Origin: Pseudosulfitobacter sp. DSM 107133
GTDB lineage: Bacteria; Pseudomonadota; Alphaproteobacteria; Rhodobacterales; Rhodobacteraceae
Direction: 5' to 3'
DNA length: 64,000 nucleotides
Assembly: GCF_022788695.1 (NCBI RefSeq)
Contig: NZ_CP085154.1
Location: forward strand, 868,001 to 932,000
Shown: positions 1 to 64,000 of the stretch, piece after piece
Position numbering within the stretch: the stretch's first letter is position 1
How the letters are laid out: each line of letters begins with the position of its first letter
Made by a program: the position numbers and the translations under genes
The notes under the pieces: generated by a model
What the model was told of the DNA's origin: nothing
Seen by the model: the letters and a program-made list of their open reading frames with translations, nothing else
Databases searched by the model: none

Positions 1-1
1 G

Positions 2-868
2 GTCGAGGATGCGGTGAACGCCGTTGGGGTTGACCTGAACATGGCCTCGGCCCCCTTGCTGTCGCATATCGCGGGGCTGGGCCCGTCGCTGGCGCAAAAC
101 ATCGTCAGCCACCGCGACGCCAACGGCGCATTTCCCACCCGCAAGGCGCTGTTGAAGGTCGCGGGCCTTGGCCCCAAAGCATTCCAGCAATGCGCGGGTT
201 TCCTGCGCATTCCGCAGGGTGACGAGCCGCTGGATGCCTCATCCGTCCACCCCGAAGCCTACGGCGTGGCGCGCAAGATCGTACAGGCCTGCGGGCGTGA
301 TGTGCGGGCGATCATGGGCGACAGCAGCGCGCTGGCCGGTCTGCGGGCGGAACAGTTCGTCGATGACAGCTTTGGCCTGCCCACCGTGCGCGACATCCTG
401 TCCGAGTTGGAAAAACCGGGCCGCGACCCGCGCCCTGCGTTCAAGACCGCCACCTTTGCCGAAGGCATCGACAGCATCACCGATCTGAAACCCGGCATGT
501 CGCTGGAGGGCACCGTGACCAACGTGGCCGCCTTTGGTGCCTTCGTGGACATCGGGGTGCATCAGGATGGGTTGGTGCATGTCAGCCAGCTGGCCGACCG
601 TTTCGTCAAGGACCCGCACGAGGTGGTCAAGGCCGGCGACGTGGTGCGCGTGCGTGTCACCGAGGTGGACGTGCCGCGCAAACGGATCGGTCTGACCATG
701 CGCAAGGACGGCGGCGACAAGCCCGCAGCACGCCCAAGCCCCGCTGCACAGTCAAAACCACGCGGCAAGGCGCCAACCTCTGCCGCACCAAGACCGCGCG
801 GGACCGACCAGGGTGCTTTTGGCTCGGCCCTTGCCGATGCGTTTAAGCGACAGGGCGGTCCGAAATAG
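2..868 (+). CDS. tex: Tex family RNA-binding transcription accessory protein, 3' part only
   Basis: The reading frame is open from the first bases of the window, so this is the C-terminal part of a longer gene (Tex is usually about 770 residues; about 288 are visible). The visible part starts in the helix-hairpin-helix region ([13 protein letters not shown], then [11 protein letters not shown] and GLGPKAFQQ), followed by a linker and an S1 RNA-binding domain (around [18 protein letters not shown] to RKRIGLTMR). The tail is basic and rich in Pro/Ala/Lys, as in other Tex proteins. Tex binds nucleic acid and is thought to act in transcription elongation. The first in-frame ATG at 14 is internal, not a real start. 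Confidence 0.93.
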
Positions 869-1020
869 GCACAGGCTGCATTTGGCCGATACAGGCAGGG
901 CAGCGTTGCATCGGCTGCCTTGCGTCATCACATCACCCTGTAACCGGCACAGCGCGCTGCCACAGGGCTCCAATTGGAAAAGCAGCGCCGCGTCGGCCTG
1001 TTTGAGGAAAGGAGAGGCAG

Positions 1021-2196
1021 ATGAAAGCGATTATTTCCGGCGCGGGCATTGCAGGACTTGCGGCGGCCTATGAGCTGGGCCGCGCGGGGTGGGATGTCGT
1101 GGTGCTTGAAAAAGCCGACAGCCTGCGCGACGGCGGCTATATGATCGACTTTTTCGGCCCCGGCTATGACGCCGCCGAAGCCAACGGGCTGCTGGATGCC
1201 TTTGCCCGACATGCCAGAAAGGTCGAAGGCGTCGAGCTGGTCAATGCTGACGGGTCGCGTCAGGGTTACATGAGCTACAGATCCTTCGCCGCTCCGCTGG
1301 GCGGGCGTCTGTTTTCGCTGATGCGCTGCGATCTTGAGCGGGTGCTGTTCAACGCGCTGGGGCCTAATGTCGATCTGCGCTTTGGCACCCGGATCGAAAC
1401 CGTGGACAATGGCCCCGCGTCGGTCGACATCGTCACCTCGGCAGGGGATCGGTTGCACGGCGATGTGCTGATCGGTGCCGACGGGATACATTCCCCGCTG
1501 CGGGCGCAATTGTTTACACCCGAACCCCGCGTGCTCAGATATCTGGGCTATCACACGGCCGCCTATATCTTCCGCTCTGGCGCAGTGGCCAAGGCGGTGC
1601 AGGACCGGTTCTTGATGCTGTCGCTGCCCGACCGGCAGGCGGGTCTTTACCGGATGGAGGGCGACAGCGTTGCGGTCTACTTTATCTGGCGCGATACGCG
1701 ACCTGAACGCGCGGATGATGCGGCGGCGGCAATCCGGGAGAACTTTGGCGATCTGGGATGGCTGGTGCCCGAAACACTGGCGGCGATGCCGCCGAACGCT
1801 GAAATCTACTATGATGTGGTCGCCCAGATCGAGGCGGACCAATGGTGCAACGGGCGCGTGGCCTTGCTGGGCGATGCTGCCTTTGCGGTGTCATTGCTGG
1901 CGGGGCAGGGGGCGTCGCTTGCCATGGGCGGCGCGCATGTTCTGGCGCAACAGCTTGCATCGCAGGCGGATGTTCCAACCGCGCTTGCCCGATACGACAC
2001 CATCCTGCGCCCCGAAGTGGTGAAGAAACAGGCCGCAGGGCGCAAGGCCGCCGACTGGATCGTGCCGCATTCGCCGTTCCGCGTCTGGCTGCGGGCCCGG
2101 GTCTTTAACCTGTCGTCGCTGCCCTTTGTGTCGCGGGTGTTCGAACGTCTGGTGGCCACCAGCCCAAAGGGCGTGTTCACGAAGAAACGCAGTTAA
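1021..2196 (+). CDS. FAD-dependent monooxygenase (aromatic-ring hydroxylase type)
   Basis: A 391-residue flavoprotein. The N-terminus has the dinucleotide-binding motif GAGIAGLAAAYELGRAG followed by an acidic strand end (VVVLEKA). The second FAD motif VALLGDAAFAVSLLAGQG lies near residue 280. This pattern is that of the p-hydroxybenzoate hydroxylase superfamily, which hydroxylates aromatic or other ring substrates using NAD(P)H and O2; the substrate cannot be read from sequence. The start has a strong ribosome site (AAAGGAGAGG) 4 nt upstream. Its stop overlaps the stop of the convergent efflux pump gene by two bases. It stands alone, with no partner gene for a pathway. Confidence 0.85.
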   Translation: MKAIISGAGIAGLAAAYELGRAGWDVVVLEKADSLRDGGYMIDFFGPGYDAAEANGLLDAFARHARKVEGVELVNADGSRQGYMSYRSFAAPLGGRLFSLMRCDLERVLFNALGPNVDLRFGTRIETVDNGPASVDIVTSAGDRLHGDVLIGADGIHSPLRAQLFTPEPRVLRYLGYHTAAYIFRSGAVAKAVQDRFLMLSLPDRQAGLYRMEGDSVAVYFIWRDTRPERADDAAAAIRENFGDLGWLVPETLAAMPPNAEIYYDVVAQIEADQWCNGRVALLGDAAFAVSLLAGQGASLAMGGAHVLAQQLASQADVPTALARYDTILRPEVVKKQAAGRKAADWIVPHSPFRVWLRARVFNLSSLPFVSRVFERLVATSPKGVFTKKRS

Positions 2197-5100
2197 AGCC
2201 CCTGCGCCGCGCTCAGCTCGGATTGCAGCCGCGCCTCTTCGTGGGCCTTGGGCGTGGCAAAACGGGCCAGCAGCAAATAGGCAACCGGAGTCAGGTACAG
2301 GGTCGAAAGGGTGGCCATGCCCAGGCCGCCCACAATCACCCAGCCCAAAGCCTCGCGCGCCTCGGCTCCGGCACCTGCCGACAGGATCAGCGGCACGCCC
2401 CCGACCACGGTTGATGTCATTGTCATCATCACAGGCCGCAGGCGGATCGTTGACGCGCTCAGGATGGCATCATGCACGTTCTGCCCCTTGTCACGCAGCT
2501 GGTTGGCGAACTCGACAATCAGGATGCCGTTCTTGGCCATGATCCCGATCAGCATCACCAGCCCGATCTGGCTGTAGACGTTCAGGCTTTGCCCTGTCAG
2601 CAACAGCGCAAACACCGCGCAGGCCAGCCCCAGCGGCACCGTGGCCATGACCACCACCGCCGAAATAAAGCTCTCGAACTGTGCGGCCAGCACCAGAAAC
2701 ACCACAACGATGGCAAAGCCGAAAGTCAGGAACATCCCCGCATTTGTCTGGTCCAGCGTTGCCGCTTCGGCCAGTGGCACGATGCGGTTGTTCTCGGCCA
2801 GCACGTCGTCGCCAATCGCGCGCACTTGTTCCAGCGCATCGCCCAGCGACAGCGCGGGTGTCAGCCCCGCGGTCAGCTCGACCGACCGGTTCTGCCCTTC
2901 GCGGTCCAGCTCGGGGGCCACGGCGCGTTCTTCCAGCGTGACAAAGCTGGACAGGGGCACCATCAGGCCGTTGCCCGACTGGACAAAGATATTCTCAAGA
3001 TCGCCGGGATCGTTCACCGGATTTGACGTGGACAGCATTTTCACGTCAAAGCTTTTGTCGTCGATAAACACCGCCCCCACGGTGCGCCCGTCCAGCATTG
3101 CCTGCAACGCCTGACCCAGTCCGGTGATGTCGATGCCCAGATCGGCAGCCAGCGCACGGTCGATCTGCACGAACAGTTGCGGCTGCGTGCGTTCGTATTC
3201 CAGCCGCACCTGTCCCATCTCGGGGTTCTGGCTGAGCCGCGCAACCATCTCTTCGGCGACGTGGCTCAGCTGGTCATAGCTGTCACCGGTGATCGCAAAT
3301 GCCAGCCCGCGCCCCGCGCCGCGAATACCCAGCGAGTTCGGCTGGATGGCAAAGGCCCGCACGCCGATGATCCCGCGCAGCTTGCCGTTGATCTCGCCTA
3401 CGATGTCCTGCTGGCTGCGCGCACGTTCGTCCCATTTGGCCAGCGTGAACACCATGAACCCGCGGTTGTCGGCACCAAATCCGGTGATTGAAAACACATT
3501 GGTGACTTCGCCGCGCTCTTGCATCGGCGCGACAATACCCTCGATCTCGCGCATCTTGCTGCGGGTATAATCCAGCGACACGCCTTGCGGCGCGGTGACA
3601 CTCAGCAAGGCGACGGCGCGGTCTTCGGGCGGGGTCAGTTCCTGACGGATACCGCCTGCCAACATCGCGGCTGTGGCCGCAACAAAGACCGCAATCAACA
3701 CGATCACAAAGGGCATCGCCAGCGCGCCCCGCAGGGAGGTTTCGTAAAGCCGCATCAGCCGGTTGCCCAGCCAGATCAGCGGCCCGCGCGCGTTCGGGTC
3801 CGGGGCCTTGGTCAGCAGGCGGCTGGCCAGAACCGGACACAGGCTGAGCGCGACAACCGAGGACAACAACACCGCCATCGCAAGGGTAAAGCCGAACTCG
3901 CGGAACAGCCCGCCTGCCTGTCCGGGCAGGAACGACAACGGTACGAACACCGCCGCAAGGGTCGCCGTGGTGGTCACGACCGCAAAGAACACCTGCGACG
4001 TGCCATTCACCGCCGCCGCGCGCGGCCCCATGCCCGCCGCGCGCTGGCGCACGATGTTTTCCAGCACCACAATGGCGTCATCCACCACCATCCCCGTGGC
4101 CAGCACCAGCGCCAGCAGCGTCAGGATATTGATTGAAAACCCCACCAGATAGATCGCCGCCAATGTGCCGATCAGCGCCACGGGCAGGGTCAGCGTGGGG
4201 ATCAAGGTCGCGCGGAAATCGCGCAGGAACAGGAAAATCACCGCAACCACGATGGCCACGGCATAGCCCAGCGTTTTCAGCACCTCTTCAATCGACCCCG
4301 AGATGAAAATCGCGTCGTCCGAAGTGACCCGTACAGTGACGTCATCAGGCAGGGTCTGGTTCAGCTCGTCCACGACCGCACGCACGCTGGCGGAAATTTC
4401 CAGCGTATTCGACGTGGCCTGCCGGATAATGCCCATGCCCAGCCCTTGCTGGCCGTTGGCGCGCAGCACTGTCTCGCCGGGGGCAGGGCCCAGTGTCACC
4501 TGTGCCACGTCACCGACCTTGACGTCGGGCTTGATCTCCAGCGCCTCGAAGGCGGCGGTGGTGGCGACGGTGGCAGTGGTGCGCACGTTGATCGACTGGC
4601 GGTCGCCCGCCAGATCACCGGCCGGCGTGTCAAAGGCCAGATTGGACAGGGCGCGCTGCATGTCGCCCAGCGTCAGCCCCCGACTGGCCAGCTTCAGCTG
4701 GTCGATGTCAACGCGAAAGATCGGCTCGCGGTCGCCGTAGATTTGCAGATCGGCAACCCCGTCAATCGAAATCAGCCGGTCTTCGATGCGGTCCTGCACG
4801 ATGGCAGTCAGTTCCTGCGGCGAGCGCCCCGCCGAGGTGACGGCAATGCGCATCACCGGTTGGGCATTTGCGTCGGCCTTGACGATTTCCGGCTGCTCAG
4901 CGCTTTCGGGCAGCTGGTTGACGATCCGCGCCACCGCGTCGCGCACGTCTGTTGCGGCAACGTCGATGTCGACGCTGTCGTTGAATTCCAACGTCACCCG
5001 AGAGCGCCCGAACCGCGAGTTCGACGAGATCGACCGCACCCCCGACACCCGGCCCACCGCGCCTTCGATGCGCCCCGTCAGTTCTTGATCCACGGTCTCG

Positions 5101-5282
5101 GGCGAGGCGCCGTCAAAGCGGGTCGTGATCGTCACCACCGGACGGTCCACATTCGGCAACTCGCGGATTTCGGCGCCGAACAGTCCGGCAAGGCCAGCCA
5201 GTACAATCAACGCGTTCAGGACGAAGGCCAGAATCGGCCGACGTACAAACAGCGCCGTGCCGGCAGCGGATTGCCCGTTCAT
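2193..5282 (-). CDS. RND efflux transporter inner-membrane pump (AcrB/HAE1 type)
   Basis: A 1029-residue RND pump of normal length, with twelve expected transmembrane helices and two large periplasmic loops. The first helix (LAFVLNALIVLAGLAGLFG) and helix 4 with the paired proton-relay aspartates (GMVVDDAIVVLEN) are plainly visible, and the second half repeats the pattern. It would expel hydrophobic or amphiphilic compounds using the proton gradient. Its start overlaps the stop of the upstream adaptor gene by four bases (ATGA), so the two form an operon. No TolC-type outer membrane gene is next to it, so it probably borrows one. The substrate is unknown. Confidence 0.95.
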   Translation of the reverse strand: MNGQSAAGTALFVRRPILAFVLNALIVLAGLAGLFGAEIRELPNVDRPVVTITTRFDGASPETVDQELTGRIEGAVGRVSGVRSISSNSRFGRSRVTLEFNDSVDIDVAATDVRDAVARIVNQLPESAEQPEIVKADANAQPVMRIAVTSAGRSPQELTAIVQDRIEDRLISIDGVADLQIYGDREPIFRVDIDQLKLASRGLTLGDMQRALSNLAFDTPAGDLAGDRQSINVRTTATVATTAAFEALEIKPDVKVGDVAQVTLGPAPGETVLRANGQQGLGMGIIRQATSNTLEISASVRAVVDELNQTLPDDVTVRVTSDDAIFISGSIEEVLKTLGYAVAIVVAVIFLFLRDFRATLIPTLTLPVALIGTLAAIYLVGFSINILTLLALVLATGMVVDDAIVVLENIVRQRAAGMGPRAAAVNGTSQVFFAVVTTTATLAAVFVPLSFLPGQAGGLFREFGFTLAMAVLLSSVVALSLCPVLASRLLTKAPDPNARGPLIWLGNRLMRLYETSLRGALAMPFVIVLIAVFVAATAAMLAGGIRQELTPPEDRAVALLSVTAPQGVSLDYTRSKMREIEGIVAPMQERGEVTNVFSITGFGADNRGFMVFTLAKWDERARSQQDIVGEINGKLRGIIGVRAFAIQPNSLGIRGAGRGLAFAITGDSYDQLSHVAEEMVARLSQNPEMGQVRLEYERTQPQLFVQIDRALAADLGIDITGLGQALQAMLDGRTVGAVFIDDKSFDVKMLSTSNPVNDPGDLENIFVQSGNGLMVPLSSFVTLEERAVAPELDREGQNRSVELTAGLTPALSLGDALEQVRAIGDDVLAENNRIVPLAEAATLDQTNAGMFLTFGFAIVVVFLVLAAQFESFISAVVVMATVPLGLACAVFALLLTGQSLNVYSQIGLVMLIGIMAKNGILIVEFANQLRDKGQNVHDAILSASTIRLRPVMMTMTSTVVGGVPLILSAGAGAEAREALGWVIVGGLGMATLSTLYLTPVAYLLLARFATPKAHEEARLQSELSAAQGL

Positions 5283-6451
5283 AGCGTGTCGCCCTGCGTG
5301 GGCCGGTCTTGCGCCGATGCGGCGGCTTCATCATCCTGCGGGGTCACCTCGGCCCCCTCACGCAGGGCCTGAACGCCTTCGGTCACCACCAGGTCATCGG
5401 CCATCAACCCATCGGCACGCACCAGCACCGCATCGCTGTTGCGCTGGGCAATTGACACTGCCACCTGACTGACCTTGCCGTCGCGCACCACCCAGACAAA
5501 GGGGCCATCGCTGGACCATTGCACCGCCAGCGGTGCAATCGACAACAGCGTTTCGCCGGGAAACGACAGGTTGACCGAAAACGCCATGCCCGCGCGCAGC
5601 AGATCGTCGTCATTGGCCACACGCCCCTGCACCAGAAGCGTGCGGCTGGCACGGTCGACGACGCTGTCGATCACGCTGACCTCGCCGCGCAGCACCGTGT
5701 CGGGTTGCCCCAGCGGGGTCGCATTGATCTGCTGGCCGACTTCGATCATGCCGACCACGCGCTCCGGCACACGAAAATCAATCAATATGTCCGCGCGGTC
5801 GGTGATGGTTACCAGCACATCCTGCGCGTTCACCCGATCACCTGTTTCCAGATCAATGATCCCGATCCAGCCGCTGATCGGGGCCGCGATCCGGCGTTGG
5901 GACAGATCGAATTCGGCCTGCCGCACCGCCAGTTCGGCACTGCGCAGCGCCAGTTCGCTTTCGCGCAGGCGCACTTCGGTCACAGCGCCCGAGGTTTCCA
6001 GCTGCCCGATGCGCGCCGCTTCGGTGCGGGCGTCTTCAAACTGTATCTGCGCCTGCTCCAGCGCGATCTTTTCCGCCTCGTCCTGAAGACGGGCGATCAC
6101 AGTCCCCGCCTGCACATATTGCCCCGAGGTGATGGCCAGTTCGGTGATGGTGCCCCCGGCGTTCGAGCGCACCGTAACCGACCGGCGCGCGCGGCCGTCA
6201 CCGATTGCCGTGATCTTGTCGGCGCGGTTCTGTTCGCCAACGCGGGCCGTCACAACCGGAACCGCGCCGCCGCGCCGGGACCGGTCCTGTTGGGCGCCAC
6301 CCGCTTGCGATGGAGCCGGTTCCACGCCCAGCAGGTCCAGCACGCCGGTCTTGGCCAGAAACGGTTGCGCGGCCGGGACATAGGCGATCCAGACGAACAG
6401 TCCCGCAGCAAGCAGAACAAGCGAAAGAATTATCTGGCGCAGGGCTTTCAT
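5279..6451 (-). CDS. RND efflux periplasmic adaptor (membrane fusion protein)
   Basis: A 390-residue adaptor that would bridge the RND pump to an outer membrane channel. There is one N-terminal membrane anchor (about residues 5-25), a lipoyl-like half motif around residues 95-130 (GGTITELAITSGQYVQAGTVIARL), an alpha hairpin around 135-190, the second lipoyl half (RRIAAPISGWIG) and a beta-barrel domain. Start: I chose the ATG at 6451; a TTG lies one codon upstream. The C-terminal tail is acidic and probably disordered. It is first in the two-gene pump operon and overlaps the pump gene by four bases. Confidence 0.93.
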   Translation of the reverse strand: MKALRQIILSLVLLAAGLFVWIAYVPAAQPFLAKTGVLDLLGVEPAPSQAGGAQQDRSRRGGAVPVVTARVGEQNRADKITAIGDGRARRSVTVRSNAGGTITELAITSGQYVQAGTVIARLQDEAEKIALEQAQIQFEDARTEAARIGQLETSGAVTEVRLRESELALRSAELAVRQAEFDLSQRRIAAPISGWIGIIDLETGDRVNAQDVLVTITDRADILIDFRVPERVVGMIEVGQQINATPLGQPDTVLRGEVSVIDSVVDRASRTLLVQGRVANDDDLLRAGMAFSVNLSFPGETLLSIAPLAVQWSSDGPFVWVVRDGKVSQVAVSIAQRNSDAVLVRADGLMADDLVVTEGVQALREGAEVTPQDDEAAASAQDRPTQGDTL

Positions 6452-6578
6452 CAACGGGGCTTTCGTTTGGTTTTGGCGACAATAATCATGGATGGCTTCC
6501 TCTGAAATAGCACGTCAAATCGCTGTGTCCGGTTTGAGGTGTAAAACAGGCGTAAATTCCGTGCGCGCCCCTTGTCTG

Positions 6579-6881
6579 TCACCCGCCCTCTGCACGCGCG
6601 CGCAGCGGCAAACATCCGGGCAATCCGGCGGGCAGAACCACCCGCGCGCCCGCCGCATAAAGATCACGGCCCAGGTCCGGCGCATCTGATTTCACTGCGA
6701 TCCAGTGTGCCCCGCCCCCGACCACCGACACCCCTGCCGGCAGGCGCGCCACAAAATCCGCCGCCGGAAACAGCGCCACCGCGCCCGGCGCTGCATCACT
6801 GAACCGCACCAGCAGCAATTGCACGCCAAGCCAGCCGCAAATGGCCAGGGCAAAGGCCAGGATCCAGCCTCTAGTAGTCAT
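6579..6881 (-). CDS. Small membrane-anchored protein of unknown function
   Basis: About 100 residues, not assigned to a family. One N-terminal hydrophobic segment (WILAFALAICGWLGVQLLLV) is followed by about 70 residues rich in Ala, Gly and Val, probably outside the cytoplasm. The ATG at 6881 overlaps the end of the preceding gene by 11 bases; a second in-frame ATG two codons earlier (6887) is equally possible. It is the last gene of a four-gene operon behind the FAD oxidase, which is the best support that it is real. Confidence 0.55.
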   Translation of the reverse strand: MTTRGWILAFALAICGWLGVQLLLVRFSDAAPGAVALFPAADFVARLPAGVSVVGGGAHWIAVKSDAPDLGRDLYAAGARVVLPAGLPGCLPLRARAEGG

Positions 6882-7914
6882 GGACATGCTCAAGGTGCAG
6901 GCCCTGTGCCGACAGTCCGCGCAGCCTGTCGGCCAATGTGCTGACCGGCACCATGACCAGATGGCGGGTGTCGTCAAACCCCTGTCGCGCGACGCTGTAA
7001 AGCGCGCCGTCCAGTTTGGGTGCCTGTGATGTCACGGTGAACAGAATATCGTCATTTCCGGCAATTTCGACAAAATCGCCCCCGTCCAGCGCCATTTGCG
7101 CCAGCAGATGTGTCAGCGCGCGATAGCGCGGGGTTTCCACCTCGGTGCCTTGGGCGTGGCGGGCGATCACTGTGACATCGGTGTAATCCGCCAGTTGCGC
7201 GTCGCCCAGCCCCGTCACGATCATCCGCAACCGCAGCGCGTCGGGCTCCATTTCGGCGACGGCGGCGGCAATCACCTTGGCATATTGCGCCTTTGCGCCG
7301 TATTCCAGCCCCAGCGCCCAGCGGCGTTCGCGGTCGCGAAAAGCGCCGGTTGCTGCCGCAGTCAGGGCCGCTGCATCGCTGCCAAACTCCCAGCGATACC
7401 AAGGCACCTGTTGCAGGAACCGGCTGTAGCGCGCGGCCTGTTGGGCAGACAGATCGTCCAGCGGCGCATGTTCGGCGCCGCGTATCCATGTCGCCACGCG
7501 CCCCAGCGTTTCCTCGTACAGCGCCTTGGCGGCAAGTTCGGCAGTAAAGCTGACGCCAATGGTATAGGCGGTTGATTTGAACTCACCCGGAAAGCCGCCA
7601 TAGGGGCCAGAGCCGCGCGACAGGCTGCACAGCGATGACCAGAACCCGCCGATGGACGCCGCATAACGGTAATCGTGCGGGTCACCGTCACGGATCACGC
7701 GGGCATAGTCCTCATAGGCATGGACGATATGCCATTCGGGATAGGTCAGCAGTGTGCGCCCCTCGGCGCGGCGATGGGCGGGGGGCAGGATCGGATCATA
7801 GGCGCGCAGATCCCCCGTGGGGCGGCAGGCCAGTTCGACATAGCCCACAGGGGCCAACAACCCGGCCACCACCAGCAGAACCAACGCGCCCAGCCATTTG
7901 AAAACCCGTTTCAC
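6871..7914 (-). CDS. Conserved membrane-anchored protein of unknown function
   Basis: A 347-residue protein with one N-terminal membrane anchor (WLGALVLLVVAGLLAPVGYV) and a large domain, probably periplasmic. I do not recognise a named family. Notable stretches are TYPEWHIVHAYEDYA (about residue 58) and the aromatic FWSSLCSLSRGSGPYGGFPG (about residue 90). The start is a GTG whose bases overlap the stop of the gene before it (GTGA), showing translational coupling. It travels with the FAD-oxidase gene, so a shared role is likely, but none can be named. Confidence 0.75.
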   Translation of the reverse strand: MKRVFKWLGALVLLVVAGLLAPVGYVELACRPTGDLRAYDPILPPAHRRAEGRTLLTYPEWHIVHAYEDYARVIRDGDPHDYRYAASIGGFWSSLCSLSRGSGPYGGFPGEFKSTAYTIGVSFTAELAAKALYEETLGRVATWIRGAEHAPLDDLSAQQAARYSRFLQQVPWYRWEFGSDAAALTAAATGAFRDRERRWALGLEYGAKAQYAKVIAAAVAEMEPDALRLRMIVTGLGDAQLADYTDVTVIARHAQGTEVETPRYRALTHLLAQMALDGGDFVEIAGNDDILFTVTSQAPKLDGALYSVARQGFDDTRHLVMVPVSTLADRLRGLSAQGLHLEHVHDY

Positions 7915-8318
7915 AAGCCCCGCCCAAGCCGCAGCCCGGCCACCAGTGCCACACCGCCAAGGGCAATGTGCGGCAGGTTGGCCAGCACCCGGAACAGGGT
8001 GAATGACAGGCCCGCCGACGGATTGGTGAATATCCCGAAATCCAGATAGCCCCAGCCGGTGAAAAACCCGAACACCCCGTCACCCAGGTAAAGCGCACCG
8101 AATATCACCAGGAACACCTTGCTGGCGCGCGCGCCCAGCAGCGCCGCGGCCAGCGCCCACAGAGCCGATACCAGATGCAGCGCGTCGTCAAACAGGTCCA
8201 GCGCGAATATGCCAAAGGCCAGCCCGTCCTTGTCGGTGATCCCCGGCACATAGTTCAGCGCCGCCGCGCCCAGCAAAATAAAGAAATACCCAAGGGCAAA
8301 TTTCCGGATCAAAGTCAT
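7911..8318 (-). CDS. Four-helix membrane protein, DUF4383-like
   Basis: A 135-residue integral membrane protein with four hydrophobic helices: KFALGYFFILLGAAALNYV, a helix with HLVSALWALAAALLG, a third with VFLVIFGALYLGDGVFGFF, and ALGGVALVAGLRLG at the end. The HL(V/L)SALWA stretch is reminiscent of the DUF4383 family. The true start is the ATG at 8318, which overlaps the stop of the oxidase gene (ATGA); an upstream ATG eight codons earlier is less likely. It is the second gene of the oxidase operon. The function is unknown. Confidence 0.72.
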   Translation of the reverse strand: MTLIRKFALGYFFILLGAAALNYVPGITDKDGLAFGIFALDLFDDALHLVSALWALAAALLGARASKVFLVIFGALYLGDGVFGFFTGWGYLDFGIFTNPSAGLSFTLFRVLANLPHIALGGVALVAGLRLGRGL

Positions 8319-9826
8319 AGCGTCCTCAAATATGTATCCCACAGGGCATTGCGCAGCAGCAGGTCGGGGTCAATGCGCCGTTTGGCAGCGGCGAATGCGG
8401 CGGCGCGCGGATAGGCGCGCGCCATCTGGTCAACCGTCGCGTGGGGACGATAGGGCAGGTAATAGGTGCCACCAATGGCGACAACCCCGTCGATCAGTTC
8501 CCGGGTCATACGCTGCATGTCGGACTCGGCGCGGGCGGTCATTTCCTGACTGAACGACATCACCGCCGCGATGCGCGGCACCGGCGCATAGGCCAGCCAG
8601 CTGTCGGGGTCACTGTCGACAAAGCGCAGGGTGACATTCAGGAATTCCTGAAACGATGCCGGGATCACTGCGCGGCACAGGGCCACGAAATCCGCAAAGC
8701 GGTCGGGCGCGACAAAATATTCGTGCAGAATGTCGGTGCGGTCGGGGTTGCGGTCGTCCAGCGTGACGACGGGTTCGTTAATCAGGCTGTTGCGGGTGAC
8801 GGGGCCACTGGCCAGTTTCGGGGCCAGACCGGATTCAAACCACCAGCGCAGCCGCTTCATCCGCTCGTTGCCCAGTTGTGCACGGTAAATGCGGCTGGCA
8901 ATCTGCGCCGCCGCGCCTGACCCGCTGGCCGCAGGCAAATCGCTTTGATCCCCGGTCGGGCGATAGGTGACCATCAGCGCCTTGGCCATAAACTCGGCCC
9001 GATCCACGCTTAGCCGGCCATAGGCCATCGTGACACTGTCATCGGCAAGGGTGGCGATAAAGCGGTCTGCGAAGGCCCGGGCAGGCATCTCTTCATAGGT
9101 CGGTTCCAGCCGCTGGTTCTGGGCCAGATCAACGTCCAGACGGGTGATGATCCCCGTCAGCCCGTAGCCGCCCATGGTCAGGCCGAACAGTTCGGCATTC
9201 TGGGTGCGCGAACAGGTTACCAGTTCGCCATCGGGCAGAATCATGTCAAAGGCGCGCACCGTGCTGCCCATCGGCCCCTGCCTGACCGGCCAGCCGTGCG
9301 CATTCACGCAAAACGTCGCCGCAACCCCGAAATCGTTGTTCGACTGCATCACGCGCGGCCCCAGCCCCAGCGGATCGGTGGTGGCAATCACATCGCTCCA
9401 GCGCGCCCCCGCATGGACCTGCATTTGCCGGTTGGCGGTGTCAGTTTCGACCAAGGCGTTGTCAAAGGTGATGGCATGGCCGTCGCGCGGGATTGCCTGT
9501 CCGCCCATCGAATGACGCGCCGCGCCGACATTCACCGCCCGCCCGTTCGCCCGCGCCTCGGCCAGTTCGGCGCGGATGGCGGCGATCATGGTGTCGCCGG
9601 GATCGTCCTTCATTATGATGTGGCGAAAGACCGGAGTCTCGCTCAGCCCGCTGGCGTCGTTCAACATTCCCGCCGCGCCGGTCGGCTTGATAAAGCGGGT
9701 GCCGTCCAGCGTCGGGTTTGCGGGCGACAGCGCATGTGTCGCCAGCCCGCCCACCACAGCACCGCCCCCCAACAGGGCCGCGCGCCGTGTAAAGGTTGTT
9801 CTTCTGGACACAGTTTTGATCCCCAC
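8315..9826 (-). CDS. Tat-exported FAD-binding oxidase (sugar lactone oxidase-like)
   Basis: About 503 residues. The N-terminus carries a twin-arginine signal (SRRTTFTRRAALLGGGAVVG), so the folded flavoprotein should be exported to the periplasm. The PCMH-type FAD-binding domain follows (RAVNVGAARHSMGGQA, VHAGARWSDVI, GGYGLTGIITRLDVDL). The family includes L-gulono- and D-arabinono-lactone oxidases and many uncharacterised oxidases. Start choice: GTG 9826 has AGGAAGG eight bases upstream; GTG 9811 directly before the Tat motif is the alternative. It leads an operon with three membrane or exported proteins, suggesting an envelope redox system of unknown substrate. Confidence 0.82.
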   Translation of the reverse strand: MGIKTVSRRTTFTRRAALLGGGAVVGGLATHALSPANPTLDGTRFIKPTGAAGMLNDASGLSETPVFRHIIMKDDPGDTMIAAIRAELAEARANGRAVNVGAARHSMGGQAIPRDGHAITFDNALVETDTANRQMQVHAGARWSDVIATTDPLGLGPRVMQSNNDFGVAATFCVNAHGWPVRQGPMGSTVRAFDMILPDGELVTCSRTQNAELFGLTMGGYGLTGIITRLDVDLAQNQRLEPTYEEMPARAFADRFIATLADDSVTMAYGRLSVDRAEFMAKALMVTYRPTGDQSDLPAASGSGAAAQIASRIYRAQLGNERMKRLRWWFESGLAPKLASGPVTRNSLINEPVVTLDDRNPDRTDILHEYFVAPDRFADFVALCRAVIPASFQEFLNVTLRFVDSDPDSWLAYAPVPRIAAVMSFSQEMTARAESDMQRMTRELIDGVVAIGGTYYLPYRPHATVDQMARAYPRAAAFAAAKRRIDPDLLLRNALWDTYLRTL

Positions 9827-9977
9827 CTGAAACGCCTTCCTATCGCATGCAGGATCACCCAAGCGGGCGGTTCAGTACAGTGCCAAATGTTGCATCACGA
9901 CCCAGCCGGTCGGGCGGTGCCCTGTGTGGCGATGTCACCCCAGAGCAGAGGACACAATGGCCAAAGCCCTCTGATCT

Positions 9978-10619
9978 TCACAGCGGACGGCTCAAAACCC
10001 CATAGCGGGCATAGTCGCGATAAAGCGACTGAAACCGCAGCTTCTGACCCTGCTTTGCGGCCACAGCCTGCATGTGCGCGTGCAGATCAACCCGTGGGGT
10101 CACATGAAATCGCGCCAGCCACGCCTGCAACAGATGTCTGAACCCGCGGGGCAGGTGGCTTTGGTCTCCGAAATCCAGCACATGCAGTTCCCCGCCGGGC
10201 GCCAGTTGTGCAGCGGCCATGTGCAGGGCGCGGTGCCAGTCGGGGATCATCGACAGGCTATAGGACAGCACCACACGGTCAAAGCCGCCCGCGCCGAACA
10301 ATGCGGTGCCGTCGAAATCACAGGCATCCGCCCGCACCAGCGTCGCGTGCGCGCCCAGCTTGGATCTGGCCGAACGCAGCATCTCCTGCGAGATATCCAG
10401 ACCGAACAGCGCGCATTCGGGATATTGCGCCGCAATACGCGCCAGATTGCGCCCCGTGCCACAGCCGATTTCCAGCACCCGCCCCCCTGGCGGCGGTGCC
10501 AGATCGCGCACCAGCCGGTCGCGGCCCAACAGGTAATAGCGCCGCGTCACGTCATAGATCAGCCGCTGATAGCGATAGGTGCTGTCCATCAGTTCCGCAT
10601 GGGACACCGTGCCGCTCAT
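9978..10619 (-). CDS. btaB: BtaB: diacylglycerylhomoserine N-methyltransferase
   Basis: A 213-residue SAM-dependent methyltransferase. Motif I is GGRVLEIGCGTGRNLARIA, with the acidic loop GLDIS after it and DRVVLSYSLSMIPDWHRAL later. The N-terminus (YRYQRLIYDVTRRYYLLGRD) is typical of BtaB. It methylates diacylglyceryl-homoserine three times to give the betaine lipid DGTS. The ATG at 10619 overlaps the btaA stop by four bases. The pairing with btaA makes the assignment firm. BtaAB was established in Rhodobacter sphaeroides, where DGTS replaces phospholipid under phosphate starvation. Confidence 0.9.
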   Translation of the reverse strand: MSGTVSHAELMDSTYRYQRLIYDVTRRYYLLGRDRLVRDLAPPPGGRVLEIGCGTGRNLARIAAQYPECALFGLDISQEMLRSARSKLGAHATLVRADACDFDGTALFGAGGFDRVVLSYSLSMIPDWHRALHMAAAQLAPGGELHVLDFGDQSHLPRGFRHLLQAWLARFHVTPRVDLHAHMQAVAAKQGQKLRFQSLYRDYARYGVLSRPL

Positions 10620-11848
10620 GGCTGTACACCTTCCAGACGATACAGATGAAACCCGCCGTAAATCGCGGAACGGTCCTGCGCAAAGCAGCGGGCCGAGGTG
10701 TCGCGGTCGTAGCGCCACAGACCCAGCACTTCGGGGGCGACCCGTCCGGGCAGGATGTCACTGGCACCACCGGTGCGAAAGATCACCCGCGCGCCGGGAC
10801 GGGCGGTGCGGGTGATCTGTTGCCACAACGCGTTCAGCTGCACATTGCTCATCCAGTCCTGCGCATCCAGCAGCACAAAAGCGTCCAGCGAGGCGGCATC
10901 GCGTTCGCCCAGAAGATCGGTCATCGAACGGTTCAGAAAGGCCACATTGGCAGCACCCCTGGACACGGTCTCGAATTGCGCGGGCTCCAGATAGGGGGGC
11001 AGGGATTGCGGCGTGCCGGGCTCATAGCCGCGGCCAAAGGCCTGCCACGCGAAATAATTGTCACGGATCGGAAAATCGCAGGCCAGCTTGCGCACGCGCT
11101 CTTTCAGCACCACCAGAACGTCGCCGTCCCCGTCTGCGGCCAGCTTGTCATATTGCGCGGGCGGAATGCCCAGACCAAACAGCGACGCGCGGCGACGCGC
11201 CATCCAGCGCACCGGGCGCGACTCAAGCAGCGGTGCGATGCGGGTGTCGAAAAACTGCTTTTGCTCTGCCATGGTTTTTGCCGCCAGCAGTGGCGCATAG
11301 TCCAGACGGGCCAACCACGACACGCCGTGTACCAGCCCCAGAAACCGCCCCAACAGCCCGTATTTATGCACACCTTTGGCAAATATGGTGATCCGGCGGC
11401 GGGCCAGGGTCCGCCCCTCCCAAAAGGCGCGGGTGTCGCGGTCCAGATGCGGCGCAAGTTTGCGATCATACAGCGCCACATTCGCGGCACTGTCGCCGCG
11501 TGCGAAAAAGGCAAAGAACTCGGCCTGCGTCAGATGCTGTGCCGCTGCCACCTTCAGCCGCCCCAGCGCCACATGGGCCGGTGACAGGTCCACCGCGGTC
11601 ACCGATCCCGGCGCAGCGGTCAGGTAAGACATCGCATTGCACCCGCCCGATGCGATGCAAAACACATCCTGTCCCGGCTCAAGCGCAAGTGCGGCCATGT
11701 CCACTACCGGATCTTCCCAGATCTGCGGATAGACCAGCCCGCGAAACAGCCGCGAGAACACCCGCTCTAACAGCCCTGTGGAGTTGGTTGCATGATTCTG
11801 GTGCACGGCGGCACCCAGTTGTTTGGCAATGTCGGGCGTGTGGGTCAT
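10616..11848 (-). CDS. btaA: BtaA: diacylglycerol 3-amino-3-carboxypropyltransferase
   Basis: A 410-residue protein of the DUF3419/BtaA family, which transfers the 3-amino-3-carboxypropyl group of SAM to diacylglycerol, the first step of DGTS synthesis. Diagnostic features are the YPQIWEDPVVDMAAL stretch near residue 40, the SAM-loop-like CIASGGCNAMSYL near 65, and TAVDLSPAHVALGRLK. The start lies five bases after the plcP stop, with GAGGTGG as ribosome site inside the end of plcP. The gene order plcP-btaA-btaB gives a full path from phospholipid through diacylglycerol to betaine lipid. Confidence 0.93.
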   Translation of the reverse strand: MTHTPDIAKQLGAAVHQNHATNSTGLLERVFSRLFRGLVYPQIWEDPVVDMAALALEPGQDVFCIASGGCNAMSYLTAAPGSVTAVDLSPAHVALGRLKVAAAQHLTQAEFFAFFARGDSAANVALYDRKLAPHLDRDTRAFWEGRTLARRRITIFAKGVHKYGLLGRFLGLVHGVSWLARLDYAPLLAAKTMAEQKQFFDTRIAPLLESRPVRWMARRRASLFGLGIPPAQYDKLAADGDGDVLVVLKERVRKLACDFPIRDNYFAWQAFGRGYEPGTPQSLPPYLEPAQFETVSRGAANVAFLNRSMTDLLGERDAASLDAFVLLDAQDWMSNVQLNALWQQITRTARPGARVIFRTGGASDILPGRVAPEVLGLWRYDRDTSARCFAQDRSAIYGGFHLYRLEGVQP

Positions 11849-11853
11849 GGGGC

Positions 11854-12678
11854 TTATGCCACCTCTTTGTCTTTGGTCGGAATTTCAGAACGGCGCGCCT
11901 GTTTCAGCTTGCGCGCGCGGGCGTCGCGGGTGCGCATAACCGCGGTCCAGTCGATCAGTTTCAGCCTGCCGTTCATATCCTCGACAACGGCGGTGCAGCT
12001 TTCGACCCAGTCGCCGGTGTTGACGTAGTCCAGCCCGTCGATCTTGCGGATGCAGGCACTGTGAATGTGCCCGCACACCACCCCGTCAAAGCCGTGACGG
12101 CGCGCCTCGTCGGCCAGCACATGTTCGTATTCGCTGATAAAGCTGACCGCCTGTTTGACCTGATGCTTGGCCCATTTCGACAGCGACCAGTATTGCCCGC
12201 CCCACAGCCGTTTGATGCGGTTCAGCCAGGTGTTCAGCCACAGTGCGAATTCATAGGCACGGTCCCCCAGATGGGCCAGCCATTTGGCATTGACCACGAT
12301 GCTGTCGAACTGGTCGCCATGGGTGACCAGCAACCGCCGCCCGTCGGCGGTGACATGCGGGGCAGATTTCACCACTTCGACACCGCCGAAATGGGTGCCC
12401 AGATAGCCGCGCAGCACCTCGTCGTGGTTGCCCGGAACATAGTATATCTTGGCCCCGTCATGGGCGCGCGCCAGCAGTTCCTGCACCACGTCATTGTGGC
12501 TTTGCGGCCAGAACCAGCCGCGCCGCAGCCGCCATGCGTCGATGATATCTCCGATCAGATAGATCGTATCGGCCTGATTCTTCGAAAGGAAATCCAGCAG
12601 CATTTCTGCCTGACAGCCGGGCGTTCCAAGGTGAACGTCGGAAATGAATATCGTCCGGTGTCGCACTGAACCGTCCAC
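11854..12678 (-). CDS. plcP: PlcP-like phospholipase C (calcineurin-type metallophosphoesterase)
   Basis: A 274-residue metallophosphoesterase resembling UDP-2,3-diacylglucosamine hydrolase (LpxH). All metal ligands of the fold are visible: ISDVHLG, GDIIDAW, GNHDE, LVTHGDQFD and CGHIHSA. The position directly before btaAB favours PlcP, the phospholipase C first studied in Sinorhizobium meliloti and later in marine bacteria. PlcP releases diacylglycerol from phosphatidylcholine or related lipids when phosphate is scarce. Many databases would call it LpxH; context is my reason for PlcP. The ATG at 12678 has no strong ribosome site; a GTG four codons later is possible. Confidence 0.8.
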   Translation of the reverse strand: MDGSVRHRTIFISDVHLGTPGCQAEMLLDFLSKNQADTIYLIGDIIDAWRLRRGWFWPQSHNDVVQELLARAHDGAKIYYVPGNHDEVLRGYLGTHFGGVEVVKSAPHVTADGRRLLVTHGDQFDSIVVNAKWLAHLGDRAYEFALWLNTWLNRIKRLWGGQYWSLSKWAKHQVKQAVSFISEYEHVLADEARRHGFDGVVCGHIHSACIRKIDGLDYVNTGDWVESCTAVVEDMNGRLKLIDWTAVMRTRDARARKLKQARRSEIPTKDKEVA

Positions 12679-12722
12679 ATCTGGTGTCTGTTGGACGCGT
12701 CATAGCGCGGTCAGACTTCACA

Positions 12723-12743
12723 AATGTGACAGTTGCAAAATTT
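12723..12743 (-). promoter_or_regulatory. Possible Pho box half-site upstream of plcP-btaAB
   Basis: Read on the minus strand, CTGTCAC occupies 12732-12726, a perfect match to the alphaproteobacterial Pho box heptamer. A weaker second heptamer (GTGAAGT) follows at 11-bp phase with an ATTT spacer. It lies about 50 bp before the plcP start. Only one half is good, so this is suggestive. PhoB control of betaine-lipid operons is known in related bacteria. Confidence 0.35.
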
Positions 12744-12770
12744 ATGGCAGCAGGGCCTGACGCTGCGGTC

Positions 12771-13730
12771 TCAGAGAACCTGCAACAGCGTTTTCGGGCT
12801 TTGGTTCTGCTTTTGCGCTGACCGGCTTTCGGCGCGGGCTATGGCGCGGTCAAAGATGCTCCAGGCGGGCAGGGTGCTGTTGATATGGGGCACGATCGGG
12901 TTGCCAAAGGAGACATCCAGATCCAGCGGCGTACCGTTATCATGTTCGCTGTTCCGCTCGTCCAGCAAGTTCTGCACGTCCAGCTCCAACACGTCAGGGG
13001 ACACGTTGACGGTCCCGCTCAGCACGATCAGGAACACGCCGTTGCCCGCATAGGCCATCATCGGCTGGACCGCGCAAAGCCTGCCACACAGCGCGTCGGC
13101 GACCTCGCTGATGGCATAGACAAATTCCGCCGATGTGGCCTGCGCATAGATGGTCTCGATCTGGTCGATCTTCACCGCCAGCACTTGCGTGCCGGCCAGT
13201 CTGGCCTTGGACAGTTGCAGCAGGTAGTTGCCCAACGCGGTGTAGCGGATCAGCCCCGCAAAGCCGTCGATTGCAATGTCGTCGGCCAGCCCGAAACTGT
13301 GGCTGGAAACCGGTTTGGCGGCGGCCGTTCTGGCCAATGCCTTGCTGCGGCGCGCAGCAATCAGTTCCTGCGCCATGCGCAATCGCGCGCCCAGTTCCGC
13401 GATGTGGAACGGTTTGGTGGCATAATCCGTCGCACCCGCCTTGAACGCGCGGTCGACATAGTCCTTTTCAACCATCGAGGTCAGCATGATGATCGGTGTC
13501 ATCTGATAGGCCGGCAGGGCGCGCACCAGGCTGCACAGCTCGATCCCGTCCATGCCCGCCATGCTGATGTCGAACAGAAGGCAGTCATAGATCTCGCCCT
13601 CACTGCGCAATATCTGAAACGCTTCGTGTCCCGAGGATGCGGTGTTCAGGTCACGAAAGCCCAGTTGCGCCGCCAATGTGCCCAGCAGATCAAGGGTCAG
13701 AAGATTGTCATCGACGGCAAGAATTTTCAT
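12771..13730 (-). CDS. Response regulator with a degenerate GGDEF-like output domain
   Basis: A 319-residue protein. Residues 1-120 are a receiver domain: acidic pair in ILAVDDN, phosphoacceptor in LLFDISMAGMDG, conserved Thr/Lys (MLTSM, TKPFH). After a linker, residues about 165-310 resemble a diguanylate cyclase fold: QVLAVKIDQIETI corresponds to the early strand, and YAGNGVFLIVLSG sits where the RYGGDEF hairpin belongs. The catalytic signature is lost, so it should not make cyclic di-GMP. The ATG at 13730 was chosen because it starts the receiver fold (MKILAVDD). No histidine kinase is adjacent. Confidence 0.75.
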   Translation of the reverse strand: MKILAVDDNLLTLDLLGTLAAQLGFRDLNTASSGHEAFQILRSEGEIYDCLLFDISMAGMDGIELCSLVRALPAYQMTPIIMLTSMVEKDYVDRAFKAGATDYATKPFHIAELGARLRMAQELIAARRSKALARTAAAKPVSSHSFGLADDIAIDGFAGLIRYTALGNYLLQLSKARLAGTQVLAVKIDQIETIYAQATSAEFVYAISEVADALCGRLCAVQPMMAYAGNGVFLIVLSGTVNVSPDVLELDVQNLLDERNSEHDNGTPLDLDVSFGNPIVPHINSTLPAWSIFDRAIARAESRSAQKQNQSPKTLLQVL

Positions 13731-13900
13731 GGCGGCCCCGAAGTATTGCTGCATCTGTTGCAAACACGGTGCGTGTATTTTCAACGGATGGTGCAATTTT
13801 TCCAGCCTGCGGTGAAAAGTCCAGTGTTTTCCGAGGGTCGCCATTGGAGACGCCGCACCCCTGCGCTAGGGTGACGCAATCAGCAAAGGCGAAGGTCCGC

Positions 13901-14266
13901 ATGTCTGCACAACTAGGACGCATCATCATTTACACCAGGAAACTCGATGAGGTGGCGGCCTTTTATTGCAGGTATTTCGGGTTCGAGCGGCGCCAGCTTG
14001 AGGGCGACAGGATCGTTGAACTGGTCGCGCAAGGCACTGGCGCGCATATACTTTTGCATCCCCTGCCAAAGGGGCGCAAGGAAGGGCAAACGCTTGTGAA
14101 ACTGGTTTTCGATGTCCAGGATGTCGCCGCCTTTTGCCGTCAGGCCAGCGAAAAGGGTTTGCAATTCGGGGCCATCCATCAGGCCGACGGATACAGCTTT
14201 GCGAACGCAAAAGATCCGGCGCAAAATTCGGTTTCCATTTCAAGCCGCGCCTTTGCCAAGCAGTAG
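13901..14266 (+). CDS. Glyoxalase/VOC superfamily protein
   Basis: A 121-residue single-module VOC protein. It opens with RIIIYTRKLDEVAAFYCRYFGF, cut here to the recognisable strand-helix start YTRKLDEVAAFYCRYFGF, and ends with a paired half (KLVFDVQDVAAFCRQA, then FANAKDPAQNSVSISSR). Such proteins bind metals and small ligands and include glyoxalases, dioxygenases and resistance proteins; the role here is unknown. The start at 13901 is supported by GAAGG seven bases upstream; the open frame extends further upstream without coding character. Confidence 0.75.
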   Translation: MSAQLGRIIIYTRKLDEVAAFYCRYFGFERRQLEGDRIVELVAQGTGAHILLHPLPKGRKEGQTLVKLVFDVQDVAAFCRQASEKGLQFGAIHQADGYSFANAKDPAQNSVSISSRAFAKQ

Positions 14267-14565
14267 AACGGGTTTGAGACCAGCCTGCTCCGTCGGCTTT
14301 GAACATGTCACTGCCCTGAAGCGCGCGTCGCTGTCGAACGTCGCGAACCTTTGACTCGATACCGCTGATTTTCTGTATCCAATCAAGGGGCCGCGTCACG
14401 TAAGATTGGCCCAAATGCCAAGCATTTCTGACCTAAAGCGGTCCTTCGGAACAGCTTGGGGCAAGGTCGGCAGTGCGGGACTTTGTGGCAATTCACCAAA
14501 GCCTGAAGTCAAGGCTCGATGAGCCACCCGTCGCAACGCGCTCAAACGCCAACCCTATCCACCAA
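14267..14565. other. Non-coding stretch with a degenerate repeat copy
   Basis: No convincing gene is seen. Around 14498-14532 there is a decayed copy of the dispersed repeat that follows at 14566: ACCAAAGCC is kept, and the small hairpin has changed from GGTGC-GTA-GCACC to GGCTC-GAT-GAGCC, so pairing is preserved although the bases differ. The rest has no clear signal. Confidence 0.5.
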
Positions 14566-14730
14566 AGCCCGGAATCAAGGTGCGTAGCACCGCCGGGCAG
14601 CGCCCGACCGCCCCATGGGCGGGCGCTTTCTCACCGCAGCGCGTTTCTTCATCCCCACACCAAAGCATAGAAATTAAGTGGCATCCACCCATGTGGTGAT
14701 GCCCACCCGCGGTCAGGCGCCGCCCTGTGT
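14566..14730 (+). repeat. Dispersed palindromic repeat, copy a (MITE-like)
   Basis: Starts with ACCAAAGCCCGGAATCAAGG, then the hairpin GGTGC-GTA-GCACC, then a left arm GGGCAGCGCCCGACCGC and a near-matching right arm ending about 14727 (GCGGTCAGGCGCCGCCC). About 135 bp separate the outer arm ends. Related copies lie at 37329-37528, 38686-38840, 44475-44620 and, as a rearranged version, 60871-60960. No reading frame is conserved between copies, so it is best viewed as a non-autonomous element. Confidence 0.65.
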
Positions 14731-15276
14731 GGTTAAGTCACTTTGGGGCTTATTTTGTTGAAAAACTCTTCCTTGATTGCGGCCTGAACTACTGATTCAA
14801 TTCCCGTATTGTGGGGGGATTTGGCGATGTTGGGACCGAGGCAAGAAGCGCAAGCGGCACTGTTTTACGAGTTTTCGCTGGAAGATCATGTCCCACAAGA
14901 TCACCTGCTGCGATCCATTGATCGTTTCGTTGACCTGAGCGGCATTCGCGCCCATCTGGCGGATTTCTACAGCCACACGGGCCGCCCTTCCGTCGATCCT
15001 GAGCTACTGATCCGCATGTTGCTGGTCGGATATTGCTTTGGCATCCGGTCGGAACGACGGCTCTGTGAGGAAGTGCATTTGAACCTGGCTTATCGCTGGT
15101 TCTGCCGTCTCGATCTGAACGATCGCATTCCAGACCATTCGACCTTCTCAAAGAACCGCCATGGCCGTTTCCGCGAGAGCGAGCTGCTGCGCCATCTGTT
15201 CGAGAAGACAGTTGCACGTTGCATCGAAGAAGGACTTGCCAGCGGGCAGCGCATGGCAGTGGACGCCAGCCTGATC

Positions 15277-15317
15277 CACTGACCGGCAGGGCATTGCGCA
15301 GCGATGTCCCGAGAGGT
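15277..15317 (+). repeat. 41-nt hairpin element, copy A
   Basis: Inserted between ATC and GAA codons of the transposase. It contains CCGGCAG, then a hairpin with a GCA triloop (GGCATTGC-GCA-GCGATGTCC, one bulged T), then CGAGAGG. It brings a stop codon and a frameshift. Excision restores Leu-Ile-Glu-Ala-Asp. Confidence 0.85.
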
Positions 15318-15686
15318 GAAGCGGATGCGAACAAGCAAAACTCAACACCGAAGGAAGAATGGGATGCGTCGTCCATCGATGCCGTAGATGCACCCCGCGC
15401 AGTCCGAGAGTATCTCGACACGCTCGACAAGGCAGCCTTCGGCGCGGCGAGCGATGTTCAACCCAAGTTCACCTCGCATTCCGATCCTGCTAGTCAGTGG
15501 ACAGCAGCCCGCAAAGGCCCTGCATTCTTTAGCTATTCCGACAATTATCTCATCGACACGGATCACGGTGTCATTTTGGACGTCGAAGGCACCCGTTCGA
15601 TCCGGCAAGCCGAGGTTGGATCGACGAAGACCATGCTGACACGGGTGAAAGACAAGTTCGGTCTGGTCCCTGACTGGATGATCGCC

Positions 15687-15727
15687 CCCTCTCGTGACAT
15701 TGCTGCGCAATGCACTGCCGGGCAGTG
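15687..15727 (-). repeat. 41-nt hairpin element, copy B (reverse orientation)
   Basis: Same element on the minus strand: CCGGCAG, hairpin TGCATTGC-GCA-GCAATGTCA, CGAGAGG. The outer stem pairs differ from copy A but still pair. Excision rejoins GCC and GAC and restores the Ala-Asp-Thr-Ala-Tyr motif holding the second catalytic Asp. Confidence 0.85.
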
Positions 15728-15802
15728 GACACAGCCTATGGCTCAGGCCCAATGCTTGGCTGGCTCGTAGATCGCAAGATCGATCCTTACATCCCGGTGA
15801 TC

Positions 15803-15843
15803 CATTGCCCGGCAGGCGATTGCGCAGCAATCTGCCGAGAGGG
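15803..15843 (+). repeat. 41-nt hairpin element, copy C
   Basis: Third copy, forward orientation: CCGGCAG, hairpin GCGATTGC-GCA-GCAATCTGC, CGAGAGG. The stem again shows paired substitutions relative to A and B. Excision gives Pro-Val-Ile-Asp-Lys in frame. Confidence 0.85.
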
Positions 15844-16525
15844 GATAAGGCCGGACGCCCCGACGGCACCTGGACACGCGCAGAGTTCGAATGGGACGCC
15901 GAGAATGATCAATACATCTGCCCCGAAGGTCACGCGCTCAAGCAGTTCCGCCGGAATTACTCTGATCCGAACCGGGGACCGACGGGCAAGGGCACAGCCC
16001 GCTATCGCGCCTTGAAAGAAGTCTGCCAGGTCTGCCCGTCCAAGCAAAAATGCTGCCCCAACGCTGATGCGCGCAAGATCACCCGCGAAGAGCACGAAGA
16101 TGCGCGTCAGGTCGCCAGGGATCTGGCCAAGACCGAAGAATACCAGATCGCGATGAAGCTCAGAAAGAAGGTCGAAATGCTCTTCGCCCACCTCAAACGC
16201 ATTCTCGGGCTGGGACGACTACGATTACGCGGGCCGTGCGGCGCAAATGACGAATTCCTGCTCGCCGCCACCGCCCAAAATCTCCGCAAACTAGCCAAGA
16301 TCCTTCCTGCACCGCAGCAAACACGAAAAGCCTGATCAGAAAGGCGCTTGCGCATTCTTCAGATCGCTATCTGCTGCGGTCGCGAACGGGTGTTTTTCCA
16401 CAAAATCGGCTCGAAGCCGACCTTCGCTGCACCATGCGCGAAGGCCCGGCGTTCCAATTTAGGGCAGTTGCCGACGTGAAGGTCAATTTCGTCTGACGTC
16501 TGACAGTCGCAGTAAAATCCCCGAC

Positions 16526-16545
16526 CGTAAGCTTCGCGTAAGCTT
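16526..16545 (+). promoter_or_regulatory. Direct-repeat operator upstream of eptA operon
   Basis: Two perfect copies of CGTAAGCTT (16526-16534 and 16537-16545) are spaced exactly 11 bp apart, the phase used by OmpR/PhoB/PmrA-type regulators binding as head-to-tail dimers. It lies 44 bp before the eptA start. The operon encodes such a regulator (20090-20746), so autoregulation is likely. Confidence 0.6.
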
Positions 16546-16588
16546 GTGGTGGTCATGAGCCCACAAACAACTGTGCGGATTCCCTATA

Positions 16589-18253
16589 ATGACCCCAATT
16601 CAATCTCTCAAACACCGTTCCGCTGCACTGCGCGAACGGTTCAGCGTTACGCCGGTCGTGCTGACCGCGCTGACAATCGCCTTTGTCCTTTGCGCCGACA
16701 ACGGCAGCTTCTGGACCATTGCCAGCGACGTGTTCGCGGGGCACCCGTTGTCATATGCGGGCTACATGGCGGCTGTTTTCTTTCTGACGCTGGGTGCCTT
16801 CAGCCTGTTTGCCTTTCCGTGGACAGTAAAACCCTTCCTGATCTTCATCGTGATCCTGTCTGCGATGACCTCTTATTACGTTGATACGCTGGGTGTGATC
16901 ATCGACCGAGACATGATCCAGAACATCATGGTCACCACATTTGCGGAATCGCGTCATCTGATCACGTCGGGCTATGTCATCCATATTGTGATCTTCGGCA
17001 TCCTGCCCGCACTTGTGCTGCTTTGGGTGCGCATCAAACCGCAGGGGCGGATCAGGGCCGCGATGATGCCCGTGGTCACCTGCGTACTCAGCTTTGCCCT
17101 GACCGCCGGTTTTCTGATGGGCGACTTCAAATCCTACGCCTCGATACTGCGCGAACGTAAGGATTTCATGAGCAGCTATCAGCCTGGCGCGCCGCTGGTG
17201 GGGGCGATCCGCTATGCCAGAATGATGTCGCATTCGGCCAATGTGGTGGTGGCCAGCACCGGCGCAGATGCCAAGAAGGGGCCGACCTATGACAGGCCGC
17301 ACAAGCCGATGCTGACCATCGTGGTGGCCGGTGAAACCGCGCGCGCCGCCAACTTCAGCCTGAACGGCTATGACGTCGACACCAACCCCGAGCTGGAAAA
17401 GCTGCCTATCGTCAACTTCAGTGACGCCCATTCCTGCGGCACCGCCACCGCAGTGTCACTGCCCTGCATGTTCTCGAAATTCACCCACGACAGCTATTCC
17501 TTTGAAAAGGGTGTATCCAACGAAAACGTGCTGGACGTGCTGGGCCACGCGGGGCTGCATGTGGATTGGTGGGACAACAACACAGGCGACAAAGGCGTGG
17601 CCGAGCGTTTCGATACGCGCATCTTTACCGACCTGAAAAACCCCGAATTCTGCGCCTCGGGCGAATGTATGGACGGAATTTTCATGGATCCGCTGAAAGA
17701 CTACATCGCCTCAATCACTCAGGACACGGTGCTGGTCTTGCACCAGATGGGCAGCCACGGGCCAACCTACTACCAGCGCTATCCAGCTGAATTCGAACGT
17801 TTCACACCGGCCTGCCGCACCGCCGAGTTCAAAAAATGCGCACCTCAGGAAATCATCAACGCCTATGACAACACCATTGCCTATACCGACCACCTGTTGG
17901 CGCAGACCATCGACATGCTGGCAGCACAGGACCGGCTGGACACATCGCTGATCTATATGTCCGACCACGGTGAATCGCTGGGTGAACACGGGCTGTACCT
18001 GCACGGATCGCCCTATTTCATGGCCCCCGACTATCAAACCCACATACCGATGATCCTGTGGATGTCGGACAACTTCAAAACCCGCTTTGCCATTGATGAA
18101 AGCTGCGTGGCCGACAAAAAAGACCAGCGCATGTCGCACGACAACCTGTTCCACTCGCTGCTGGGCATGCTTGACATCGAAACCACCGAGCGCAATCCCG
18201 AACTGGATATCTTTGCGTCCTGCAAAACCACACAAACCCTGGCCGCCAAATGA
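16589..18253 (+). CDS. eptA: Lipid A phosphoethanolamine transferase (EptA/MCR type)
   Basis: A 554-residue inner membrane enzyme that moves phosphoethanolamine from phosphatidylethanolamine to lipid A, lowering negative charge and giving resistance to cationic peptides such as polymyxin. There are about five N-terminal membrane helices up to residue 180, then a periplasmic sulfatase-fold domain. The zinc ligand Glu249 is in VVAGETARAANF and the nucleophile Thr285 is in HSCGTATAVSLPCMFS, matching the MCR-1 pattern. SDHGESLGEHGLYLHGSP holds further metal ligands. It is first in a six-gene operon with lipid recycling genes and a two-component system. The start at 16589 has only a weak ribosome site. 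Confidence 0.93.
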   Translation: MTPIQSLKHRSAALRERFSVTPVVLTALTIAFVLCADNGSFWTIASDVFAGHPLSYAGYMAAVFFLTLGAFSLFAFPWTVKPFLIFIVILSAMTSYYVDTLGVIIDRDMIQNIMVTTFAESRHLITSGYVIHIVIFGILPALVLLWVRIKPQGRIRAAMMPVVTCVLSFALTAGFLMGDFKSYASILRERKDFMSSYQPGAPLVGAIRYARMMSHSANVVVASTGADAKKGPTYDRPHKPMLTIVVAGETARAANFSLNGYDVDTNPELEKLPIVNFSDAHSCGTATAVSLPCMFSKFTHDSYSFEKGVSNENVLDVLGHAGLHVDWWDNNTGDKGVAERFDTRIFTDLKNPEFCASGECMDGIFMDPLKDYIASITQDTVLVLHQMGSHGPTYYQRYPAEFERFTPACRTAEFKKCAPQEIINAYDNTIAYTDHLLAQTIDMLAAQDRLDTSLIYMSDHGESLGEHGLYLHGSPYFMAPDYQTHIPMILWMSDNFKTRFAIDESCVADKKDQRMSHDNLFHSLLGMLDIETTERNPELDIFASCKTTQTLAAK

Positions 18254-18651
18254 ACAACGACACAACATCACCCCGCCCCAAACCCGCGCGCGTCACCGGT
18301 GTGGCGCATCTGTTCGCTGCCGCAGGCTATTCTGTCGGGGGCATACGAAGACTGTGGCAGGAAACCGCGTTTCGGCATATCGTGACGGCTCTGCCCGTCT
18401 GCGGTGTGCTGCTGTACGTCGTGGGCGCAAATCTTGTTGACTACTGCGTCTTGTTAATTCTGTTTTCCTGCCTCGTTGCGGTCGAGGCGTTGAACACGGC
18501 AATCGAATGTATTGTCGACCATCTGGCCCCCCAATGGGAGGAGTTCGCACGCGATGCAAAAGACCTTGGGTCCCTTGCGACGATGTGTCTGCTGTTTGCC
18601 AATGGTGTTTTTCTGGGCGCGGTGGTTTTACGTTCCTATGCTCTGACCTGA
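18250..18651 (+). CDS. dgkA: Diacylglycerol kinase
   Basis: A 133-residue integral membrane kinase of the bacterial DgkA family, with three helices and the signature [16 protein letters not shown] carrying the catalytic Glu and Asn, followed by [11 protein letters not shown]. It phosphorylates diacylglycerol to phosphatidic acid. EptA releases diacylglycerol for every phosphoethanolamine moved, so the ATGA overlap with eptA makes biochemical sense: this enzyme clears the by-product. The N-terminal 20 residues form a basic cytoplasmic tail. Confidence 0.93.
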
Positions 18652-18661
18652 AAGTTTACCG

Positions 18662-19354
18662 ATGAATATGCTTAAGATTGTCGCGGTTCCCATGCACAAA
18701 GAGGGCCGCAAATTCGTGGCCATCTTTGCCGCGATTGCCGTGGTCCTTGGATTGCTATGGGCCCCCCTGTTCTGGATCGGCGCGGGCGTGACCGTCTGGT
18801 GCTATTACTTCTTCCGCGATCCGGTGCGGGTGATCCCGCAACAGCCCGGCCTTGTGGTGTCGCCCGCCGACGGCATCGTGTCGCTGATTCAGGATGTCGT
18901 CCCCGAAGAGGGCCTTGGCCTTGGCACCGAGCCACTGACGCGGGTGTCGGTGTTCATGAACGTCTTCAACTGTCATGTGAACCGCGCGCCCATCGCGGGC
19001 AAGGTGCTGCATATCATCTACCATCACGGCAAATTCCTGAATGCCTCGCTGGACAAGGCCAGCATTCACAACGAACGCAACAGCCTGACCATCGAAGCGC
19101 CCGACGGCACCCGCATCGGCGTGGTGCAGATCGCGGGCCTTGTGGCGCGCCGCATCGTCTGTTTCGTGAAAGAGGGCGACAGCCTTGAGGCCGGTCACCG
19201 CTTTGGCCTGATCCGTTTTGGCAGCCGTCTGGATGTCTACCTGCCCGCGGGCGTGTCGCCATTGGTCAGCGTCGGGCAGACAGCCGTGGCCGGTGAAACC
19301 ATTCTGGCCGATCTGGCCGACCCCACACGCCAGCGTGGTGGTATCGCCGAATGA
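18662..19354 (+). CDS. psd: Phosphatidylserine decarboxylase
   Basis: A 230-residue proenzyme of the short (type A) family. The self-cleavage site is the Gly-Ser in [11 protein letters not shown] near residue 186, which yields the pyruvoyl group on the new alpha chain. One or two hydrophobic segments lie near the start ([20 protein letters not shown]). SPADGIVS and [12 protein letters not shown] are conserved family blocks. It makes phosphatidylethanolamine, the donor lipid used by EptA. The gene starts 10 bases after dgkA and overlaps pssA by four bases. Confidence 0.95.
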
Positions 19355-20109
19355 CCGAACCCGCCCCCCGACTGAAACTGCGCCATATCGTGCCCAGCAT
19401 GGTCACCGTCTTTGCCATCTGCGCGGGCATGACCTCGATCCGCATGAGTCTGGACGGGCGCATCGAAATGGCACTGTATTTCATCCTGATCGCGGTGTTT
19501 CTGGACGCCGCCGACGGCAAACTGGCGCGGTTTCTGGACACCGCCAGCCCGTTCGGGGCCGAACTGGACACGCTGGCGGATTTCTTCAACTTCGGGATCG
19601 TGCCGGGCCTGCTGCTGTACAACACCCTGTATATTGGGACGCCCGATGCCAATCTGGGTTTTCTGGCCTGTCTGGTTCTGGCGGTCTGCTGCGCGCTGCG
19701 GCTGGCGCGGTTCAACCTGTCGGTCAAAAGCACCGATGTCGCCCTGAAAAAAGACGACCATTTCGTCGGTGTGCCGGCCCCCGCGCTGGCCTGTCTGGCG
19801 CTGATGCCGGTGTTTATCCACCTCTACGGCTGGCCCGACAGCGATTTCCCGTTCCTGCGCGCGGCCTATATCATCGGCGTCGGTTTTCTGGCGATCAGCA
19901 CGATCCCCACGATCTCGATCAAACACGCCAGCATCAAACGCGCGCACCTGTCGTTCGCTTTGGTTGGAGCGGTGGCGCTTTTGGTGTGCCTGATGGTGTA
20001 CCCGTGGCCCACGTTGATTGTCGCCAACTGTCTCTATCTGGCGTCCTTGCCCTATTCCTATCTGAAGCAGGAAAAGAAAAAGCCGGATCATGCGCATTCT
20101 GCTGATTGA
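19351..20109 (+). CDS. pssA: CDP-diacylglycerol-serine O-phosphatidyltransferase
   Basis: A 252-residue membrane enzyme of the CDP-alcohol phosphatidyltransferase family. The signature with its spaced Asp residues is visible around residue 50: [20 protein letters not shown] and then LDTLADF. It joins serine to CDP-diacylglycerol to make phosphatidylserine, which Psd then decarboxylates. About seven hydrophobic helices are expected. The short basic tail ([11 protein letters not shown]) overlaps the start of the regulator gene by 20 bases. Confidence 0.95.
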
Positions 20110-20746
20110 AGACGAAGCGGCGCTGGCGCGACCGCTTAAAGAGCATCTGGAGGCCGACCAGAATATTGTCGAATGGTTCGGCACGCTGGACGAGGCCGAC
20201 GCAGCCCTGCGCACGCTGGACTACGACGTGGTCCTGCTGGACCTGCAACTGCCCGATGGCGACGGGCTGCTGTTTCTCAGCAAACTGCGGGGCAGGGCGC
20301 TGCGCACCCCGATCATCATCCTGACCGCGCGCGACAAGGTGTCAGACCGCATTGACGGGTTGAACAGGGGGGCCGATGACTATGTCATCAAGCCCTTTGA
20401 TCTGGACGAGGTCAAAGCCCGCATTCACACCGTGTGCCGCCGCAGCGCCGACCAGATCGCGCAAACGGTGTTGATCCGCGACCTTGTGATCAACCTGTCC
20501 GACCACAGCGTCATGCGCGACGGCCAGCCCGTGCGCCTGACGGCCAAGGAATGGGGCGTGTTCGAGGTGTTGCTGCGCCGCAAGCCGCAGATCGTTCCCA
20601 AAGACAGCCTCGAAGCGGCGATATATGCCTATGGCGACGAGGTCGAAAGCAACGCGCTCGAAGCGCATATCAGCCGCCTGCGCGCCAAGCTGGGCAAAGA
20701 CCTGATCGTCACGCACCGCGGCATGGGCTACGCTCTGACACCATGA
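20090..20746 (+). CDS. OmpR-family response regulator (PmrA-like role)
   Basis: A 218-residue two-domain regulator. The receiver has the acidic pair (LLIEDE), phosphoacceptor Asp near residue 51 (DVVLLDLQLPDGDG), Thr (IILTARD) and Lys (VIKPFD). The C-terminal winged helix includes LTAKEWGVFEVLL and RLRAKLGKDLIVTHRGMGY. It shares the operon with the lipid A enzyme genes and its kinase, so it most likely controls them, analogous to PmrA. The 9-bp direct repeat at 16526-16545 is a candidate binding site. I give no symbol because orthology to PmrA is not shown. Confidence 0.93.
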   Translation: MRILLIEDEAALARPLKEHLEADQNIVEWFGTLDEADAALRTLDYDVVLLDLQLPDGDGLLFLSKLRGRALRTPIIILTARDKVSDRIDGLNRGADDYVIKPFDLDEVKARIHTVCRRSADQIAQTVLIRDLVINLSDHSVMRDGQPVRLTAKEWGVFEVLLRRKPQIVPKDSLEAAIYAYGDEVESNALEAHISRLRAKLGKDLIVTHRGMGYALTP

Positions 20747-22125
20747 GAAGCCGTCGCAAAAGCCTGCTGCAATCGCTGTTCTCCTCGCTGCTCTTGCCGG
20801 GGTTTGTGGTGATGGTGATCAGCGTGTTCATCGTCTACCATGTGTTCAAGGACGAATACGACGAACTGCTCGATGCCAGCCTTGTCGGCAAGGCGCATCT
20901 GCTGCTTGAGTTTATCGAAACCACAGAAAAGGGCACCGGCGCAGTCGAACGCGGCGTGGCCAATCTGCTGGCCTTTGAAAATGATCTGCTCCAACCGGAC
21001 GAACGCACGTTGTTCTGGTATCTCGACAGTGCGGGCATCATTCGTGTGCAATCCGCCTCTGTGGGCGACAGGGCGTTGCCCCCCGATCTTGCCGACGGGA
21101 TAAGCACGGTGCAGGGCAACCGCTATATGGTGCTCGGCTCGGACAGCCCACGGGCAGGCACCGTGATCGTGGCCGAACCGATGATCGAACGCAACGAGGC
21201 CATCACCGACGTGGTGGTCGGCGTGGTTGTCGGCTTTGGTCTGCTGGGTCTGATGTTTGCCGCCGCATCCTTCTGGGCGGTACGCCGGTCGGTCGCGATG
21301 ATTGCCAAGCTCAGTGACAACATTGCGCAAAAGAACGAATACAACCTGTCTCCGATTGATCGCAAAAACGCCTTTGTCGAAATCACCCCCGCGATTGACA
21401 CGCTTGATACGCTGATGTCGCGGCTGGATGTGGTGTTGGCGGCGGAACGGGCCTTTGCCACCAATGCCGCCCATGAATTGCGCACGCCGGTTGCCATTTC
21501 GCTGGCCCACGCCCAACGGCTGCGCGCGCAACTGAGTGATCCGACGCAGGCAAGCAGCGCCGCCGAGATCGAAGCCGGACTGAAACGGCTGGTGCGCCTG
21601 ATCGAACGCCTGTTGCAAATGTCGCGGGCGCAGTCGGGGCTGGGCCTGAACGCCGTTGCGGCAGACATCAATCCGGTGATTTCCCTGTTGATGAACGAAG
21701 TGCAGGGCCGCCGCGCGGACGCCGGTGCGCTGGTGCTGAAACATCCCACCGGACAGTGGTCCAGCCGCATTGATCCCGACGCTTTGGGCATCATCCTGAA
21801 CAACCTGTTCGACAACGCGCTGAAATATGCCTCGGGGCCTGAACCCACCGTGATCGACGCCAGCGAACCGGGCCGCGTGGTGGTGTCGAACGACTGCGAT
21901 CCGCTGGCCGCAGCCGACCTGGATGCGATCAAACAGCGGTTTATCCGCCGTGCAACCCTGTCTGACGGCTATGGTCTGGGCCTGTCGATTGTTCAGGACC
22001 TGTGCAGCCAGTCGGGCTGCCGACTTGAAATCTTTTCACCGCGCCCCGACAGCACACGCGGGTTTGCAGCTCGGGTGACGCTGCCGCAAGACCGGGGGGG
22101 GGCGGACCCAGCACGCGCAAACTGA
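20743..22125 (+). CDS. Sensor histidine kinase (PmrB-like role)
   Basis: A 460-residue membrane kinase. There is one helix near residues 12-33 (LLLPGFVVMVISVFIVYHVF), a periplasmic sensor region of about 115 residues, and a second helix (VVGVVVGFGLLGLMFAAASF). The dimerisation box with the phosphorylated His is NAAHELRTPVAISLAHA; N box ILNNLFDNALKYA; G box DGYGLGLSIV. The start is the ATG at 20743 overlapping the regulator stop by four bases; a longer open frame upstream is only the shadow of the regulator gene. The sensor region is acidic (EYDELLD), compatible with sensing cations or peptides, which is inference. Confidence 0.92.
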   Translation: MRSRRKSLLQSLFSSLLLPGFVVMVISVFIVYHVFKDEYDELLDASLVGKAHLLLEFIETTEKGTGAVERGVANLLAFENDLLQPDERTLFWYLDSAGIIRVQSASVGDRALPPDLADGISTVQGNRYMVLGSDSPRAGTVIVAEPMIERNEAITDVVVGVVVGFGLLGLMFAAASFWAVRRSVAMIAKLSDNIAQKNEYNLSPIDRKNAFVEITPAIDTLDTLMSRLDVVLAAERAFATNAAHELRTPVAISLAHAQRLRAQLSDPTQASSAAEIEAGLKRLVRLIERLLQMSRAQSGLGLNAVAADINPVISLLMNEVQGRRADAGALVLKHPTGQWSSRIDPDALGIILNNLFDNALKYASGPEPTVIDASEPGRVVVSNDCDPLAAADLDAIKQRFIRRATLSDGYGLGLSIVQDLCSQSGCRLEIFSPRPDSTRGFAARVTLPQDRGGADPARAN

Positions 22126-22151
22126 ATAAAGGTCCAGACCCTGGATAAAAC

Positions 22152-22529
22152 CTACCTGTGCTGATCAATCAGGATCGGGTTGCCGTCCGGGTCAATCACC
22201 ACAAAGCTGCCAGGGCCCGTCTCGCCACCGAGAGTTTCCTGCATGGCCTCAACGCCGTCCGCTGTGATCTGGGCGTGTAGGGTGCGCACGTCTTCAAACG
22301 GATCAACCGGCCCCGCTTCCTGGTTCCATCCGGGATTAAACGTCAGCATAGGTTGATCGAACATTCCCTCGAACAAACCGATGATGTGGTCGTCAGGATT
22401 GACCAGTATCGCCCACTTTGCACCGTCCTCCACCGGCATCTTGGGCACAAAGCCAAGTTTCGCATAGAATGCGATCGAGACATTGATGTCCTTAACCGGA
22501 AGGCTGATTGAAAAAGCGCCAAGTTTCAT
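22152..22529 (-). CDS. VOC family (glyoxalase-like) protein
   Basis: A 125-residue VOC protein: MKLGAFSISLPVKDINVSIA begins the first strand-helix unit, followed by FYAKLGFVPK, and the end has FVVIDPDGNPILIDQHR. The start at 22529 has an excellent ribosome site (AAGGAG, seven bases upstream). It is transcribed alone and converges on the histidine kinase gene with a 26-bp gap. The ligand is unknown; many relatives are annotated as bleomycin-resistance or glyoxalase-like proteins without proof. Confidence 0.82.
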   Translation of the reverse strand: MKLGAFSISLPVKDINVSIAFYAKLGFVPKMPVEDGAKWAILVNPDDHIIGLFEGMFDQPMLTFNPGWNQEAGPVDPFEDVRTLHAQITADGVEAMQETLGGETGPGSFVVIDPDGNPILIDQHR

Positions 22530-23027
22530 GGCGTCGCTCCTTGTTGATTGGGATTCCTTTGAGTCAGGTCTTTTCAGGTAGAACGCGCGGGTTGCATTTT
22601 GCCGCTCTCTTGGCTCGCAATCAAGCGTCAGCGACTCATGGCACCGCAACCCGGGCAGCGATCTGACACATAGGCCGGTTTCGCCTGACACCTGAGTCAG
22701 AACCTGACCATGGGGCAAAATCCGCACCGAATGTACCAATTCCGCCTTATTCTGTCGGTGTGCACCGCAGAATTTCCAAAGCGCATTTCGAAACAATGCG
22801 CAAATTTGCCTCAATTTACGGAAGTTTTCACCATCTTCGCAACTTAGGGGTGTGCTGCCGGGATTTGTTCAACCCCCTTGTTTTTATGGGTATTTGTGCG
22901 ATCAACCTTCGGGTAATTTCCCTCTCGGCGGCAAAGTTCTGCCTCAAACTTCAGCGAAAACGTCAACAGTTGCCCGTGCCTTTCCACTGCGAAAGGGGCG
23001 GGCTTGAACAAGTTAAACGAGGTTAAT
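22530..23027. other. Intergenic region before the pilus operon
   Basis: Almost 500 bp without a credible gene on either strand. It must hold the promoters of the VOC gene (left) and the pilus operon (right). The part near 22790-22960 is clearly more AT-rich than its surroundings. I see no clear operator or terminator. GAGG at 23019-23022 is the ribosome site of the pilus subunit gene. Confidence 0.5.
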
Positions 23028-23522
23028 ATGTACACCACCACTTTGAAATCCGGCGCGCTGATCGGCGTGCTTCTGGCAGCCGCGGCGCCGGCCTTTGCGG
23101 CTGATCCCGTCACCTCCAATCTCAGCGTTTCGGCTGTCGTTCTTGACACCTGCACATTGAACGCAGCCACCGCGCTGTCTTTTGCCAGCATCGACACCGG
23201 CGCGGCCACTTCGCAGGTGACACCCGGTTCGCTTGCCGTGATCTGCACTTCCTCGCGCAGCGATATCTCGGTCTCGTTGGGGGCGGGTGAAAACGCCAGC
23301 GGCGGCACCCGCCGGATGATCAGCACGGATGGCAACTTTCTGCCCTACTCGGTCTATTCCGATGCAGGCCATTCCAGCGCTGTCGGTGCTGCCGAAAACG
23401 TCTATTCGGGCGACGTGACCGCAGCCGTGCCGCTGGTTATTCCCGTCTATGGCCAGATCCCCGCAGGCAGCTACAACGCCGGTCTGTATTCCGACACCAT
23501 CCTTGTCACGCTGACATACTAA
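23028..23522 (+). CDS. Spore coat U domain pilin (major subunit of chaperone-usher pilus)
   Basis: A 164-residue secreted protein with a signal peptide cut after AAPAFA. The mature part is one SCPU domain: two cysteines early (DTCTLNAA and VICTSS), beta-rich middle, and the closing motif SDTILVTLTY. This is the subunit type of the archaic (Csu-like) chaperone-usher pili known from Acinetobacter and Myxococcus. It is first of four genes in the order subunit, chaperone, usher, tip. Start at 23028, five bases after GAGG. Confidence 0.88.
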   Translation: MYTTTLKSGALIGVLLAAAAPAFAADPVTSNLSVSAVVLDTCTLNAATALSFASIDTGAATSQVTPGSLAVICTSSRSDISVSLGAGENASGGTRRMISTDGNFLPYSVYSDAGHSSAVGAAENVYSGDVTAAVPLVIPVYGQIPAGSYNAGLYSDTILVTLTY

Positions 23523-23536
23523 GAGGAGGACGGGAC

Positions 23537-23989
23537 ATGAAACTTTCGAGCATCAAATCAAACACCCTGCGCTCAGTCGGCTTTGGCGCGGCCCTGCTGT
23601 CGCTCAGCCCCATCGCCGCCCCCGTCGCACTGGCCGAAAGCCTGTCGGTCTCTCCGACACGCATGGAAGTGCCCGCATCGAACCAGACCACCCTGACGCT
23701 CAAGGCCGACGGCAAAGAGGCCTCGGTTCTGCAACTGCGGGTGATGAAGTGGAAAGAGGGGCAAGACCCCGGCAAGCTGCAAGCCACCCGCGATGTGGTC
23801 ATCAGCCCGCCAGCGGCGCGTCTGAACCCGCGTCAGGAACTGACCGTGCGCGTGGTGCGCACCAAGAAACGCGCCGTGCGCGGGCGCGAATGCTACCGCG
23901 TTCTGGTCGACCGCCTGCCCGGAAAAGAGCAAAGCGGTCAGGCGGTTAAGCTTCAGGTGCGCCATTCGGTGCCCTTGTGCTTTAGCTGA
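23537..23989 (+). CDS. PapD-like pilus chaperone, N-terminal domain only
   Basis: Only 150 residues, against about 230-250 for a normal two-domain pilus chaperone. After the signal peptide (ending PVALAES) the first immunoglobulin-like domain is complete: LSVSPTRMEVPASNQT, VMKWKEG, VVISPPAARLNPRQELTVRV, ECYRVLVDRLP. The family block that normally bridges to domain 2 (a subunit-capping strand and R-x-S-V-P) is present as RHSVPLCFS, and then the gene stops. Only 74 bases separate it from the usher, so there is no room for a frameshifted second domain. The ribosome site GAGGAGG is strong, so the gene looks expressed. Confidence 0.82.
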   Translation: MKLSSIKSNTLRSVGFGAALLSLSPIAAPVALAESLSVSPTRMEVPASNQTTLTLKADGKEASVLQLRVMKWKEGQDPGKLQATRDVVISPPAARLNPRQELTVRVVRTKKRAVRGRECYRVLVDRLPGKEQSGQAVKLQVRHSVPLCFS

Positions 23990-24063
23990 ATCCCCGACAC
24001 CGACAAGACCTCCCAATCACGCAGAGCCGGTAAGGCCGCACAGGCAAACGGGAACCCTATGTC

Positions 24064-26499
24064 ATGGCGCAAAAACGCCTTATACTCGCGCTGATGATGG
24101 GCGGGATCTGCGGGCCTGCGCTCGCGACCGCGCCCACCATCGACGGATACACGCCCGGTGCCGTAGTGGCACAGGCGGCATCCGTCGATGTCAGCGCGGT
24201 CATTTCAGACGGGTTTTCCGAGCTGGGGCAGGACACGCCGCTGTTCCTGTTTGCCATCGTGAACGGCAATGAAACGGGTCTTGTCGCCGAATTTACCGCA
24301 CATCCGGGCGAAAACCGCCTGTCCTCCACCCGCAGTGAACTGGCGCAGATCGGGATCAAGGCCACTGCCGGGTTGGGCAAGACGGTTTACCTTGACGATA
24401 TTCCGGGGCTGTCGTTCAACTATCAGGCTGCCGATCAGAAAATCTTTATCGAAGCGCCGTTTCAGGCGCTTGAACCCAGCGTGATCTCGGCCGCCAACGC
24501 CCCCACGTTCGAAGAACCGGATCGCAGCTTTGGCGGCGTTCTGAACTACAGCATCGCCACCGACCTCAGCGCCGTGGACGGGCTGTCGGGGCTGACCATG
24601 AACAGCATCAGCGCGGCGCTGGATGCACGCGTTTTCTCGCCCTATGGTACGCTGAACAGCACCGGACTTTACCGATATTCCCATGGGGCCGCCAATCCCA
24701 CCAGCTTTGTGCGTCACGAAACCAGTTTCGAAGTGGCCGACACCAAACGCGCGCTGACCTATACCTTTGGCGATCTGACCAACTCGGGCCTGCAATGGAG
24801 CCGCCCGATCCGCATGGGCGGCTTTCAGGTCCGCCGTGATTTCAGCCTGCGCAGCGATCTGGTCAAGGATCAGCTGCTGACCTTTTCGGGCGCCGCCGCT
24901 GTGCCGTCGACCGTTGATGTGTTCATCGACAACAACCGCGCCTATTCCGCCAATGTCGACAGCGGCCCGTTTCGCATCGAAGACCTGCCGCTGCACACCG
25001 GCGCAGGCGATGCCACCATCGTCGTGCGCGACGAACAGGGCCGCGAGAAACGCCGCCGCGTGTCGTTCTTTACCGCGCGCAACCTGATCAAACCCGGCAT
25101 GGCCGATTATGCATTGGAAGTGGGCTATGCCCGCGAGGACTTCGGCGCGCGCAGCAACAGCTATGGCGACGATCTGATCGTCTCGGGCAGCCTGCGCTAT
25201 GGGCTGTCCGACAAAATCACGCTGGAAGGGCATTTTGAATCCACCGACGGGCTGACCCTGCTGGGGATGGGGGCGAATTTCGTGCCCTTCTCGCTGGGCG
25301 AAGTGTCGATGACCGCAGGGGCCAGCCAGTACAACGATGTTACCGCAGGATTTGTCCACGCCACACTGCGCACCACCGTTGCAGGCGTCGATCTGAACGC
25401 CTCGACCCTGCGGTCGCAAGACGGCTTTGCCGATCTGGCCTCGGTGACGGGGATCGACCTGATTGCCGCCGGAGCCAGCCCGCTGCTGGAAACGCCCAAG
25501 GCGCTGGATGTCATCAGCCTGTCGATGCCACTGGCGCGCACCGGTTCCAAGCTGGGCATCAACTATGTTCATTCCGAACGTGCCACCTCGACCGACCGGA
25601 TCGTATCGGTTTCGGTCGGTCACAGGCTGAAACGCGGACGCGGCGCACTCAGCCTCTCGGGGTCGCGAAATTTCGACACCGATGACAAGCAACTGTCGCT
25701 GAACCTGTCAATGCCGCTGGGCAACCGCACCCATGCCCGCGCGGGCGTGGGCCGCGACCAGACGGGCGCACAGACCGCCAGCGTCTATATCGCCAAACCG
25801 CTGGGCGAAGACGTGGGCGACATCGGCTATGCCGGACAACTCGAACATCGCGGCAGCACCTTCCTTGCAGGCGCGCGGGGCGATTACCGGGGCCGCTATG
25901 GCAAGGCCGGCGCCGACATCAAACTGTCCGACAGCACCACTTATATTCGTGGCGATATCGAAGGGTCGCTTGTCTATACCGGCGGACGCTTTGCGGCCGG
26001 CAACACCGTCAGCGACGGCTTTGCCATTGTCGATGTGGGCGTGGGGGATGTGCCCGTCTATCTGCAAAACCGCCCCGTCACCCGCACCAACCGCAACGGC
26101 ATCGCGGTGATCACCGGCGCCGCCTCGCACCAGCGCAGCCGGGTGTCGATCAACGTCAACGATCTGCCTGCCGACACCAGCGTGGGGGTCACAGCTGTTG
26201 ACATCGTACCGGCGCGCAACGCGGGGCAACTGGTCAGCTTTGATGGCAACGACACGCCGTCGGTTCTGGCGGTGCTGCGCGATGCCAGCGGCGCGGTGCT
26301 GCCCACGGGGGCGGCGGCCTTTCTGAACGGGTCCGACGAGGAATTCATCGTCGGCTATGACGGCGTGGTCTGGCTGGAAGACGTGAAGCGTTCCAACACC
26401 GTCAAGGCCCGCTATCAGGGCCAAAGCTGCACCGCGCGCTTTGACTACCGCGCCACGGCGGCGATGCAGGACATGATCGATCCGGTGACCTGCAAGTGA
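24064..26499 (+). CDS. Fimbrial outer membrane usher protein
   Basis: An 811-residue usher of the FimD/PapC family, archaic type. There is a short signal peptide (ILALMMGGICGPALA), an N-terminal periplasmic domain, a large 24-strand beta barrel, a plug domain around residues 285-330 (TVDVFIDNNRAYSANVDSG, FRIEDLPLHTGAGDATIVV), and C-terminal domains (ITGAASHQRSRVSINVNDLP). It threads subunits delivered by the chaperone through the outer membrane. Length is typical for archaic ushers. Its stop overlaps the GTG start of the tip gene (GTGA). Confidence 0.93.
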   Translation: MAQKRLILALMMGGICGPALATAPTIDGYTPGAVVAQAASVDVSAVISDGFSELGQDTPLFLFAIVNGNETGLVAEFTAHPGENRLSSTRSELAQIGIKATAGLGKTVYLDDIPGLSFNYQAADQKIFIEAPFQALEPSVISAANAPTFEEPDRSFGGVLNYSIATDLSAVDGLSGLTMNSISAALDARVFSPYGTLNSTGLYRYSHGAANPTSFVRHETSFEVADTKRALTYTFGDLTNSGLQWSRPIRMGGFQVRRDFSLRSDLVKDQLLTFSGAAAVPSTVDVFIDNNRAYSANVDSGPFRIEDLPLHTGAGDATIVVRDEQGREKRRRVSFFTARNLIKPGMADYALEVGYAREDFGARSNSYGDDLIVSGSLRYGLSDKITLEGHFESTDGLTLLGMGANFVPFSLGEVSMTAGASQYNDVTAGFVHATLRTTVAGVDLNASTLRSQDGFADLASVTGIDLIAAGASPLLETPKALDVISLSMPLARTGSKLGINYVHSERATSTDRIVSVSVGHRLKRGRGALSLSGSRNFDTDDKQLSLNLSMPLGNRTHARAGVGRDQTGAQTASVYIAKPLGEDVGDIGYAGQLEHRGSTFLAGARGDYRGRYGKAGADIKLSDSTTYIRGDIEGSLVYTGGRFAAGNTVSDGFAIVDVGVGDVPVYLQNRPVTRTNRNGIAVITGAASHQRSRVSINVNDLPADTSVGVTAVDIVPARNAGQLVSFDGNDTPSVLAVLRDASGAVLPTGAAAFLNGSDEEFIVGYDGVVWLEDVKRSNTVKARYQGQSCTARFDYRATAAMQDMIDPVTCK

Positions 26500-27425
26500 A
26501 TCGCCTGTTGACCATACTGGCCGCAGCCCTGCTGTCCCTGACGTTGTTTGGCGCGCGCACCGCACAGGCAGCCACCTGCGACGCCTCGGTCAGCAATATC
26601 AATTTCGGTGCAATCTCGGTGCGCAGCGGGGCGGTGAACCGCACCTCGGGCACGCTGACGGTGAATTGCCGGGGCGCATTGGTGAATGTGCTGGGCGTCT
26701 GCCTGCGCTTTGGCGCAGGGCAGGGCGGGGCCGGCAGCGGCAACAACCCGCGCTACATGCGCGGTCCGGGGAACGAGGCGCTGGCCTATCAATTGCGCCC
26801 GCTGGGGCATGGCAGCGGCTTTGGCGTGCTCGAAACGCTTTATGTGCCGGTCCCGATCGTGCTGGGCGCGGGCAGCGCACAGGTGCCGATCTATGGCGAC
26901 ATCATCAGCCGCAGCGTATCGGTGGGCAGCGGTGATTACAGCTCGACCTTTTCAGGCAGTGCCGACATCGAGATGGTTTACGGTGTGCTGGCCTGCAACC
27001 TGCCCGGGCAGACGGCCACGGTGCCGCCTTTCAGCGTCAGCGCCCAGGTTGTGCCAAGCTGCGAACTGTTGGTGTCCCCGCTGGCTTTCGGCATCGTGTC
27101 CAGCAGCCTGACCCAACCAAAGGACGCCGCCGCGTCGATCACGGTACGCTGCACGTCCGACACCAACTATTCCGTGGCGTTGGGCGGCGGCCAAAGCAAC
27201 GACCCCGCCAACCGTATCCTGCGCAATGGTACCGAAACCCTGTCCTACGGCCTCTACCGCGACGCCGCCCGCTCGGCGTTGTGGGGGGAGACTTCGGGGA
27301 CAACGGCAGCAGGATATGGCACCGGCACCGACAATGTCTTTACCGTTTACGGGCGCATCCATGCAGGCCAGAACGCCTTTGTCGGGGTCTATACGGACAA
27401 TGTGGTGGTGACGGTGAATTACTGA
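26496..27425 (+). CDS. Two-domain spore coat U protein (pilus tip adhesin, CsuE-like)
   Basis: A 309-residue secreted protein with a GTG start, signal peptide (LSLTLFGARTAQAA) and two SCPU domains in tandem: the first from CDASVSNINFGAISV to about residue 165, the second from SCELLVSPLAFGIVSS to the closing TDNVVVTVNY. The second domain is the one able to donate a strand in the fibre; the first is free, as in CsuE, which forms the adhesive tip. It completes a minimal four-gene pilus operon. The middle of the first domain is glycine-rich (FGAGQGGAGSGNN). Confidence 0.88.
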   Translation: MNRLLTILAAALLSLTLFGARTAQAATCDASVSNINFGAISVRSGAVNRTSGTLTVNCRGALVNVLGVCLRFGAGQGGAGSGNNPRYMRGPGNEALAYQLRPLGHGSGFGVLETLYVPVPIVLGAGSAQVPIYGDIISRSVSVGSGDYSSTFSGSADIEMVYGVLACNLPGQTATVPPFSVSAQVVPSCELLVSPLAFGIVSSSLTQPKDAAASITVRCTSDTNYSVALGGGQSNDPANRILRNGTETLSYGLYRDAARSALWGETSGTTAAGYGTGTDNVFTVYGRIHAGQNAFVGVYTDNVVVTVNY

Positions 27426-27668
27426 GGGGGCGGCGCGGCGGTTGGATTGCGGACATTTGCGGTGATCTGCACCAAGGGCCGCTGAACGGACGAAGCTGCC
27501 GTTTGAAATGGAGTGTGAAGCCGCGCATCGTCGGGCCGTGGTGCGGCGATCCGACCTCAGTGACTGGCAGTTAATGGCAGCCAAGCACATCCTAACTATC
27601 TGTCAGACACTACAGAAGCCAAATCGCCGTGCCGGCGGACGGCCCGGCGATGCGCGGCGGCCTGCGGC
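27426..27668. other. Intergenic DNA left of IS110 copy 1
   Basis: No gene is supported. The last bases, CCTGCGGC (27661-27668), are the left half of the insertion target of the IS110 element. No clear terminator for the pilus operon was found. Confidence 0.5.
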
Positions 27669-27739
27669 CTTGTCTCAGACTTTCCGTGGCTCTTCTGCGA
27701 AGGTGGAGCCGGTGCCAGCCACCTTTTGGATCGCAGGCA

Positions 27740-27862
27740 CCGGCGACGGGTGGATCGTCTGCGGCCAGGTCTTCGAGGACCGTAATCAAGTGAGATCGCC
27801 CGTCGTCTTCGCATGAGACCTGAACGGATACGCAGCAGCTCACAGGCTCTGCACGACAAGCA
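27740..27862 (+). ncRNA. Predicted IS110 bridge RNA (guide-bearing part)
   Basis: The left end holds two guide loops in the expected order. Target loop: CTGCGGCC (27759-27766) is identical to the left target beside this copy, then the hairpin GGTC-TTCGAG-GACC, then AATCAAG (27784-27790), complementary to the right target CTTGATT. Donor loop: ACGGATAC (27824-27831) is identical to the element's right end (28819-28826), then a GCAG/CTGC hairpin, then GACAAG (27855-27860), complementary to its left end CTTGTC. RNA ends are not known. Bridge RNAs of this kind are established for the IS110 family (IS621). Confidence 0.75.
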
Positions 27863-27868
27863 AAGGAC

Positions 27869-28813
27869 ATGACGAAGATGATCAACGATACCATCGGCAT
27901 CGACATCTCGAAAGCGCATCTTGACGCGCACCGGCTCAGCACCGCAACCCACGCCCGGTTCGACAATACCGCGACAGGCCTGCGCGCCTTCGAGCGCTGG
28001 TTGGGGCAGACAACGCCGGAGCGCGTGGTCTTCGAGCCCACCGGCCCCTACCACCGACGCCTCGAGAGCCATTTCTCAGGCCGCCTGCCGCTCGTCAAGG
28101 TGAACCCGCTGCAGGCCCGCCGCTTCGCGCAGGCCCACGGCACACGCGCTAAGACCGACGCGGTCGATGCCCGCATGCTCGCGCTCATGGGGCGCGCGCT
28201 GGAGCTGGTTCCGGACCAGCCAACCGACCCCAAACAGCGTGAAATCAAGGAGTTGCATGTCGCCCGCACCGGGCTGGTGCGGGATCGTACCGCGCTGATG
28301 AACCGCCTTGGCACGCAACAGCTCGACGTGACCCGCCGCCTGACCCGGGCACGCCTGCGTCAGGTCAACCACCAGATCGACAGGCTTAACGCCGAAATCG
28401 AACGGCGAAACCGCGATTGCCCGGAACGCGCCAGGGCAATCGGCATTCTCACCTCGATCCCCGGGATCGGTGCCATCACCGCACGGGCGCTGCTCAGCGA
28501 ATGCCCCGAGATCGGCACTCTGGGGTCAAAGCAGATCGCGGCGCTCGCAGGTCTCGCGCCGATCACGTGTCAGTCCGGTCAGTGGAGCGGAAAGGCCCAC
28601 ATCCAGGGCGGGCGCAGGCTCCTGCGCGAGAGCCTGTTCATGCCCGCCCTCGTCGCCATGAAGCGAAACCCCGATCTGAGCCAGAAATACGATGCCCTCA
28701 GAGCCGCCGGAAAACCCCACAAGGTCGCGCTCGCCGTCCTCATGCGAAAACTCCTGATCCTCGCAAACACTCTCATAAGCGAAAACAGAGAATGGACACC
28801 AAAACACCCTTGA
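27869..28813 (+). CDS. IS110-family transposase (DEDD recombinase), copy 1
   Basis: A 314-residue recombinase. The RuvC-like DEDD domain opens with DTIGIDISKAHLDAH; GRLPLVKVNPLQARRFAQA and KTDAVDARMLALMG carry further acidic residues. The C-terminal IS116/IS110 domain has LTSIPGIGAITARALLSE and LAGLAPITCQSGQWSGKAHI with the catalytic Ser region. The ATG at 27869 is immediately after the RNA-coding region; the ATG at 27878 (MINDTIGID) has a better-spaced AAGGA. It appears intact and the copy at 37541-38485 encodes the same protein. Confidence 0.93.
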   Translation: MTKMINDTIGIDISKAHLDAHRLSTATHARFDNTATGLRAFERWLGQTTPERVVFEPTGPYHRRLESHFSGRLPLVKVNPLQARRFAQAHGTRAKTDAVDARMLALMGRALELVPDQPTDPKQREIKELHVARTGLVRDRTALMNRLGTQQLDVTRRLTRARLRQVNHQIDRLNAEIERRNRDCPERARAIGILTSIPGIGAITARALLSECPEIGTLGSKQIAALAGLAPITCQSGQWSGKAHIQGGRRLLRESLFMPALVAMKRNPDLSQKYDALRAAGKPHKVALAVLMRKLLILANTLISENREWTPKHP

Positions 28814-28945
28814 CCAAGACGGATACTTGATTCCGCGCGGGTGGAATGCGGCAAGGGCTCGAACCTGCCGTTCGCCACAAAAGATACCTTGGGCCGCTGC
28901 ACAGTCCTTCAACGGCCACCAAGGTCCACTCTTCTCCAGCCCGCC

Positions 28946-30091
28946 TCAGGCCACCCGCCGCCCTTCCGACCACACCGCCTGTACCAGCGGCGCGCCGTCC
29001 AGTACGCCAAAGCGGATCAGGTCGGCCCGTTTGCCCACCGCAATCTCGCCCCGGTCGACCAGACCCACGGACCGCGCGGGCGTGGCCGTCACGGTCGCAA
29101 TCGCGCGCGCCATGTCGTCCCAGACACCCGCCAGCTGCACCGCCGCCTGCAACAGCGCCGCAGGGACATAATCCGACGACAGGATATCCAGCAGCCCGGC
29201 CTGCGCCAGTTCCTGCGCGGCCACGTTGCCCGAATGCGACCCGCCACGCACCAGATTGGGCGCGCCCATGATGTTGGCAATGCCCGACGCGCGGCAGGCC
29301 GCTGCGGCCTCGACCGTCGTGGGGAATTCGGCAATCGCTACCCCATGCGCATGGCTGGCCGCGACCTGTTCCGCCGTGGTGTCGTCATGGCTGGCCAGCG
29401 TTGCACCATAGCGCGCCGCCGCCGCAACCGCCGCCGCCTCATGTTTCGCGCCCAGCTGCGCCTGAAGCCCGTAGAGGAATTCGACATATTCGGCGAAACC
29501 CTCGGCCTGCATGTTGTGCTTGCCACGCACATAGGTCTCGAATTTCGACACGTCGCGGAACTGCCGCTGCCCCGGAGTGTGGTCCATCAGCGACACGATC
29601 CCCACCTTGTCGTCGGTTCCGAACTCGCCCAGCTCCTCCTCCAGCGTCTCCGAACAAATCTCGGCGCGCAGGTGGATGTGATGGCTGATCTTCAACGCGC
29701 CCCGGTTGCGCATCTCCAGAATCTCATCCGCCATCTGGCGCGCGTATTTGCCATAGCGTTTGTGATCCCCCGACAGGATCGACCCCACGCGGATGGCGTC
29801 AAAGACGGTGGTGATGCCGGTGCCCGCCAGCTCGCGGTCATGGGCCAGGATGGCGGCGCGGTGGGGCCAGTCGACCTTGGGGCGCGGCACCATATGGCGT
29901 TCCAGATTGTCGGTGTGCAGCTCGATCAGACCGGGGGCCACGAAATCCCCCGCGCAATCCTGCGCCGCCGCAACGCCGGTCCCGCCCGAGGCCACATCGG
30001 CAATCCTGCCATCGCGCAGCACCACGGTGCCGGTGATCACATCGTCAGGCAGCACCACGCGGGCGTTGGTCAATACGGTCTCTTGGGTCAT
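28946..30091 (-). CDS. phnM: Ribose 1-methylphosphonate 5-triphosphate diphosphohydrolase
   Basis: A 381-residue amidohydrolase-fold enzyme. Metal ligands sit in GLIELHTDNLERH, then THHIH-type residues (LKISHHIHLRAE) and LASHDDTT. It removes pyrophosphate from alpha-D-ribose 1-alkylphosphonate 5-triphosphate, producing the substrate for PhnJ. It is the last gene of the phnGHIJKLNM operon, overlapping phnN by four bases, and ends about 120 bp from IS110 copy 1. Confidence 0.95.
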   Translation of the reverse strand: MTQETVLTNARVVLPDDVITGTVVLRDGRIADVASGGTGVAAAQDCAGDFVAPGLIELHTDNLERHMVPRPKVDWPHRAAILAHDRELAGTGITTVFDAIRVGSILSGDHKRYGKYARQMADEILEMRNRGALKISHHIHLRAEICSETLEEELGEFGTDDKVGIVSLMDHTPGQRQFRDVSKFETYVRGKHNMQAEGFAEYVEFLYGLQAQLGAKHEAAAVAAAARYGATLASHDDTTAEQVAASHAHGVAIAEFPTTVEAAAACRASGIANIMGAPNLVRGGSHSGNVAAQELAQAGLLDILSSDYVPAALLQAAVQLAGVWDDMARAIATVTATPARSVGLVDRGEIAVGKRADLIRFGVLDGAPLVQAVWSEGRRVA

Positions 30092-30642
30092 GTCAGTGTC
30101 ACGTCTTTCTGTGGGTAAAGGGCCGCCAGCGCACGCTGCACGGTGTCTGCCAGCGGACCCGAATTGTCGATATGGATTGCGTTGATGCCCCCGGGCAGGG
30201 CAAAGCCCGCCCGTGCCAGCCGTGCGTCGATCTCGGCACCCGCCTCGCGCCCCCGCGCCATCAGACGGGCGCGCAGCACGGCGGGGCTGGCGGTCAGCAA
30301 CAGCACCGGCATCGCCCCGAACCGCGCCTGCGCCGCCGGCAGCACGGAACGCGACAGGTTCACCAGCAGGTCACGGCCCTGCTTCAGCTCCTTGTCCACG
30401 GTGGCCGGAATGCCATAGCGCAGCCCATGCGCCTGCCAGCTCAGCGCAAATTCGCCCGCCGCCTGCATGCCCATGAACATCGGCACGCTCACCGCATCAA
30501 AATCCTCGCCGCCCGCATCCGCTTCGCGCGTGATCACACGGCGCACCAGCGACAGTTGCGGTGCCGCATCGACCAGCGCCTGCATCACCGTGTCCTTGCC
30601 CACACCGGACGGGCCGACCACGGCGATCATCCGCCCGCTCAT
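30088..30642 (-). CDS. phnN: Ribose 1,5-bisphosphate phosphokinase
   Basis: A 184-residue P-loop kinase: [17 protein letters not shown] at the start, RRVITREA and the lid region [15 protein letters not shown] later. PhnN phosphorylates ribose 1,5-bisphosphate, the ribosyl product left after the C-P lyase pathway, to PRPP. It overlaps both phnL and phnM by four bases. Confidence 0.93.
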
Positions 30643-31322
30643 GCCGCCATGCCCGGAGTAAAGGCGGCCGCATCAATCACCCGGTCGCATACCCGGTCCC
30701 GCGCCGCCTCGTCGTGGAAAATCCCCACAATCGCCGCCCCCCGTGCCTTGGCGCCTTCGATCAGCGACAGGACAACCTCGCGGTTGGTGGCGTCCAGACT
30801 GGCGGTGGGTTCATCCAGCAACAACGCCGGATAATCATAGGCAAAGCCGCGCGCGATGTTCACCCGCTGCTGTTCGCCCCCTGAAAACGTGGTCGGGCTC
30901 AGCCCCCACAGCCGTTCGGGAATGTTCAGCCGCGCCAGCAGGTTGCGCGCCCGCGCCTCGGCCATGGCGCGGTCATGGCCGGTGCGCAACAGCGGCTCGG
31001 CCACCACGTCCAGCGTGGACACACGCGGCACCACCCGCAGAAACTGGCTGACATAGCCCAGCGTGTCCCGCCGCAGCGCCAGTATCTCGCGCGGCTGGGC
31101 CGTGGCCACGTCCACCCCACCAATGCGGATATGCCCCGAGGCCGCCAGATAATTGCCATAAAGCATCCGCATCAGCGTGGATTTCCCCGCGCCCGACGCG
31201 CCGATCAGCCCCACGCATTCGCCCGCCGCCACATCAAAGGCAGCACCCTCCATCACCGGAATAACCGTGCCGCCCTGATTGTGCAGGGTGAAGGATTTGC
31301 ACAGGTTTTCAACTTGGATCAT
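30639..31322 (-). CDS. phnL: C-P lyase complex ATP-binding subunit PhnL
   Basis: A 227-residue ABC-type ATPase without membrane partner: Walker [10 protein letters not shown], signature [14 protein letters not shown], Walker [15 protein letters not shown]. PhnL associates with the PhnGHIJ core together with PhnK and is required for phosphonate breakdown. A 52-bp gap separates it from phnK, the longest gap within the operon, containing a small hairpin (31353-31369) followed by T residues on the coding strand. Confidence 0.93.
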
Positions 31323-31374
31323 TTTCTTAACCTATTGTTAATAAACAGAAAAGGCTTCGCCGCGAAACCTCTCA

Positions 31375-32145
31375 TTATACCTGCAACACCGAAGACACCA
31401 GCAACTGCGTATAGGCATGTTGCGGATCGTCCAGAACCTGATCGGTTAGCCCGGTCTCGACCACATGGCCGTCTTTCATCACCATCAGCCGGTCGGCCAG
31501 CAACCGCACCACGGCCAGATCATGGGTCACGATAATCGCGCTCAGCCCCATCTCTCGCACCAGCCCGCGCAAAAGATCCAGCAGCCGCGCCTGCACGCTG
31601 ACGTCCAGACCGCCGGTGGGTTCGTCCATGAACACCAGCCGTGGCCCGGTGACCAGATTGCGCGCGATCTGCAACCGCTGTTGCATGCCCCCCGAAAAGG
31701 CAGTGGGGCGGTCGTCGATGCGGTCGGCGTTGATCTCGACACGGCCCAGCCAGTCGGTCGCGGTGTCGCGGATGCTGCCATAATGGCGCGCGCCCACAGC
31801 CATCAGCCGCTCGCCCACGTTGCCGCCCGCACTGACATTCATCCGCAGCCCGTCGCGGGCGTGCTGGTGGACGAACGCCCAGTCGGTGCGCCCCAGCATC
31901 CGCCGTTCCGGCTCGCGCATGGTCACGGTGTCGCGCAAACCATCGGTCTTGGTGTCAAAGCGCACGGCACCCGCGTCGGGCGTCAGATGCCCCGCCAGAC
32001 AGTTCAGCAAGGTCGACTTGCCCGACCCGCTTTCGCCCACAATACCCATGACTTCGCCGGGGTACAGATCGAACGACACGTCCGTACATCCCACCCGCGC
32101 GCCATAGAACTTGGCCACGCCTTCTACCTGCAAAAGCGGTGTCAT
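31375..32145 (-). CDS. phnK: C-P lyase complex ATP-binding subunit PhnK
   Basis: A 256-residue ABC-type ATPase: Walker A GESGSGKSTLLN, signature FSGGMQQRLQIARN, Walker B RLVFMDEPTGGLDVSVQ. Structures of the E. coli complex show PhnK bound at PhnJ. The start overlaps the end of phnJ by four bases. Confidence 0.94.
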   Translation of the reverse strand: MTPLLQVEGVAKFYGARVGCTDVSFDLYPGEVMGIVGESGSGKSTLLNCLAGHLTPDAGAVRFDTKTDGLRDTVTMREPERRMLGRTDWAFVHQHARDGLRMNVSAGGNVGERLMAVGARHYGSIRDTATDWLGRVEINADRIDDRPTAFSGGMQQRLQIARNLVTGPRLVFMDEPTGGLDVSVQARLLDLLRGLVREMGLSAIIVTHDLAVVRLLADRLMVMKDGHVVETGLTDQVLDDPQHAYTQLLVSSVLQV

Positions 32146-33011
32146 GCCGCGTCCTCCTCAATCGGGACGCCCTGCGCGCCCACATGCCCCGCTGCGCGGC
32201 GGCCCTGGCAGTAATCGGTGTCCGAACACATGAACAGACGCCCGCCGTCGTCATCGACAATCAACTCGTCCAGATAGCTGTCGGTCGCCCCGCACAGGTC
32301 GCAAGGGTGGTCCGCCTTGCTGGCCTCGAAGGGGAAATCCTCGAAATCCAGACTGACCACCTTGCTATAGGGCGGCACCGCGTAAATCCGCTGCTCGCGG
32401 CCCGCGCCGAACAGTTGGATCGCGGCCATTTCCAGCTTGGGGTTGTCGAATTTCGGAATGGGCGAGGGGTCCATGACATAGCGCCCCTCGACCTTCACCG
32501 GATAGGCATAGGCCGTGGCAATCGCGCCGTGCTGGCTGATGTCCTCGTACAGCTTCACATGCATCAGGCCGTATTCCTCCAGACTGTGCATCTTGCGGGT
32601 TTCCACCTCGGACGGTTCCAGAAAGCGCAGCGGCTCGGGGATCGGCACCTGATAGACCAATATCTGATCCGCCCGCAGCTCCTCTTCGGGGATGCGGTGG
32701 CGGGTCTGGATCACGCTGGCCTCTGCCGTCGCTTCGGTCACGGCCACGCCGGCGGTTTTCTGGAAAAACCGTCGGATTGACACCGCGTTGGTGGTGTCAT
32801 CGGCCCCTTGGTCGATCACCTTGAACGTGTCCTCGGGCGTTAGCACGGCGGCAGATACCTGCACCCCGCCGGTGCCCCAGCCATATGGCATCGGCATCTC
32901 ACGGCTGGCAAAGGGCACCTGATAACCCGGTATCGCCAACCCCTTGAGGATCGCACGGCGGATCATCCGCTTGGTCTGCTCGTCCAGATAGGCAAAGTTA
33001 TAGTCAGTCAT
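32142..33011 (-). CDS. phnJ: Carbon-phosphorus lyase radical SAM subunit PhnJ
   Basis: A 289-residue enzyme that cleaves the C-P bond of ribose 1-alkylphosphonate 5-phosphate with a radical formed from SAM and a 4Fe-4S cluster. The cysteine-rich region is intact near residues 238-275: HPCDLCGATDSY and LFMCSDTDYCQGR. The N-terminus YAYLDEQTKRMIRRAILKG, read here as YLDEQTKRMIRRAILKG, is strongly conserved. It belongs to the PhnGHIJ core. Confidence 0.96.
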   Translation of the reverse strand: MTDYNFAYLDEQTKRMIRRAILKGLAIPGYQVPFASREMPMPYGWGTGGVQVSAAVLTPEDTFKVIDQGADDTTNAVSIRRFFQKTAGVAVTEATAEASVIQTRHRIPEEELRADQILVYQVPIPEPLRFLEPSEVETRKMHSLEEYGLMHVKLYEDISQHGAIATAYAYPVKVEGRYVMDPSPIPKFDNPKLEMAAIQLFGAGREQRIYAVPPYSKVVSLDFEDFPFEASKADHPCDLCGATDSYLDELIVDDDGGRLFMCSDTDYCQGRRAAGHVGAQGVPIEEDAA

Positions 33012-34147
33012 TCTGCCGCCTCCTTCATCTTGCCAGATAAACTCCCGCCGGAGGCATCTGAGGTATCAGTTTGCTGGGCAGTATTGGCCTGCGCCTCACG
33101 CCGCAACTTGCGGATCAACTCCAGTTCCGACTGGAAATCGACGTAATGGGGCAGCTTGATGTGCTCCAGAAACCCTGTCGCCTGAATGTTGTCCGCATGG
33201 TACAGCACGAATTCCTCGTCCTGCGCCGGCGCGCCAAGGTTGTCCTCGCCCAGCTCTTTCCAGCGCAGTGCGCGGTCCACCAGCGCCATCGAAATCGCCT
33301 TGCGTTCCGACATGCCGAACACCAGCCCATAGCCGCGGGTGAACTGTGGCGGTTGGGTTTTTGAGCCCTGAAACTGGTTCACCGTCTCGCATTCGGTCAC
33401 TTCGATCTCGCCGATTTCGATTGCGAACCCCAGTTCGGGAATGTCCATCTCCACCGGCACCACCCCGATGCGCAATTCCGCCACAAAAGCGTGGTTGCGC
33501 GCGTATCCGCGCTGGGTGGAATAGGCCATGCCAAGGATGAACCCTTCATCGCCACGGGTCAGCGATTGCAGCCGCAGATCGCGGGTGGCGGGCAGCTCCA
33601 GCGGTGTGCGGGTCAGATCGGGTGGCGTCGCATCGCTGTCCGTCTCGGGCTGGATCAACCCCTCGCGGTCCAGAAAGCTCATGATATGCGGTGTCTGCGC
33701 GGTGCTGGCGGGGGCCTCTTCGGCGGCAGGCACGTCCCCTTCTGCGGCCAGTTTGAAATCCAGCAGGCGGTGCGTGTAGTCGAATGTCGGCCCCAGCATC
33801 TGCCCGCCCGGCGCGTCCTTGAACGTGGCCGAGACACGGCGGTCGCAGGCCATGGCCTCGGTGTCGATGGGGACCGAGCCACCGAAACGCGGCAGGGTGG
33901 TGCGATAGGCGCGGATCAGGAAAATCGCCTCGATCAGATCACCGCGCGATTGTTTGATCGCCAGCGCGGCCAGATCGGGATCATAGAGCGACCCTTCGGC
34001 CATGACGCGGTTCACGGCCAGCTTCAACTGTTCGCGGATTTGCGGGACTGACAGTTCCTCGACCGACGCATCGCCGCGCCGTTCTTCGGCCAGCCATGCG
34101 TGGGCATTGTCAATCGCCCGCTCTCCGCCTTTGACGGCTACATACAT
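33008..34147 (-). CDS. phnI: C-P lyase core subunit PhnI
   Basis: A 379-residue protein of the PhnI family, which with PhnG, H and L attaches the phosphonate to ribose by displacing adenine from ATP. Recognisable blocks are MYVAVKGGERAIDNAHAWL, FLIRAYRTTLPRF and SYSTQRGYARNHAFVAELR-like sequence (here AYSTQRGYARNHAFVAELR). The C-terminal 30 residues are variable and polar. It overlaps phnJ by four bases and shares one base with phnH. Confidence 0.95.
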   Translation of the reverse strand: MYVAVKGGERAIDNAHAWLAEERRGDASVEELSVPQIREQLKLAVNRVMAEGSLYDPDLAALAIKQSRGDLIEAIFLIRAYRTTLPRFGGSVPIDTEAMACDRRVSATFKDAPGGQMLGPTFDYTHRLLDFKLAAEGDVPAAEEAPASTAQTPHIMSFLDREGLIQPETDSDATPPDLTRTPLELPATRDLRLQSLTRGDEGFILGMAYSTQRGYARNHAFVAELRIGVVPVEMDIPELGFAIEIGEIEVTECETVNQFQGSKTQPPQFTRGYGLVFGMSERKAISMALVDRALRWKELGEDNLGAPAQDEEFVLYHADNIQATGFLEHIKLPHYVDFQSELELIRKLRREAQANTAQQTDTSDASGGSLSGKMKEAAE

Positions 34148-34707
34148 CAGCTTACTTTCGTGGTTCGGGGCAGGGCGGCCACTTGGTCGCCTGCGGTCAG
34201 GAAGTGGTCCAGGCCCAGCGGGAACAGCTTGGTATTGGCCTGAAAGGCTGTGGTTTCGGGCAGGGACAGCATGGCGCTGTCCTTGATCCCCGGACCGCGC
34301 AGGGTCGCACCGGTGTTGCTCAGGGCGTCACATTCCACGATCAGCGTGGTGGACCGGTCGGGATATTCCGCCGTGCCGATGGGAAAGGGCAGGCCGCTGA
34401 GTTCGTCCCATGTGCCCGCGGCAAAGGCTGCATCCTCGGCCCCGCAAAACGGCGCGCCAGTGTGAAAGGTGATCCAGTCGCGCACCGCCTTTGTGTCGCG
34501 GGAGGGCGCCAGGAACACTGGCGTTTCGGGATCGCACAGCGTCAGCAACACGATCCCGGCCGCCCGAGACAGCGGTGCGGGCGGCGTGCCGCCGGTCACG
34601 GTTTCAATCCGCCCCGGCTGCGCCATCACCTGCATGATGTGGCGAAACGCGTGGGCGGCGTCGATCGCAGCATTGGCAAAACCGCCAGAGAGGGCATCGG
34701 CCTGCAT
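34147..34707 (-). CDS. phnH: C-P lyase core subunit PhnH
   Basis: A 186-residue PhnH family protein with the conserved AAHAFRHIMQVMAQPGRI block near the start and LTLCDPETPVFL near residue 55. PhnH is structurally a vestigial PLP-transferase fold with no cofactor site, acting as part of the core complex. Its start overlaps the stop of phnG by one base. Confidence 0.93.
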   Translation of the reverse strand: MQADALSGGFANAAIDAAHAFRHIMQVMAQPGRIETVTGGTPPAPLSRAAGIVLLTLCDPETPVFLAPSRDTKAVRDWITFHTGAPFCGAEDAAFAAGTWDELSGLPFPIGTAEYPDRSTTLIVECDALSNTGATLRGPGIKDSAMLSLPETTAFQANTKLFPLGLDHFLTAGDQVAALPRTTKVS

Positions 34708-35162
34708 CAGTCTTCTCCTCTGACCATGGTGAAAAACTCGACCTTGGTGGCCGCTGCCTTGGCGCTGCGGGTGGCGCGGGTCCGGGCCATCTGGTCCTGC
34801 AGCGGGTCCAGCACCGCAGCACGGATCGCACCGGCCTGATCGGTCTGCATCAGCGCATCAATCAACGCCGCCTGCGTCGCCTTGACCTTGTCACGCCCCT
34901 GCACATAACCGTGCCCGTCCTGCCCCGAGGCCAGTCGGACCGAGGCGCGGGTGACGGTGACTTCGCCAAGGTTAAAGGCACTGCCGACAGCCCCCGCACG
35001 CCCGCGCACCATCACGCTGCCCACTTCGGGGCTGCGCAAGACGGTGTGATCGGGGACCAGCGCGGCCCCTGTCCACAGCGCATCCAGATCCGCCGCGCGG
35101 CAGCGGGCGAGCAGGCCCAGCCAGGCTTTGCGGGCAGCGTTTGGGTCGGTCATTTCATTCAT
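34707..35162 (-). CDS. phnG: C-P lyase core subunit PhnG
   Basis: A 151-residue PhnG, first gene of the operon. Conserved blocks are RKAWLGLLARC near the start, LRSPEVGSVMVRGRAGAVGS, FNLGEVTVTRASVRL and GRDKVKATQAALIDALM. AAGG lies about eight bases before the ATG at 35162; an in-frame ATG three codons later is possible. It is transcribed away from phnF through the shared operator region. Confidence 0.93.
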   Translation of the reverse strand: MNEMTDPNAARKAWLGLLARCRAADLDALWTGAALVPDHTVLRSPEVGSVMVRGRAGAVGSAFNLGEVTVTRASVRLASGQDGHGYVQGRDKVKATQAALIDALMQTDQAGAIRAAVLDPLQDQMARTRATRSAKAAATKVEFFTMVRGED

Positions 35163-35177
35163 GTAGACACCTTGCCG

Positions 35178-35209
35178 ATTTGTCTAGAGTCCTATACAAC
35201 TAGACAAAT
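35178..35209. promoter_or_regulatory. Inverted-repeat operator between phnG and phnF
   Basis: A perfect 10-bp inverted repeat, ATTTGTCTAG (35178-35187) and CTAGACAAAT (35200-35209), with a 12-bp spacer, lies in the 105-bp divergent promoter region. It begins 16 bp upstream of the phnG start. This is the expected position for an operator of the divergently encoded GntR regulator PhnF. Confidence 0.65.
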
Positions 35210-35267
35210 AATCGCTGATTCCACTCCGCACCGCAATCCCCCCTTCTGTGAAGTTTTGGTGACACCC

Positions 35268-35975
35268 ATGGCCCGCACCCCGATCTGGAAATCCATCGCC
35301 ACCCATCTGCGCGACGAAATCGCCGCCGGTCAGTTCGCCCAGGGTGACAAGCTGCCGACCGAGGCGGCGCTGGCCGCGCGCTTTGGCGTCAACCGGCACA
35401 CCGTGCGCCACGCGCTGGGCGCACTGGCCGAGGACGGCGTGGTCTATGCAAGGCGCGGCGCGGGCGTGTTCGTGACACAGGTGCCGACGGATTACCCCAT
35501 CGGCAAGCGGGTGCGCTTTCACCAGAACCTGACGCTGGCGGGGCGGGTGCCGGCCAAGGAAATCCTGTCATTGGAGACCCGCACGGCGACGGCTGCGGAT
35601 TGCAAGGCGCTGCGGCTGGAGGCGGGGGCCACGGTGCATGACTACGAAGGGTTGTCGCTGGCCGACGGCCAGCCCCTGGGGCTGGTGCGCAGCGTTTTTC
35701 CCGCCGAACGCTTTCCCAACCTGCCTGCCGATCTGCACGCATTGCGCTCGATCACCGCCGCCCTCAAACGCGGCGGCGTGGCGGATTACACCCGTGCCTC
35801 GACCCGGCTAAAGGCGAAACTGGCCACAGCAACCCAAGCCCTGCACCTGCGCATCAGTGAGGGCGCACCGGTGCTGCACGCGACCAGCATCAACGTGGAT
35901 GTAGAGGGGGTGCCGGTGGAGTTCGGCAATACCTGGTTTGCGGGGGACCGGATCACGCTGACGCTGGAAGGGTGA
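35268..35975 (+). CDS. phnF: Phosphonate metabolism transcriptional regulator PhnF
   Basis: A 235-residue GntR-family (HutC subfamily) repressor. The N-terminal winged helix is TPIWKSIATHLRDEIAAGQF, with LPTEAALAARFGVNRHTVR as recognition region; the C-terminal UTRA ligand-binding domain begins near residue 90 and ends VPVEFGNTWFAGDRITLTLE. It is divergent from the phnG operon and probably represses it. The ATG at 35268 was chosen; a GTG three codons upstream is possible. Confidence 0.92.
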   Translation: MARTPIWKSIATHLRDEIAAGQFAQGDKLPTEAALAARFGVNRHTVRHALGALAEDGVVYARRGAGVFVTQVPTDYPIGKRVRFHQNLTLAGRVPAKEILSLETRTATAADCKALRLEAGATVHDYEGLSLADGQPLGLVRSVFPAERFPNLPADLHALRSITAALKRGGVADYTRASTRLKAKLATATQALHLRISEGAPVLHATSINVDVEGVPVEFGNTWFAGDRITLTLEG

Positions 35976-36151
35976 GGGGGGGTATGGGGGGAGAGCGGTC
36001 GTTCTCTGCGCCAGGCTCCAAGACACGCTGTGCGGGACTTTGCTGCCTTTCGCTGCGCACAGGACGAACGGCAGTAATGCGCAGATACCGTTGAAAAAGG
36101 CTTAGTTCTGAGCTTGACGCCATGTGCTCCGCACTCGGCAATTCTTCACCT
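35976..36151. other. Intergenic DNA between phnF and an IS1182 remnant
   Basis: No gene. GTTGAAAAAGGC near 36091 resembles the terminal repeat of the IS1182 element at 14752, consistent with one end of a decayed insertion. Confidence 0.45.
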
Positions 36152-36412
36152 TCACGCCGGTTGATGGCGTTGGGGAACCAGTTTGGCGAGTTTTCGGAGG
36201 TTTTGGGCGGTGGCTGCAAGCAGGAATTCGTCCTTCGCGCCGTTTGGTCCTCTCAGACGCAAACGGTCGAGCCTTAGAATGCGCTTGAAGTGCGCGAACA
36301 GCATCTCGACTTTCTTCCTGGCGCAAGCGAAAGAGACATAGGTGTCAGTTTTGGCGATTTCGCGCGCCCGTTCACGTGCATCCTCGTGCATGTGTCGTGC
36401 TATCTTGCGCAC
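36152..36412 (-). pseudogene. IS1182-family transposase remnant (C-terminal fragment)
   Basis: About 86 residues remain: VRKIARHMHEDARERAREIA, then ARKKVEMLFAHFKRILRLDR with the catalytic Glu, and AATAQNLRKLAKLVP at the end. It closely resembles the end of the transposase at 14827-16335 but is a different copy. Upstream sequence (36413-36470) no longer matches a transposase, so the rest has been deleted. Confidence 0.8.
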
Positions 36413-36505
36413 GTCTTCACCTTAGGCGATTGATCGCGCTTCGCGTTTCTAAGTTTTTGCTGGCGCTTTTGGTGCATCGGGTCAGCGCCTTCACCCCGGC
36501 TTGTC

Positions 36506-37027
36506 TCAATGGCTTTCCATCGAGTGAACCCATACCTCCGCCTCTGGTTCATGCGGGGCCCGCGTTCCGTCCGTGATGGCACCAAGCCTCTTCGCCACAG
36601 CCTGTGAACGGGCATTCTCCCGGTCAATGTAGCTGTATAGCCGATCTAACCCCAACTCCTCACGGGCCCATTCTTTGACGGCCATTGCAGCTTCTGTTGC
36701 AAAGCCTTTTCCCTCCGCGCCTTCGAACAGATGCCATGCCAGTTCTACGTCCGGCCAGTTGGAATGCTTGATCAGGCCCACTCTGCCGACCGGGTGGCCC
36801 GTTTGCCGTTCAACGACGATAAAAAAGCCGAAGCCGTGCCAATGCCAGTGGCCAACTCCAGTCAGAAACCCGAACCAAGCCTGTTCCGCTGTGACCGTCT
36901 CGCCCTGAGCCGCCATCGACGGGGCACTGGTCATGAAGCGAGTAAACTCCGGTAGATCACTCCGTTCGGGTCCACGCAAAACCAACCGTTGGCTTGTCAG
37001 CACGGGGGCAGTCGTGAGATTTTTCAT
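36506..37027 (-). CDS. GNAT family N-acetyltransferase (RimJ/RimL type)
   Basis: A 173-residue acetyltransferase. It opens with the RimJ/RimL-like LTSQRLVLRGPERSDLPEF; the acetyl-CoA loop region is GAEGKGFATEAAMAVKEWA, and RLYSYIDRENARSQAVAKRL, followed by LG, forms the C-terminal part. It may acetylate a protein N-terminus or a small amine; the target is unknown. AAGG precedes the ATG at 37027. It stands alone among repeats and IS remnants inside the IS110-flanked segment. Confidence 0.85.
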   Translation of the reverse strand: MKNLTTAPVLTSQRLVLRGPERSDLPEFTRFMTSAPSMAAQGETVTAEQAWFGFLTGVGHWHWHGFGFFIVVERQTGHPVGRVGLIKHSNWPDVELAWHLFEGAEGKGFATEAAMAVKEWAREELGLDRLYSYIDRENARSQAVAKRLGAITDGTRAPHEPEAEVWVHSMESH

Positions 37028-37363
37028 CGCAAGCCTTTTCGATCGCAGACCTGGGTTTCAGGCAAGTTCAGTATAGCGAGCGGTCGCGCTTAGTGGAAAG
37101 CCGCCATTCAAACACAACGCGGCATCCGGAACTTTGGGCTCATACCTGCCGTTCACCGTGATCTGCATAGAGGTTCGCTTGGCGCGGGAAGCGCCATTTG
37201 CAAGCTCTGTGAATGGACAAGACCCGCCGCAGATTTTTGCTGCGGTGCCACCCGCAGGAGCTGACGTTCGCCGCGAGTGCGGCATGTTGCCCGGTCGACC
37301 GGCGGCAGTGCTGACGAAGCTGCCGTTCACCAAGCCCGGAATCAAGGTGCGTAGCACCGCCGG

Positions 37364-37425
37364 CCTCTCGGTGTTCGCAAAGCGAACACCTGCCGGCAAC
37401 ACATTGCTTTGCAAAGTGTGAGAGG
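37364..37425 (+). repeat. 62-nt double-hairpin insert, relative of the 41-nt element
   Basis: Perfectly framed by CCTCTC and GAGAGG. Inside are hairpin GGTGTTCGC-AAA-GCGAACACC, the palindrome TGCCGGCA, and hairpin ACACATTGC-TTT-GCAAAGTGT. Each half has the layout of the 41-nt elements in the IS1182 transposase (CCGGCAG, triloop hairpin, CGAGAGG), so this looks like a head-to-head pair. Confidence 0.75.
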
Positions 37426-37441
37426 CAGCGCCCGACCGCCC

Positions 37442-37489
37442 GTCACGCCAGAGGCGTGCCTGATAGTATCGGCGCACCTTTGGTGCGAC
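37442..37489 (+). repeat. 48-nt double-hairpin insert of a second type
   Basis: Replaces the CATG loop of the repeat. It has two triloop hairpins, CACGCC-AGA-GGCGTG and CGCACC-TTT-GGTGCG, joined by CCTGATAGTATCGG and framed by GTC and GAC. Confidence 0.6.
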
Positions 37490-37540
37490 GGGCGGGCGCA
37501 AACCCACCCACCAAAGCCCGGAATCAAGTATCCGTCTTGG

Positions 37541-38485
37541 TCAAGGGTGTTTTGGTGTCCATTCTCTGTTTTCGCTTATGAGAGTGTTTGCGAGGATCAG
37601 GAGTTTTCGCATGAGGACGGCGAGCGCGACCTTGTGGGGTTTTCCGGCGGCTCTGAGGGCATCGTATTTCTGGCTCAGATCGGGGTTTCGCTTCATGGCG
37701 ACGAGGGCGGGCATGAACAGGCTCTCGCGCAGGAGCCTGCGCCCGCCCTGGATGTGGGCCTTTCCGCTCCACTGACCGGACTGACACGTGATCGGCGCGA
37801 GACCTGCGAGCGCCGCGATCTGCTTTGACCCCAGAGTGCCGATCTCGGGGCATTCGCTGAGCAGCGCCCGTGCGGTGATGGCACCGATCCCGGGGATCGA
37901 GGTGAGAATGCCGATTGCCCTGGCGCGTTCCGGGCAATCGCGGTTTCGCCGTTCGATTTCGGCGTTAAGCCTGTCGATCTGGTGGTTGACCTGACGCAGG
38001 CGTGCCCGGGTCAGGCGGCGGGTCACGTCGAGCTGTTGCGTGCCAAGGCGGTTCATCAGCGCGGTACGATCCCGCACCAGCCCGGTGCGGGCGACATGCA
38101 ACTCCTTGATTTCACGCTGTTTGGGGTCGGTTGGCTGGTCCGGAACCAGCTCCAGCGCGCGCCCCATGAGCGCGAGCATGCGGGCATCGACCGCGTCGGT
38201 CTTAGCGCGTGTGCCGTGGGCCTGCGCGAAGCGGCGGGCCTGCAGCGGGTTCACCTTGACGAGCGGCAGGCGGCCTGAGAAATGGCTCTCGAGGCGTCGG
38301 TGGTAGGGGCCGGTGGGCTCGAAGACCACGCGCTCCGGCGTTGTCTGCCCCAACCAGCGCTCGAAGGCGCGCAGGCCTGTCGCGGTATTGTCGAACCGGG
38401 CGTGGGTTGCGGTGCTGAGCCGGTGCGCGTCAAGATGCGCTTTCGAGATGTCGATGCCGATGGTATCGTTGATCATCTTCGTCAT
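37541..38485 (-). CDS. IS110-family transposase (DEDD recombinase), copy 2
   Basis: Encodes the same 314-residue recombinase as copy 1, with DTIGIDISKAHLDAH at the start and LAGLAPITCQSGQWSGKAHI near residue 235. The lack of coding differences shows recent duplication, and both copies appear competent. Confidence 0.93.
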   Translation of the reverse strand: MTKMINDTIGIDISKAHLDAHRLSTATHARFDNTATGLRAFERWLGQTTPERVVFEPTGPYHRRLESHFSGRLPLVKVNPLQARRFAQAHGTRAKTDAVDARMLALMGRALELVPDQPTDPKQREIKELHVARTGLVRDRTALMNRLGTQQLDVTRRLTRARLRQVNHQIDRLNAEIERRNRDCPERARAIGILTSIPGIGAITARALLSECPEIGTLGSKQIAALAGLAPITCQSGQWSGKAHIQGGRRLLRESLFMPALVAMKRNPDLSQKYDALRAAGKPHKVALAVLMRKLLILANTLISENREWTPKHP

Positions 38486-38491
38486 GTCCTT

Positions 38492-38614
38492 TGCTTGTCG
38501 TGCAGAGCCTGTGAGCTGCTGCGTATCCGTTCAGGCCTCATGCGAAGACGACGGGCGATCTCACTTGATTACGGTCCTCGAAGACCTGGCCGCAGACGAT
38601 CCACCCGTCGCCGG
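38492..38614 (-). ncRNA. Predicted IS110 bridge RNA, copy 2
   Basis: Same guide elements as copy 1 on the minus strand: left target guide 38595-38588, right target guide 38570-38564, left donor guide 38530-38523, right donor guide 38499-38494. At this location the right target matches the guide well (CTTGATT) but the left target (CTACGCAC) matches poorly, so this insertion may be an off-target event. Confidence 0.7.
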
Positions 38615-38685
38615 TGCCTGCGATCCAAAAGGTGGCTGGCACCGGCTCCACCTTCGCAGAAGAGCCACGGAAAGTCTGAGACAAG

Positions 38686-38840
38686 GTGCGTAGCACCGCC
38701 GGGCAGCGCCCGACCGCCCCATGGGCGGGCGCTTTCTCACCGTATTGCGGTTTATCACCCACACGCCAAAGATTAGAAATAAAGTGGCGCCCACTGAGGT
38801 TCCGATGCCCACCCGCGGTCGGGCGCTGCCCTCAGTGGCA
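38686..38840 (+). repeat. Dispersed palindromic repeat, copy c (split by IS110)
   Basis: Continuation of the repeat interrupted by IS110 copy 2. It carries a perfect 17-bp inverted repeat: GGGCAGCGCCCGACCGC at 38701-38717 and GCGGTCGGGCGCTGCCC at 38815-38831, 131 bp end to end. An additional inverted pair CCACTGAGG/CCTCAGTGG flanks the right arm. Confidence 0.75.
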
Positions 38841-38897
38841 AGGTGACCTAGGGCTCATACCTTCCGTTCACCGCGCTTGCGCGAACGGCCGCTTCCG

Positions 38898-39380
38898 TTA
38901 TTTGACCACTGGCTTGGAATAAATGGTTGGCTCGATTGGGGTTCCATCATTTTCCGCGGCATGACGCTGGAAGATTTTGACATCGGGAGGCAAGAGGGTC
39001 CCTGAGGGAGCCTCGGAAACGAAAATGTGCTTGCTGTTTTCCGGCCTGACGCTGATCCGGGTCGGATCGTCCAGCGTCCCGATGTATATTCCGATTTTGT
39101 CTGGCCACCTTTCGAAGGTCAGCGCCAACTTAGTGCCGCAATCTGAACAGAAGTGCGCATGAATGTCTTTGCCGCTTCCTTCAGAGGGTTGCGTAAAGAC
39201 CGCAGGTGAGGCGGCAGTGAAGTTGAAGTGATGTCTTTCAAAAACTGGCTCGATCATTCGATCAGACCCGGTAGCGCGTTGGCAATACTTGCAATAGCAT
39301 ATGGTGATCCACAGCGGATCGCTACCTGTGTCGTAAGTCACCTTCCCGCACAGGCAGCTTCCAGTAAGTCCGGTCGACAT
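38898..39380 (-). CDS. GFA/CENP-V family zinc protein
   Basis: A 160-residue protein of the glutathione-dependent formaldehyde-activating (GFA) family. The zinc-binding cysteines are all present: SCLCGKV, ICYCKYCQR and HFCSDCGTKL. Characterised members bind glutathione or act on formaldehyde or other adducts, but many are uncharacterised. It lies 23 bp after the ACT-domain gene on the same strand. Confidence 0.85.
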   Translation of the reverse strand: MSTGLTGSCLCGKVTYDTGSDPLWITICYCKYCQRATGSDRMIEPVFERHHFNFTAASPAVFTQPSEGSGKDIHAHFCSDCGTKLALTFERWPDKIGIYIGTLDDPTRISVRPENSKHIFVSEAPSGTLLPPDVKIFQRHAAENDGTPIEPTIYSKPVVK

Positions 39381-39403
39381 TTTCTCTCAACCTTTTCAGT
39401 TTG

Positions 39404-39805
39404 TTATTTCGTTGGGTTCTTCTTGTTGATGGTGTGCCCCGCGTCTCTCAAGCAGCGAATTGCCTTGTCAGTATCTGTGGCCGGGATCAGCACATGCTCG
39501 CCGTCATATGTGCAGACAACAAAGACGCCGATATTATTGGAGGACAACGGCGCAATCAGAGATTGGACAATTCCGGCAGCATCAAAAGGAAAGGGCCCCA
39601 CAGTACGCAAGCAGGCCCAACCCTTTTCTGTCGGGATTTCAGCAGGAACACGATCTTCGAGGCAGACCAGGGTTGTCTCGTCGTCCGAGTAGATAGCAGC
39701 CTTGAAGCCCGGCCCACAAAACCACTGCGGAATGTCAGTATCGGTGGCGACTTGGGAAACGGCATAGCGCCCGGCAACGAGTTTCACATTCAGGCTATGG
39801 GCCAA
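39404..39805 (-). CDS. ACT-domain protein (CASTOR/ACT_7-like)
   Basis: About 133 residues containing paired ACT-like folds: LNVKLVAGRYAVSQV at the start, then WACLRTVGPFPFDAAGIVQS, cut here as ACLRTVGPFPFDAAGIVQS, followed by PLSSNNIGVFVVCTYDGEHV. Such proteins usually sense amino acids. I propose a TTG start at 39805, because GGAGGA lies a few bases upstream and the family begins here; the open frame extends 20 codons further without support. Confidence 0.75.
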   Translation of the reverse strand: MAHSLNVKLVAGRYAVSQVATDTDIPQWFCGPGFKAAIYSDDETTLVCLEDRVPAEIPTEKGWACLRTVGPFPFDAAGIVQSLIAPLSSNNIGVFVVCTYDGEHVLIPATDTDKAIRCLRDAGHTINKKNPTK

Positions 39806-39979
39806 AAAGAGTCCTCCACAGTTGAACTGAAGAAGGACATTCCTTGCCGTGGCTTTCGGTGTCACGCAGGAGCTTCATCTTCCAAGATGATGACATGCAG
39901 TCTAGGCTTTTTGATCACCAAAGCCAAGCCGACATTCGCGCAGAGCGCAGCATCGGTCCAATTGGGCTCGAAGCCGACC

Positions 39980-40804
39980 CTAGCCGCGCCAGGACAGCAG
40001 GCGTTTTTCGATCTGTCCGATGACCGTGCTCAGCAGCACGCCCAGCACCGACAGGATCAGCACCCCTGCAAACAGCCGTTCCAGATCATAGAGCGATCCG
40101 GCTTCGAGGATATAAGCGCCGATGCCGTATTCGGCGCCCAGCATTTCCGCCGCCACCAGCAGGATGATGGCAATCGCCAGCGAAATCCGCAGACCCGACA
40201 GGATGCCGGGCATGGCGCCGGGCAACACGATCTTGCGCACGATGGACAGCCACGACAGGCCAAAGCTTTGGCCCATGCGGATCAGCGAGCGGTCGACGTT
40301 GTCCACCGCGCCATAGGTGGCGACGACCGTGGGGGTAAAGGTGCCGAAGGCGATCAGCGCGTATTTTGATGTCTCGTCAATGCCGAACCAGATGACGAAC
40401 AGCGGCAGCAGGGCGATCTTGGGGATCGGGAACAGCGCGGCGACCAGCGGCACCAGCCCCGCGCGCACATAGGAAAACAGGCCGATCAGGATTCCGACGC
40501 CGATGCCAAGGCTGGCCCCCAGCGCCGCCCCCACTGCCAGACGGCTAAGCGAGGGAGCAAGGTGTTTGAACAACAGCCCGCTTTGCCACAGCTCGACAAA
40601 TGTGGCGGCCACGTCCGAGGGGCGGGGCAGCGTCAGCGCCGAGATCCAGCCCGCCCGCGTGCCCCATTCCACCAGCAGCACCAGCACCACGAACACCGCC
40701 ACGCCAACACCGCGCCGGGCCGAAGGGGCAAAGCCGCCGCCGCGAAAGCGGACTTCGACAGCAGATTGGGGGGCGGCTGTCTCGGGTGTGGTGGTGTCAG
40801 ACAT
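39980..40804 (-). CDS. ABC transporter permease (SsuC/TauC/NrtB family)
   Basis: A 274-residue inner membrane permease with about six helices (VAVFVVLVLLVEWGTRAG first) and the EAA-type loop SFGLSWLSIVRKIVLPGAMP that contacts the ATPase. Family members carry sulfonates, nitrate, taurine or pyrimidine precursors. It overlaps the ATPase gene by eight bases and completes an SBP-ATPase-permease operon. The substrate is not evident. Confidence 0.9.
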   Translation of the reverse strand: MSDTTTPETAAPQSAVEVRFRGGGFAPSARRGVGVAVFVVLVLLVEWGTRAGWISALTLPRPSDVAATFVELWQSGLLFKHLAPSLSRLAVGAALGASLGIGVGILIGLFSYVRAGLVPLVAALFPIPKIALLPLFVIWFGIDETSKYALIAFGTFTPTVVATYGAVDNVDRSLIRMGQSFGLSWLSIVRKIVLPGAMPGILSGLRISLAIAIILLVAAEMLGAEYGIGAYILEAGSLYDLERLFAGVLILSVLGVLLSTVIGQIEKRLLSWRG

Positions 40805-41564
40805 TCAAAAGCTCCGCATCGGCTGCGCGGGCTTCGTCGCGCATCAGGGTCCACAGGTGTTTTTGCACCTGCTCCAGTTCGGGATCACCATAGCCGCGCT
40901 GGTCCAGCGGCTTGTCGATCTCGACGACCTCGCAAATTTGCCCCGGACGGCGCGACAGCACCACGATCTTGTGACCCAGCCGCACCGCTTCGGCCAGATT
41001 GTGGGTGACATAGACGGATGTGAACGGCTGGCGCATCCATAGCGCCACCAGATCGTCCATCAGCAGCTCGCGGGTCTGGCTGTCGAGCGCGGACAGCGGT
41101 TCGTCCATCAGCATCACCGCAGGGTTCACCGCCAGCGCACGTGCAATGGCGACGCGTTGTTTCATGCCCCCCGACAGCTGGCGGGGCAGGGCGCGGGCGA
41201 AATCGGTCAGCTTGGTGCGGGCCAGAACGTCACCGATGATCGCATCGGCGGCTTTGCCGCGTATCCCGTGATCCTCGAGCACCAGCGAGATGTTCCCATG
41301 CACGCTGCGCCAGGGCAGCAGGGCAAAGTCCTGAAAGACGTAAGTCAGCGGGTTCAGGCTGTCGGCAGGGGGCGTGCCCAGTTGCAACACGCGGCCGGCG
41401 TCTGCGCGTTCCAGCCCGCCGATCAGACGCAGCAACGTGGATTTGCCACAGCCCGAGGGACCAACCAGACAGACGATGCGCCCTGCCGGAATGTCCAGGC
41501 TGATGTCGCGCAACACTTCGGTGTCGCCATAGCTGTGGCTGATCGCGTCGAGGCGGATGTCCAT
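40797..41564 (-). CDS. ABC transporter ATP-binding protein (SsuB/TauB family)
   Basis: A 255-residue ATPase: Walker A GPSGCGKST, Q loop YVFQDFALLPW, signature [14 protein letters not shown], Walker B VMLMDEPLSALD. It energises the adjacent permease. The C-terminal segment (LWTLMRDEARAADAE) is typical of the sulfonate/nitrate group. Confidence 0.93.
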   Translation of the reverse strand: MDIRLDAISHSYGDTEVLRDISLDIPAGRIVCLVGPSGCGKSTLLRLIGGLERADAGRVLQLGTPPADSLNPLTYVFQDFALLPWRSVHGNISLVLEDHGIRGKAADAIIGDVLARTKLTDFARALPRQLSGGMKQRVAIARALAVNPAVMLMDEPLSALDSQTRELLMDDLVALWMRQPFTSVYVTHNLAEAVRLGHKIVVLSRRPGQICEVVEIDKPLDQRGYGDPELEQVQKHLWTLMRDEARAADAELLNV

Positions 41565-41621
41565 GAGGCTGTCCTTGGGTAATGGAATGCGGCGGGCTGG
41601 TACGCCCGCCGCATCGGGCGG

Positions 41622-42641
41622 TTAGGCCTCGTAGGTTTCGACGTAGGATGTGTCGACAAATGTGTCGAGTGTGATCGACGCATCGACCAGACCTTCGGAC
41701 TGGAACCACTCAAGCTGGTCACGCAGTGAAGCCACGTTCATCTTGGCCCCCTCGTTCAGCCGCATCGTGCCGTTGATGATCGACTTGGACGCCTTTTCGA
41801 TGGGCTGGTCGGCGTAGACATATTTGTGGATCAGTTCGACCATCTCGTTTACGCCTTCTTCGCCGCCGGTTTTTTCGATCATTGCAGCGTTATAGTCGGC
41901 CACCCCTTTCGAGAAACCGTTCAGGAACGCCTGCGTCTGGTCACGCTGGTTGTCGGCGTTGTCGGTCGAAGTAAAGACTGTCGTCACCTGATAGTTCGGC
42001 AGATAATCCGAGATGTTGCCGATGATGTGCACAGCACCCGAACCGGCCAGCGGCTTGGCGATGTGGGGCACGATCGACCATGCGTCAATCTGGCCCGACT
42101 TCAGCGCGCCGATGATCGCGCCGACCTTTTGCAGGGGCGTGAACGACATCTCGATGCCTTCGGCCTGCGCCACTTTGGACCCCATGTAGTGAAAGGACGA
42201 TCCGGCGGTGGAAATGCCGAACTTCTTGCCCGCAAGACCCGCAGGCGTGGTCAGACCGGCCTGAAACGCCGCATCCGAGGCCAGGATTTTCTGCCCGTCA
42301 ATGCCCGGCTCTTCGCTCAGGCCGCCGCCGATCACCTTGATCGCGCCCTTGTCCGCCAGCGAGATCAGGCCGCCCGATACAGCCGTGACCGCATAGTCCA
42401 CATCGCCCGACGCAATGGCCACGGCCATGGGCTGCGCGGCCTGGAAGAACCGCAGTTCGACGTCCAGTCCGGCCTCGGCGAAATAGCCCCGTTCGACCGC
42501 GACGAAGCTGGCGGAATGCGAGGTGAAGCGCAGCGCGCCCACGACGATTTTCTTGTTCTGCGCGATGGCGGGGGCGGCAAGTCCGGTGGCGGCTGCGGCC
42601 CCGATCAGACCCAGTGTCTGGCGGCGGTTGAAGTTGATCAT
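41622..42641 (-). CDS. ABC transporter substrate-binding protein (SsuA/TauA family)
   Basis: A 339-residue exported binding protein. The signal (NRRQTLGLIGAAAATGLAA, ending APAIA) has twin arginines and may use Tat. The mature part has RGYFAEAGLDVELRFFQAA and ASGDVDYAVTAVSGGLISLA, typical of the NMT1/SsuA group that binds sulfonates, nitrate, taurine or thiamine precursors. GGAGG five bases before the ATG at 42641 fixes the start. Ligand unknown. Confidence 0.9.
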   Translation of the reverse strand: MINFNRRQTLGLIGAAAATGLAAPAIAQNKKIVVGALRFTSHSASFVAVERGYFAEAGLDVELRFFQAAQPMAVAIASGDVDYAVTAVSGGLISLADKGAIKVIGGGLSEEPGIDGQKILASDAAFQAGLTTPAGLAGKKFGISTAGSSFHYMGSKVAQAEGIEMSFTPLQKVGAIIGALKSGQIDAWSIVPHIAKPLAGSGAVHIIGNISDYLPNYQVTTVFTSTDNADNQRDQTQAFLNGFSKGVADYNAAMIEKTGGEEGVNEMVELIHKYVYADQPIEKASKSIINGTMRLNEGAKMNVASLRDQLEWFQSEGLVDASITLDTFVDTSYVETYEA

Positions 42642-42706
42642 CGTATCCTCCCTGATGTGCATGATCTGATGGCTTGCTGTTTCAGTGCGGCAATGGGGCG
42701 GAGTTT

Positions 42707-43960
42707 TCAAGGGTTGGGGCCGAATTTGACCGTCGCGTCATCACCTGCGCGTGCCCTGACAAGGCAAGTTGCGCCCGCCATCAGCGCGGCTGCCAGCAGG
42801 AATGTCATCTGCATTCCGTCCACGATTGCGGAAGGTGCAGCGCTTTCCAGCACATCGGTGCCTGCGCCAAAGGCAAACACCGCCCCAAGACCCGACGCGC
42901 CCGCCACCAGCCCCAGATTGCGAAACAGCCCCAGCAACCCCGACACCACGCCGCGCTCTGCCTGTGCGACATCGGCCATAATGGCCGTATTGTTGGCGGC
43001 CTGAAACAGCTGGTATCCCGGTGTCAGGATGGCGATGGCCACCAGATAGCCCCACAGGCCCCAAACCATCGGCAACAGCACAAGCGCCACCGCGCCGCTG
43101 ACCAGCGCCCCCAGTCCCGCCAGTATCACCCGCGGAGCCCCCCATGCGTCGACCAACCGGCCAGAGGGGACGCCGCTGGCAATGGAAATCACCGGCCCGA
43201 CCGTCATGACAATGCCGGTCGCCGCCGTGCCCAGCCCCAGCGCAAACCCGAGGTAGAACGGCCCGACCACCAGCGTTGCCATCATGGTGGCGGCCACGCA
43301 CAGATTTGCAACCAGCCGTGGCAGCAGGCCGGGGCGCAGCAGGGCACTCATGCGCAACGCCGCCGGTGCGGGCGCGCGGCCGCTGTCGGGCAAGACCCGA
43401 TAGACCAGCGCGAAACACAGCGCGCTGAACGGGACCAGTGCCAGAAATATCCCCTGCCAGCCGGTCACCGAAATCAGGACGCCGCCCAGCGACGGGCCAA
43501 GCGCGGTGCCAAGCGCCGACATGGTACCCAGCAGCCCCATTGCCCGCCCGATCCGGTTTTCGGGCGCAGCCTCGTGCACCAGCGCAATTGCCAGCGTCAT
43601 CAGAAACGCCGCCCCCACGCCCTGTAATGCGCGCGCCGCGACCAGCGCCCGCAACGACGGGGCCAGCCCGCATAGACACGAGGCCAGCGCGAACAGCCCC
43701 AGCCCGAACAGCAACATCTTTTTCAGGCCAAACCGGTCCCCCAGCCGCCCGACCACGACAACCGACAGGGTCAGCGCCACCAGATAGGCGGTGACGACCC
43801 ATTGGACCCTGTAAAAGGGGATGGCGAGGTCTGACGAAAGCGTTGGCAGCGCAATATTCGCGATGCTGGTGCCAAGCGACGCCAACACCATCGACAGCGC
43901 CAGTGCGGCGACAGCCAGCGGGGTTTTGGCGCAGTGGTCTCGTGTTGCAGAGTGGTTCAT
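42707..43960 (-). CDS. MFS transporter (drug exporter type)
   Basis: A 417-residue major facilitator with about twelve helices. The loop 2-3 motif GRLGDRFGLKKM and motif C-like GTALGPSLGGVLI indicate a proton-driven exporter. It is divergent from a MerR-type regulator 71 bp away, the usual layout for an inducible resistance pump. The gene starts at 43960; upstream DNA carries the MerR palindrome. Confidence 0.88.
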   Translation of the reverse strand: MNHSATRDHCAKTPLAVAALALSMVLASLGTSIANIALPTLSSDLAIPFYRVQWVVTAYLVALTLSVVVVGRLGDRFGLKKMLLFGLGLFALASCLCGLAPSLRALVAARALQGVGAAFLMTLAIALVHEAAPENRIGRAMGLLGTMSALGTALGPSLGGVLISVTGWQGIFLALVPFSALCFALVYRVLPDSGRAPAPAALRMSALLRPGLLPRLVANLCVAATMMATLVVGPFYLGFALGLGTAATGIVMTVGPVISIASGVPSGRLVDAWGAPRVILAGLGALVSGAVALVLLPMVWGLWGYLVAIAILTPGYQLFQAANNTAIMADVAQAERGVVSGLLGLFRNLGLVAGASGLGAVFAFGAGTDVLESAAPSAIVDGMQMTFLLAAALMAGATCLVRARAGDDATVKFGPNP

Positions 43961-44007
43961 TTTCTATGCGACCCTTGTCAAATTCGAAGCAGGGAGTCAC
44001 TTTGCCA

Positions 44008-44025
44008 CTTGAAGTCGACTTGAGG
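44008..44025. promoter_or_regulatory. MerR/SoxR-type operator
   Basis: CTTGAAGTCGACTTGAGG forms an interrupted palindrome, very similar to the E. coli soxS operator (CCTCAAGTTAACTTGAGG). It lies six bases before the MerR gene start and 48 bp from the MFS start, so the regulator could repress itself and activate the pump gene. Confidence 0.6.
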
Positions 44026-44031
44026 TCAAGC

Positions 44032-44460
44032 ATGAAGTTACTGGACATTGGCGAGGTCTGCGACCGCACCGGATTGCGCCCCTCGGCGCTGCGGTATTAC
44101 GAAGAAATCGGGCTGATCGTGGCCCTTGGGCGCAATGGTCTGCGGCGGCAGTATGACCCCTATGTGGTGACGCAACTGGCGCTGATCGCGATGGGCAAAT
44201 CGGCTGGTTTCACGCTCGAGGAAATCGCATCCATGTTCGGCGAGAACGGGCAGCCCGATCTGCCTCGCGATGTCTTGCATCACAAGGCGGATACGCTGGA
44301 ACGTCAGATTGTCGAGCTTGAGACGATGCGCGATATCCTGCGCCATGTTGCCGACTGTCCGGCCCCCACGCACAGCGAATGCCCCACATTTCGCCGTCTT
44401 GTGGCGCTGGCGGCGCGTCGGGGACAAGGCGGGAAGGGGCGGCGGGGGCAAGGCAGGTGA
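44032..44460 (+). CDS. MerR family transcriptional regulator
   Basis: A 142-residue regulator. The winged helix is LDIGEVCDRTGLRPSALRYY followed by EEIGLI, then a dimerisation helix (DTLERQIVELETMRDILRHV). The effector end has two cysteines only (DCPAPTHSECPTF), not the four-cysteine iron-sulfur site of SoxR, so a SoxR name is not justified despite the SoxR-like operator. The basic, glycine-rich tail (RRGQGGKGRRGQGR) is unusual. The start at 44032 is set by homology. Confidence 0.88.
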   Translation: MKLLDIGEVCDRTGLRPSALRYYEEIGLIVALGRNGLRRQYDPYVVTQLALIAMGKSAGFTLEEIASMFGENGQPDLPRDVLHHKADTLERQIVELETMRDILRHVADCPAPTHSECPTFRRLVALAARRGQGGKGRRGQGR

Positions 44461-44474
44461 ACATCTGCACCCTC

Positions 44475-44620
44475 TCGGCTAAGCTTGGAACAAGGTTCGA
44501 CGGGCGGGCGCTTTCTCACTGTAGCGCGATGCATCAGCCACAGGCCAAAGACGATAGATAAACGGGCCTCCACAAATGTTGCGATGCCCACCGCGGTCGG
44601 GAGTTGCCCTTTGGGGACAT
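44475..44620 (+). repeat. Dispersed palindromic repeat, copy d (degenerate)
   Basis: Contains CGACGGGCGGGCGCTTTCTCACTG, seen here as GGGCGGGCGCTTTCTCAC, and a worn right arm GCGGTCGGGAGTTGCCC. The left arm is replaced by CCCTCTCGGCTAAGCTTGG, possibly the trace of a CCTCTC-type hairpin insert. No gene is present from 44461 to 44797. Confidence 0.55.
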
Positions 44621-44715
44621 GTTGAGACGATTAATGCAATCACTTGCGCAGTACCAAATATAGGAATTTCAACCAAAAGTAGCACAACATCCGCCGTCGT
44701 GCCCGACTTTCCCTC

Positions 44716-44755
44716 CTGTCACAGAAGTTTCGCAAATCTGAAACATTTCTGAATC
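44716..44755 (+). promoter_or_regulatory. Phased heptamers resembling a Pho box upstream of phnC
   Basis: Four heptamers follow at exact 11-bp steps with AT-rich 4-bp spacers: CTGTCAC, GTTTCGC, CTGAAAC, CTGAATC. The first matches the Pho box heptamer perfectly; the others partly. The block ends 42 bp before the phnC start, a suitable place for PhoB activation of phosphonate uptake. Confidence 0.5.
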
Positions 44756-44797
44756 CTGCGCACCGTAGGTCGCCCTCAACAAGCCTTGGGGGCATAG

Positions 44798-45592
44798 ATG
44801 CTGGAAATCACCAACCTGACAAAAACCTTCGGCGCGAACACCGCCGTGGACAACGCCACGCTGTCGGTCAAGCGCTCGTGCATGATCGGGATCATCGGAC
44901 GGTCAGGTGCCGGCAAGTCGACCCTTCTGCGGATGCTGAACCGGCTGACCGACAGCTCGTCCGGCAGCTTTACCGTCGAGGGTCACGACATGACCCACCT
45001 GCGCGGCGCGGCCCGCCGCCGCTGGCAGTCGCAATGCGCGATGATCTTTCAACAGTTCAATCTGGTGCCGCGCATGGACGTGGTGTCGAACGTGCTGCAC
45101 GGCACGTTGAACCGCCGCTCGACCATGGCGACCATGTTCAACATGTATCCCACCGCTGACGTGCACCGCGCCATCGACATCCTTGACCGGCTGGGCATCG
45201 TCCAGCACGCCCAGAAACGCGCCGAGGCGCTGTCGGGCGGCCAGCAACAGCGTGTCGCCATCGCCCGTGCCCTGATGCAGGACCCCAAGATCATTCTCGC
45301 GGACGAGCCTATTGCCTCGCTCGACCCGATGAACGCCCAGGTCGTGATGGAGGCCCTGCGCCGCATCCACGAAGAAGACGGCCGCATGGTCATCGCCAAC
45401 CTGCACACGCTGGACACCGCACGCCGCTATTGTGACCGCGTGATCGGCATGCGCGACGGGCGTATCGTTTTTGACGGCACGCCCGAGCAACTGACCGTGG
45501 GTGCCGCCCGCGACATCTATGGCGCGGACGCCTCGTTCTCCGAAGCGGCCACATCGACCGCCATCGAGACCCTCGAACAGGTACCCGCCTGA
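44798..45592 (+). CDS. phnC: Phosphonate ABC transporter ATP-binding protein
   Basis: A 264-residue ATPase with Walker [18 protein letters not shown], signature [14 protein letters not shown] and Walker [14 protein letters not shown]. The N-terminus [20 protein letters not shown] is typical of PhnC. First gene of phnC-phnD-phnE-phnE. A strong hairpin with a T run follows it, so its expression may differ from that of the binding protein. Confidence 0.94.
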
Positions 45593-45601
45593 CAGATCAC
45601 C

Positions 45602-45634
45602 GCCCCGGCCGCACTCAACGGTCGGGGCTTTTCG
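45602..45634 (+). terminator. Attenuator-like hairpin between phnC and phnD
   Basis: GCCCCGGCCG (45602-45611) pairs with CGGTCGGGGC (45619-45628) around CACTCAA, followed by TTTT. It has the form of an intrinsic terminator inside the operon and could set the ratio of phnC to downstream mRNA, or protect the phnD transcript. Confidence 0.55.
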
Positions 45635-45660
45635 TTTCACACCAGGAAAGAAGACATCTC

Positions 45661-46572
45661 ATGAAACGCATCCTCGCGGCCGCACTGGCCACAACTGCTC
45701 TCGTCACACCCGTGCTGGCCGACGAAACCCCCATCACCGAATTCCGCATCGGCATCCTGGGTGGCGAAAACGCCCAGGACCGCATGAACAGCTTTCAGTG
45801 TCTGGCCGATTACACCACCGAAGAGCTGGGCGTTCCCACCAAACTGTTTGCCCCCGCCGACTACAACGGTGTGATCCAGGGCCTGCTGGGCGGCACGCTG
45901 GACATGGCATGGCTGGGCGCGTCGGGTTATGCCGCCGTCTACCTGCAAGACCCCGATGCGGTCGAGCCTGTGCTGATCAAGATCAACCTCGACGGCTCTT
46001 ACGGCTACCACTCGATCGGTTTCGCCCGCGCCGACAGCGGCATCACGTCGCTGGCCGACCTGAAGGGCAAGACATTTGGCTTTGGTGACCCGAACTCGAC
46101 ATCCGGCTACCTGATCCCTTCGATCGAGATCCCGCAAGCGGGCGACGGCATCACCATGGAAAGCGGCGAATATTTCGGTGAGGTCAAATTCACCGGCGGC
46201 CACGAACAGACCATCGTTGCAGTAAACAACGGTGACATCGACGCAGGCGTGACCTGGGCCGACGGTCAGGGCAACTGGGAAGACGGTTACAACTCGGGCG
46301 CGCTGCGCAAGGCTGTGGATGCCGGTCTGGTCGACATGAACGATCTGGTCGAAATCTGGCGCTCCAAGCCGATCCCCGAAGGCCCCGTCGTCCTGCGCAA
46401 GGCGCTGCCCGCCGAGGTCAAGGCCAAGATGACCGCACTGGTTGACGGTCTGTATGACGTTGATCCCGATTGCGCCTATGGCGTGGCCTCGGGCGACACG
46501 CTGGGTTTTGATCCGATCACCCACGAGGCTTACGAATCCATCGTCGAAGCGCGCAAAGCGAAATCGAACTAA
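45661..46572 (+). CDS. phnD: Phosphonate ABC transporter substrate-binding protein
   Basis: A 303-residue periplasmic binding protein with signal peptide (ALATTALVTPVLA). Blocks such as FRIGILGGENAQDRMNSFQC, PTKLFAPADYNGVIQGLLGG and FGFGDPNSTSGYLIPS match PhnD, where the Ser/Thr-rich SGYL loop binds the phosphonate group. It delivers alkylphosphonates to the PhnE permeases. Abundant expression is expected. Confidence 0.93.
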   Translation: MKRILAAALATTALVTPVLADETPITEFRIGILGGENAQDRMNSFQCLADYTTEELGVPTKLFAPADYNGVIQGLLGGTLDMAWLGASGYAAVYLQDPDAVEPVLIKINLDGSYGYHSIGFARADSGITSLADLKGKTFGFGDPNSTSGYLIPSIEIPQAGDGITMESGEYFGEVKFTGGHEQTIVAVNNGDIDAGVTWADGQGNWEDGYNSGALRKAVDAGLVDMNDLVEIWRSKPIPEGPVVLRKALPAEVKAKMTALVDGLYDVDPDCAYGVASGDTLGFDPITHEAYESIVEARKAKSN

Positions 46573-46595
46573 GCCTTTGGCTCTCATGATCTTTT

Positions 46596-46624
46596 GCAGG
46601 CCCTGACATCCCGTCGGGGCCTGC
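46596..46624 (+). promoter_or_regulatory. Stem-loop between phnD and phnE
   Basis: GCAGGCCC (46596-46603) pairs with GGGCCTGC (46617-46624). No T run follows, so it more likely stabilises the upstream mRNA end than terminates transcription. Confidence 0.45.
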
Positions 46625-46643
46625 ACCACATGAAGGACACCCC

Positions 46644-47534
46644 ATGACATCCGCCGCTGACACAGACCCCAGCCCCGCAGACATCCGCACCGACTATCTC
46701 GCGCAGATGCGTCAGAAGCGGATGCTGAACATGATCCTGCTGCTGATCTTCGCCGCCCTGATGGTGGCCGGTTTCTACACCGCCGACCAGCGCAACGCCG
46801 GCGGGTTCTGGAACGGCTGGCGGCACATTCTGGACTTTCCCGCGGACGTGGTTGGCGAAGCTTATGAGCGTGCCAACCTGCTGCCGGGGTATTTCGTGAA
46901 ATACCTGCCCTCGCTGCTGGAAACCATCAACATTGCGGGCGCTGCCACCCTGATCGGGGCGATGCTCGCGCTGGTGGCGTCGATGCTGGCCACCCGGGGT
47001 CTGGCCCCTGCGGGCTGGCTGATTGCCCCTGTGCGCCGCCTGCTGGATATCCTGCGCGCGGTGCCGGAAATCGTCATTGCGCTGGTGCTGATCTTCCTGC
47101 TGGGCGGCGGCCCGGTGCCTGCCATGATCGCCATCGCCCTGCACACGGTCGGCGCATTGGGCAAGCTGTTCTCGGAAGTGAACGAAAATGCCTCGCTGAA
47201 ACCTGTCGAGGGCCTAGCCTCGACCGGCGGGTCGTGGATGCAGCAGATGATGCTGGGCGTTGTGCCGCAAGTGGCCCCGAACTACCTCAGCTACGCCTTG
47301 CTGCGCTTTGAAATCAACATCCGCGCCTCGGCCATCCTTGGGTTCGTGGGGGCGGGCGGCATCGGCTATGACCTGCGCAACACGATGTCCTGGGGACAGG
47401 GCAAATTCGACGAAGCCGCCGCGATCTTCCTGCTGCTGTTCGCCGCCATCGTCGTCGTCGACCAGCTTTCCAGCACTTTCCGCAACCGCCTGACCCATGG
47501 GAAGGCGTACAAAGACAAAGGGGCCGTGCTGTGA
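46644..47534 (+). CDS. phnE: Phosphonate ABC transporter permease PhnE (first copy)
   Basis: A 296-residue permease with about six helices; the first is ILLLIFAALMVAGFY-like (MILLLIFAALMVAGFYTAD). The coupling loop is LFSEVNENASLKPVEGLAST, followed by a long conserved end GAGGIGYDLRNTMSWGQ. It pairs with the second PhnE to form a heterodimeric channel. It overlaps the next gene by four bases (GTGA). Confidence 0.92.
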   Translation: MTSAADTDPSPADIRTDYLAQMRQKRMLNMILLLIFAALMVAGFYTADQRNAGGFWNGWRHILDFPADVVGEAYERANLLPGYFVKYLPSLLETINIAGAATLIGAMLALVASMLATRGLAPAGWLIAPVRRLLDILRAVPEIVIALVLIFLLGGGPVPAMIAIALHTVGALGKLFSEVNENASLKPVEGLASTGGSWMQQMMLGVVPQVAPNYLSYALLRFEINIRASAILGFVGAGGIGYDLRNTMSWGQGKFDEAAAIFLLLFAAIVVVDQLSSTFRNRLTHGKAYKDKGAVL

Positions 47535-48823
47535 GTGACGCTGCCATCTATGCCACCGCCACCCGTTCGCTGACCCGCAAACGCCTGATCGCGCTGGCAG
47601 CACCCGCGGTGATCCTTGCCTATCTCGCTTATGTCTTTGTCGCTTTCGACGTTGCCGGACTGGCCGACCGGATCAGCCTGCGCAACATGCAGACGCTGGT
47701 GTCCGACACCTACAGCTACAAGGTGCACGTCACCCGCGACAACCGCGACGGGGACACAACCGTTGCCATCGAGGGCGAGCGCAAGGGTGAATACCCCGCA
47801 GGCACCGGCCCCGACTGGGTCGACCTGTCGGACGCCACCCGCGTCACGCTGGGCGACGGGTCGGTTGTGACCATGGGCGAGACTGTCACCTATGACGTGC
47901 CCGGCTATGGCACCATCACCGCAACCCCCGGCAAAAGCGGCGTCAACGCGACCTTTCCGGCGGGCGAGATGCCCGACTGGATCAACGCTTCGAAAAACCG
48001 TGTGGCCATCACCACCGATGCGGGCCGTCTGACCATCACCCGCAACAACACCGAAGTGTTCCGCTATTTCTACGGTTGGGAGCTGTTTTTCTTCACACTC
48101 GACAGTCCGTTCCACGGCAAAAGCGTGACCGAACTGCTCGGCTCGGGCCAGTACGGCGCGATCTGGTCCGATTTCTGGAGCAACAAGATGTGGCGCCATG
48201 CCGACGTGGCCTGGGCGCTGTTCGAAACCGTGCTGATGGCCTTCCTTGGCACATTCGGCGCGGCGATGATTGCCTTGCCGCTGGGCTTTCTCGCGGCCAG
48301 GAACTTTACCCCTCTGGGCAGCCTGCGCTTTGCCGCGCGGCGCGTGTTCGACTTTTTGCGCGGGGTCGACGGGCTGATCTGGACGATTGTGCTCAGCCGT
48401 GCATTCGGCCCCGGCCCGCTGACCGGCTCGCTGGCGATCATGCTGACCGACACCGGCACCTTCGGCAAGATCTTCTCGGAGGCGCTGGAAAACGTCGACG
48501 ACAAACAGATCGAAGGCATCGCCTCGACCGGGGCCAAGCCGATGCAACGCTACCGTTTCGGCGTCATCCCGCAGATCACGCCGGTGCTGCTGAGCCAGAT
48601 ATTATACTATCTGGAAAGCAACACCCGCAGCGCCACCATCATCGGTGCCATCACCGGCGGCGGCATCGGGTTGCTGCTGACACAGGCGATCATCACCCAG
48701 AAGGACTGGGAAGAGGTGTCCTATTACATCATCCTGATCATCCTGATGGTCATGGCGATGGACAGCTTCTCGGGCTGGCTGCGCCGCCGTCTGATCCAGG
48801 GCACCGGCGAAGGCACGCACTGA
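47531..48823 (+). CDS. phnE: Phosphonate ABC transporter permease PhnE (second copy)
   Basis: A 430-residue permease, much longer than the usual 270-300. The extra length is an N-terminal periplasmic insertion of about 130 residues between the first helix (LIALAAPAVILAYLAYVFVA) and the second, rich in Thr, Asp and Gly (HVTRDNRDGDTTVAIEGER). The transporter core follows with coupling loop IFSEALENVDDKQIEGIAST and GAITGGGIGLLL. GTG start overlapping the first phnE. Confidence 0.9.
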   Translation: MSDAAIYATATRSLTRKRLIALAAPAVILAYLAYVFVAFDVAGLADRISLRNMQTLVSDTYSYKVHVTRDNRDGDTTVAIEGERKGEYPAGTGPDWVDLSDATRVTLGDGSVVTMGETVTYDVPGYGTITATPGKSGVNATFPAGEMPDWINASKNRVAITTDAGRLTITRNNTEVFRYFYGWELFFFTLDSPFHGKSVTELLGSGQYGAIWSDFWSNKMWRHADVAWALFETVLMAFLGTFGAAMIALPLGFLAARNFTPLGSLRFAARRVFDFLRGVDGLIWTIVLSRAFGPGPLTGSLAIMLTDTGTFGKIFSEALENVDDKQIEGIASTGAKPMQRYRFGVIPQITPVLLSQILYYLESNTRSATIIGAITGGGIGLLLTQAIITQKDWEEVSYYIILIILMVMAMDSFSGWLRRRLIQGTGEGTH

Positions 48824-49437
48824 TGGCCCGCCTGAACGCCGACGCGCCGTTTATCCACCCCGACTGCGAGATCACGGATGCGCAATTCGGGGCCTATGTC
48901 GAGATCGGCCGCGCCAGTCGCGTGGCGCACAGTGTGATCGGGGATTATTCCTATTGCGACCGGATGGCCGACATCGCCAATGCCGAAGTGGGCAAGTTCA
49001 GCAATATCGCCAGCTGCGTGCGGATCGGGGCCACCGATCATCCGATGGACAAGGCCAGCCTGCACCATTTTCACTACCGCTCGGCCGACTACTTTGACGA
49101 CGCCGAACCGGATGCCGCATGGTTCGACCACCGCCGCAGCCGCCGTGCACGCATTGGCAACGACACATGGCTGGGCCACGGCGCACAGGTCCGCCCCGAG
49201 GTCAGCATCGGCCACGGCGCGGTTGTGGCAGGCGGTGCCATCGTCACCCGCGACGTGCCGCCCTATATGATCGTGGCGGGCATTCCGGCGGTGCCTTTGC
49301 GCGCGCGCCATACCCGCAAGATAGCCGACCGGATGATGGCGCTGGCATGGTGGGATTGGCCCCACGCCCGCCTGCGCGAAACGCTGGACGATTTCCGAAG
49401 CCTCTCTGCCGAGGCGTTTCTGGAAAAATACGAATAG
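48823..49437 (+). CDS. Phosphonate-associated hexapeptide-repeat acyltransferase
   Basis: A 204-residue left-handed beta-helix protein with hexapeptide repeats (IGDYSYCDRMADIANAEVGK, IGNDTWLGHGAQVRPEVSIG) and the acetyltransferase-type turn GATDHPMD, and a His-rich DKASLHHFHYRSADYF loop. It belongs to the group of transferases found next to phn genes (TIGR03308 type). Its reaction is not established; N-acetylation of aminoalkylphosphonates is a reasonable guess. ATG overlaps the phnE stop by one base; a longer open frame upstream is the shadow of phnE. Confidence 0.85.
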   Translation: MARLNADAPFIHPDCEITDAQFGAYVEIGRASRVAHSVIGDYSYCDRMADIANAEVGKFSNIASCVRIGATDHPMDKASLHHFHYRSADYFDDAEPDAAWFDHRRSRRARIGNDTWLGHGAQVRPEVSIGHGAVVAGGAIVTRDVPPYMIVAGIPAVPLRARHTRKIADRMMALAWWDWPHARLRETLDDFRSLSAEAFLEKYE

Positions 49438-49590
49438 GTCGGCGTAGGGTCCTAAGGGCGACCTTTCCCCACAGAGTACGCCGCAGATGCGGGCGGGGCG
49501 GCCTATCCAGCGATCACATTGAACGCCTTGTCCTCTGACTTCTGGGGCCGCGCAGGTGTGGCCACTTGACTCGCAGCCATCAATAGATCA

Positions 49591-49607
49591 TCTCATCATA
49601 CCAGTTG
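49591..49607. promoter_or_regulatory. Candidate FadR-type operator before apnO
   Basis: TCTCATCATACCAGTTG here is the exact reverse complement of the sequence at 51200-51216 before oiaK. It contains the half-site ATACCA found in the TGGTATACCA palindromes further along the locus. Confidence 0.5.
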
Positions 49608-49632
49608 GAATTTGGCATATGAGGATCGACAA

Positions 49633-50463
49633 ATGGCACCTAAACTGGCGTTGATGGGCGCGGGCGGCAAGATGGGCGTGCGCAGTGCCACGAACCTGTT
49701 GCAATCAGACTTTGACGTGGCCCACGTCGAGATTTCCGAGGCAGGCCGCGCGCGGCTGAAGGATGCCATCGGCGTCGACTGCGTTCCTGTCGAAGAGGCG
49801 CTGAAAGGTGCCGATGTGGTGCTGCTGGCGGTGCCGGATACGGCCATCCGCGCGGTGGCGGCGTCGATCATCGACATGGTGCCAGCGGGCGCGATGGTGG
49901 TCTGTCTGGACGCGGCGGGCCCCTTTGCAGGGCATCTGCCCAAGCGGGACGACGTGACCTATTTCGTGACGCACCCGTGCCATCCGCCGATCTACAACGA
50001 TGAACAGACCGAGGCAGGCCGCAAGGATTATTTTGGCGGGATTGCCGCGCAGCAGGGCATCGTGAACGCGCTGATGCAGGGGCCGGAAGAACACTATGCC
50101 TTGGGCGAAAAAGTGGGCCGTGCGATCTATGCACCCGTCGCGCGCAGTCACCGTGTGACGGTCGAACAGATGGCGCTGCTGGAGCCGGGCCTGTCCGAAA
50201 CCGTTTGTGCATCGCTGCTGGACGTGATGCGCGAGGCGATGGACGAGGTCGTGCGGCGCGGCGTGCCGAAAGAGGCCGCACGCGATTTCCTGCTGGGACA
50301 CATGAATATCCTGGGTGCCGTGATCTTTGACGAGATCGACGGCGTGTTCTCGGATGCCTGCAACAAGGCGATCACATTCGGCAAGCCGATGCTGATGCGC
50401 GACGACTGGAAGCGGGTGTTCGAGCCTGACGAGATTGCCGCCAGTATCCAGCGCATCACCTGA
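49633..50463 (+). CDS. apnO: D-apionate oxidoisomerase-like dehydrogenase
   Basis: A 276-residue NAD-dependent enzyme with a Rossmann start (LALMGAGGKMGVRSATNLL) and a C-terminal domain of the phosphogluconate dehydrogenase PGDH_C type (VARSHRVTVEQMALLEPGLS, EAARDFLLGHMNILGAVIF). ApnO converts D-apionate to 3-oxo-isoapionate. The family alone would allow other sugar acids; adjacency to a DUF1537 kinase and a RuBisCO-like protein makes ApnO the best fit. GAGG eight bases upstream supports the ATG at 49633 over a TTG seven codons earlier. Confidence 0.78.
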   Translation: MAPKLALMGAGGKMGVRSATNLLQSDFDVAHVEISEAGRARLKDAIGVDCVPVEEALKGADVVLLAVPDTAIRAVAASIIDMVPAGAMVVCLDAAGPFAGHLPKRDDVTYFVTHPCHPPIYNDEQTEAGRKDYFGGIAAQQGIVNALMQGPEEHYALGEKVGRAIYAPVARSHRVTVEQMALLEPGLSETVCASLLDVMREAMDEVVRRGVPKEAARDFLLGHMNILGAVIFDEIDGVFSDACNKAITFGKPMLMRDDWKRVFEPDEIAASIQRIT

Positions 50464-50466
50464 ATG

Positions 50467-51174
50467 TCAGTCGCGCGGTTGCAATCCGGCAGAGCGGTCA
50501 AGGTGGGTGGCCATATGGGCCACCGCCGCGTCGGCGTCACGGGCTGCGATGGCAGCGACGATCTGGCGGTGTTCGGAAAGGGTGGTGTCCTCGTGACCCG
50601 ACCAGCGCAGCAGGGTGCCGTGGTTGTGGAAAATCCATTTCAGCATGGCATCGGCCAGCGCGGTGATCACCGGATTGCCCGCAATGGCGATGATGCGCGC
50701 GTGAAAGGCGATGTCGGCGGCGACGAAGTCGTCTGGCTGGTCACGGGCGGCGGCCTGCATGGCGATCAGGTGGTGCAGGGCGGTCAGGTCGTCCTCGGTC
50801 CGTTGCAGGGCGGCGACGCGGACAAGGCCCAGTTCGAACATGCGCCTTGCGTCCTTGAGGTGGCCGAGGTTCTCGGGCGCGATGGACAGCAGCGTTTGCG
50901 CCATGCCGTCCAGCTGCGCCAGCGCGCTTTGCGGGGTGATCGCGTTGACGCGGCTGCGTTCGCCGTGGCTGACGGTGATCAGGCCCATGGTGTTCAGGGT
51001 CTGCAAGGCCTCGCGCACCACGGGACGACCAACGCCGAACCGGTCCATCAGCGCGCGTTCGGACGGCATCGGATCGCCCGGGGCAACGGCCCCTTCGACG
51101 ATCATGGCGTGCAGGCGGTCAAAGACCTCGTCCGAAAGCTTGCGGCGCGGGATCGGGTCGGTGGGTGTGGACAT
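50467..51174 (-). CDS. GntR family (FadR subfamily) regulator of the apionate locus
   Basis: A 235-residue regulator: winged helix with KLSDEVFDRLHAMIVEG and MPSERALMDRFGVGRPVVRE, then an all-helical FCD ligand domain (FVAADIAFHARIIAIAGNPV with metal-binding His). It is convergent with apnO and divergent from the kinase gene, so it is central to the locus. The ATG at 51174 is supported by CGGAG five bases upstream. Such regulators bind short palindromes; TGGTATACCA copies in the surrounding promoters are the candidate sites. Confidence 0.9.
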   Translation of the reverse strand: MSTPTDPIPRRKLSDEVFDRLHAMIVEGAVAPGDPMPSERALMDRFGVGRPVVREALQTLNTMGLITVSHGERSRVNAITPQSALAQLDGMAQTLLSIAPENLGHLKDARRMFELGLVRVAALQRTEDDLTALHHLIAMQAAARDQPDDFVAADIAFHARIIAIAGNPVITALADAMLKWIFHNHGTLLRWSGHEDTTLSEHRQIVAAIAARDADAAVAHMATHLDRSAGLQPRD

Positions 51175-51200
51175 GGCGGCTCCGGTGTTCTGGGTGCTGC

Positions 51201-51212
51201 AACTGGTATGAT
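51201..51212. promoter_or_regulatory. Candidate FadR-type operator before oiaK
   Basis: AACTGGTATGAT, with the half-site TGGTAT, lies between the divergent regulator and kinase genes, 10 bases before the kinase start. It is the inverted twin of the site at 49591-49607. Confidence 0.5.
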
Positions 51213-51222
51213 GAGATAAGCG

Positions 51223-52563
51223 ATGATTGGTCAAGACTTGGATACACCTGTGCTGGCGTGGCTGGGCGATGATTTCACCGGCGCTGCGGCGGTGATGGAG
51301 GTTCTGGCCTTTGCCGGATTGCCGACCACGCTGTTCTTGCAGGTGCCGGATGCGGCGCGGCTGGCACAGTTTCCGGGGCTGCGGGGGATCGGCATTGCCA
51401 GCATGGCGCGAACACGGTCGCCTGCGTGGATGGACGCGGAATTGCCTGCGTTATTCGACGCGCTGGACGCCACGGGGGTGGCGCTGGTGCAGTACAAGGT
51501 CTGCTCAACACTGGATTCCGCGCCGCATGTGGGCAGCATCGGGCGGGCGATGGACATCGGGCAGGCCCGCTTTGGCGGCGCGGTTCCGGTGGTGGTCGCA
51601 GCGCCGCAGATGCGCCGGTATCAGGCGTTTGGGCAGTTGTTTGCGGGCACGGATGCGGGCGTGTTCCGGCTGGACCGGCATCCGGTGATGGCGCGCCATC
51701 CTGTGACGCCAATGGACGAGGCCGACGTGGCGCGGCATCTGGCGGCGCAGACCGATATGCCGTTGCGCTGTCTGGATCTGGAAGGGTTGCACGATGCGGG
51801 CCGTGCCGATGCGGCGCTGGTTGCGGGGCATGGTGTGACCGTGGACATGATGGGACCCGCGGACGAGGTCGCCGTGGGGCGGCTGTTGTGGGAAAACCGC
51901 GCGGCCAACCGGTTTGTGGTGGGCTCGCAAGGGACGGCCTATGCGCTGGTGGCCTATTTCCGCACGCAGGGATGGTTGCCCGAGGCGACGCCAGTTGCCG
52001 GGTTGGGGCGGGTCGAACGGATGGCGGTGGTCAGCGGATCGGTTTCGCCCACCACGGCAGACCAGATTGCGTGGGCTTGCGGGAACGGATTTGCAGGCGT
52101 GGCCTTTGACGTGCTGGCGGCCTGTGGCGACGGGTTGCCCGCTGCCGAAGCGGCGGCGGTGGCGGCTGGGCTGGCCGCGCTGGACGCAGGGCAGGTGCCG
52201 TTGATCTATACCGCGCGCGGGCCGGATGATCCGGCGGTGGCGGCTTTGCGGACAGCGGCGGGGGCGGACCTGCCTGCAGTCAACGACCGCATTGGTGCTG
52301 CGCTGGGTCGGGTGTTGCGGGCGTTGATCGAACGGGGCGGGCTGACCCGCGCCGTGGTGTCGGGCGGCGACACCTCGGGGCATGTGTGCCACGCTTTGGG
52401 CATCGACGCGCTGACGGCGGTGGCACCGACGATTGCGGGCGCCGCGATATGCCGTGCCCATGCGACGGGGGCGATGGACGGGCTGCATCTGGCGCTGAAG
52501 GGCGGGCAGATGGGCAGCCGCGATTATTTTGGATGGGTGCGGGACGGAGGCGGCGCGCGATGA
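51223..52563 (+). CDS. oiaK: 3-oxo-isoapionate kinase (four-carbon acid sugar kinase family)
   Basis: A 446-residue DUF1537-type kinase. The N-terminal substrate domain begins LAWLGDDFTGAAAVMEVLA, and the C-terminal nucleotide domain holds AVVSGGDTSGHVCHALGI and LKGGQMGSRDYF, typical ATP-site blocks. OiaK phosphorylates 3-oxo-isoapionate; relatives OtnK/DenK act on 3-oxo-tetronates. The four-base overlap with the RuBisCO-like gene favours OiaK, though action on tetronates for the nearby DenD/LtnD is also possible. Confidence 0.82.
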   Translation: MIGQDLDTPVLAWLGDDFTGAAAVMEVLAFAGLPTTLFLQVPDAARLAQFPGLRGIGIASMARTRSPAWMDAELPALFDALDATGVALVQYKVCSTLDSAPHVGSIGRAMDIGQARFGGAVPVVVAAPQMRRYQAFGQLFAGTDAGVFRLDRHPVMARHPVTPMDEADVARHLAAQTDMPLRCLDLEGLHDAGRADAALVAGHGVTVDMMGPADEVAVGRLLWENRAANRFVVGSQGTAYALVAYFRTQGWLPEATPVAGLGRVERMAVVSGSVSPTTADQIAWACGNGFAGVAFDVLAACGDGLPAAEAAAVAAGLAALDAGQVPLIYTARGPDDPAVAALRTAAGADLPAVNDRIGAALGRVLRALIERGGLTRAVVSGGDTSGHVCHALGIDALTAVAPTIAGAAICRAHATGAMDGLHLALKGGQMGSRDYFGWVRDGGGAR

Positions 52564-53819
52564 CACGGTTGCAAGCAACATATGAAATTGAAAGCCCGGT
52601 GGGCGTGGCCCGCGCAGCAGAGGTGATCGCGGGGGAGCAGTCGACGGGGACGTTCATCCGGCTGGCCTCGGAGACGGATGATTTGCGCGCACGTTCGGCA
52701 GCGCGGGTTGAAATGGTCGAGATTACGGGAGCTTCGGACCAACCGGCGTTGCCGTGTCGGCTCAAGGCCGACCGATACGAGCAGGGGCGTATTACATTAA
52801 GCTGGCCGGTGGACACGTTCGGGCCGTCGTTGCCGAACATTCTGGCGACGGTGGCGGGGAACCTGTTCGAACTGGCCGAAGTCTCGGCCATCCGGTTGCT
52901 GTCGCTGGAGATCCCCGACAGCATCGCCGCCGCCTGTCCGGGGCCGCAGTTCGGGGTGGCGGGCACGCGGGCGCTGATGGGGGTGGAAACGGGGCCGATG
53001 ATCGGCACCATCGTCAAGCCCAGCGTGGGGCTGAGTGCGGCGGAGACCGCAGCACTGGCCGGTGATCTCGCGCGGGCGGGGATTGATTTCATCAAGGACG
53101 ACGAATTGCAGGGCAACGGGCCTGCGTGCCCCTTGGACGCGCGCGCGCGGCTGGTGATGCAGGCGCTGGATGAAGCGGCGCAGGTGACGGGCCGCAAGGC
53201 GATGTATGCGTTCAACATCACGGATGAAATCACCGATATGTGGCGGCATCTTGAAATGCTGGAAGGGCTGGGAGCGACCTGTGCAATGGTGTCGCTGAAC
53301 TCGGTCGGGCTGGCGGGGCTGCGCGCGGTGCGCGACCGTTCGTCCCTGCCGATCCATGCGCATCGCAACGGTTGGGGGCTGCTGTCGCGCTCGCCGCACA
53401 TCGGGATTGCGTACCCCGCGATGCAAAAGCTGTGGCGGCTGGCGGGGGCGGATCATCTGCATGTGAACGGGCTGGCCAGCAAGTTCACCGAACCGGATGC
53501 GGTTGTGATCGAAGCCGCGCGGGCGGTGCAGGCGCCGGTCTCGGACGGCCACGATCACGGGGCGCTGCCGGTGTTCTCCTCGGGGCAGACAGCCTGGCAG
53601 GTGGGGCCAAGTGCCGATGCGCTGGGCAATGATGATTTCCTGATCTGCGCGGGCGGCGGGATCATGAGCCACCCCGCAGGTCCGGCGGCGGGCATCACCA
53701 GTTTCCGGCAGGCAGCCGCAGCGCAGGCGGCAGGCGTGGACGTGCGGACCTATGCGGCGGATCACCCCGAACTGGCGGCGGCACTGGATGCGTTCAAAGG
53801 GGCGGTGACGCGTGGTTGA
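52560..53819 (+). CDS. oiaX: RuBisCO-like protein, 3-oxo-isoapionate-4-phosphate transcarboxylase/hydrolase
   Basis: A 419-residue form IV RuBisCO-like protein. Compared with true RuBisCO, the carbamylated Lys and metal ligands are kept (IDFIKDDELQ), as are the His-Arg pair (IHAHRNGWG), the loop 6 Lys (HVNGLASKF), the Ser-Gly (VFSSGQTA) and the GGG phosphate loop (CAGGGIMSHPAGPAAG). In GTIVKPSVGLS the second Lys of KPK is replaced by Ser, so it cannot be a normal carboxylase. OiaX splits 3-oxo-isoapionate-4-phosphate into 3-phosphoglycerate and glycolate. Placement after the kinase supports this role. Confidence 0.85.
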   Translation: MTRLQATYEIESPVGVARAAEVIAGEQSTGTFIRLASETDDLRARSAARVEMVEITGASDQPALPCRLKADRYEQGRITLSWPVDTFGPSLPNILATVAGNLFELAEVSAIRLLSLEIPDSIAAACPGPQFGVAGTRALMGVETGPMIGTIVKPSVGLSAAETAALAGDLARAGIDFIKDDELQGNGPACPLDARARLVMQALDEAAQVTGRKAMYAFNITDEITDMWRHLEMLEGLGATCAMVSLNSVGLAGLRAVRDRSSLPIHAHRNGWGLLSRSPHIGIAYPAMQKLWRLAGADHLHVNGLASKFTEPDAVVIEAARAVQAPVSDGHDHGALPVFSSGQTAWQVGPSADALGNDDFLICAGGGIMSHPAGPAAGITSFRQAAAAQAAGVDVRTYAADHPELAAALDAFKGAVTRG

Positions 53820-53845
53820 CATGGGCGGGAAATGTCGCGACACGT

Positions 53846-53855
53846 TGGTATACCA
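53846..53855. promoter_or_regulatory. TGGTATACCA palindrome before the hydroxyacid dehydrogenase gene
   Basis: Perfect 10-bp palindrome in the 56-bp gap after oiaX, 20 bases before the next start codon. Matches the FadR-like operator pattern seen at 56789 and 62223. Confidence 0.65.
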
Positions 53856-53875
53856 TTTTTCAGGAGTTGCCCCAC

Positions 53876-54814
53876 ATGTCTGCCACCCTTGCCATCGGCC
53901 CCTACACCGACGTCGAACGCGAAGCCTTTGCCGCCGAATTGAAGCCGACCTTCATCGGCACACGCGCCGAACTGGACGCGCTGGACGATGCGGCCTGTGC
54001 TGCGGTCAAGGCGATTGCCTACAAGGGGCACCGGCCCTTTGGCGGGGTCGAGATGGACCGGTTTGCAAACCTCGGGGTGATTGCGAATTATGGCGTGGGC
54101 TATGACGCGATTGACGTGGATGCGGCCGGCGCGCGCGGGATCAAGGTGACGAATACGCCGGATGTGCTGAACGATGATGTGGCCGATATGGCGATTGCCA
54201 TGTGGCTGATGCAGGGCCGCGACATGCGTCAGGGCGACGCGTGGGTGCGCGACGGGTCGTGGGCGGAAAAGGGCGGTTTGCCGTTGAACCGCAAGCTTAG
54301 CGGCGGCTCGGTCGGGATCATGGGGATGGGACGCATTGGCCGTGACATTGCCGACCGTCTGGCGGCGTTCAGATGTGATGTTCACTATCACGCGCGCTCG
54401 GAAAAAGAGACACCGGGCTGGACATATCACGCCGACCCGGTCGATCTGGCCAAGGCTGTCGATTTCCTGTTTGTCGCGCTGGTGGGTGGCCCTGCAACAG
54501 AAAAATACGTCTCGAAAGAGGTGATTGCGGCGCTGGGCGCGCGCGGCGTCATCATCAACATTTCGCGCGGCACGACGATTGACGAAGAGGCGATGCTGGA
54601 CGCGCTGGAAAGCGGCGCTTTGGCCGGTGCCGGTCTGGATGTGTTCGTGGGAGAGCCCAAGGTGAACCCGCGTTTTCTGACGCTGGACAACGTGGTGCTG
54701 CAACCGCATCAGGGCTCGGCCACCCACGAAACCCGCGCCGCGATGGCCAGGCTGCAACGCGACAACGTGGCGGCGTTTCTGGCGGGGGATGATCTGCTGA
54801 CGCCGGTGAACTGA
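53876..54814 (+). CDS. D-2-hydroxyacid dehydrogenase (glyoxylate/hydroxypyruvate reductase type)
   Basis: A 312-residue NAD(P)-dependent enzyme. Nucleotide site VGIMGMGRIGRDIADRLA; catalytic Arg in NISRGTTIDEEAM, Glu in VGEPKVNP and His in LQPHQGSATHET. Members reduce glyoxylate or hydroxypyruvate. Here it could act on glyoxylate made from the glycolate released by OiaX. AGGAG nine bases upstream supports the ATG at 53876; an earlier in-frame ATG overlaps oiaX and the operator. Confidence 0.9.
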   Translation: MSATLAIGPYTDVEREAFAAELKPTFIGTRAELDALDDAACAAVKAIAYKGHRPFGGVEMDRFANLGVIANYGVGYDAIDVDAAGARGIKVTNTPDVLNDDVADMAIAMWLMQGRDMRQGDAWVRDGSWAEKGGLPLNRKLSGGSVGIMGMGRIGRDIADRLAAFRCDVHYHARSEKETPGWTYHADPVDLAKAVDFLFVALVGGPATEKYVSKEVIAALGARGVIINISRGTTIDEEAMLDALESGALAGAGLDVFVGEPKVNPRFLTLDNVVLQPHQGSATHETRAAMARLQRDNVAAFLAGDDLLTPVN

Positions 54815-55024
54815 GCGGGGTAGGCCCGCTATCGGGACTTTACTGCCATGCGCATTGGCGCGCTTGGCCGCGCATTGACGGGCCGTGCCTTGGGGCGGTC
54901 CGTCATGTTGCAGACAGGCCTCTGGCATGATGCACGGCGGATTGCGGCCCTGGCTCCGCGCGGGGCGCAAGCGGAAAGGGAGCGCAAAAGCCCGGACGGG
55001 CGGGCACTGCCCTTCGTGGCCCCG
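54815..55024. other. Convergent intergenic region
   Basis: About 210 bp between two convergent genes. No gene is credible. The segment GCGCAAAAGCCCGGACGGGC resembles parts of the dispersed repeats but is too degraded to assign. Confidence 0.4.
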
Positions 55025-55942
55025 TTACCCCCGCCCTTTCTTCGCTTCTTCTTCCATATCCATCCCGTTCAGCGCCGCCACATGGTCGGTGATTTTGGGC
55101 ACATAATCCTGCCCGTTCCCGCTGGCCTCGACATGAGCGAAATACTGTTTGGCCGCCGCCGCCATCACCGTCATGATCCCCGCGCTGTCCGCCATTGCAT
55201 TGACATAGCGCAGGTCTTTGGCGGCATTGGAAATGGTGAACTTGTGCACCTCTTCGCGGTCGACCGCATAGGTCATGAAGGTCTCGAAAAACCCGTTGGT
55301 CAGACGTGACGATCCGATCACCTCGCGCACCTTGGTGGGCGGAATGCCCACACTGGCCCCCAGCACCGTCGCCTCGGCATAAAGCGACGCATAGCCCATC
55401 GAGATAAAGTTCATCAGCAGCTTCATCTTGTGCCCCGCGCCGGTGCTGCCGACATGGGTGATATTGCCCGCCCAGCAGTCCAGCACCGGCTTGATCTTGT
55501 CAAAGGTGGCATTGTCACAGCCCACCATCGCGTCCAGCGTGCCGGCCTCGGCCTCTTTGGGCGTGCGCCCCAGCGGGGCATCCACCAGCGTGCCGCCCGT
55601 CTGTGCCAGCTCTGCGGCCAGCACGGCGGTCGAGGTCGGGTCAGCCGTGGTGGTGTCGATCACGATCAACCCCGCCCGCGCGCCTGCCAGAATTCCGTCA
55701 GGACCGCGAAACGTCGCCTCCACCTGTTCGGAATTCGACAAACACAGATGGATGATATCGCAATTCTGCGCCAGCTCGCGCGCCGTCGCGGCCTCTTGCG
55801 CGCCCATGCCCACCAGATTGTCCACCGGCGTGCGGTTGCGGTTGCCCTTGACCCACAACGGATAGCCCTTTTGCAGCAGGTTCTTGGCCATGCCATGCCC
55901 CATGAACCCGACGCCGATGAAACCGATTATGCTCTTGCTCAT
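55025..55942 (-). CDS. NAD(P)-dependent 3-hydroxyisobutyrate dehydrogenase family enzyme
   Basis: A 305-residue beta-hydroxyacid dehydrogenase: cofactor site IGFIGVGFMGHGMAKNLL, substrate loop DAPLGRTPKEAEAGTLDAM (the usual DAPVSGG is changed), catalytic Lys in GAGHKMKLLMNF. Family members act on tartronate semialdehyde, threonate or similar acids. The altered substrate loop means the precise substrate is open. GGAGG before the ATG at 55942. It is the second gene after the SDR at 55967-56725. Confidence 0.85.
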   Translation of the reverse strand: MSKSIIGFIGVGFMGHGMAKNLLQKGYPLWVKGNRNRTPVDNLVGMGAQEAATARELAQNCDIIHLCLSNSEQVEATFRGPDGILAGARAGLIVIDTTTADPTSTAVLAAELAQTGGTLVDAPLGRTPKEAEAGTLDAMVGCDNATFDKIKPVLDCWAGNITHVGSTGAGHKMKLLMNFISMGYASLYAEATVLGASVGIPPTKVREVIGSSRLTNGFFETFMTYAVDREEVHKFTISNAAKDLRYVNAMADSAGIMTVMAAAAKQYFAHVEASGNGQDYVPKITDHVAALNGMDMEEEAKKGRG

Positions 55943-55966
55943 GTGATGCTCCTCCAAAAGCTCTGT

Positions 55967-56725
55967 TCAAAGACTGGCGGTGATCCCGCCGTCGACGAAA
56001 ATGGTTTGTCCGTTTACGAAACTTGACGCCTTGGACGACAGGAATATCGCCGCCCCCACCAGTTCCTCGACCCGCCCCCAACGGCCTGCGGGGGTGCGTT
56101 TTTCCAGCCATTCGGTGAATGCGGGATCCGCCACCAGCGCCGCATTCAGCGGTGTCTCGAAATAGCCCGGTGCGATGGCGTTGCAGTTCAGCCCGTGCCG
56201 CGCCCAGTCGGTCGCCATACCCTTGGTCAGGTTGGCAATCGCCCCCTTGGACGCGGTGTAGGGCGCGATGCCCGGGCGCGCCAAAGCGGTCTGCACGGAA
56301 GCGATGTTGATGATCCGCCCGTGGCCTTGCGCAATCATGTGCCGCGCCGTGGCCTGACCCACATAAAAGGCCGAATTCACATTGGTCCGCATCAGCCGGT
56401 CAAAGGCTTCGACCTCGAAATCCTCCAGCGGCCCGCGATGCTGCATCCCTGCGTTGTTGATCAGGATGTCGATGGGCCGCGTCTGCACATAGCCGTCAAC
56501 CGCCGCGCGCACCGCATCGGCATCGGTCACGTCAAAGGCCAGCGTGTCCACATCATGGCCCGCATCCCGCAGCCCCTGCGCCGCTTCTTCCAGCCGCGCG
56601 GCATTGCGTGCATTCAGCACCACCCGCGCGCCCGCTTCGGCCAAACCACGCGCCAGCGCCGCGCCAATGCCCATTGACGCGCCCGTAACCAGCGCCGTGC
56701 GCCCGCCCAGATCGAACAGTTCCAT
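55967..56725 (-). CDS. SDR oxidoreductase, gluconate 5-dehydrogenase (IdnO) type
   Basis: A 252-residue classical SDR: cofactor motif TALVTGASMGIGAALARGLA, NNAG at about 90, catalytic Ser in NIASVQTALARPG, and YTASKGAIANLTKGMATDWA with Tyr and Lys. The layout GRWGRVEELVGAAIFLSSKA, followed by the FVDGGITASL end, is typical of gluconate 5-dehydrogenases, which interconvert 5-ketogluconate and gluconate. GAGGGG lies before the ATG at 56725. Divergent from an IdnD-like gene across an operator. Confidence 0.85.
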   Translation of the reverse strand: MELFDLGGRTALVTGASMGIGAALARGLAEAGARVVLNARNAARLEEAAQGLRDAGHDVDTLAFDVTDADAVRAAVDGYVQTRPIDILINNAGMQHRGPLEDFEVEAFDRLMRTNVNSAFYVGQATARHMIAQGHGRIINIASVQTALARPGIAPYTASKGAIANLTKGMATDWARHGLNCNAIAPGYFETPLNAALVADPAFTEWLEKRTPAGRWGRVEELVGAAIFLSSKASSFVNGQTIFVDGGITASL

Positions 56726-56788
56726 ATATCCCCTCTCAAAGGCACACCGGTGCCATTGACACCCCGCCTGAATCCGCATTTGATGAAA

Positions 56789-56798
56789 TGGTATACCA
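56789..56798. promoter_or_regulatory. TGGTATACCA palindrome between divergent idonate genes
   Basis: AATGGTATACCATT (56787-56800) is a perfect 14-bp palindrome centred between the divergent SDR and alcohol dehydrogenase genes, about 39 bp before the latter. It can serve both promoters. Confidence 0.7.
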
Positions 56799-56836
56799 TT
56801 CCACCCCAGTTGCAAGAACCCACCGAAAGGCCCGCC

Positions 56837-57874
56837 ATGCCCCACGCCCTGTTCGCCCATGCCGCCCGCGATCTGCGGCTGGCCGAGGTGCCCGTTGAAA
56901 CACCCGGCACGGGTCAGGTGCGCATTGCCATGCAGCGCGGGGGCATCTGCGGATCGGATCTGCATTATTACAATCACGGCGGTTTTGGCGCGGTACGCCT
57001 GCGCGAACCGATGATTTTGGGCCACGAGGTTTCGGGCGTGGTCGATGCGCTTGGCGATGGTGTTGACGGGCTGGCTGTGGGCGATCTGGTGGCGGTGTCA
57101 CCGTCGCGCCCCTGTGGAGCTTGCACACAATGCCTGCGCGGCCTGCCCAACCAATGCCTGAACATGCGGTTTTACGGCTCGGCCATGCCCTTTCCCCACA
57201 TTCAGGGCGCGTTTCGCGACACGCTGGTGGCCGACGCCAGCCAATGCGTGCCCGCCCATGGTCTGAGTGCGGCGCAGGCCGCCATGGCCGAGCCGCTGGC
57301 CGTCGCGCTGCACGCCGTGGGCCGTGCGGGCGAGATGCTGGGCAAACGGGTGCTGGTCACCGGCTGCGGCCCTATCGGCATTCTTGTGATCCTGGCCGCA
57401 CGCCGCGCCGGTGCCGCCGAAATCATCGCCACCGACATCGCCGCCCCCGTGCTGGACATCGCCCGCCGCGCCGGCGCCGACATCACCCTGAACACCGCCA
57501 CGCACCCCGAGGCGCTGCTGCCCTACACGCTGGACAAAGGCTGCCTTGACGTGCTGTTCGAATGTTCTGGCGCACAGGCAGCGCTGGTCGCGGGCATCGG
57601 CGCGCTGCGTCCGCGCGGTCAGGTGATCCAGCTGGGTCTGTCGGGCGACATGTCCCTGCCGATGATGCAGATCACCGCCAAAGAGCTGTCGATAAACGGC
57701 TCGTTTCGCTTTCACGCGGCCTTTCCCCTTGCGGTGCAGATGATGCAACAGGGGCTGATCGACGTGACCCCGCTGCTGACCCACAGTTATCCGCTGGCAG
57801 AATTTGCCGCCGCATTTGCCATGGCCGGTGACCGCGCGCAGGCGATGAAGGTCCAGTTGGTGTTCGGCGCATGA
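56837..57874 (+). CDS. Zinc alcohol dehydrogenase, L-idonate 5-dehydrogenase type
   Basis: A 345-residue MDR enzyme. Catalytic zinc ligands: Cys in GGICGSDLHYY and His-Glu in ILGHEVSGV; structural zinc cysteines are in RPCGACTQCLRGLPNQC. Cofactor loop VLVTGCGPIGILVILAARRA. The closest type is L-idonate 5-dehydrogenase (IdnD). With the IdnO-like SDR it would convert idonate to gluconate via 5-ketogluconate. AAAGG six bases before the ATG at 56837; it overlaps the LysE gene by four bases. Confidence 0.88.
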   Translation: MPHALFAHAARDLRLAEVPVETPGTGQVRIAMQRGGICGSDLHYYNHGGFGAVRLREPMILGHEVSGVVDALGDGVDGLAVGDLVAVSPSRPCGACTQCLRGLPNQCLNMRFYGSAMPFPHIQGAFRDTLVADASQCVPAHGLSAAQAAMAEPLAVALHAVGRAGEMLGKRVLVTGCGPIGILVILAARRAGAAEIIATDIAAPVLDIARRAGADITLNTATHPEALLPYTLDKGCLDVLFECSGAQAALVAGIGALRPRGQVIQLGLSGDMSLPMMQITAKELSINGSFRFHAAFPLAVQMMQQGLIDVTPLLTHSYPLAEFAAAFAMAGDRAQAMKVQLVFGA

Positions 57875-58467
57875 TCACCTTTGCCCTGGCGGTTTTCTTC
57901 CTGCTGATCACCCCCGGCCCCGGCGTGTTGTCCACGGCGGGCATCGGCGCGGGGCACGGGTTTCGCGCCGGGCTGCGCTATCTGACGGGGTTGTTCATCG
58001 GCACCAATATCGTGGCCTTCGGCGTGATCTCGGGGCTGGCGGCGGTGATACTGGCGGTGCCGGTGGTGCGCTGGGTGCTGATGGGGGCGTCGATCCTCTA
58101 CCTTCTGTATCTGGCCGCCCGCATCGCCTTTGCCGGCAGCAAGGTGGCCTTTATTGCTGCCGCCACCGCGCCGGGCATCGGTGCGGGCATCCTGTTGCAG
58201 GCGATCAACCCCAAGGCCTATGCCGTCAACACCACCCTGTTCGCAGGCTTTCCCTATGCGCCTGACAGCCTGATCTTTGAAACCGTGACCAAGCTGCTGA
58301 TCGTCAACGCCTTTTGGATACCAATCCATCTGGGCTGGCTCTGGGCGGGGGCCAGCCTGCACCGCCTGAACCTGTCCGACACCGCCCAGCGCCGCATCAA
58401 TTATGCGATGGCCGCCGCCATGCTGGGTGTCGTCGCCCTTGCCCTGATTGCCGGAGTCTCCCGATGA
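57871..58467 (+). CDS. LysE family exporter
   Basis: A 198-residue membrane protein of the LysE/RhtB family with about five to six helices; the start FALAVFFLLITPGPGVLSTA holds the typical TPGP motif. Members export amino acids or small metabolites. Its place between a sugar-acid dehydrogenase and a FAD oxidase suggests export of an intermediate, but this is inference. Overlaps both neighbours by four bases. Confidence 0.88.
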   Translation: MITFALAVFFLLITPGPGVLSTAGIGAGHGFRAGLRYLTGLFIGTNIVAFGVISGLAAVILAVPVVRWVLMGASILYLLYLAARIAFAGSKVAFIAAATAPGIGAGILLQAINPKAYAVNTTLFAGFPYAPDSLIFETVTKLLIVNAFWIPIHLGWLWAGASLHRLNLSDTAQRRINYAMAAAMLGVVALALIAGVSR

Positions 58468-59855
58468 GCGATACCCTGACGGCACATGCCACCGCCATCA
58501 CCGCCCTGCGCGACCTGCTGGGCGACCGGCTCGTCACGTCCGACGCCGACCGCGCCCAACATGGCCGCAACGAAACCTATTACCCCGACGCCCCGCCCGA
58601 CGCTGTGGCCTATCCCGAAACCACCGAAGAGGTGGCGCAGATCATCCGCATCTGCGGTCAGCACAAATGCCCCGTGGTCGCGGTGGGCGCTGCCACCTCG
58701 CTTGAAGGGCAGCATCTGGCGACCCGGGGCGGCATCAGTCTGGACATGAACCGGATGAACCGCGTGCTACAGATCCGTCCCGAAGACCTGAACGTGACCG
58801 TGCAACCGGGTCTGACCCGCATGGGGCTGAACGCGCAGTTGCGCGACACCGGCCTGTTCTTTCCCATCGACCCCGGTGCCGACGCATCGCTGGGCGGCAT
58901 GACCGCCACCCGCGCCAGCGGCACCACCGCCGTGCGCTATGGCACCATGCGCGAAAACGTGCTGGCGCTGGAGGCCGTGATGGCCGACGGCAGCATCATC
59001 CGCACCGGCACACAGGCGCGCAAATCGTCATCGGGCTATGACCTGACGCACCTGCTGGTCGGCTCGGAAGGCACGCTTGGCATCATCACCGAACTGACCC
59101 TGCGCCTGCATGGCCTGCCCGAAAGCACGCTGGCCGCAACCTGCCGGTTCGACAGTGTCGCCGACGCGGTCAACTGTGTGATCCTGACGATCCAGTCGGG
59201 CCTGCCGATGGCGCGGATCGAGCTGCTGGATCACATGATGGTGCGCGGGTTCAACCAATATGCCGACGCGGGCCTGCCTGAAAAACCGCACCTGTTTCTG
59301 GAATTCCACGGCACCCCCGCAGGCACCGCCGAACAGGCGGACAGCTTTCGTGACATCGCGGACGAATTTGGCGCGACCGGCTGGAAACAGGCCACCACCA
59401 CCGAGGAACGCAGTGCCCTGTGGGCCATGCGGCACAAGGCGCATTATGCCTCGGCGGCCTTGGGCAAGGGCAAGCACATCTGGCCCACGGACGTCTGCGT
59501 GCCAATCTCGCAACTGGCGACGGCCGTGGTGCAGGCGCAGGACGATGCCGTGGCCCTTGGGCTGACCAGCACGATTGTCGGCCATGTGGGCGATGGCAAC
59601 TTTCACGCGGGCATCAGCGTTGATCCCAACGACCCCGACGAAATGGCGCGCGGTGCCCGGTTCACACGCGCGCTGGCCGAAACCGCCCTGCGTCTGGGCG
59701 GCACCGTCAGCGGCGAACACGGCATCGGCATCGGCAAGCAGAAATACATGGCCGCCGAACACGGCCCCGCGCTGGACTGGATGCGCCGCATCAAGACGTC
59801 GTTTGATCCGCACAACATATTGAACCCCGGCAAAATGCTGCCGCAGGACGACTGA
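58464..59855 (+). CDS. FAD-linked oxidase, glycolate oxidase GlcD / D-lactate dehydrogenase type
   Basis: A 463-residue flavoprotein: FAD PCMH domain with VVAVGAATSLEGQHLATRGG, PGADASLGGMTATRASGTTA and GSEGTLGIITELTLRLHG, then the FAD-oxidase C domain with GHVGDGNFHAGISVDPNDPD and GEHGIGIGKQKYM. No GlcE or GlcF partner is adjacent, which fits single-subunit D-lactate dehydrogenase-like enzymes. A role in oxidising glycolate from OiaX is attractive. The ATG at 58464 overlaps the lysE stop. Confidence 0.88.
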   Translation: MSDTLTAHATAITALRDLLGDRLVTSDADRAQHGRNETYYPDAPPDAVAYPETTEEVAQIIRICGQHKCPVVAVGAATSLEGQHLATRGGISLDMNRMNRVLQIRPEDLNVTVQPGLTRMGLNAQLRDTGLFFPIDPGADASLGGMTATRASGTTAVRYGTMRENVLALEAVMADGSIIRTGTQARKSSSGYDLTHLLVGSEGTLGIITELTLRLHGLPESTLAATCRFDSVADAVNCVILTIQSGLPMARIELLDHMMVRGFNQYADAGLPEKPHLFLEFHGTPAGTAEQADSFRDIADEFGATGWKQATTTEERSALWAMRHKAHYASAALGKGKHIWPTDVCVPISQLATAVVQAQDDAVALGLTSTIVGHVGDGNFHAGISVDPNDPDEMARGARFTRALAETALRLGGTVSGEHGIGIGKQKYMAAEHGPALDWMRRIKTSFDPHNILNPGKMLPQDD

Positions 59856-59873
59856 TCGAGAAAAGGGAGAGAG

Positions 59874-60839
59874 ATGAATATTCTGATTATAGGCGGCGGC
59901 GGTGTCGTCGGGCAGAAACTGGCCAAAGCACTGGCGGCCAAAGGCGCTTTGCGCGGCAAACCCATCAGCCGCCTTGTGCTGGCCGACGTGGTCGATCCGG
60001 CCCCTGTTGATGCCCCGTTCACGGTCGACACAACGCGCTGCGACATCGCTGATGCGGCCTCGGTGGCACAGGTCGTGACCGCAGACACCGACGTGATCTA
60101 CCTGCTGGCCGCCATCGTGTCGGCCCACGCCGAAGAGGACTTTGACGCCGGGATGCAGATCAACCTGTTCGGCACCTACAACGTGCTGGAACGCTGCCGC
60201 AGATTGGGCAACACGCCGGTCGTGGTCTTCACCTCTTCCATCGCCGTCTATGGCGGCGAGGCGCAGAACCCGCTGGGTGATCACAGCTATCCCAACCCGC
60301 AAACCTCTTATGGCGGGCAAAAGGCGATGGGCGAGATCCTGATCAACGACTATTCGCGCAAGGGCTTTATCGACGGGCGGGCCTTCCGGCTGCCCACGAT
60401 CTCGGTCCGGCCCGGCAAACCCAACCGCGCGGCTTCGTCGTTCATGTCGTCGATCCTGCGCGAACCGCTGAACGGGCAACCGGCGGTGTGCCCCGTCGAC
60501 GGTGATTTCCTGCACTACTACCTCAGCCCCCGCAAATGCGCCGAGAACCTTGTGAAAGCCGCCGAGCTGGACGCCGCCGCCATCGGCGAAAACCGCGCCA
60601 TGCAGATGCCGGGCAAGGTCTGGTCGATAGATCAGGTGATTGCCGCCATGACCGCCGTGGCCGGCCCCGAACCCGCCAAACTGATCCGTTGGGAGGCCCA
60701 GCCCGACGTGCAGGCGATTGTCTCGGGCTGGCGCTGGGACATCCACGCCGACAAGGCCGAGGCGCTTGGGCTGGAGGCCGATGCGTCGTTCGAAGACAAT
60801 ATCCGCTATTATCTGGAGGATGATAAGCCTGCGGGGTGA
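59874..60839 (+). CDS. denD: D-erythronate dehydrogenase
   Basis: A 321-residue extended SDR (epimerase type): NILIIGGGGVVGQKLAKALA at the start, catalytic region FTSSIAVYGG and SYGGQKAMGEILINDYSRKG. The sequence RLPTISVRPGKPNRAASSFM is typical of DenD. It oxidises D-erythronate to 2-oxo-tetronate, the first step of that tetronate pathway (DenD, OtnI, OtnK, OtnC). OtnI and OtnC are not in the window. GGGAGAG lies just before the ATG. Confidence 0.85.
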   Translation: MNILIIGGGGVVGQKLAKALAAKGALRGKPISRLVLADVVDPAPVDAPFTVDTTRCDIADAASVAQVVTADTDVIYLLAAIVSAHAEEDFDAGMQINLFGTYNVLERCRRLGNTPVVVFTSSIAVYGGEAQNPLGDHSYPNPQTSYGGQKAMGEILINDYSRKGFIDGRAFRLPTISVRPGKPNRAASSFMSSILREPLNGQPAVCPVDGDFLHYYLSPRKCAENLVKAAELDAAAIGENRAMQMPGKVWSIDQVIAAMTAVAGPEPAKLIRWEAQPDVQAIVSGWRWDIHADKAEALGLEADASFEDNIRYYLEDDKPAG

Positions 60840-60870
60840 GGGGGGCCTGCGCGCCCTTCCCTCATCAGGG

Positions 60871-60960
60871 CAGCGTCCGCCCCTCCTGGCAGGTGTCCGC
60901 TTTGTGCGCACCCAGAGGCCGACGCTGCTGTGCACCTTGGTTTCCGGGCTTTGTTCCCAT
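60871..60960 (-). repeat. Dispersed repeat, copy e (with a CCTCT-type hairpin insert)
   Basis: On the minus strand it reads CAAAGCCCGGAAACCAAGG, then GGCCTCTGGGTGCGCAC, AAAGCGGACACCTGCC and ends in CGCTGCCC. This parallels copy b at 37329-37440, including the first hairpin of its 62-nt insert, but is more diverged. Confidence 0.55.
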
Positions 60961-60962
60961 CG

Positions 60963-61011
60963 CCCCGCCGGACTGCGCTGCAAGGGCAGGAGCCTCCGGC
61001 GGGGATTTTTT
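60963..61011 (+). terminator. Intrinsic terminator after denD
   Basis: CCCCGCCGGA (60963-60972) pairs perfectly with TCCGGCGGGG (60995-61004), followed by ATTTTTT. It should end the plus-strand operon that starts at the alcohol dehydrogenase gene. Confidence 0.75.
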
Positions 61012-61031
61012 GAACCAGAGAAGGGGCGGGG

Positions 61032-61724
61032 TCAGTCGACCATAACGGCTGTACCGTCGGCCAGCATCTCTTCGATTGCGGGCATATCCGCGCCGCCGGC
61101 CTTTACATTGGCCTCAAGGGTTTCTTCGGCGTCTTTGACCGCTGCAAGCGCTGCGATAACCGTGTCGATCTGTGCAAAGGGGACAACCACGACGCCGTTG
61201 CTGTCACCCACCAGAATGTCGCCACTGTTGACCATCTGGCCGCCGACCACAGCGCCGAAGCCGACATAGCCCGGACCGTTCGAGAAAGGCGAGTTCGGGT
61301 TTAGGCCAACGCACCACGCGGGCAATCCGACCTCTTCGATGCCTTCAAGGTCGCGCATGGCGCCGTCGGTGACAAAGCCTGCGGCCCCTTTGTTGTTCAG
61401 CATCCCCATGAACTGGTCGCCTGCCGCCGAACATTGGGTGAAACCGCGCACCGCCGAGACGATGAAGTCGCCCGGCTGCATCACATGCAGCGCGCCCATC
61501 GTGGCGAGGATTTCTTCGGGGCCGTTGTCGGCCACCAGAGCGACACCCACCGCATGACCGGGCAACCTGGCGCTGAGCGGGGCAATTTCGGTGGCCAGTG
61601 CGCCGCGCCCCTGCATGGCGTCACAGACAAAGCCAGTGGGCACATCGCGAAAGGCGTCGATTTGCGCGGGTGTCGGACGGGCAAAGCCGGTGCGGATGGT
61701 CAGGCGGGGTGGTTCGTGGATCAT
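61032..61724 (-). CDS. RraA family protein (4-hydroxy-4-methyl-2-oxoglutarate aldolase-like)
   Basis: A 230-residue RraA/HMG-aldolase fold protein. Typical blocks are VCDAMQGRGALATEIAPLSA, GAAGFVTDGAMRDLEGIEEV with the catalytic Arg-Asp, and VNSGDILVGDSNGVVVVP. Members cleave 2-oxo acids with a divalent metal or act as RNase E inhibitors; in sugar-acid loci a 2-oxo acid aldolase or decarboxylase is likely. It follows a small secreted protein gene, overlapping it by four bases. Confidence 0.85.
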   Translation of the reverse strand: MIHEPPRLTIRTGFARPTPAQIDAFRDVPTGFVCDAMQGRGALATEIAPLSARLPGHAVGVALVADNGPEEILATMGALHVMQPGDFIVSAVRGFTQCSAAGDQFMGMLNNKGAAGFVTDGAMRDLEGIEEVGLPAWCVGLNPNSPFSNGPGYVGFGAVVGGQMVNSGDILVGDSNGVVVVPFAQIDTVIAALAAVKDAEETLEANVKAGGADMPAIEEMLADGTAVMVD

Positions 61725-62188
61725 TGAGAAGCCTCTTTGGCAGGGTAGGTGCGCACAAACAGGCGCACATAGGTCAGGGCGGTGGCGCGGGCCAGACAGC
61801 GTTCCTTTTGCAGGGCGATTTGCGGGCCATCAAGATCGGAGGCGGCCTTGGCCAGTGCCTCGATCCGGTCACATTGCACCATCGCGCCGATCACGTCGTA
61901 TTTGGCTTCGATGCGGGCGATGGTTGTCGCGGTGTCATCGGGCAGGATTTTCATACGCTTGCCGATGGCAGCGCCCCATTGGGCGCGGTTTTCGGCAAAA
62001 CAGGCGGTGCTGACGGCGGGGGTTTCGGGGGCGTTGTCCATGCAGGCGGCGTCCGAAGCGTCCAGACACAGGGCGGGGTCGGTGCCGTTCCTGACGGCGC
62101 TGGCAAGGCAGGCTTCTGCCCCCGGCACCTGCGCCCAAAGCGGGGCGGACAGCAGACCAAGGGCTGCCGCGCAGATCATAGTTTTCAT
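61721..62188 (-). CDS. Secreted cysteine-containing protein of unknown function
   Basis: A 155-residue protein with a clear signal peptide (MKTMICAAALGLLSAPLWAQ). The mature part has six or so cysteines spaced as in small periplasmic proteins (AEACLASAV, ALCLDASDAACMD, TACFAENRAQWG, VQCDRIEAL, ERCLARAT). The pattern resembles DUF1311/LprI-like proteins, but I cannot confirm this. It is first in an operon with the RraA-like gene and divergent from an SDR gene across a TGGTATACCA palindrome. Start at 62188, with AGGAAAGG upstream. Confidence 0.65.
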   Translation of the reverse strand: MKTMICAAALGLLSAPLWAQVPGAEACLASAVRNGTDPALCLDASDAACMDNAPETPAVSTACFAENRAQWGAAIGKRMKILPDDTATTIARIEAKYDVIGAMVQCDRIEALAKAASDLDGPQIALQKERCLARATALTYVRLFVRTYPAKEASQ

Positions 62189-62222
62189 TGGTGTTGCCTT
62201 TCCTGCGCATTCCACTTGCAAA

Positions 62223-62232
62223 TGGTATACCA
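62223..62232. promoter_or_regulatory. TGGTATACCA palindrome between divergent units
   Basis: AATGGTATACCAAATT region between the secreted-protein gene (35 bp away) and the SDR at 62278. Third perfect copy of the palindrome in the locus. Confidence 0.68.
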
Positions 62233-62277
62233 AATTGCCAACGTGCGGCAAGCACTGCGGACATCGGGAGAGAGAAC

Positions 62278-63009
62278 ATGCCATCCATTATCATCACAGG
62301 CGCCGGCAGCGGCGTTGGGCGCGCCACGGCACAGGCTTTTATTGGAGCGGGCTGGGAGGTTGCACTGATCGGGCGGCGGACCGCACCGCTGGAGGAGACA
62401 GCGGGGGACAGCGGTGCGCTGGTGCTGGCCTGTGATGTGACAGATGAGGACGCAACCGAAGCGGCCTTTGCCAGGGCGGCACAGACGTGGGGGCGCATTG
62501 ATGCGCTGTTCAACAACGCGGGCGTGTCGCTGGGCGGTGCGCCGCTGGACGAGCTGAAGGTGGCGGATATTCGCGCCCTGCTGGATGTGAACATCATGGG
62601 CGCGTTCATCGCCGCGCGCGCCGCCTTTGGGCAGATGCGCAAACAGGACCCGCAGGGCGGGCGCATCATCAACAACGGCTCGGTCAGCGCCTATGTGCCG
62701 CGCTGGGGCTCGGCGCCCTATACGGCGTCAAAACATGCGATCACCGGGCTGACACGCACGATTTCACTGGACGGGCGGCCGTTCAACATTGCCTGCGGGC
62801 AGATCGACATTGGCAACGCGCTGACCGACATGGCCGCGAAAATGACCAAGGGCGTGCCGCAAGCCGACGGGTCGAACGCGATCGAGCCGGTGATGGATGT
62901 GGCCAATGTGGCGTCCTCGGTGCTGCATATGGCCAGCCTGCCGCTGGATGCGAATGTGCAGTTCATGACGGTGATGGCGACGAACATGCCCTATATCGGG
63001 CGCGGCTGA
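62278..63009 (+). CDS. SDR family oxidoreductase
   Basis: A 243-residue SDR: cofactor loop IIITGAGSGVGRATAQAFIG, NNAGVSLGG at about 80, catalytic YTASKHAITGLTRTISLDG with Tyr and Lys, NGSVSAYVPRWG with Ser. The substrate is not identifiable; sugar acids or sugar lactones are likely from context. The start at 62278 is preceded by GGGAGAGAG. Its stop overlaps the next SDR start by one base. Confidence 0.85.
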   Translation: MPSIIITGAGSGVGRATAQAFIGAGWEVALIGRRTAPLEETAGDSGALVLACDVTDEDATEAAFARAAQTWGRIDALFNNAGVSLGGAPLDELKVADIRALLDVNIMGAFIAARAAFGQMRKQDPQGGRIINNGSVSAYVPRWGSAPYTASKHAITGLTRTISLDGRPFNIACGQIDIGNALTDMAAKMTKGVPQADGSNAIEPVMDVANVASSVLHMASLPLDANVQFMTVMATNMPYIGRG

Positions 63010-63743
63010 TGCAGATGCAGGGGCAGGCTGCGGTCATCACCGGCGGCGCGCAGGGCATTGGCTATGCGGCGGCACTGGCGTTGGCCGAAAAGGGGGTGAC
63101 GGTGGTCAGCTGGGACATCGACGCGGGCAATGCCGATGCGATGGCCGCTTTGCCGGTGCCGGGTGTGGCGGTGGAATGCGACGTGTCCGATATGGCGTCG
63201 GTGTCGGCGGCCTATGCGCGCACCTGCGACAGCGCGGGCGTGCCAACCATATTGATCAACAGCGCGGGCATTACCGGCCCGAACACCACGCTGGAAGACT
63301 ATGACCCGGAAGCGTGGCGGCGGGTGATTGATCTGAACCTGAACGGGACATTCTATACCAACAAGGTCTGCGTGACGGGCATGAAGACGCGCGGTTATGG
63401 CCGCATTCTGAACATCGCGTCGATTGCAGGCAAAGAGGGCAATCCGAATGCTTCGGCCTATTCCGCCTCCAAGGCAGGGGTGATCGGGCTGACCAAGTCA
63501 TTGGGCAAGGAACTGGCGGGAATGGATATCGCCGTGAACTGCATCACGCCCGCGGCCGCGCGCACGCGGATTTTCGATCAGATGAGTCAGGAGCATATTG
63601 ATTACATGCTGTCAAAAATTCCGCGCGGGCGGTTTCTGGAACTGACCGAGGCGGCGGCGATGATCGTCTGGGCGGTGTCGCCCGAGAACAGTTTTACCAC
63701 CGGAGCGGTGTTCGATCTGTCCGGCGGGCGCGCGACCTACTGA
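63009..63743 (+). CDS. SDR family oxidoreductase
   Basis: A 244-residue SDR: AAVITGGAQGIGYAAALALA, INSAGITGPNTTLEDYD (NNAG replaced by NSAG), NIASIAGKEGNPNASAYSAS with catalytic Ser and Tyr, and KAGVIGLTKSLGKELAG. It resembles 3-oxoacyl-ACP reductase-like and sugar dehydrogenase-like SDRs; no specific substrate can be given. Second gene of the 62278 operon, followed by a threonate dehydrogenase-like gene. Confidence 0.85.
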   Translation: MQMQGQAAVITGGAQGIGYAAALALAEKGVTVVSWDIDAGNADAMAALPVPGVAVECDVSDMASVSAAYARTCDSAGVPTILINSAGITGPNTTLEDYDPEAWRRVIDLNLNGTFYTNKVCVTGMKTRGYGRILNIASIAGKEGNPNASAYSASKAGVIGLTKSLGKELAGMDIAVNCITPAAARTRIFDQMSQEHIDYMLSKIPRGRFLELTEAAAMIVWAVSPENSFTTGAVFDLSGGRATY

Positions 63744-63781
63744 CGGTGCGCGGGCGCTGAAATCAAGGAAAGGGATGTCGG

Positions 63782-64000
63782 ATGACACGAGGGACAGTGG
63801 CGATTTTTGGTCTGGGCGCGATGGGCGGCGGCATGGCGGGGGCCTTGCTGCGCGCCGGTCTGGTGACGCACGGCTTTGACGTGAACGCTGACGCCGTGGC
63901 GCGGTTTCGCGCGGCGGGTGGGGCGGATGGCGCTCTGGAAGAGGTGGCCGGCACGCTGGACGCGGTTGTGGTTGTGGTGGTGAACGCGGCGCAGACCGAG
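63782..64000 (+). CDS. ltnD: L-threonate dehydrogenase-like protein, 5' part only
   Basis: The first 73 residues of a beta-hydroxyacid dehydrogenase, cut by the window end. Cofactor motif VAIFGLGAMGGGMAGALLRA and the stretch VVVVVVNAAQTE are characteristic of LtnD, which oxidises L-threonate to 2-oxo-tetronate. With DenD it points to tetronate use feeding the same kinase and aldolase steps. The ATG at 63782 follows GGAAAGG. Confidence 0.75.
   Translation, partial: MTRGTVAIFGLGAMGGGMAGALLRAGLVTHGFDVNADAVARFRAAGGADGALEEVAGTLDAVVVVVVNAAQTE

Follow-up and report, generated by a model that had tools for sequence, protein, structure and literature searches.

Hairpin elements of about 41 nt form a large, dispersed family that is widespread in the bacterial family of Pseudosulfitobacter sp. 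DSM 107133, whose genome supplied the 64,000-nt stretch of DNA analyzed here (the window). We consider it probable that they are very short non-autonomous mobile DNA hairpins, which are borne by insertion sequences (IS) and inactivate transposases. The element family is apparently undescribed: the sequence-only reading of the window knew of no description in Rhodobacterales, and we found none in open-licence PubMed Central, where literal sequence pieces of the element were also without a match. Their small size seems to have let these mobile hairpins go unnoticed, and they pose a testable question, namely what moves non-coding 41-nt DNA, and why into transposases. Their hosts are marine bacteria related to Roseobacter and Rhodobacter, and the cultured marine bacteria Dinoroseobacter shibae and Phaeobacter porticola hold multicopy examples.

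Three insertions in an IS1182-type transposase gene

Within the window, three elements of 41 nt each interrupt an IS1182-type transposase gene on the forward strand (14809..16335; Pfam DUF772 in its first block). The surrounding IS probably extends from 14745 to 16412 on the same strand, with similar ends, GGGGCTTATTTTGTTGAAAAACTC and, inverted, GAGCCGATTTTGTGGAAAAACA, which were read by eye and are similar in the relative L002. Copy 1 (15277..15317, forward strand, CACTGACC..GAGAGGT) stands between the transposase codons ATC and GAA and is also matched by the detecting pattern; copy 2 (15687..15727, reverse strand, CACTGCCC..GAGAGGG) lies immediately 5' of the Asp codon in M-I-A-D-T-A-Y-G; and copy 3 (15803..15843, forward strand, CATTGCCC..GAGAGGG) separates ATC from GA(C/T). 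Their coordinates, the 41-nt length, the reversed middle copy, the GCA loop, the bulged T and the compensatory stem changes all proved to be as the sequence-only reading had described them, and a 31-base pattern with up to three mismatches allowed gave two matches in the window and none in 100 shuffles. Comparison with intact IS1182 relatives, which that reading had proposed, revealed empty sites at all three points: two intact copies in the same genome (L002, near C1:716,851, and one near 3,007,000) lack exactly these three stretches, with alignment gaps of 41, and the other gaps fall solely outside the gene (in the distant copy, a single-base gap 17 nt 5' of the probable start codon, plus gaps at the ends). 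Insertion has simply opened the sites ATC|GAA, ATC|GA(C/T) and TC|GG (the last one that of the reversed copy), without target duplication. An IS1182-type copy in genome G055 (L282) carries a similar element, apparently at the copy 3 site as judged by eye. Directly 3' of the window IS (16589-20109), translations resemble what we take to be phosphoethanolamine transferase, diacylglycerol kinase and phosphatidylserine decarboxylase and synthase.

The window copy is 91.3% identical to L002, with 18, 11 and 94 differences at codon positions 1, 2 and 3, and set against the 472-codon open frame of L002 it contains no in-frame stop outside the inserts. Exact removal of the elements yields a single 474-codon frame across the three junctions, and removal one base off at most 206 codons; the automated element rule applied to this IS flagged one spurious fourth element besides the three real ones. 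When codon changes are polarized with the third copy, 35 synonymous and 4 nonsynonymous changes fall on the window branch, and 37 and 3 on the L002 branch. Since the selection pattern of the window branch is like that of the L002 branch, the three insertions must either have occurred very recently or leave the gene active.

Distribution, fold and target site of the family

The sequence-only reading had made its proposal depend on copies in other genomes, and these are abundant: 243 raw copies reduced to 233 with at most four mismatches, and the copies flanked on either side by 45 nt or more gave 200 distinct contexts (40-nt flanks less than 80% alike). All 233 come from genomes of the window's family and from records that are mostly Rhodobacterales, and the many copies together with the empty sites support the proposal of a mobile palindromic element in Rhodobacterales with its own sequence and under structural constraint. 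A single pattern finds 13 copies in the window's own genome, comprising the three in the window IS, nine in a multicopy MITE-like repeat and one on contig C3, and further copies have other stems (e.g., C1:1730555, C2:217202 and C3:5449). The MITE-like repeat, of about 350 bp, occurs in at least nine copies (C1:155002, 531565, 1274219, 1730384, 2492127, 2638997 and 3519362; C2:16965 and 217009) with one element each, or two in some; its ends resemble by eye those of an IS427-type IS, suggesting that the element was amplified there as MITE cargo. Contig C3 (L249) also holds two elements with other stems at 1711 and 2447, about 740 bp apart.

Across a sample of the window's family, 63 of 295 genomes matched with at most two mismatches and the reversed control pattern matched none; at least one of these matches is probably due to chance, namely L022, whose stretch gives a ParB-type match. 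A scan of named genomes gave at least 120 matching stretches, and the 80 titles listed are those of genera known to belong to Rhodobacterales and of alphaproteobacterial or Rhodobacterales metagenome bins, plus one "Enemella" record. This record (JAFKDC010000007.1, L135), titled Enemella evansiae, carries elements, and its organism label is probably wrong. With a loose pattern, 28 of 385 genomes matched in a class-wide sample (four of them from the window's own family), compared to 13 for the backward control. Among the class-wide matches listed from outside that family, uninterrupted 8-pair stems fill the interval at two of three places in G487 and at both places in G409, a stem of 6 pairs is present on one side in G441, and weak, interrupted folds are all that several others give; a cruder stem rule passes 10 of the 38 matches listed and 6 of 8 own-family examples. 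The phylum-wide sample matched in 12 of 299 genomes, six of them from the own family, and an uninterrupted stem was found in none of the six matches from outside it. A search of phage records gave no match at E 0.01.

The element consists of CAYTG, three basal pairs (CCC/GGG), of which the outermost covaries, an internal 4x4 loop (GGCA/GAGA) and a freely variable stem, mostly of 9 bp with a bulged T, which carries a loop of about 3 nt. The consensus of its 5' side is CACTGCCCGGCAG, in which the GTAG tag of a hairpin foot is not present. The ends are constant and the stem is variable; the constancy of loop and ends is partly imposed, since the loop region and portions of the two ends are prescribed by the detecting pattern, which leaves the stem positions free. 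Copies recovered through their ends carry quite different stems, and the length to the end of GAGAGG is 40 nt in 217 of 283 copies and 35 to 44 nt in the rest. A subset of 66 among the 133 distinct elements, selected by visual inspection, shows pairing in 98.0% of the cells of the 9-bp stem, with two-sided changes at seven of the nine pairs; the 103 two-sided cells compare with 28.7 after shuffling, and slid versions of the stem score far lower. Across all 133, each of the nine pairs is formed in 124 to 132 elements. Outside the stem, the strongest covariation among all column pairs links position 6 with the last base, 41 (C-G 169, A-T 10, G-C 4; unpaired 15), which pair in 185 of 200 cases, as against 159 on average and at most 167 after shuffling. 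Thus, both ends belong to one fold that is closed on itself; the remaining two basal pairs are nearly invariant and carry no signal either way. A 5' mini hairpin in the constant part was rejected, as 88% of its cells are paired with no two-sided change. An Rfam scan of window positions 14800-16400 gave four matches up to E 10, none reaching its gathering score, the best being that of a microRNA model, at 30.3 bits out of 75 and E 0.00068.

Insertion is a clean gain without target duplication, in either orientation, that prefers RTC before and G after the element. RTC (A/G-TC) stands 5' of the insertion in 124 of the 200 contexts, as opposed to 3.6% in flanking DNA, and TC in 130 of 200 as opposed to 6.5%, while direct repeats flanking the elements are not above chance (4 observed and 4.6 expected at k=2, 3 and 5.4 at k=3, and 0 and 1.0 at k=4). 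The clean insertion, the closed fold and the use of both strands fit a single-strand DNA chemistry. When 225 copies were sorted into 164 site groups, 28 groups held at least two copies, and 15 of these hold different stem arms, some differing by one base. Six stretches (L188, L180, L111, L126, L143 and L165) contain three to six elements each, some at sites common to several records and with compensated stem changes at the same site. Some same-site groups share rare letters and look as if inherited with the IS, and others may reflect repeated insertion. At one shared site of IS5 type, codons were compared among seven matching sequences, one of which (L049) is unrelated, and the protein is largely conserved in the other six.

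Host genes, interrupted IS elements and competing explanations

Based on similarity groups of the abutting reading frames, in which only the representatives were scanned with Pfam and members were assigned through their group, 161 of the 200 contexts lie in IS-element or integrase genes. These comprise groups of IS3 type (54), IS5 type (38 and 23), IS1182 (7), HTH_32/rve (6), IS91-type Y2 (4), Mutator type (4 and 3), IS66 (4), IS21 type (3 and 3, representing two genes) and phage-type integrase (3), together with nine single or paired assignments, two of them IS66 accessory protein. In 16 of the remaining 39 contexts, a transposase match 38 or more residues long lies no farther than 600 nt away, not counting matches that fall on the element itself, and two of these matches span the element. 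Direct scanning of the abutting pieces (149 of 190) gave 35 families, and among the best 25 of these nSTAND3 alone is not of a transposase, integrase or helix-turn-helix kind; control pieces 2.5 kb away (113 of 140 scanned) gave 78 families, the best 25 of which are mostly of housekeeping or transport type and include two of transposase type. This concentration in the genes of other mobile elements is strong and unexplained, and lay beyond the reach of a reading of a single window. Relative to the best frame, 65 elements are sense and 90 antisense (p 0.054; 155 of 200 contexts counted), where open antisense frames make single orientation calls uncertain.

We then turned to the fate of the interrupted IS elements. 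Plasmid pDSHI04 of D. shibae carries three IS copies that are identical over 919 bp and contain two elements each, and the corresponding Paracoccus relatives measure 837 bp, that is, 919 less two times 41. By eye, the D. shibae frame has a TGA nonsense codon where the Paracoccus relative has a Trp codon, so that movement by its own product is hardly possible under the standard code. The D. shibae genome also holds relatives of insert-free length with 73 to 75% identity. The plasmid gene table used contains no annotated feature for the interrupted IS, and the feature names under the plasmid matches are mostly "none" because this table omits pseudogenes. In P. porticola (G075), an IS3-type element occurs in four copies with 3 to 5 inserts, two of them internally deleted, and G055 has four IS copies with two elements each in opposite orientations. 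As interrupted copies still multiply, one type even with a nonsense codon, movement in trans is likely and offers the simplest reading of these multicopy IS. A total of 73 clusters could be compared with open reading frames from four relatives. Exact removal of the elements gave a single open match of 85% or more in 11 of these clusters, as against 5 when nothing was removed, 3 when one base too few was taken out and 2 when it was one too many; divergence from the four reference frames or stretch ends can also lower this score. The comparison supports the 41-nt boundary and suggests that further decay has affected most interrupted genes. The earlier claim that removal restores the frame every time thus holds for the window gene, and does not extend to the family. 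A stop-to-stop test of single elements (60 of 115 open after exact removal, 57 of 115 without removal and 54 to 57 at wrong offsets) does not discriminate because of open antisense frames.

Taken together, we propose that an insert of 40 to 41 nt, which shifts the frame, would inactivate the transposase, that the hairpin may be cut out or copied as single-stranded DNA, and that some enzyme, none found so far, would join it at RTC/G. Once inside an IS or MITE, the hairpin could travel when an intact relative moves that IS in trans, or by plasmid transfer, which would make IS elements its vehicle between genomes. The weakest of our inferences is that this vehicle effect, combined with loss elsewhere, suffices for the concentration in transposase genes without active targeting; the vehicle effect alone hardly explains the scarcity outside mobile-element genes. 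Left-end searches, in the collected loci and in eight genomes of whose matches a part was retrieved, revealed no evident larger element sharing the left end; taken as a group, the left-end matches in which the right end was missing resembled palindrome artefacts, degenerate copies or chance hits. Among the element-rich genomes, no tested family of mobilizing enzymes is present in all: Y1 transposases occur in 2 of 18 and not in the window's own genome, Y2 in 5 of 20, RVT_1 in 7 of 20 (own genome included; six over the cut-off) and IS110 in 16 of 20. The enzyme may have been lost, or may act from plasmids. Two IS110-type transposase matches lie in the window, at 28445-28690 and 37664-37909, out of 41 in this genome, whereas the number does not exceed 13 in any of the 19 further genomes tested.

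The strongest competitor, to which we assign a small but real chance, is a REP-like element that a Y1 tyrosine transposase of the RAYT or IS200/IS605 type would mobilize in trans. Such an element has a tag at the foot of an imperfect hairpin, moves by single-strand chemistry and makes no target duplication. The architecture and the missing duplication fit, and CGTC-tagged REP families are mostly alphaproteobacterial and likewise without a dedicated transposase (PMC3733652). However, the sparse Y1 distribution given above speaks against such an enzyme, and the elements are not extragenic. IS608 follows a guide-target pairing model, and pairing in this style was rejected: covariation between target and CAYTG over 25 column pairs, with two measures each, reached a best p of 0.0055 uncorrected, which is not convincing. 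It is much less probable still that a host or rival element deliberately puts the hairpin into transposase genes as an active anti-transposon system. In its favor, the elements are concentrated in transposase and recombinase genes that belong to unrelated IS families, and up to six were detected in one cluster (perhaps not all in one gene). Against it, no enzyme or guide was identified, the RTC/G target motif is generic and the counts are inflated by insertions inherited with the IS.

Alternatively, the transposase might still be produced because the 41 nt are excised at the DNA or RNA level or bypassed by the ribosome. Such a processed mini-intron or bypass element finds its best case in the window copy, since the pattern of purifying selection persists on its branch despite three inserts; in addition, the same sites hold different stems that are all able to pair, and interrupted IS occur in multiple copies. 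Yet the elements take both orientations within the window gene and overall, TGA is the second codon inside window copy 1, D. shibae keeps a nonsense codon in three identical IS copies, and exact removal fails to reach 85% in 62 of the 73 clusters, which divergence from the four reference frames may explain in part. On these sequence data, splicing or bypass appears weakly disfavoured and unlikely. It is tempting to speculate that hairpins precisely removed or ignored in expression would leave multi-insert transposases functional, as a minimal 41-nt intron-like or excised element and a throttle on transposition specialized for mobile genes, a notion to which we give an equally low chance. The different stems in 15 same-site groups could point to structural selection in place, which dead cargo would not need. 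Overall, the evidence favors non-autonomous, IS-borne mobile hairpins.

Relation to known mobile hairpins and introns

Rickettsia palindromic elements and byp elements are short palindromes inside genes; the former are in frame and translated, and the latter are skipped by ribosomes. Unlike the Rickettsia elements, the window copies shift the frame by 41 nt and are of mixed orientation, and unlike byp elements the family gives no clear sign of bypass, the indirect signs (orientation, nonsense codon and frame comparison) being mostly against it. The likeness to both that the sequence-only reading had drawn is not supported, given the mixed orientation, the majority of genes not restored by removal and the D. 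shibae nonsense codon. Group II introns insert without target duplication, but the element differs from them by its 41 nt, its two orientations and the lack of a ribozyme or reverse transcriptase. In bacteria, these introns likewise lie mostly outside housekeeping genes and often amid other mobile DNA (PMC4424553). A DDE-type MITE is a poor match too, because the direct repeats are not above chance and the element ends pair over 3 bp only. We know of no sequence relation between the element and the GC clusters of yeast mitochondria. The mitochondrial GC42 is a 42-nt palindromic mobile element with diversifying sequence and an unresolved mechanism (PMC4478555), and it resembles our element in size, palindrome and diversification, whereas GC clusters have a putative target duplication (AG) and a mitochondrial location.

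GTAG and CGTC REP elements are dispersed hairpins of 20-40 nt with a short foot tag and many stem variants, and RPE-4 and RPE-6 are listed among the CGTC repeats (PMC3733652). The hairpin with a foot tag, the variable stems and the dispersal are thus shared with our element, which differs in its CAYTG tag, its 4x4 GGCA/GAGA loop, its clean insertion after RTC and its location mostly inside transposase genes. Against the CGTC class (CGTC tag, 8-9 bp stem, 4-5 nt loop and CCA tail), the stem length fits, but the tag, the 3-nt loop (in the 40-41 nt class) and the tail do not. In contrast to the GTAG REP/RAYT system, most tested carriers are without a Y1 gene, and unlike the extragenic GTAG REPs the element sits in IS or integrase genes in the 161 contexts counted above. 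The element therefore works like a mobile hairpin of the REP or GC-cluster type, yet fails defining tests of the REP classes.
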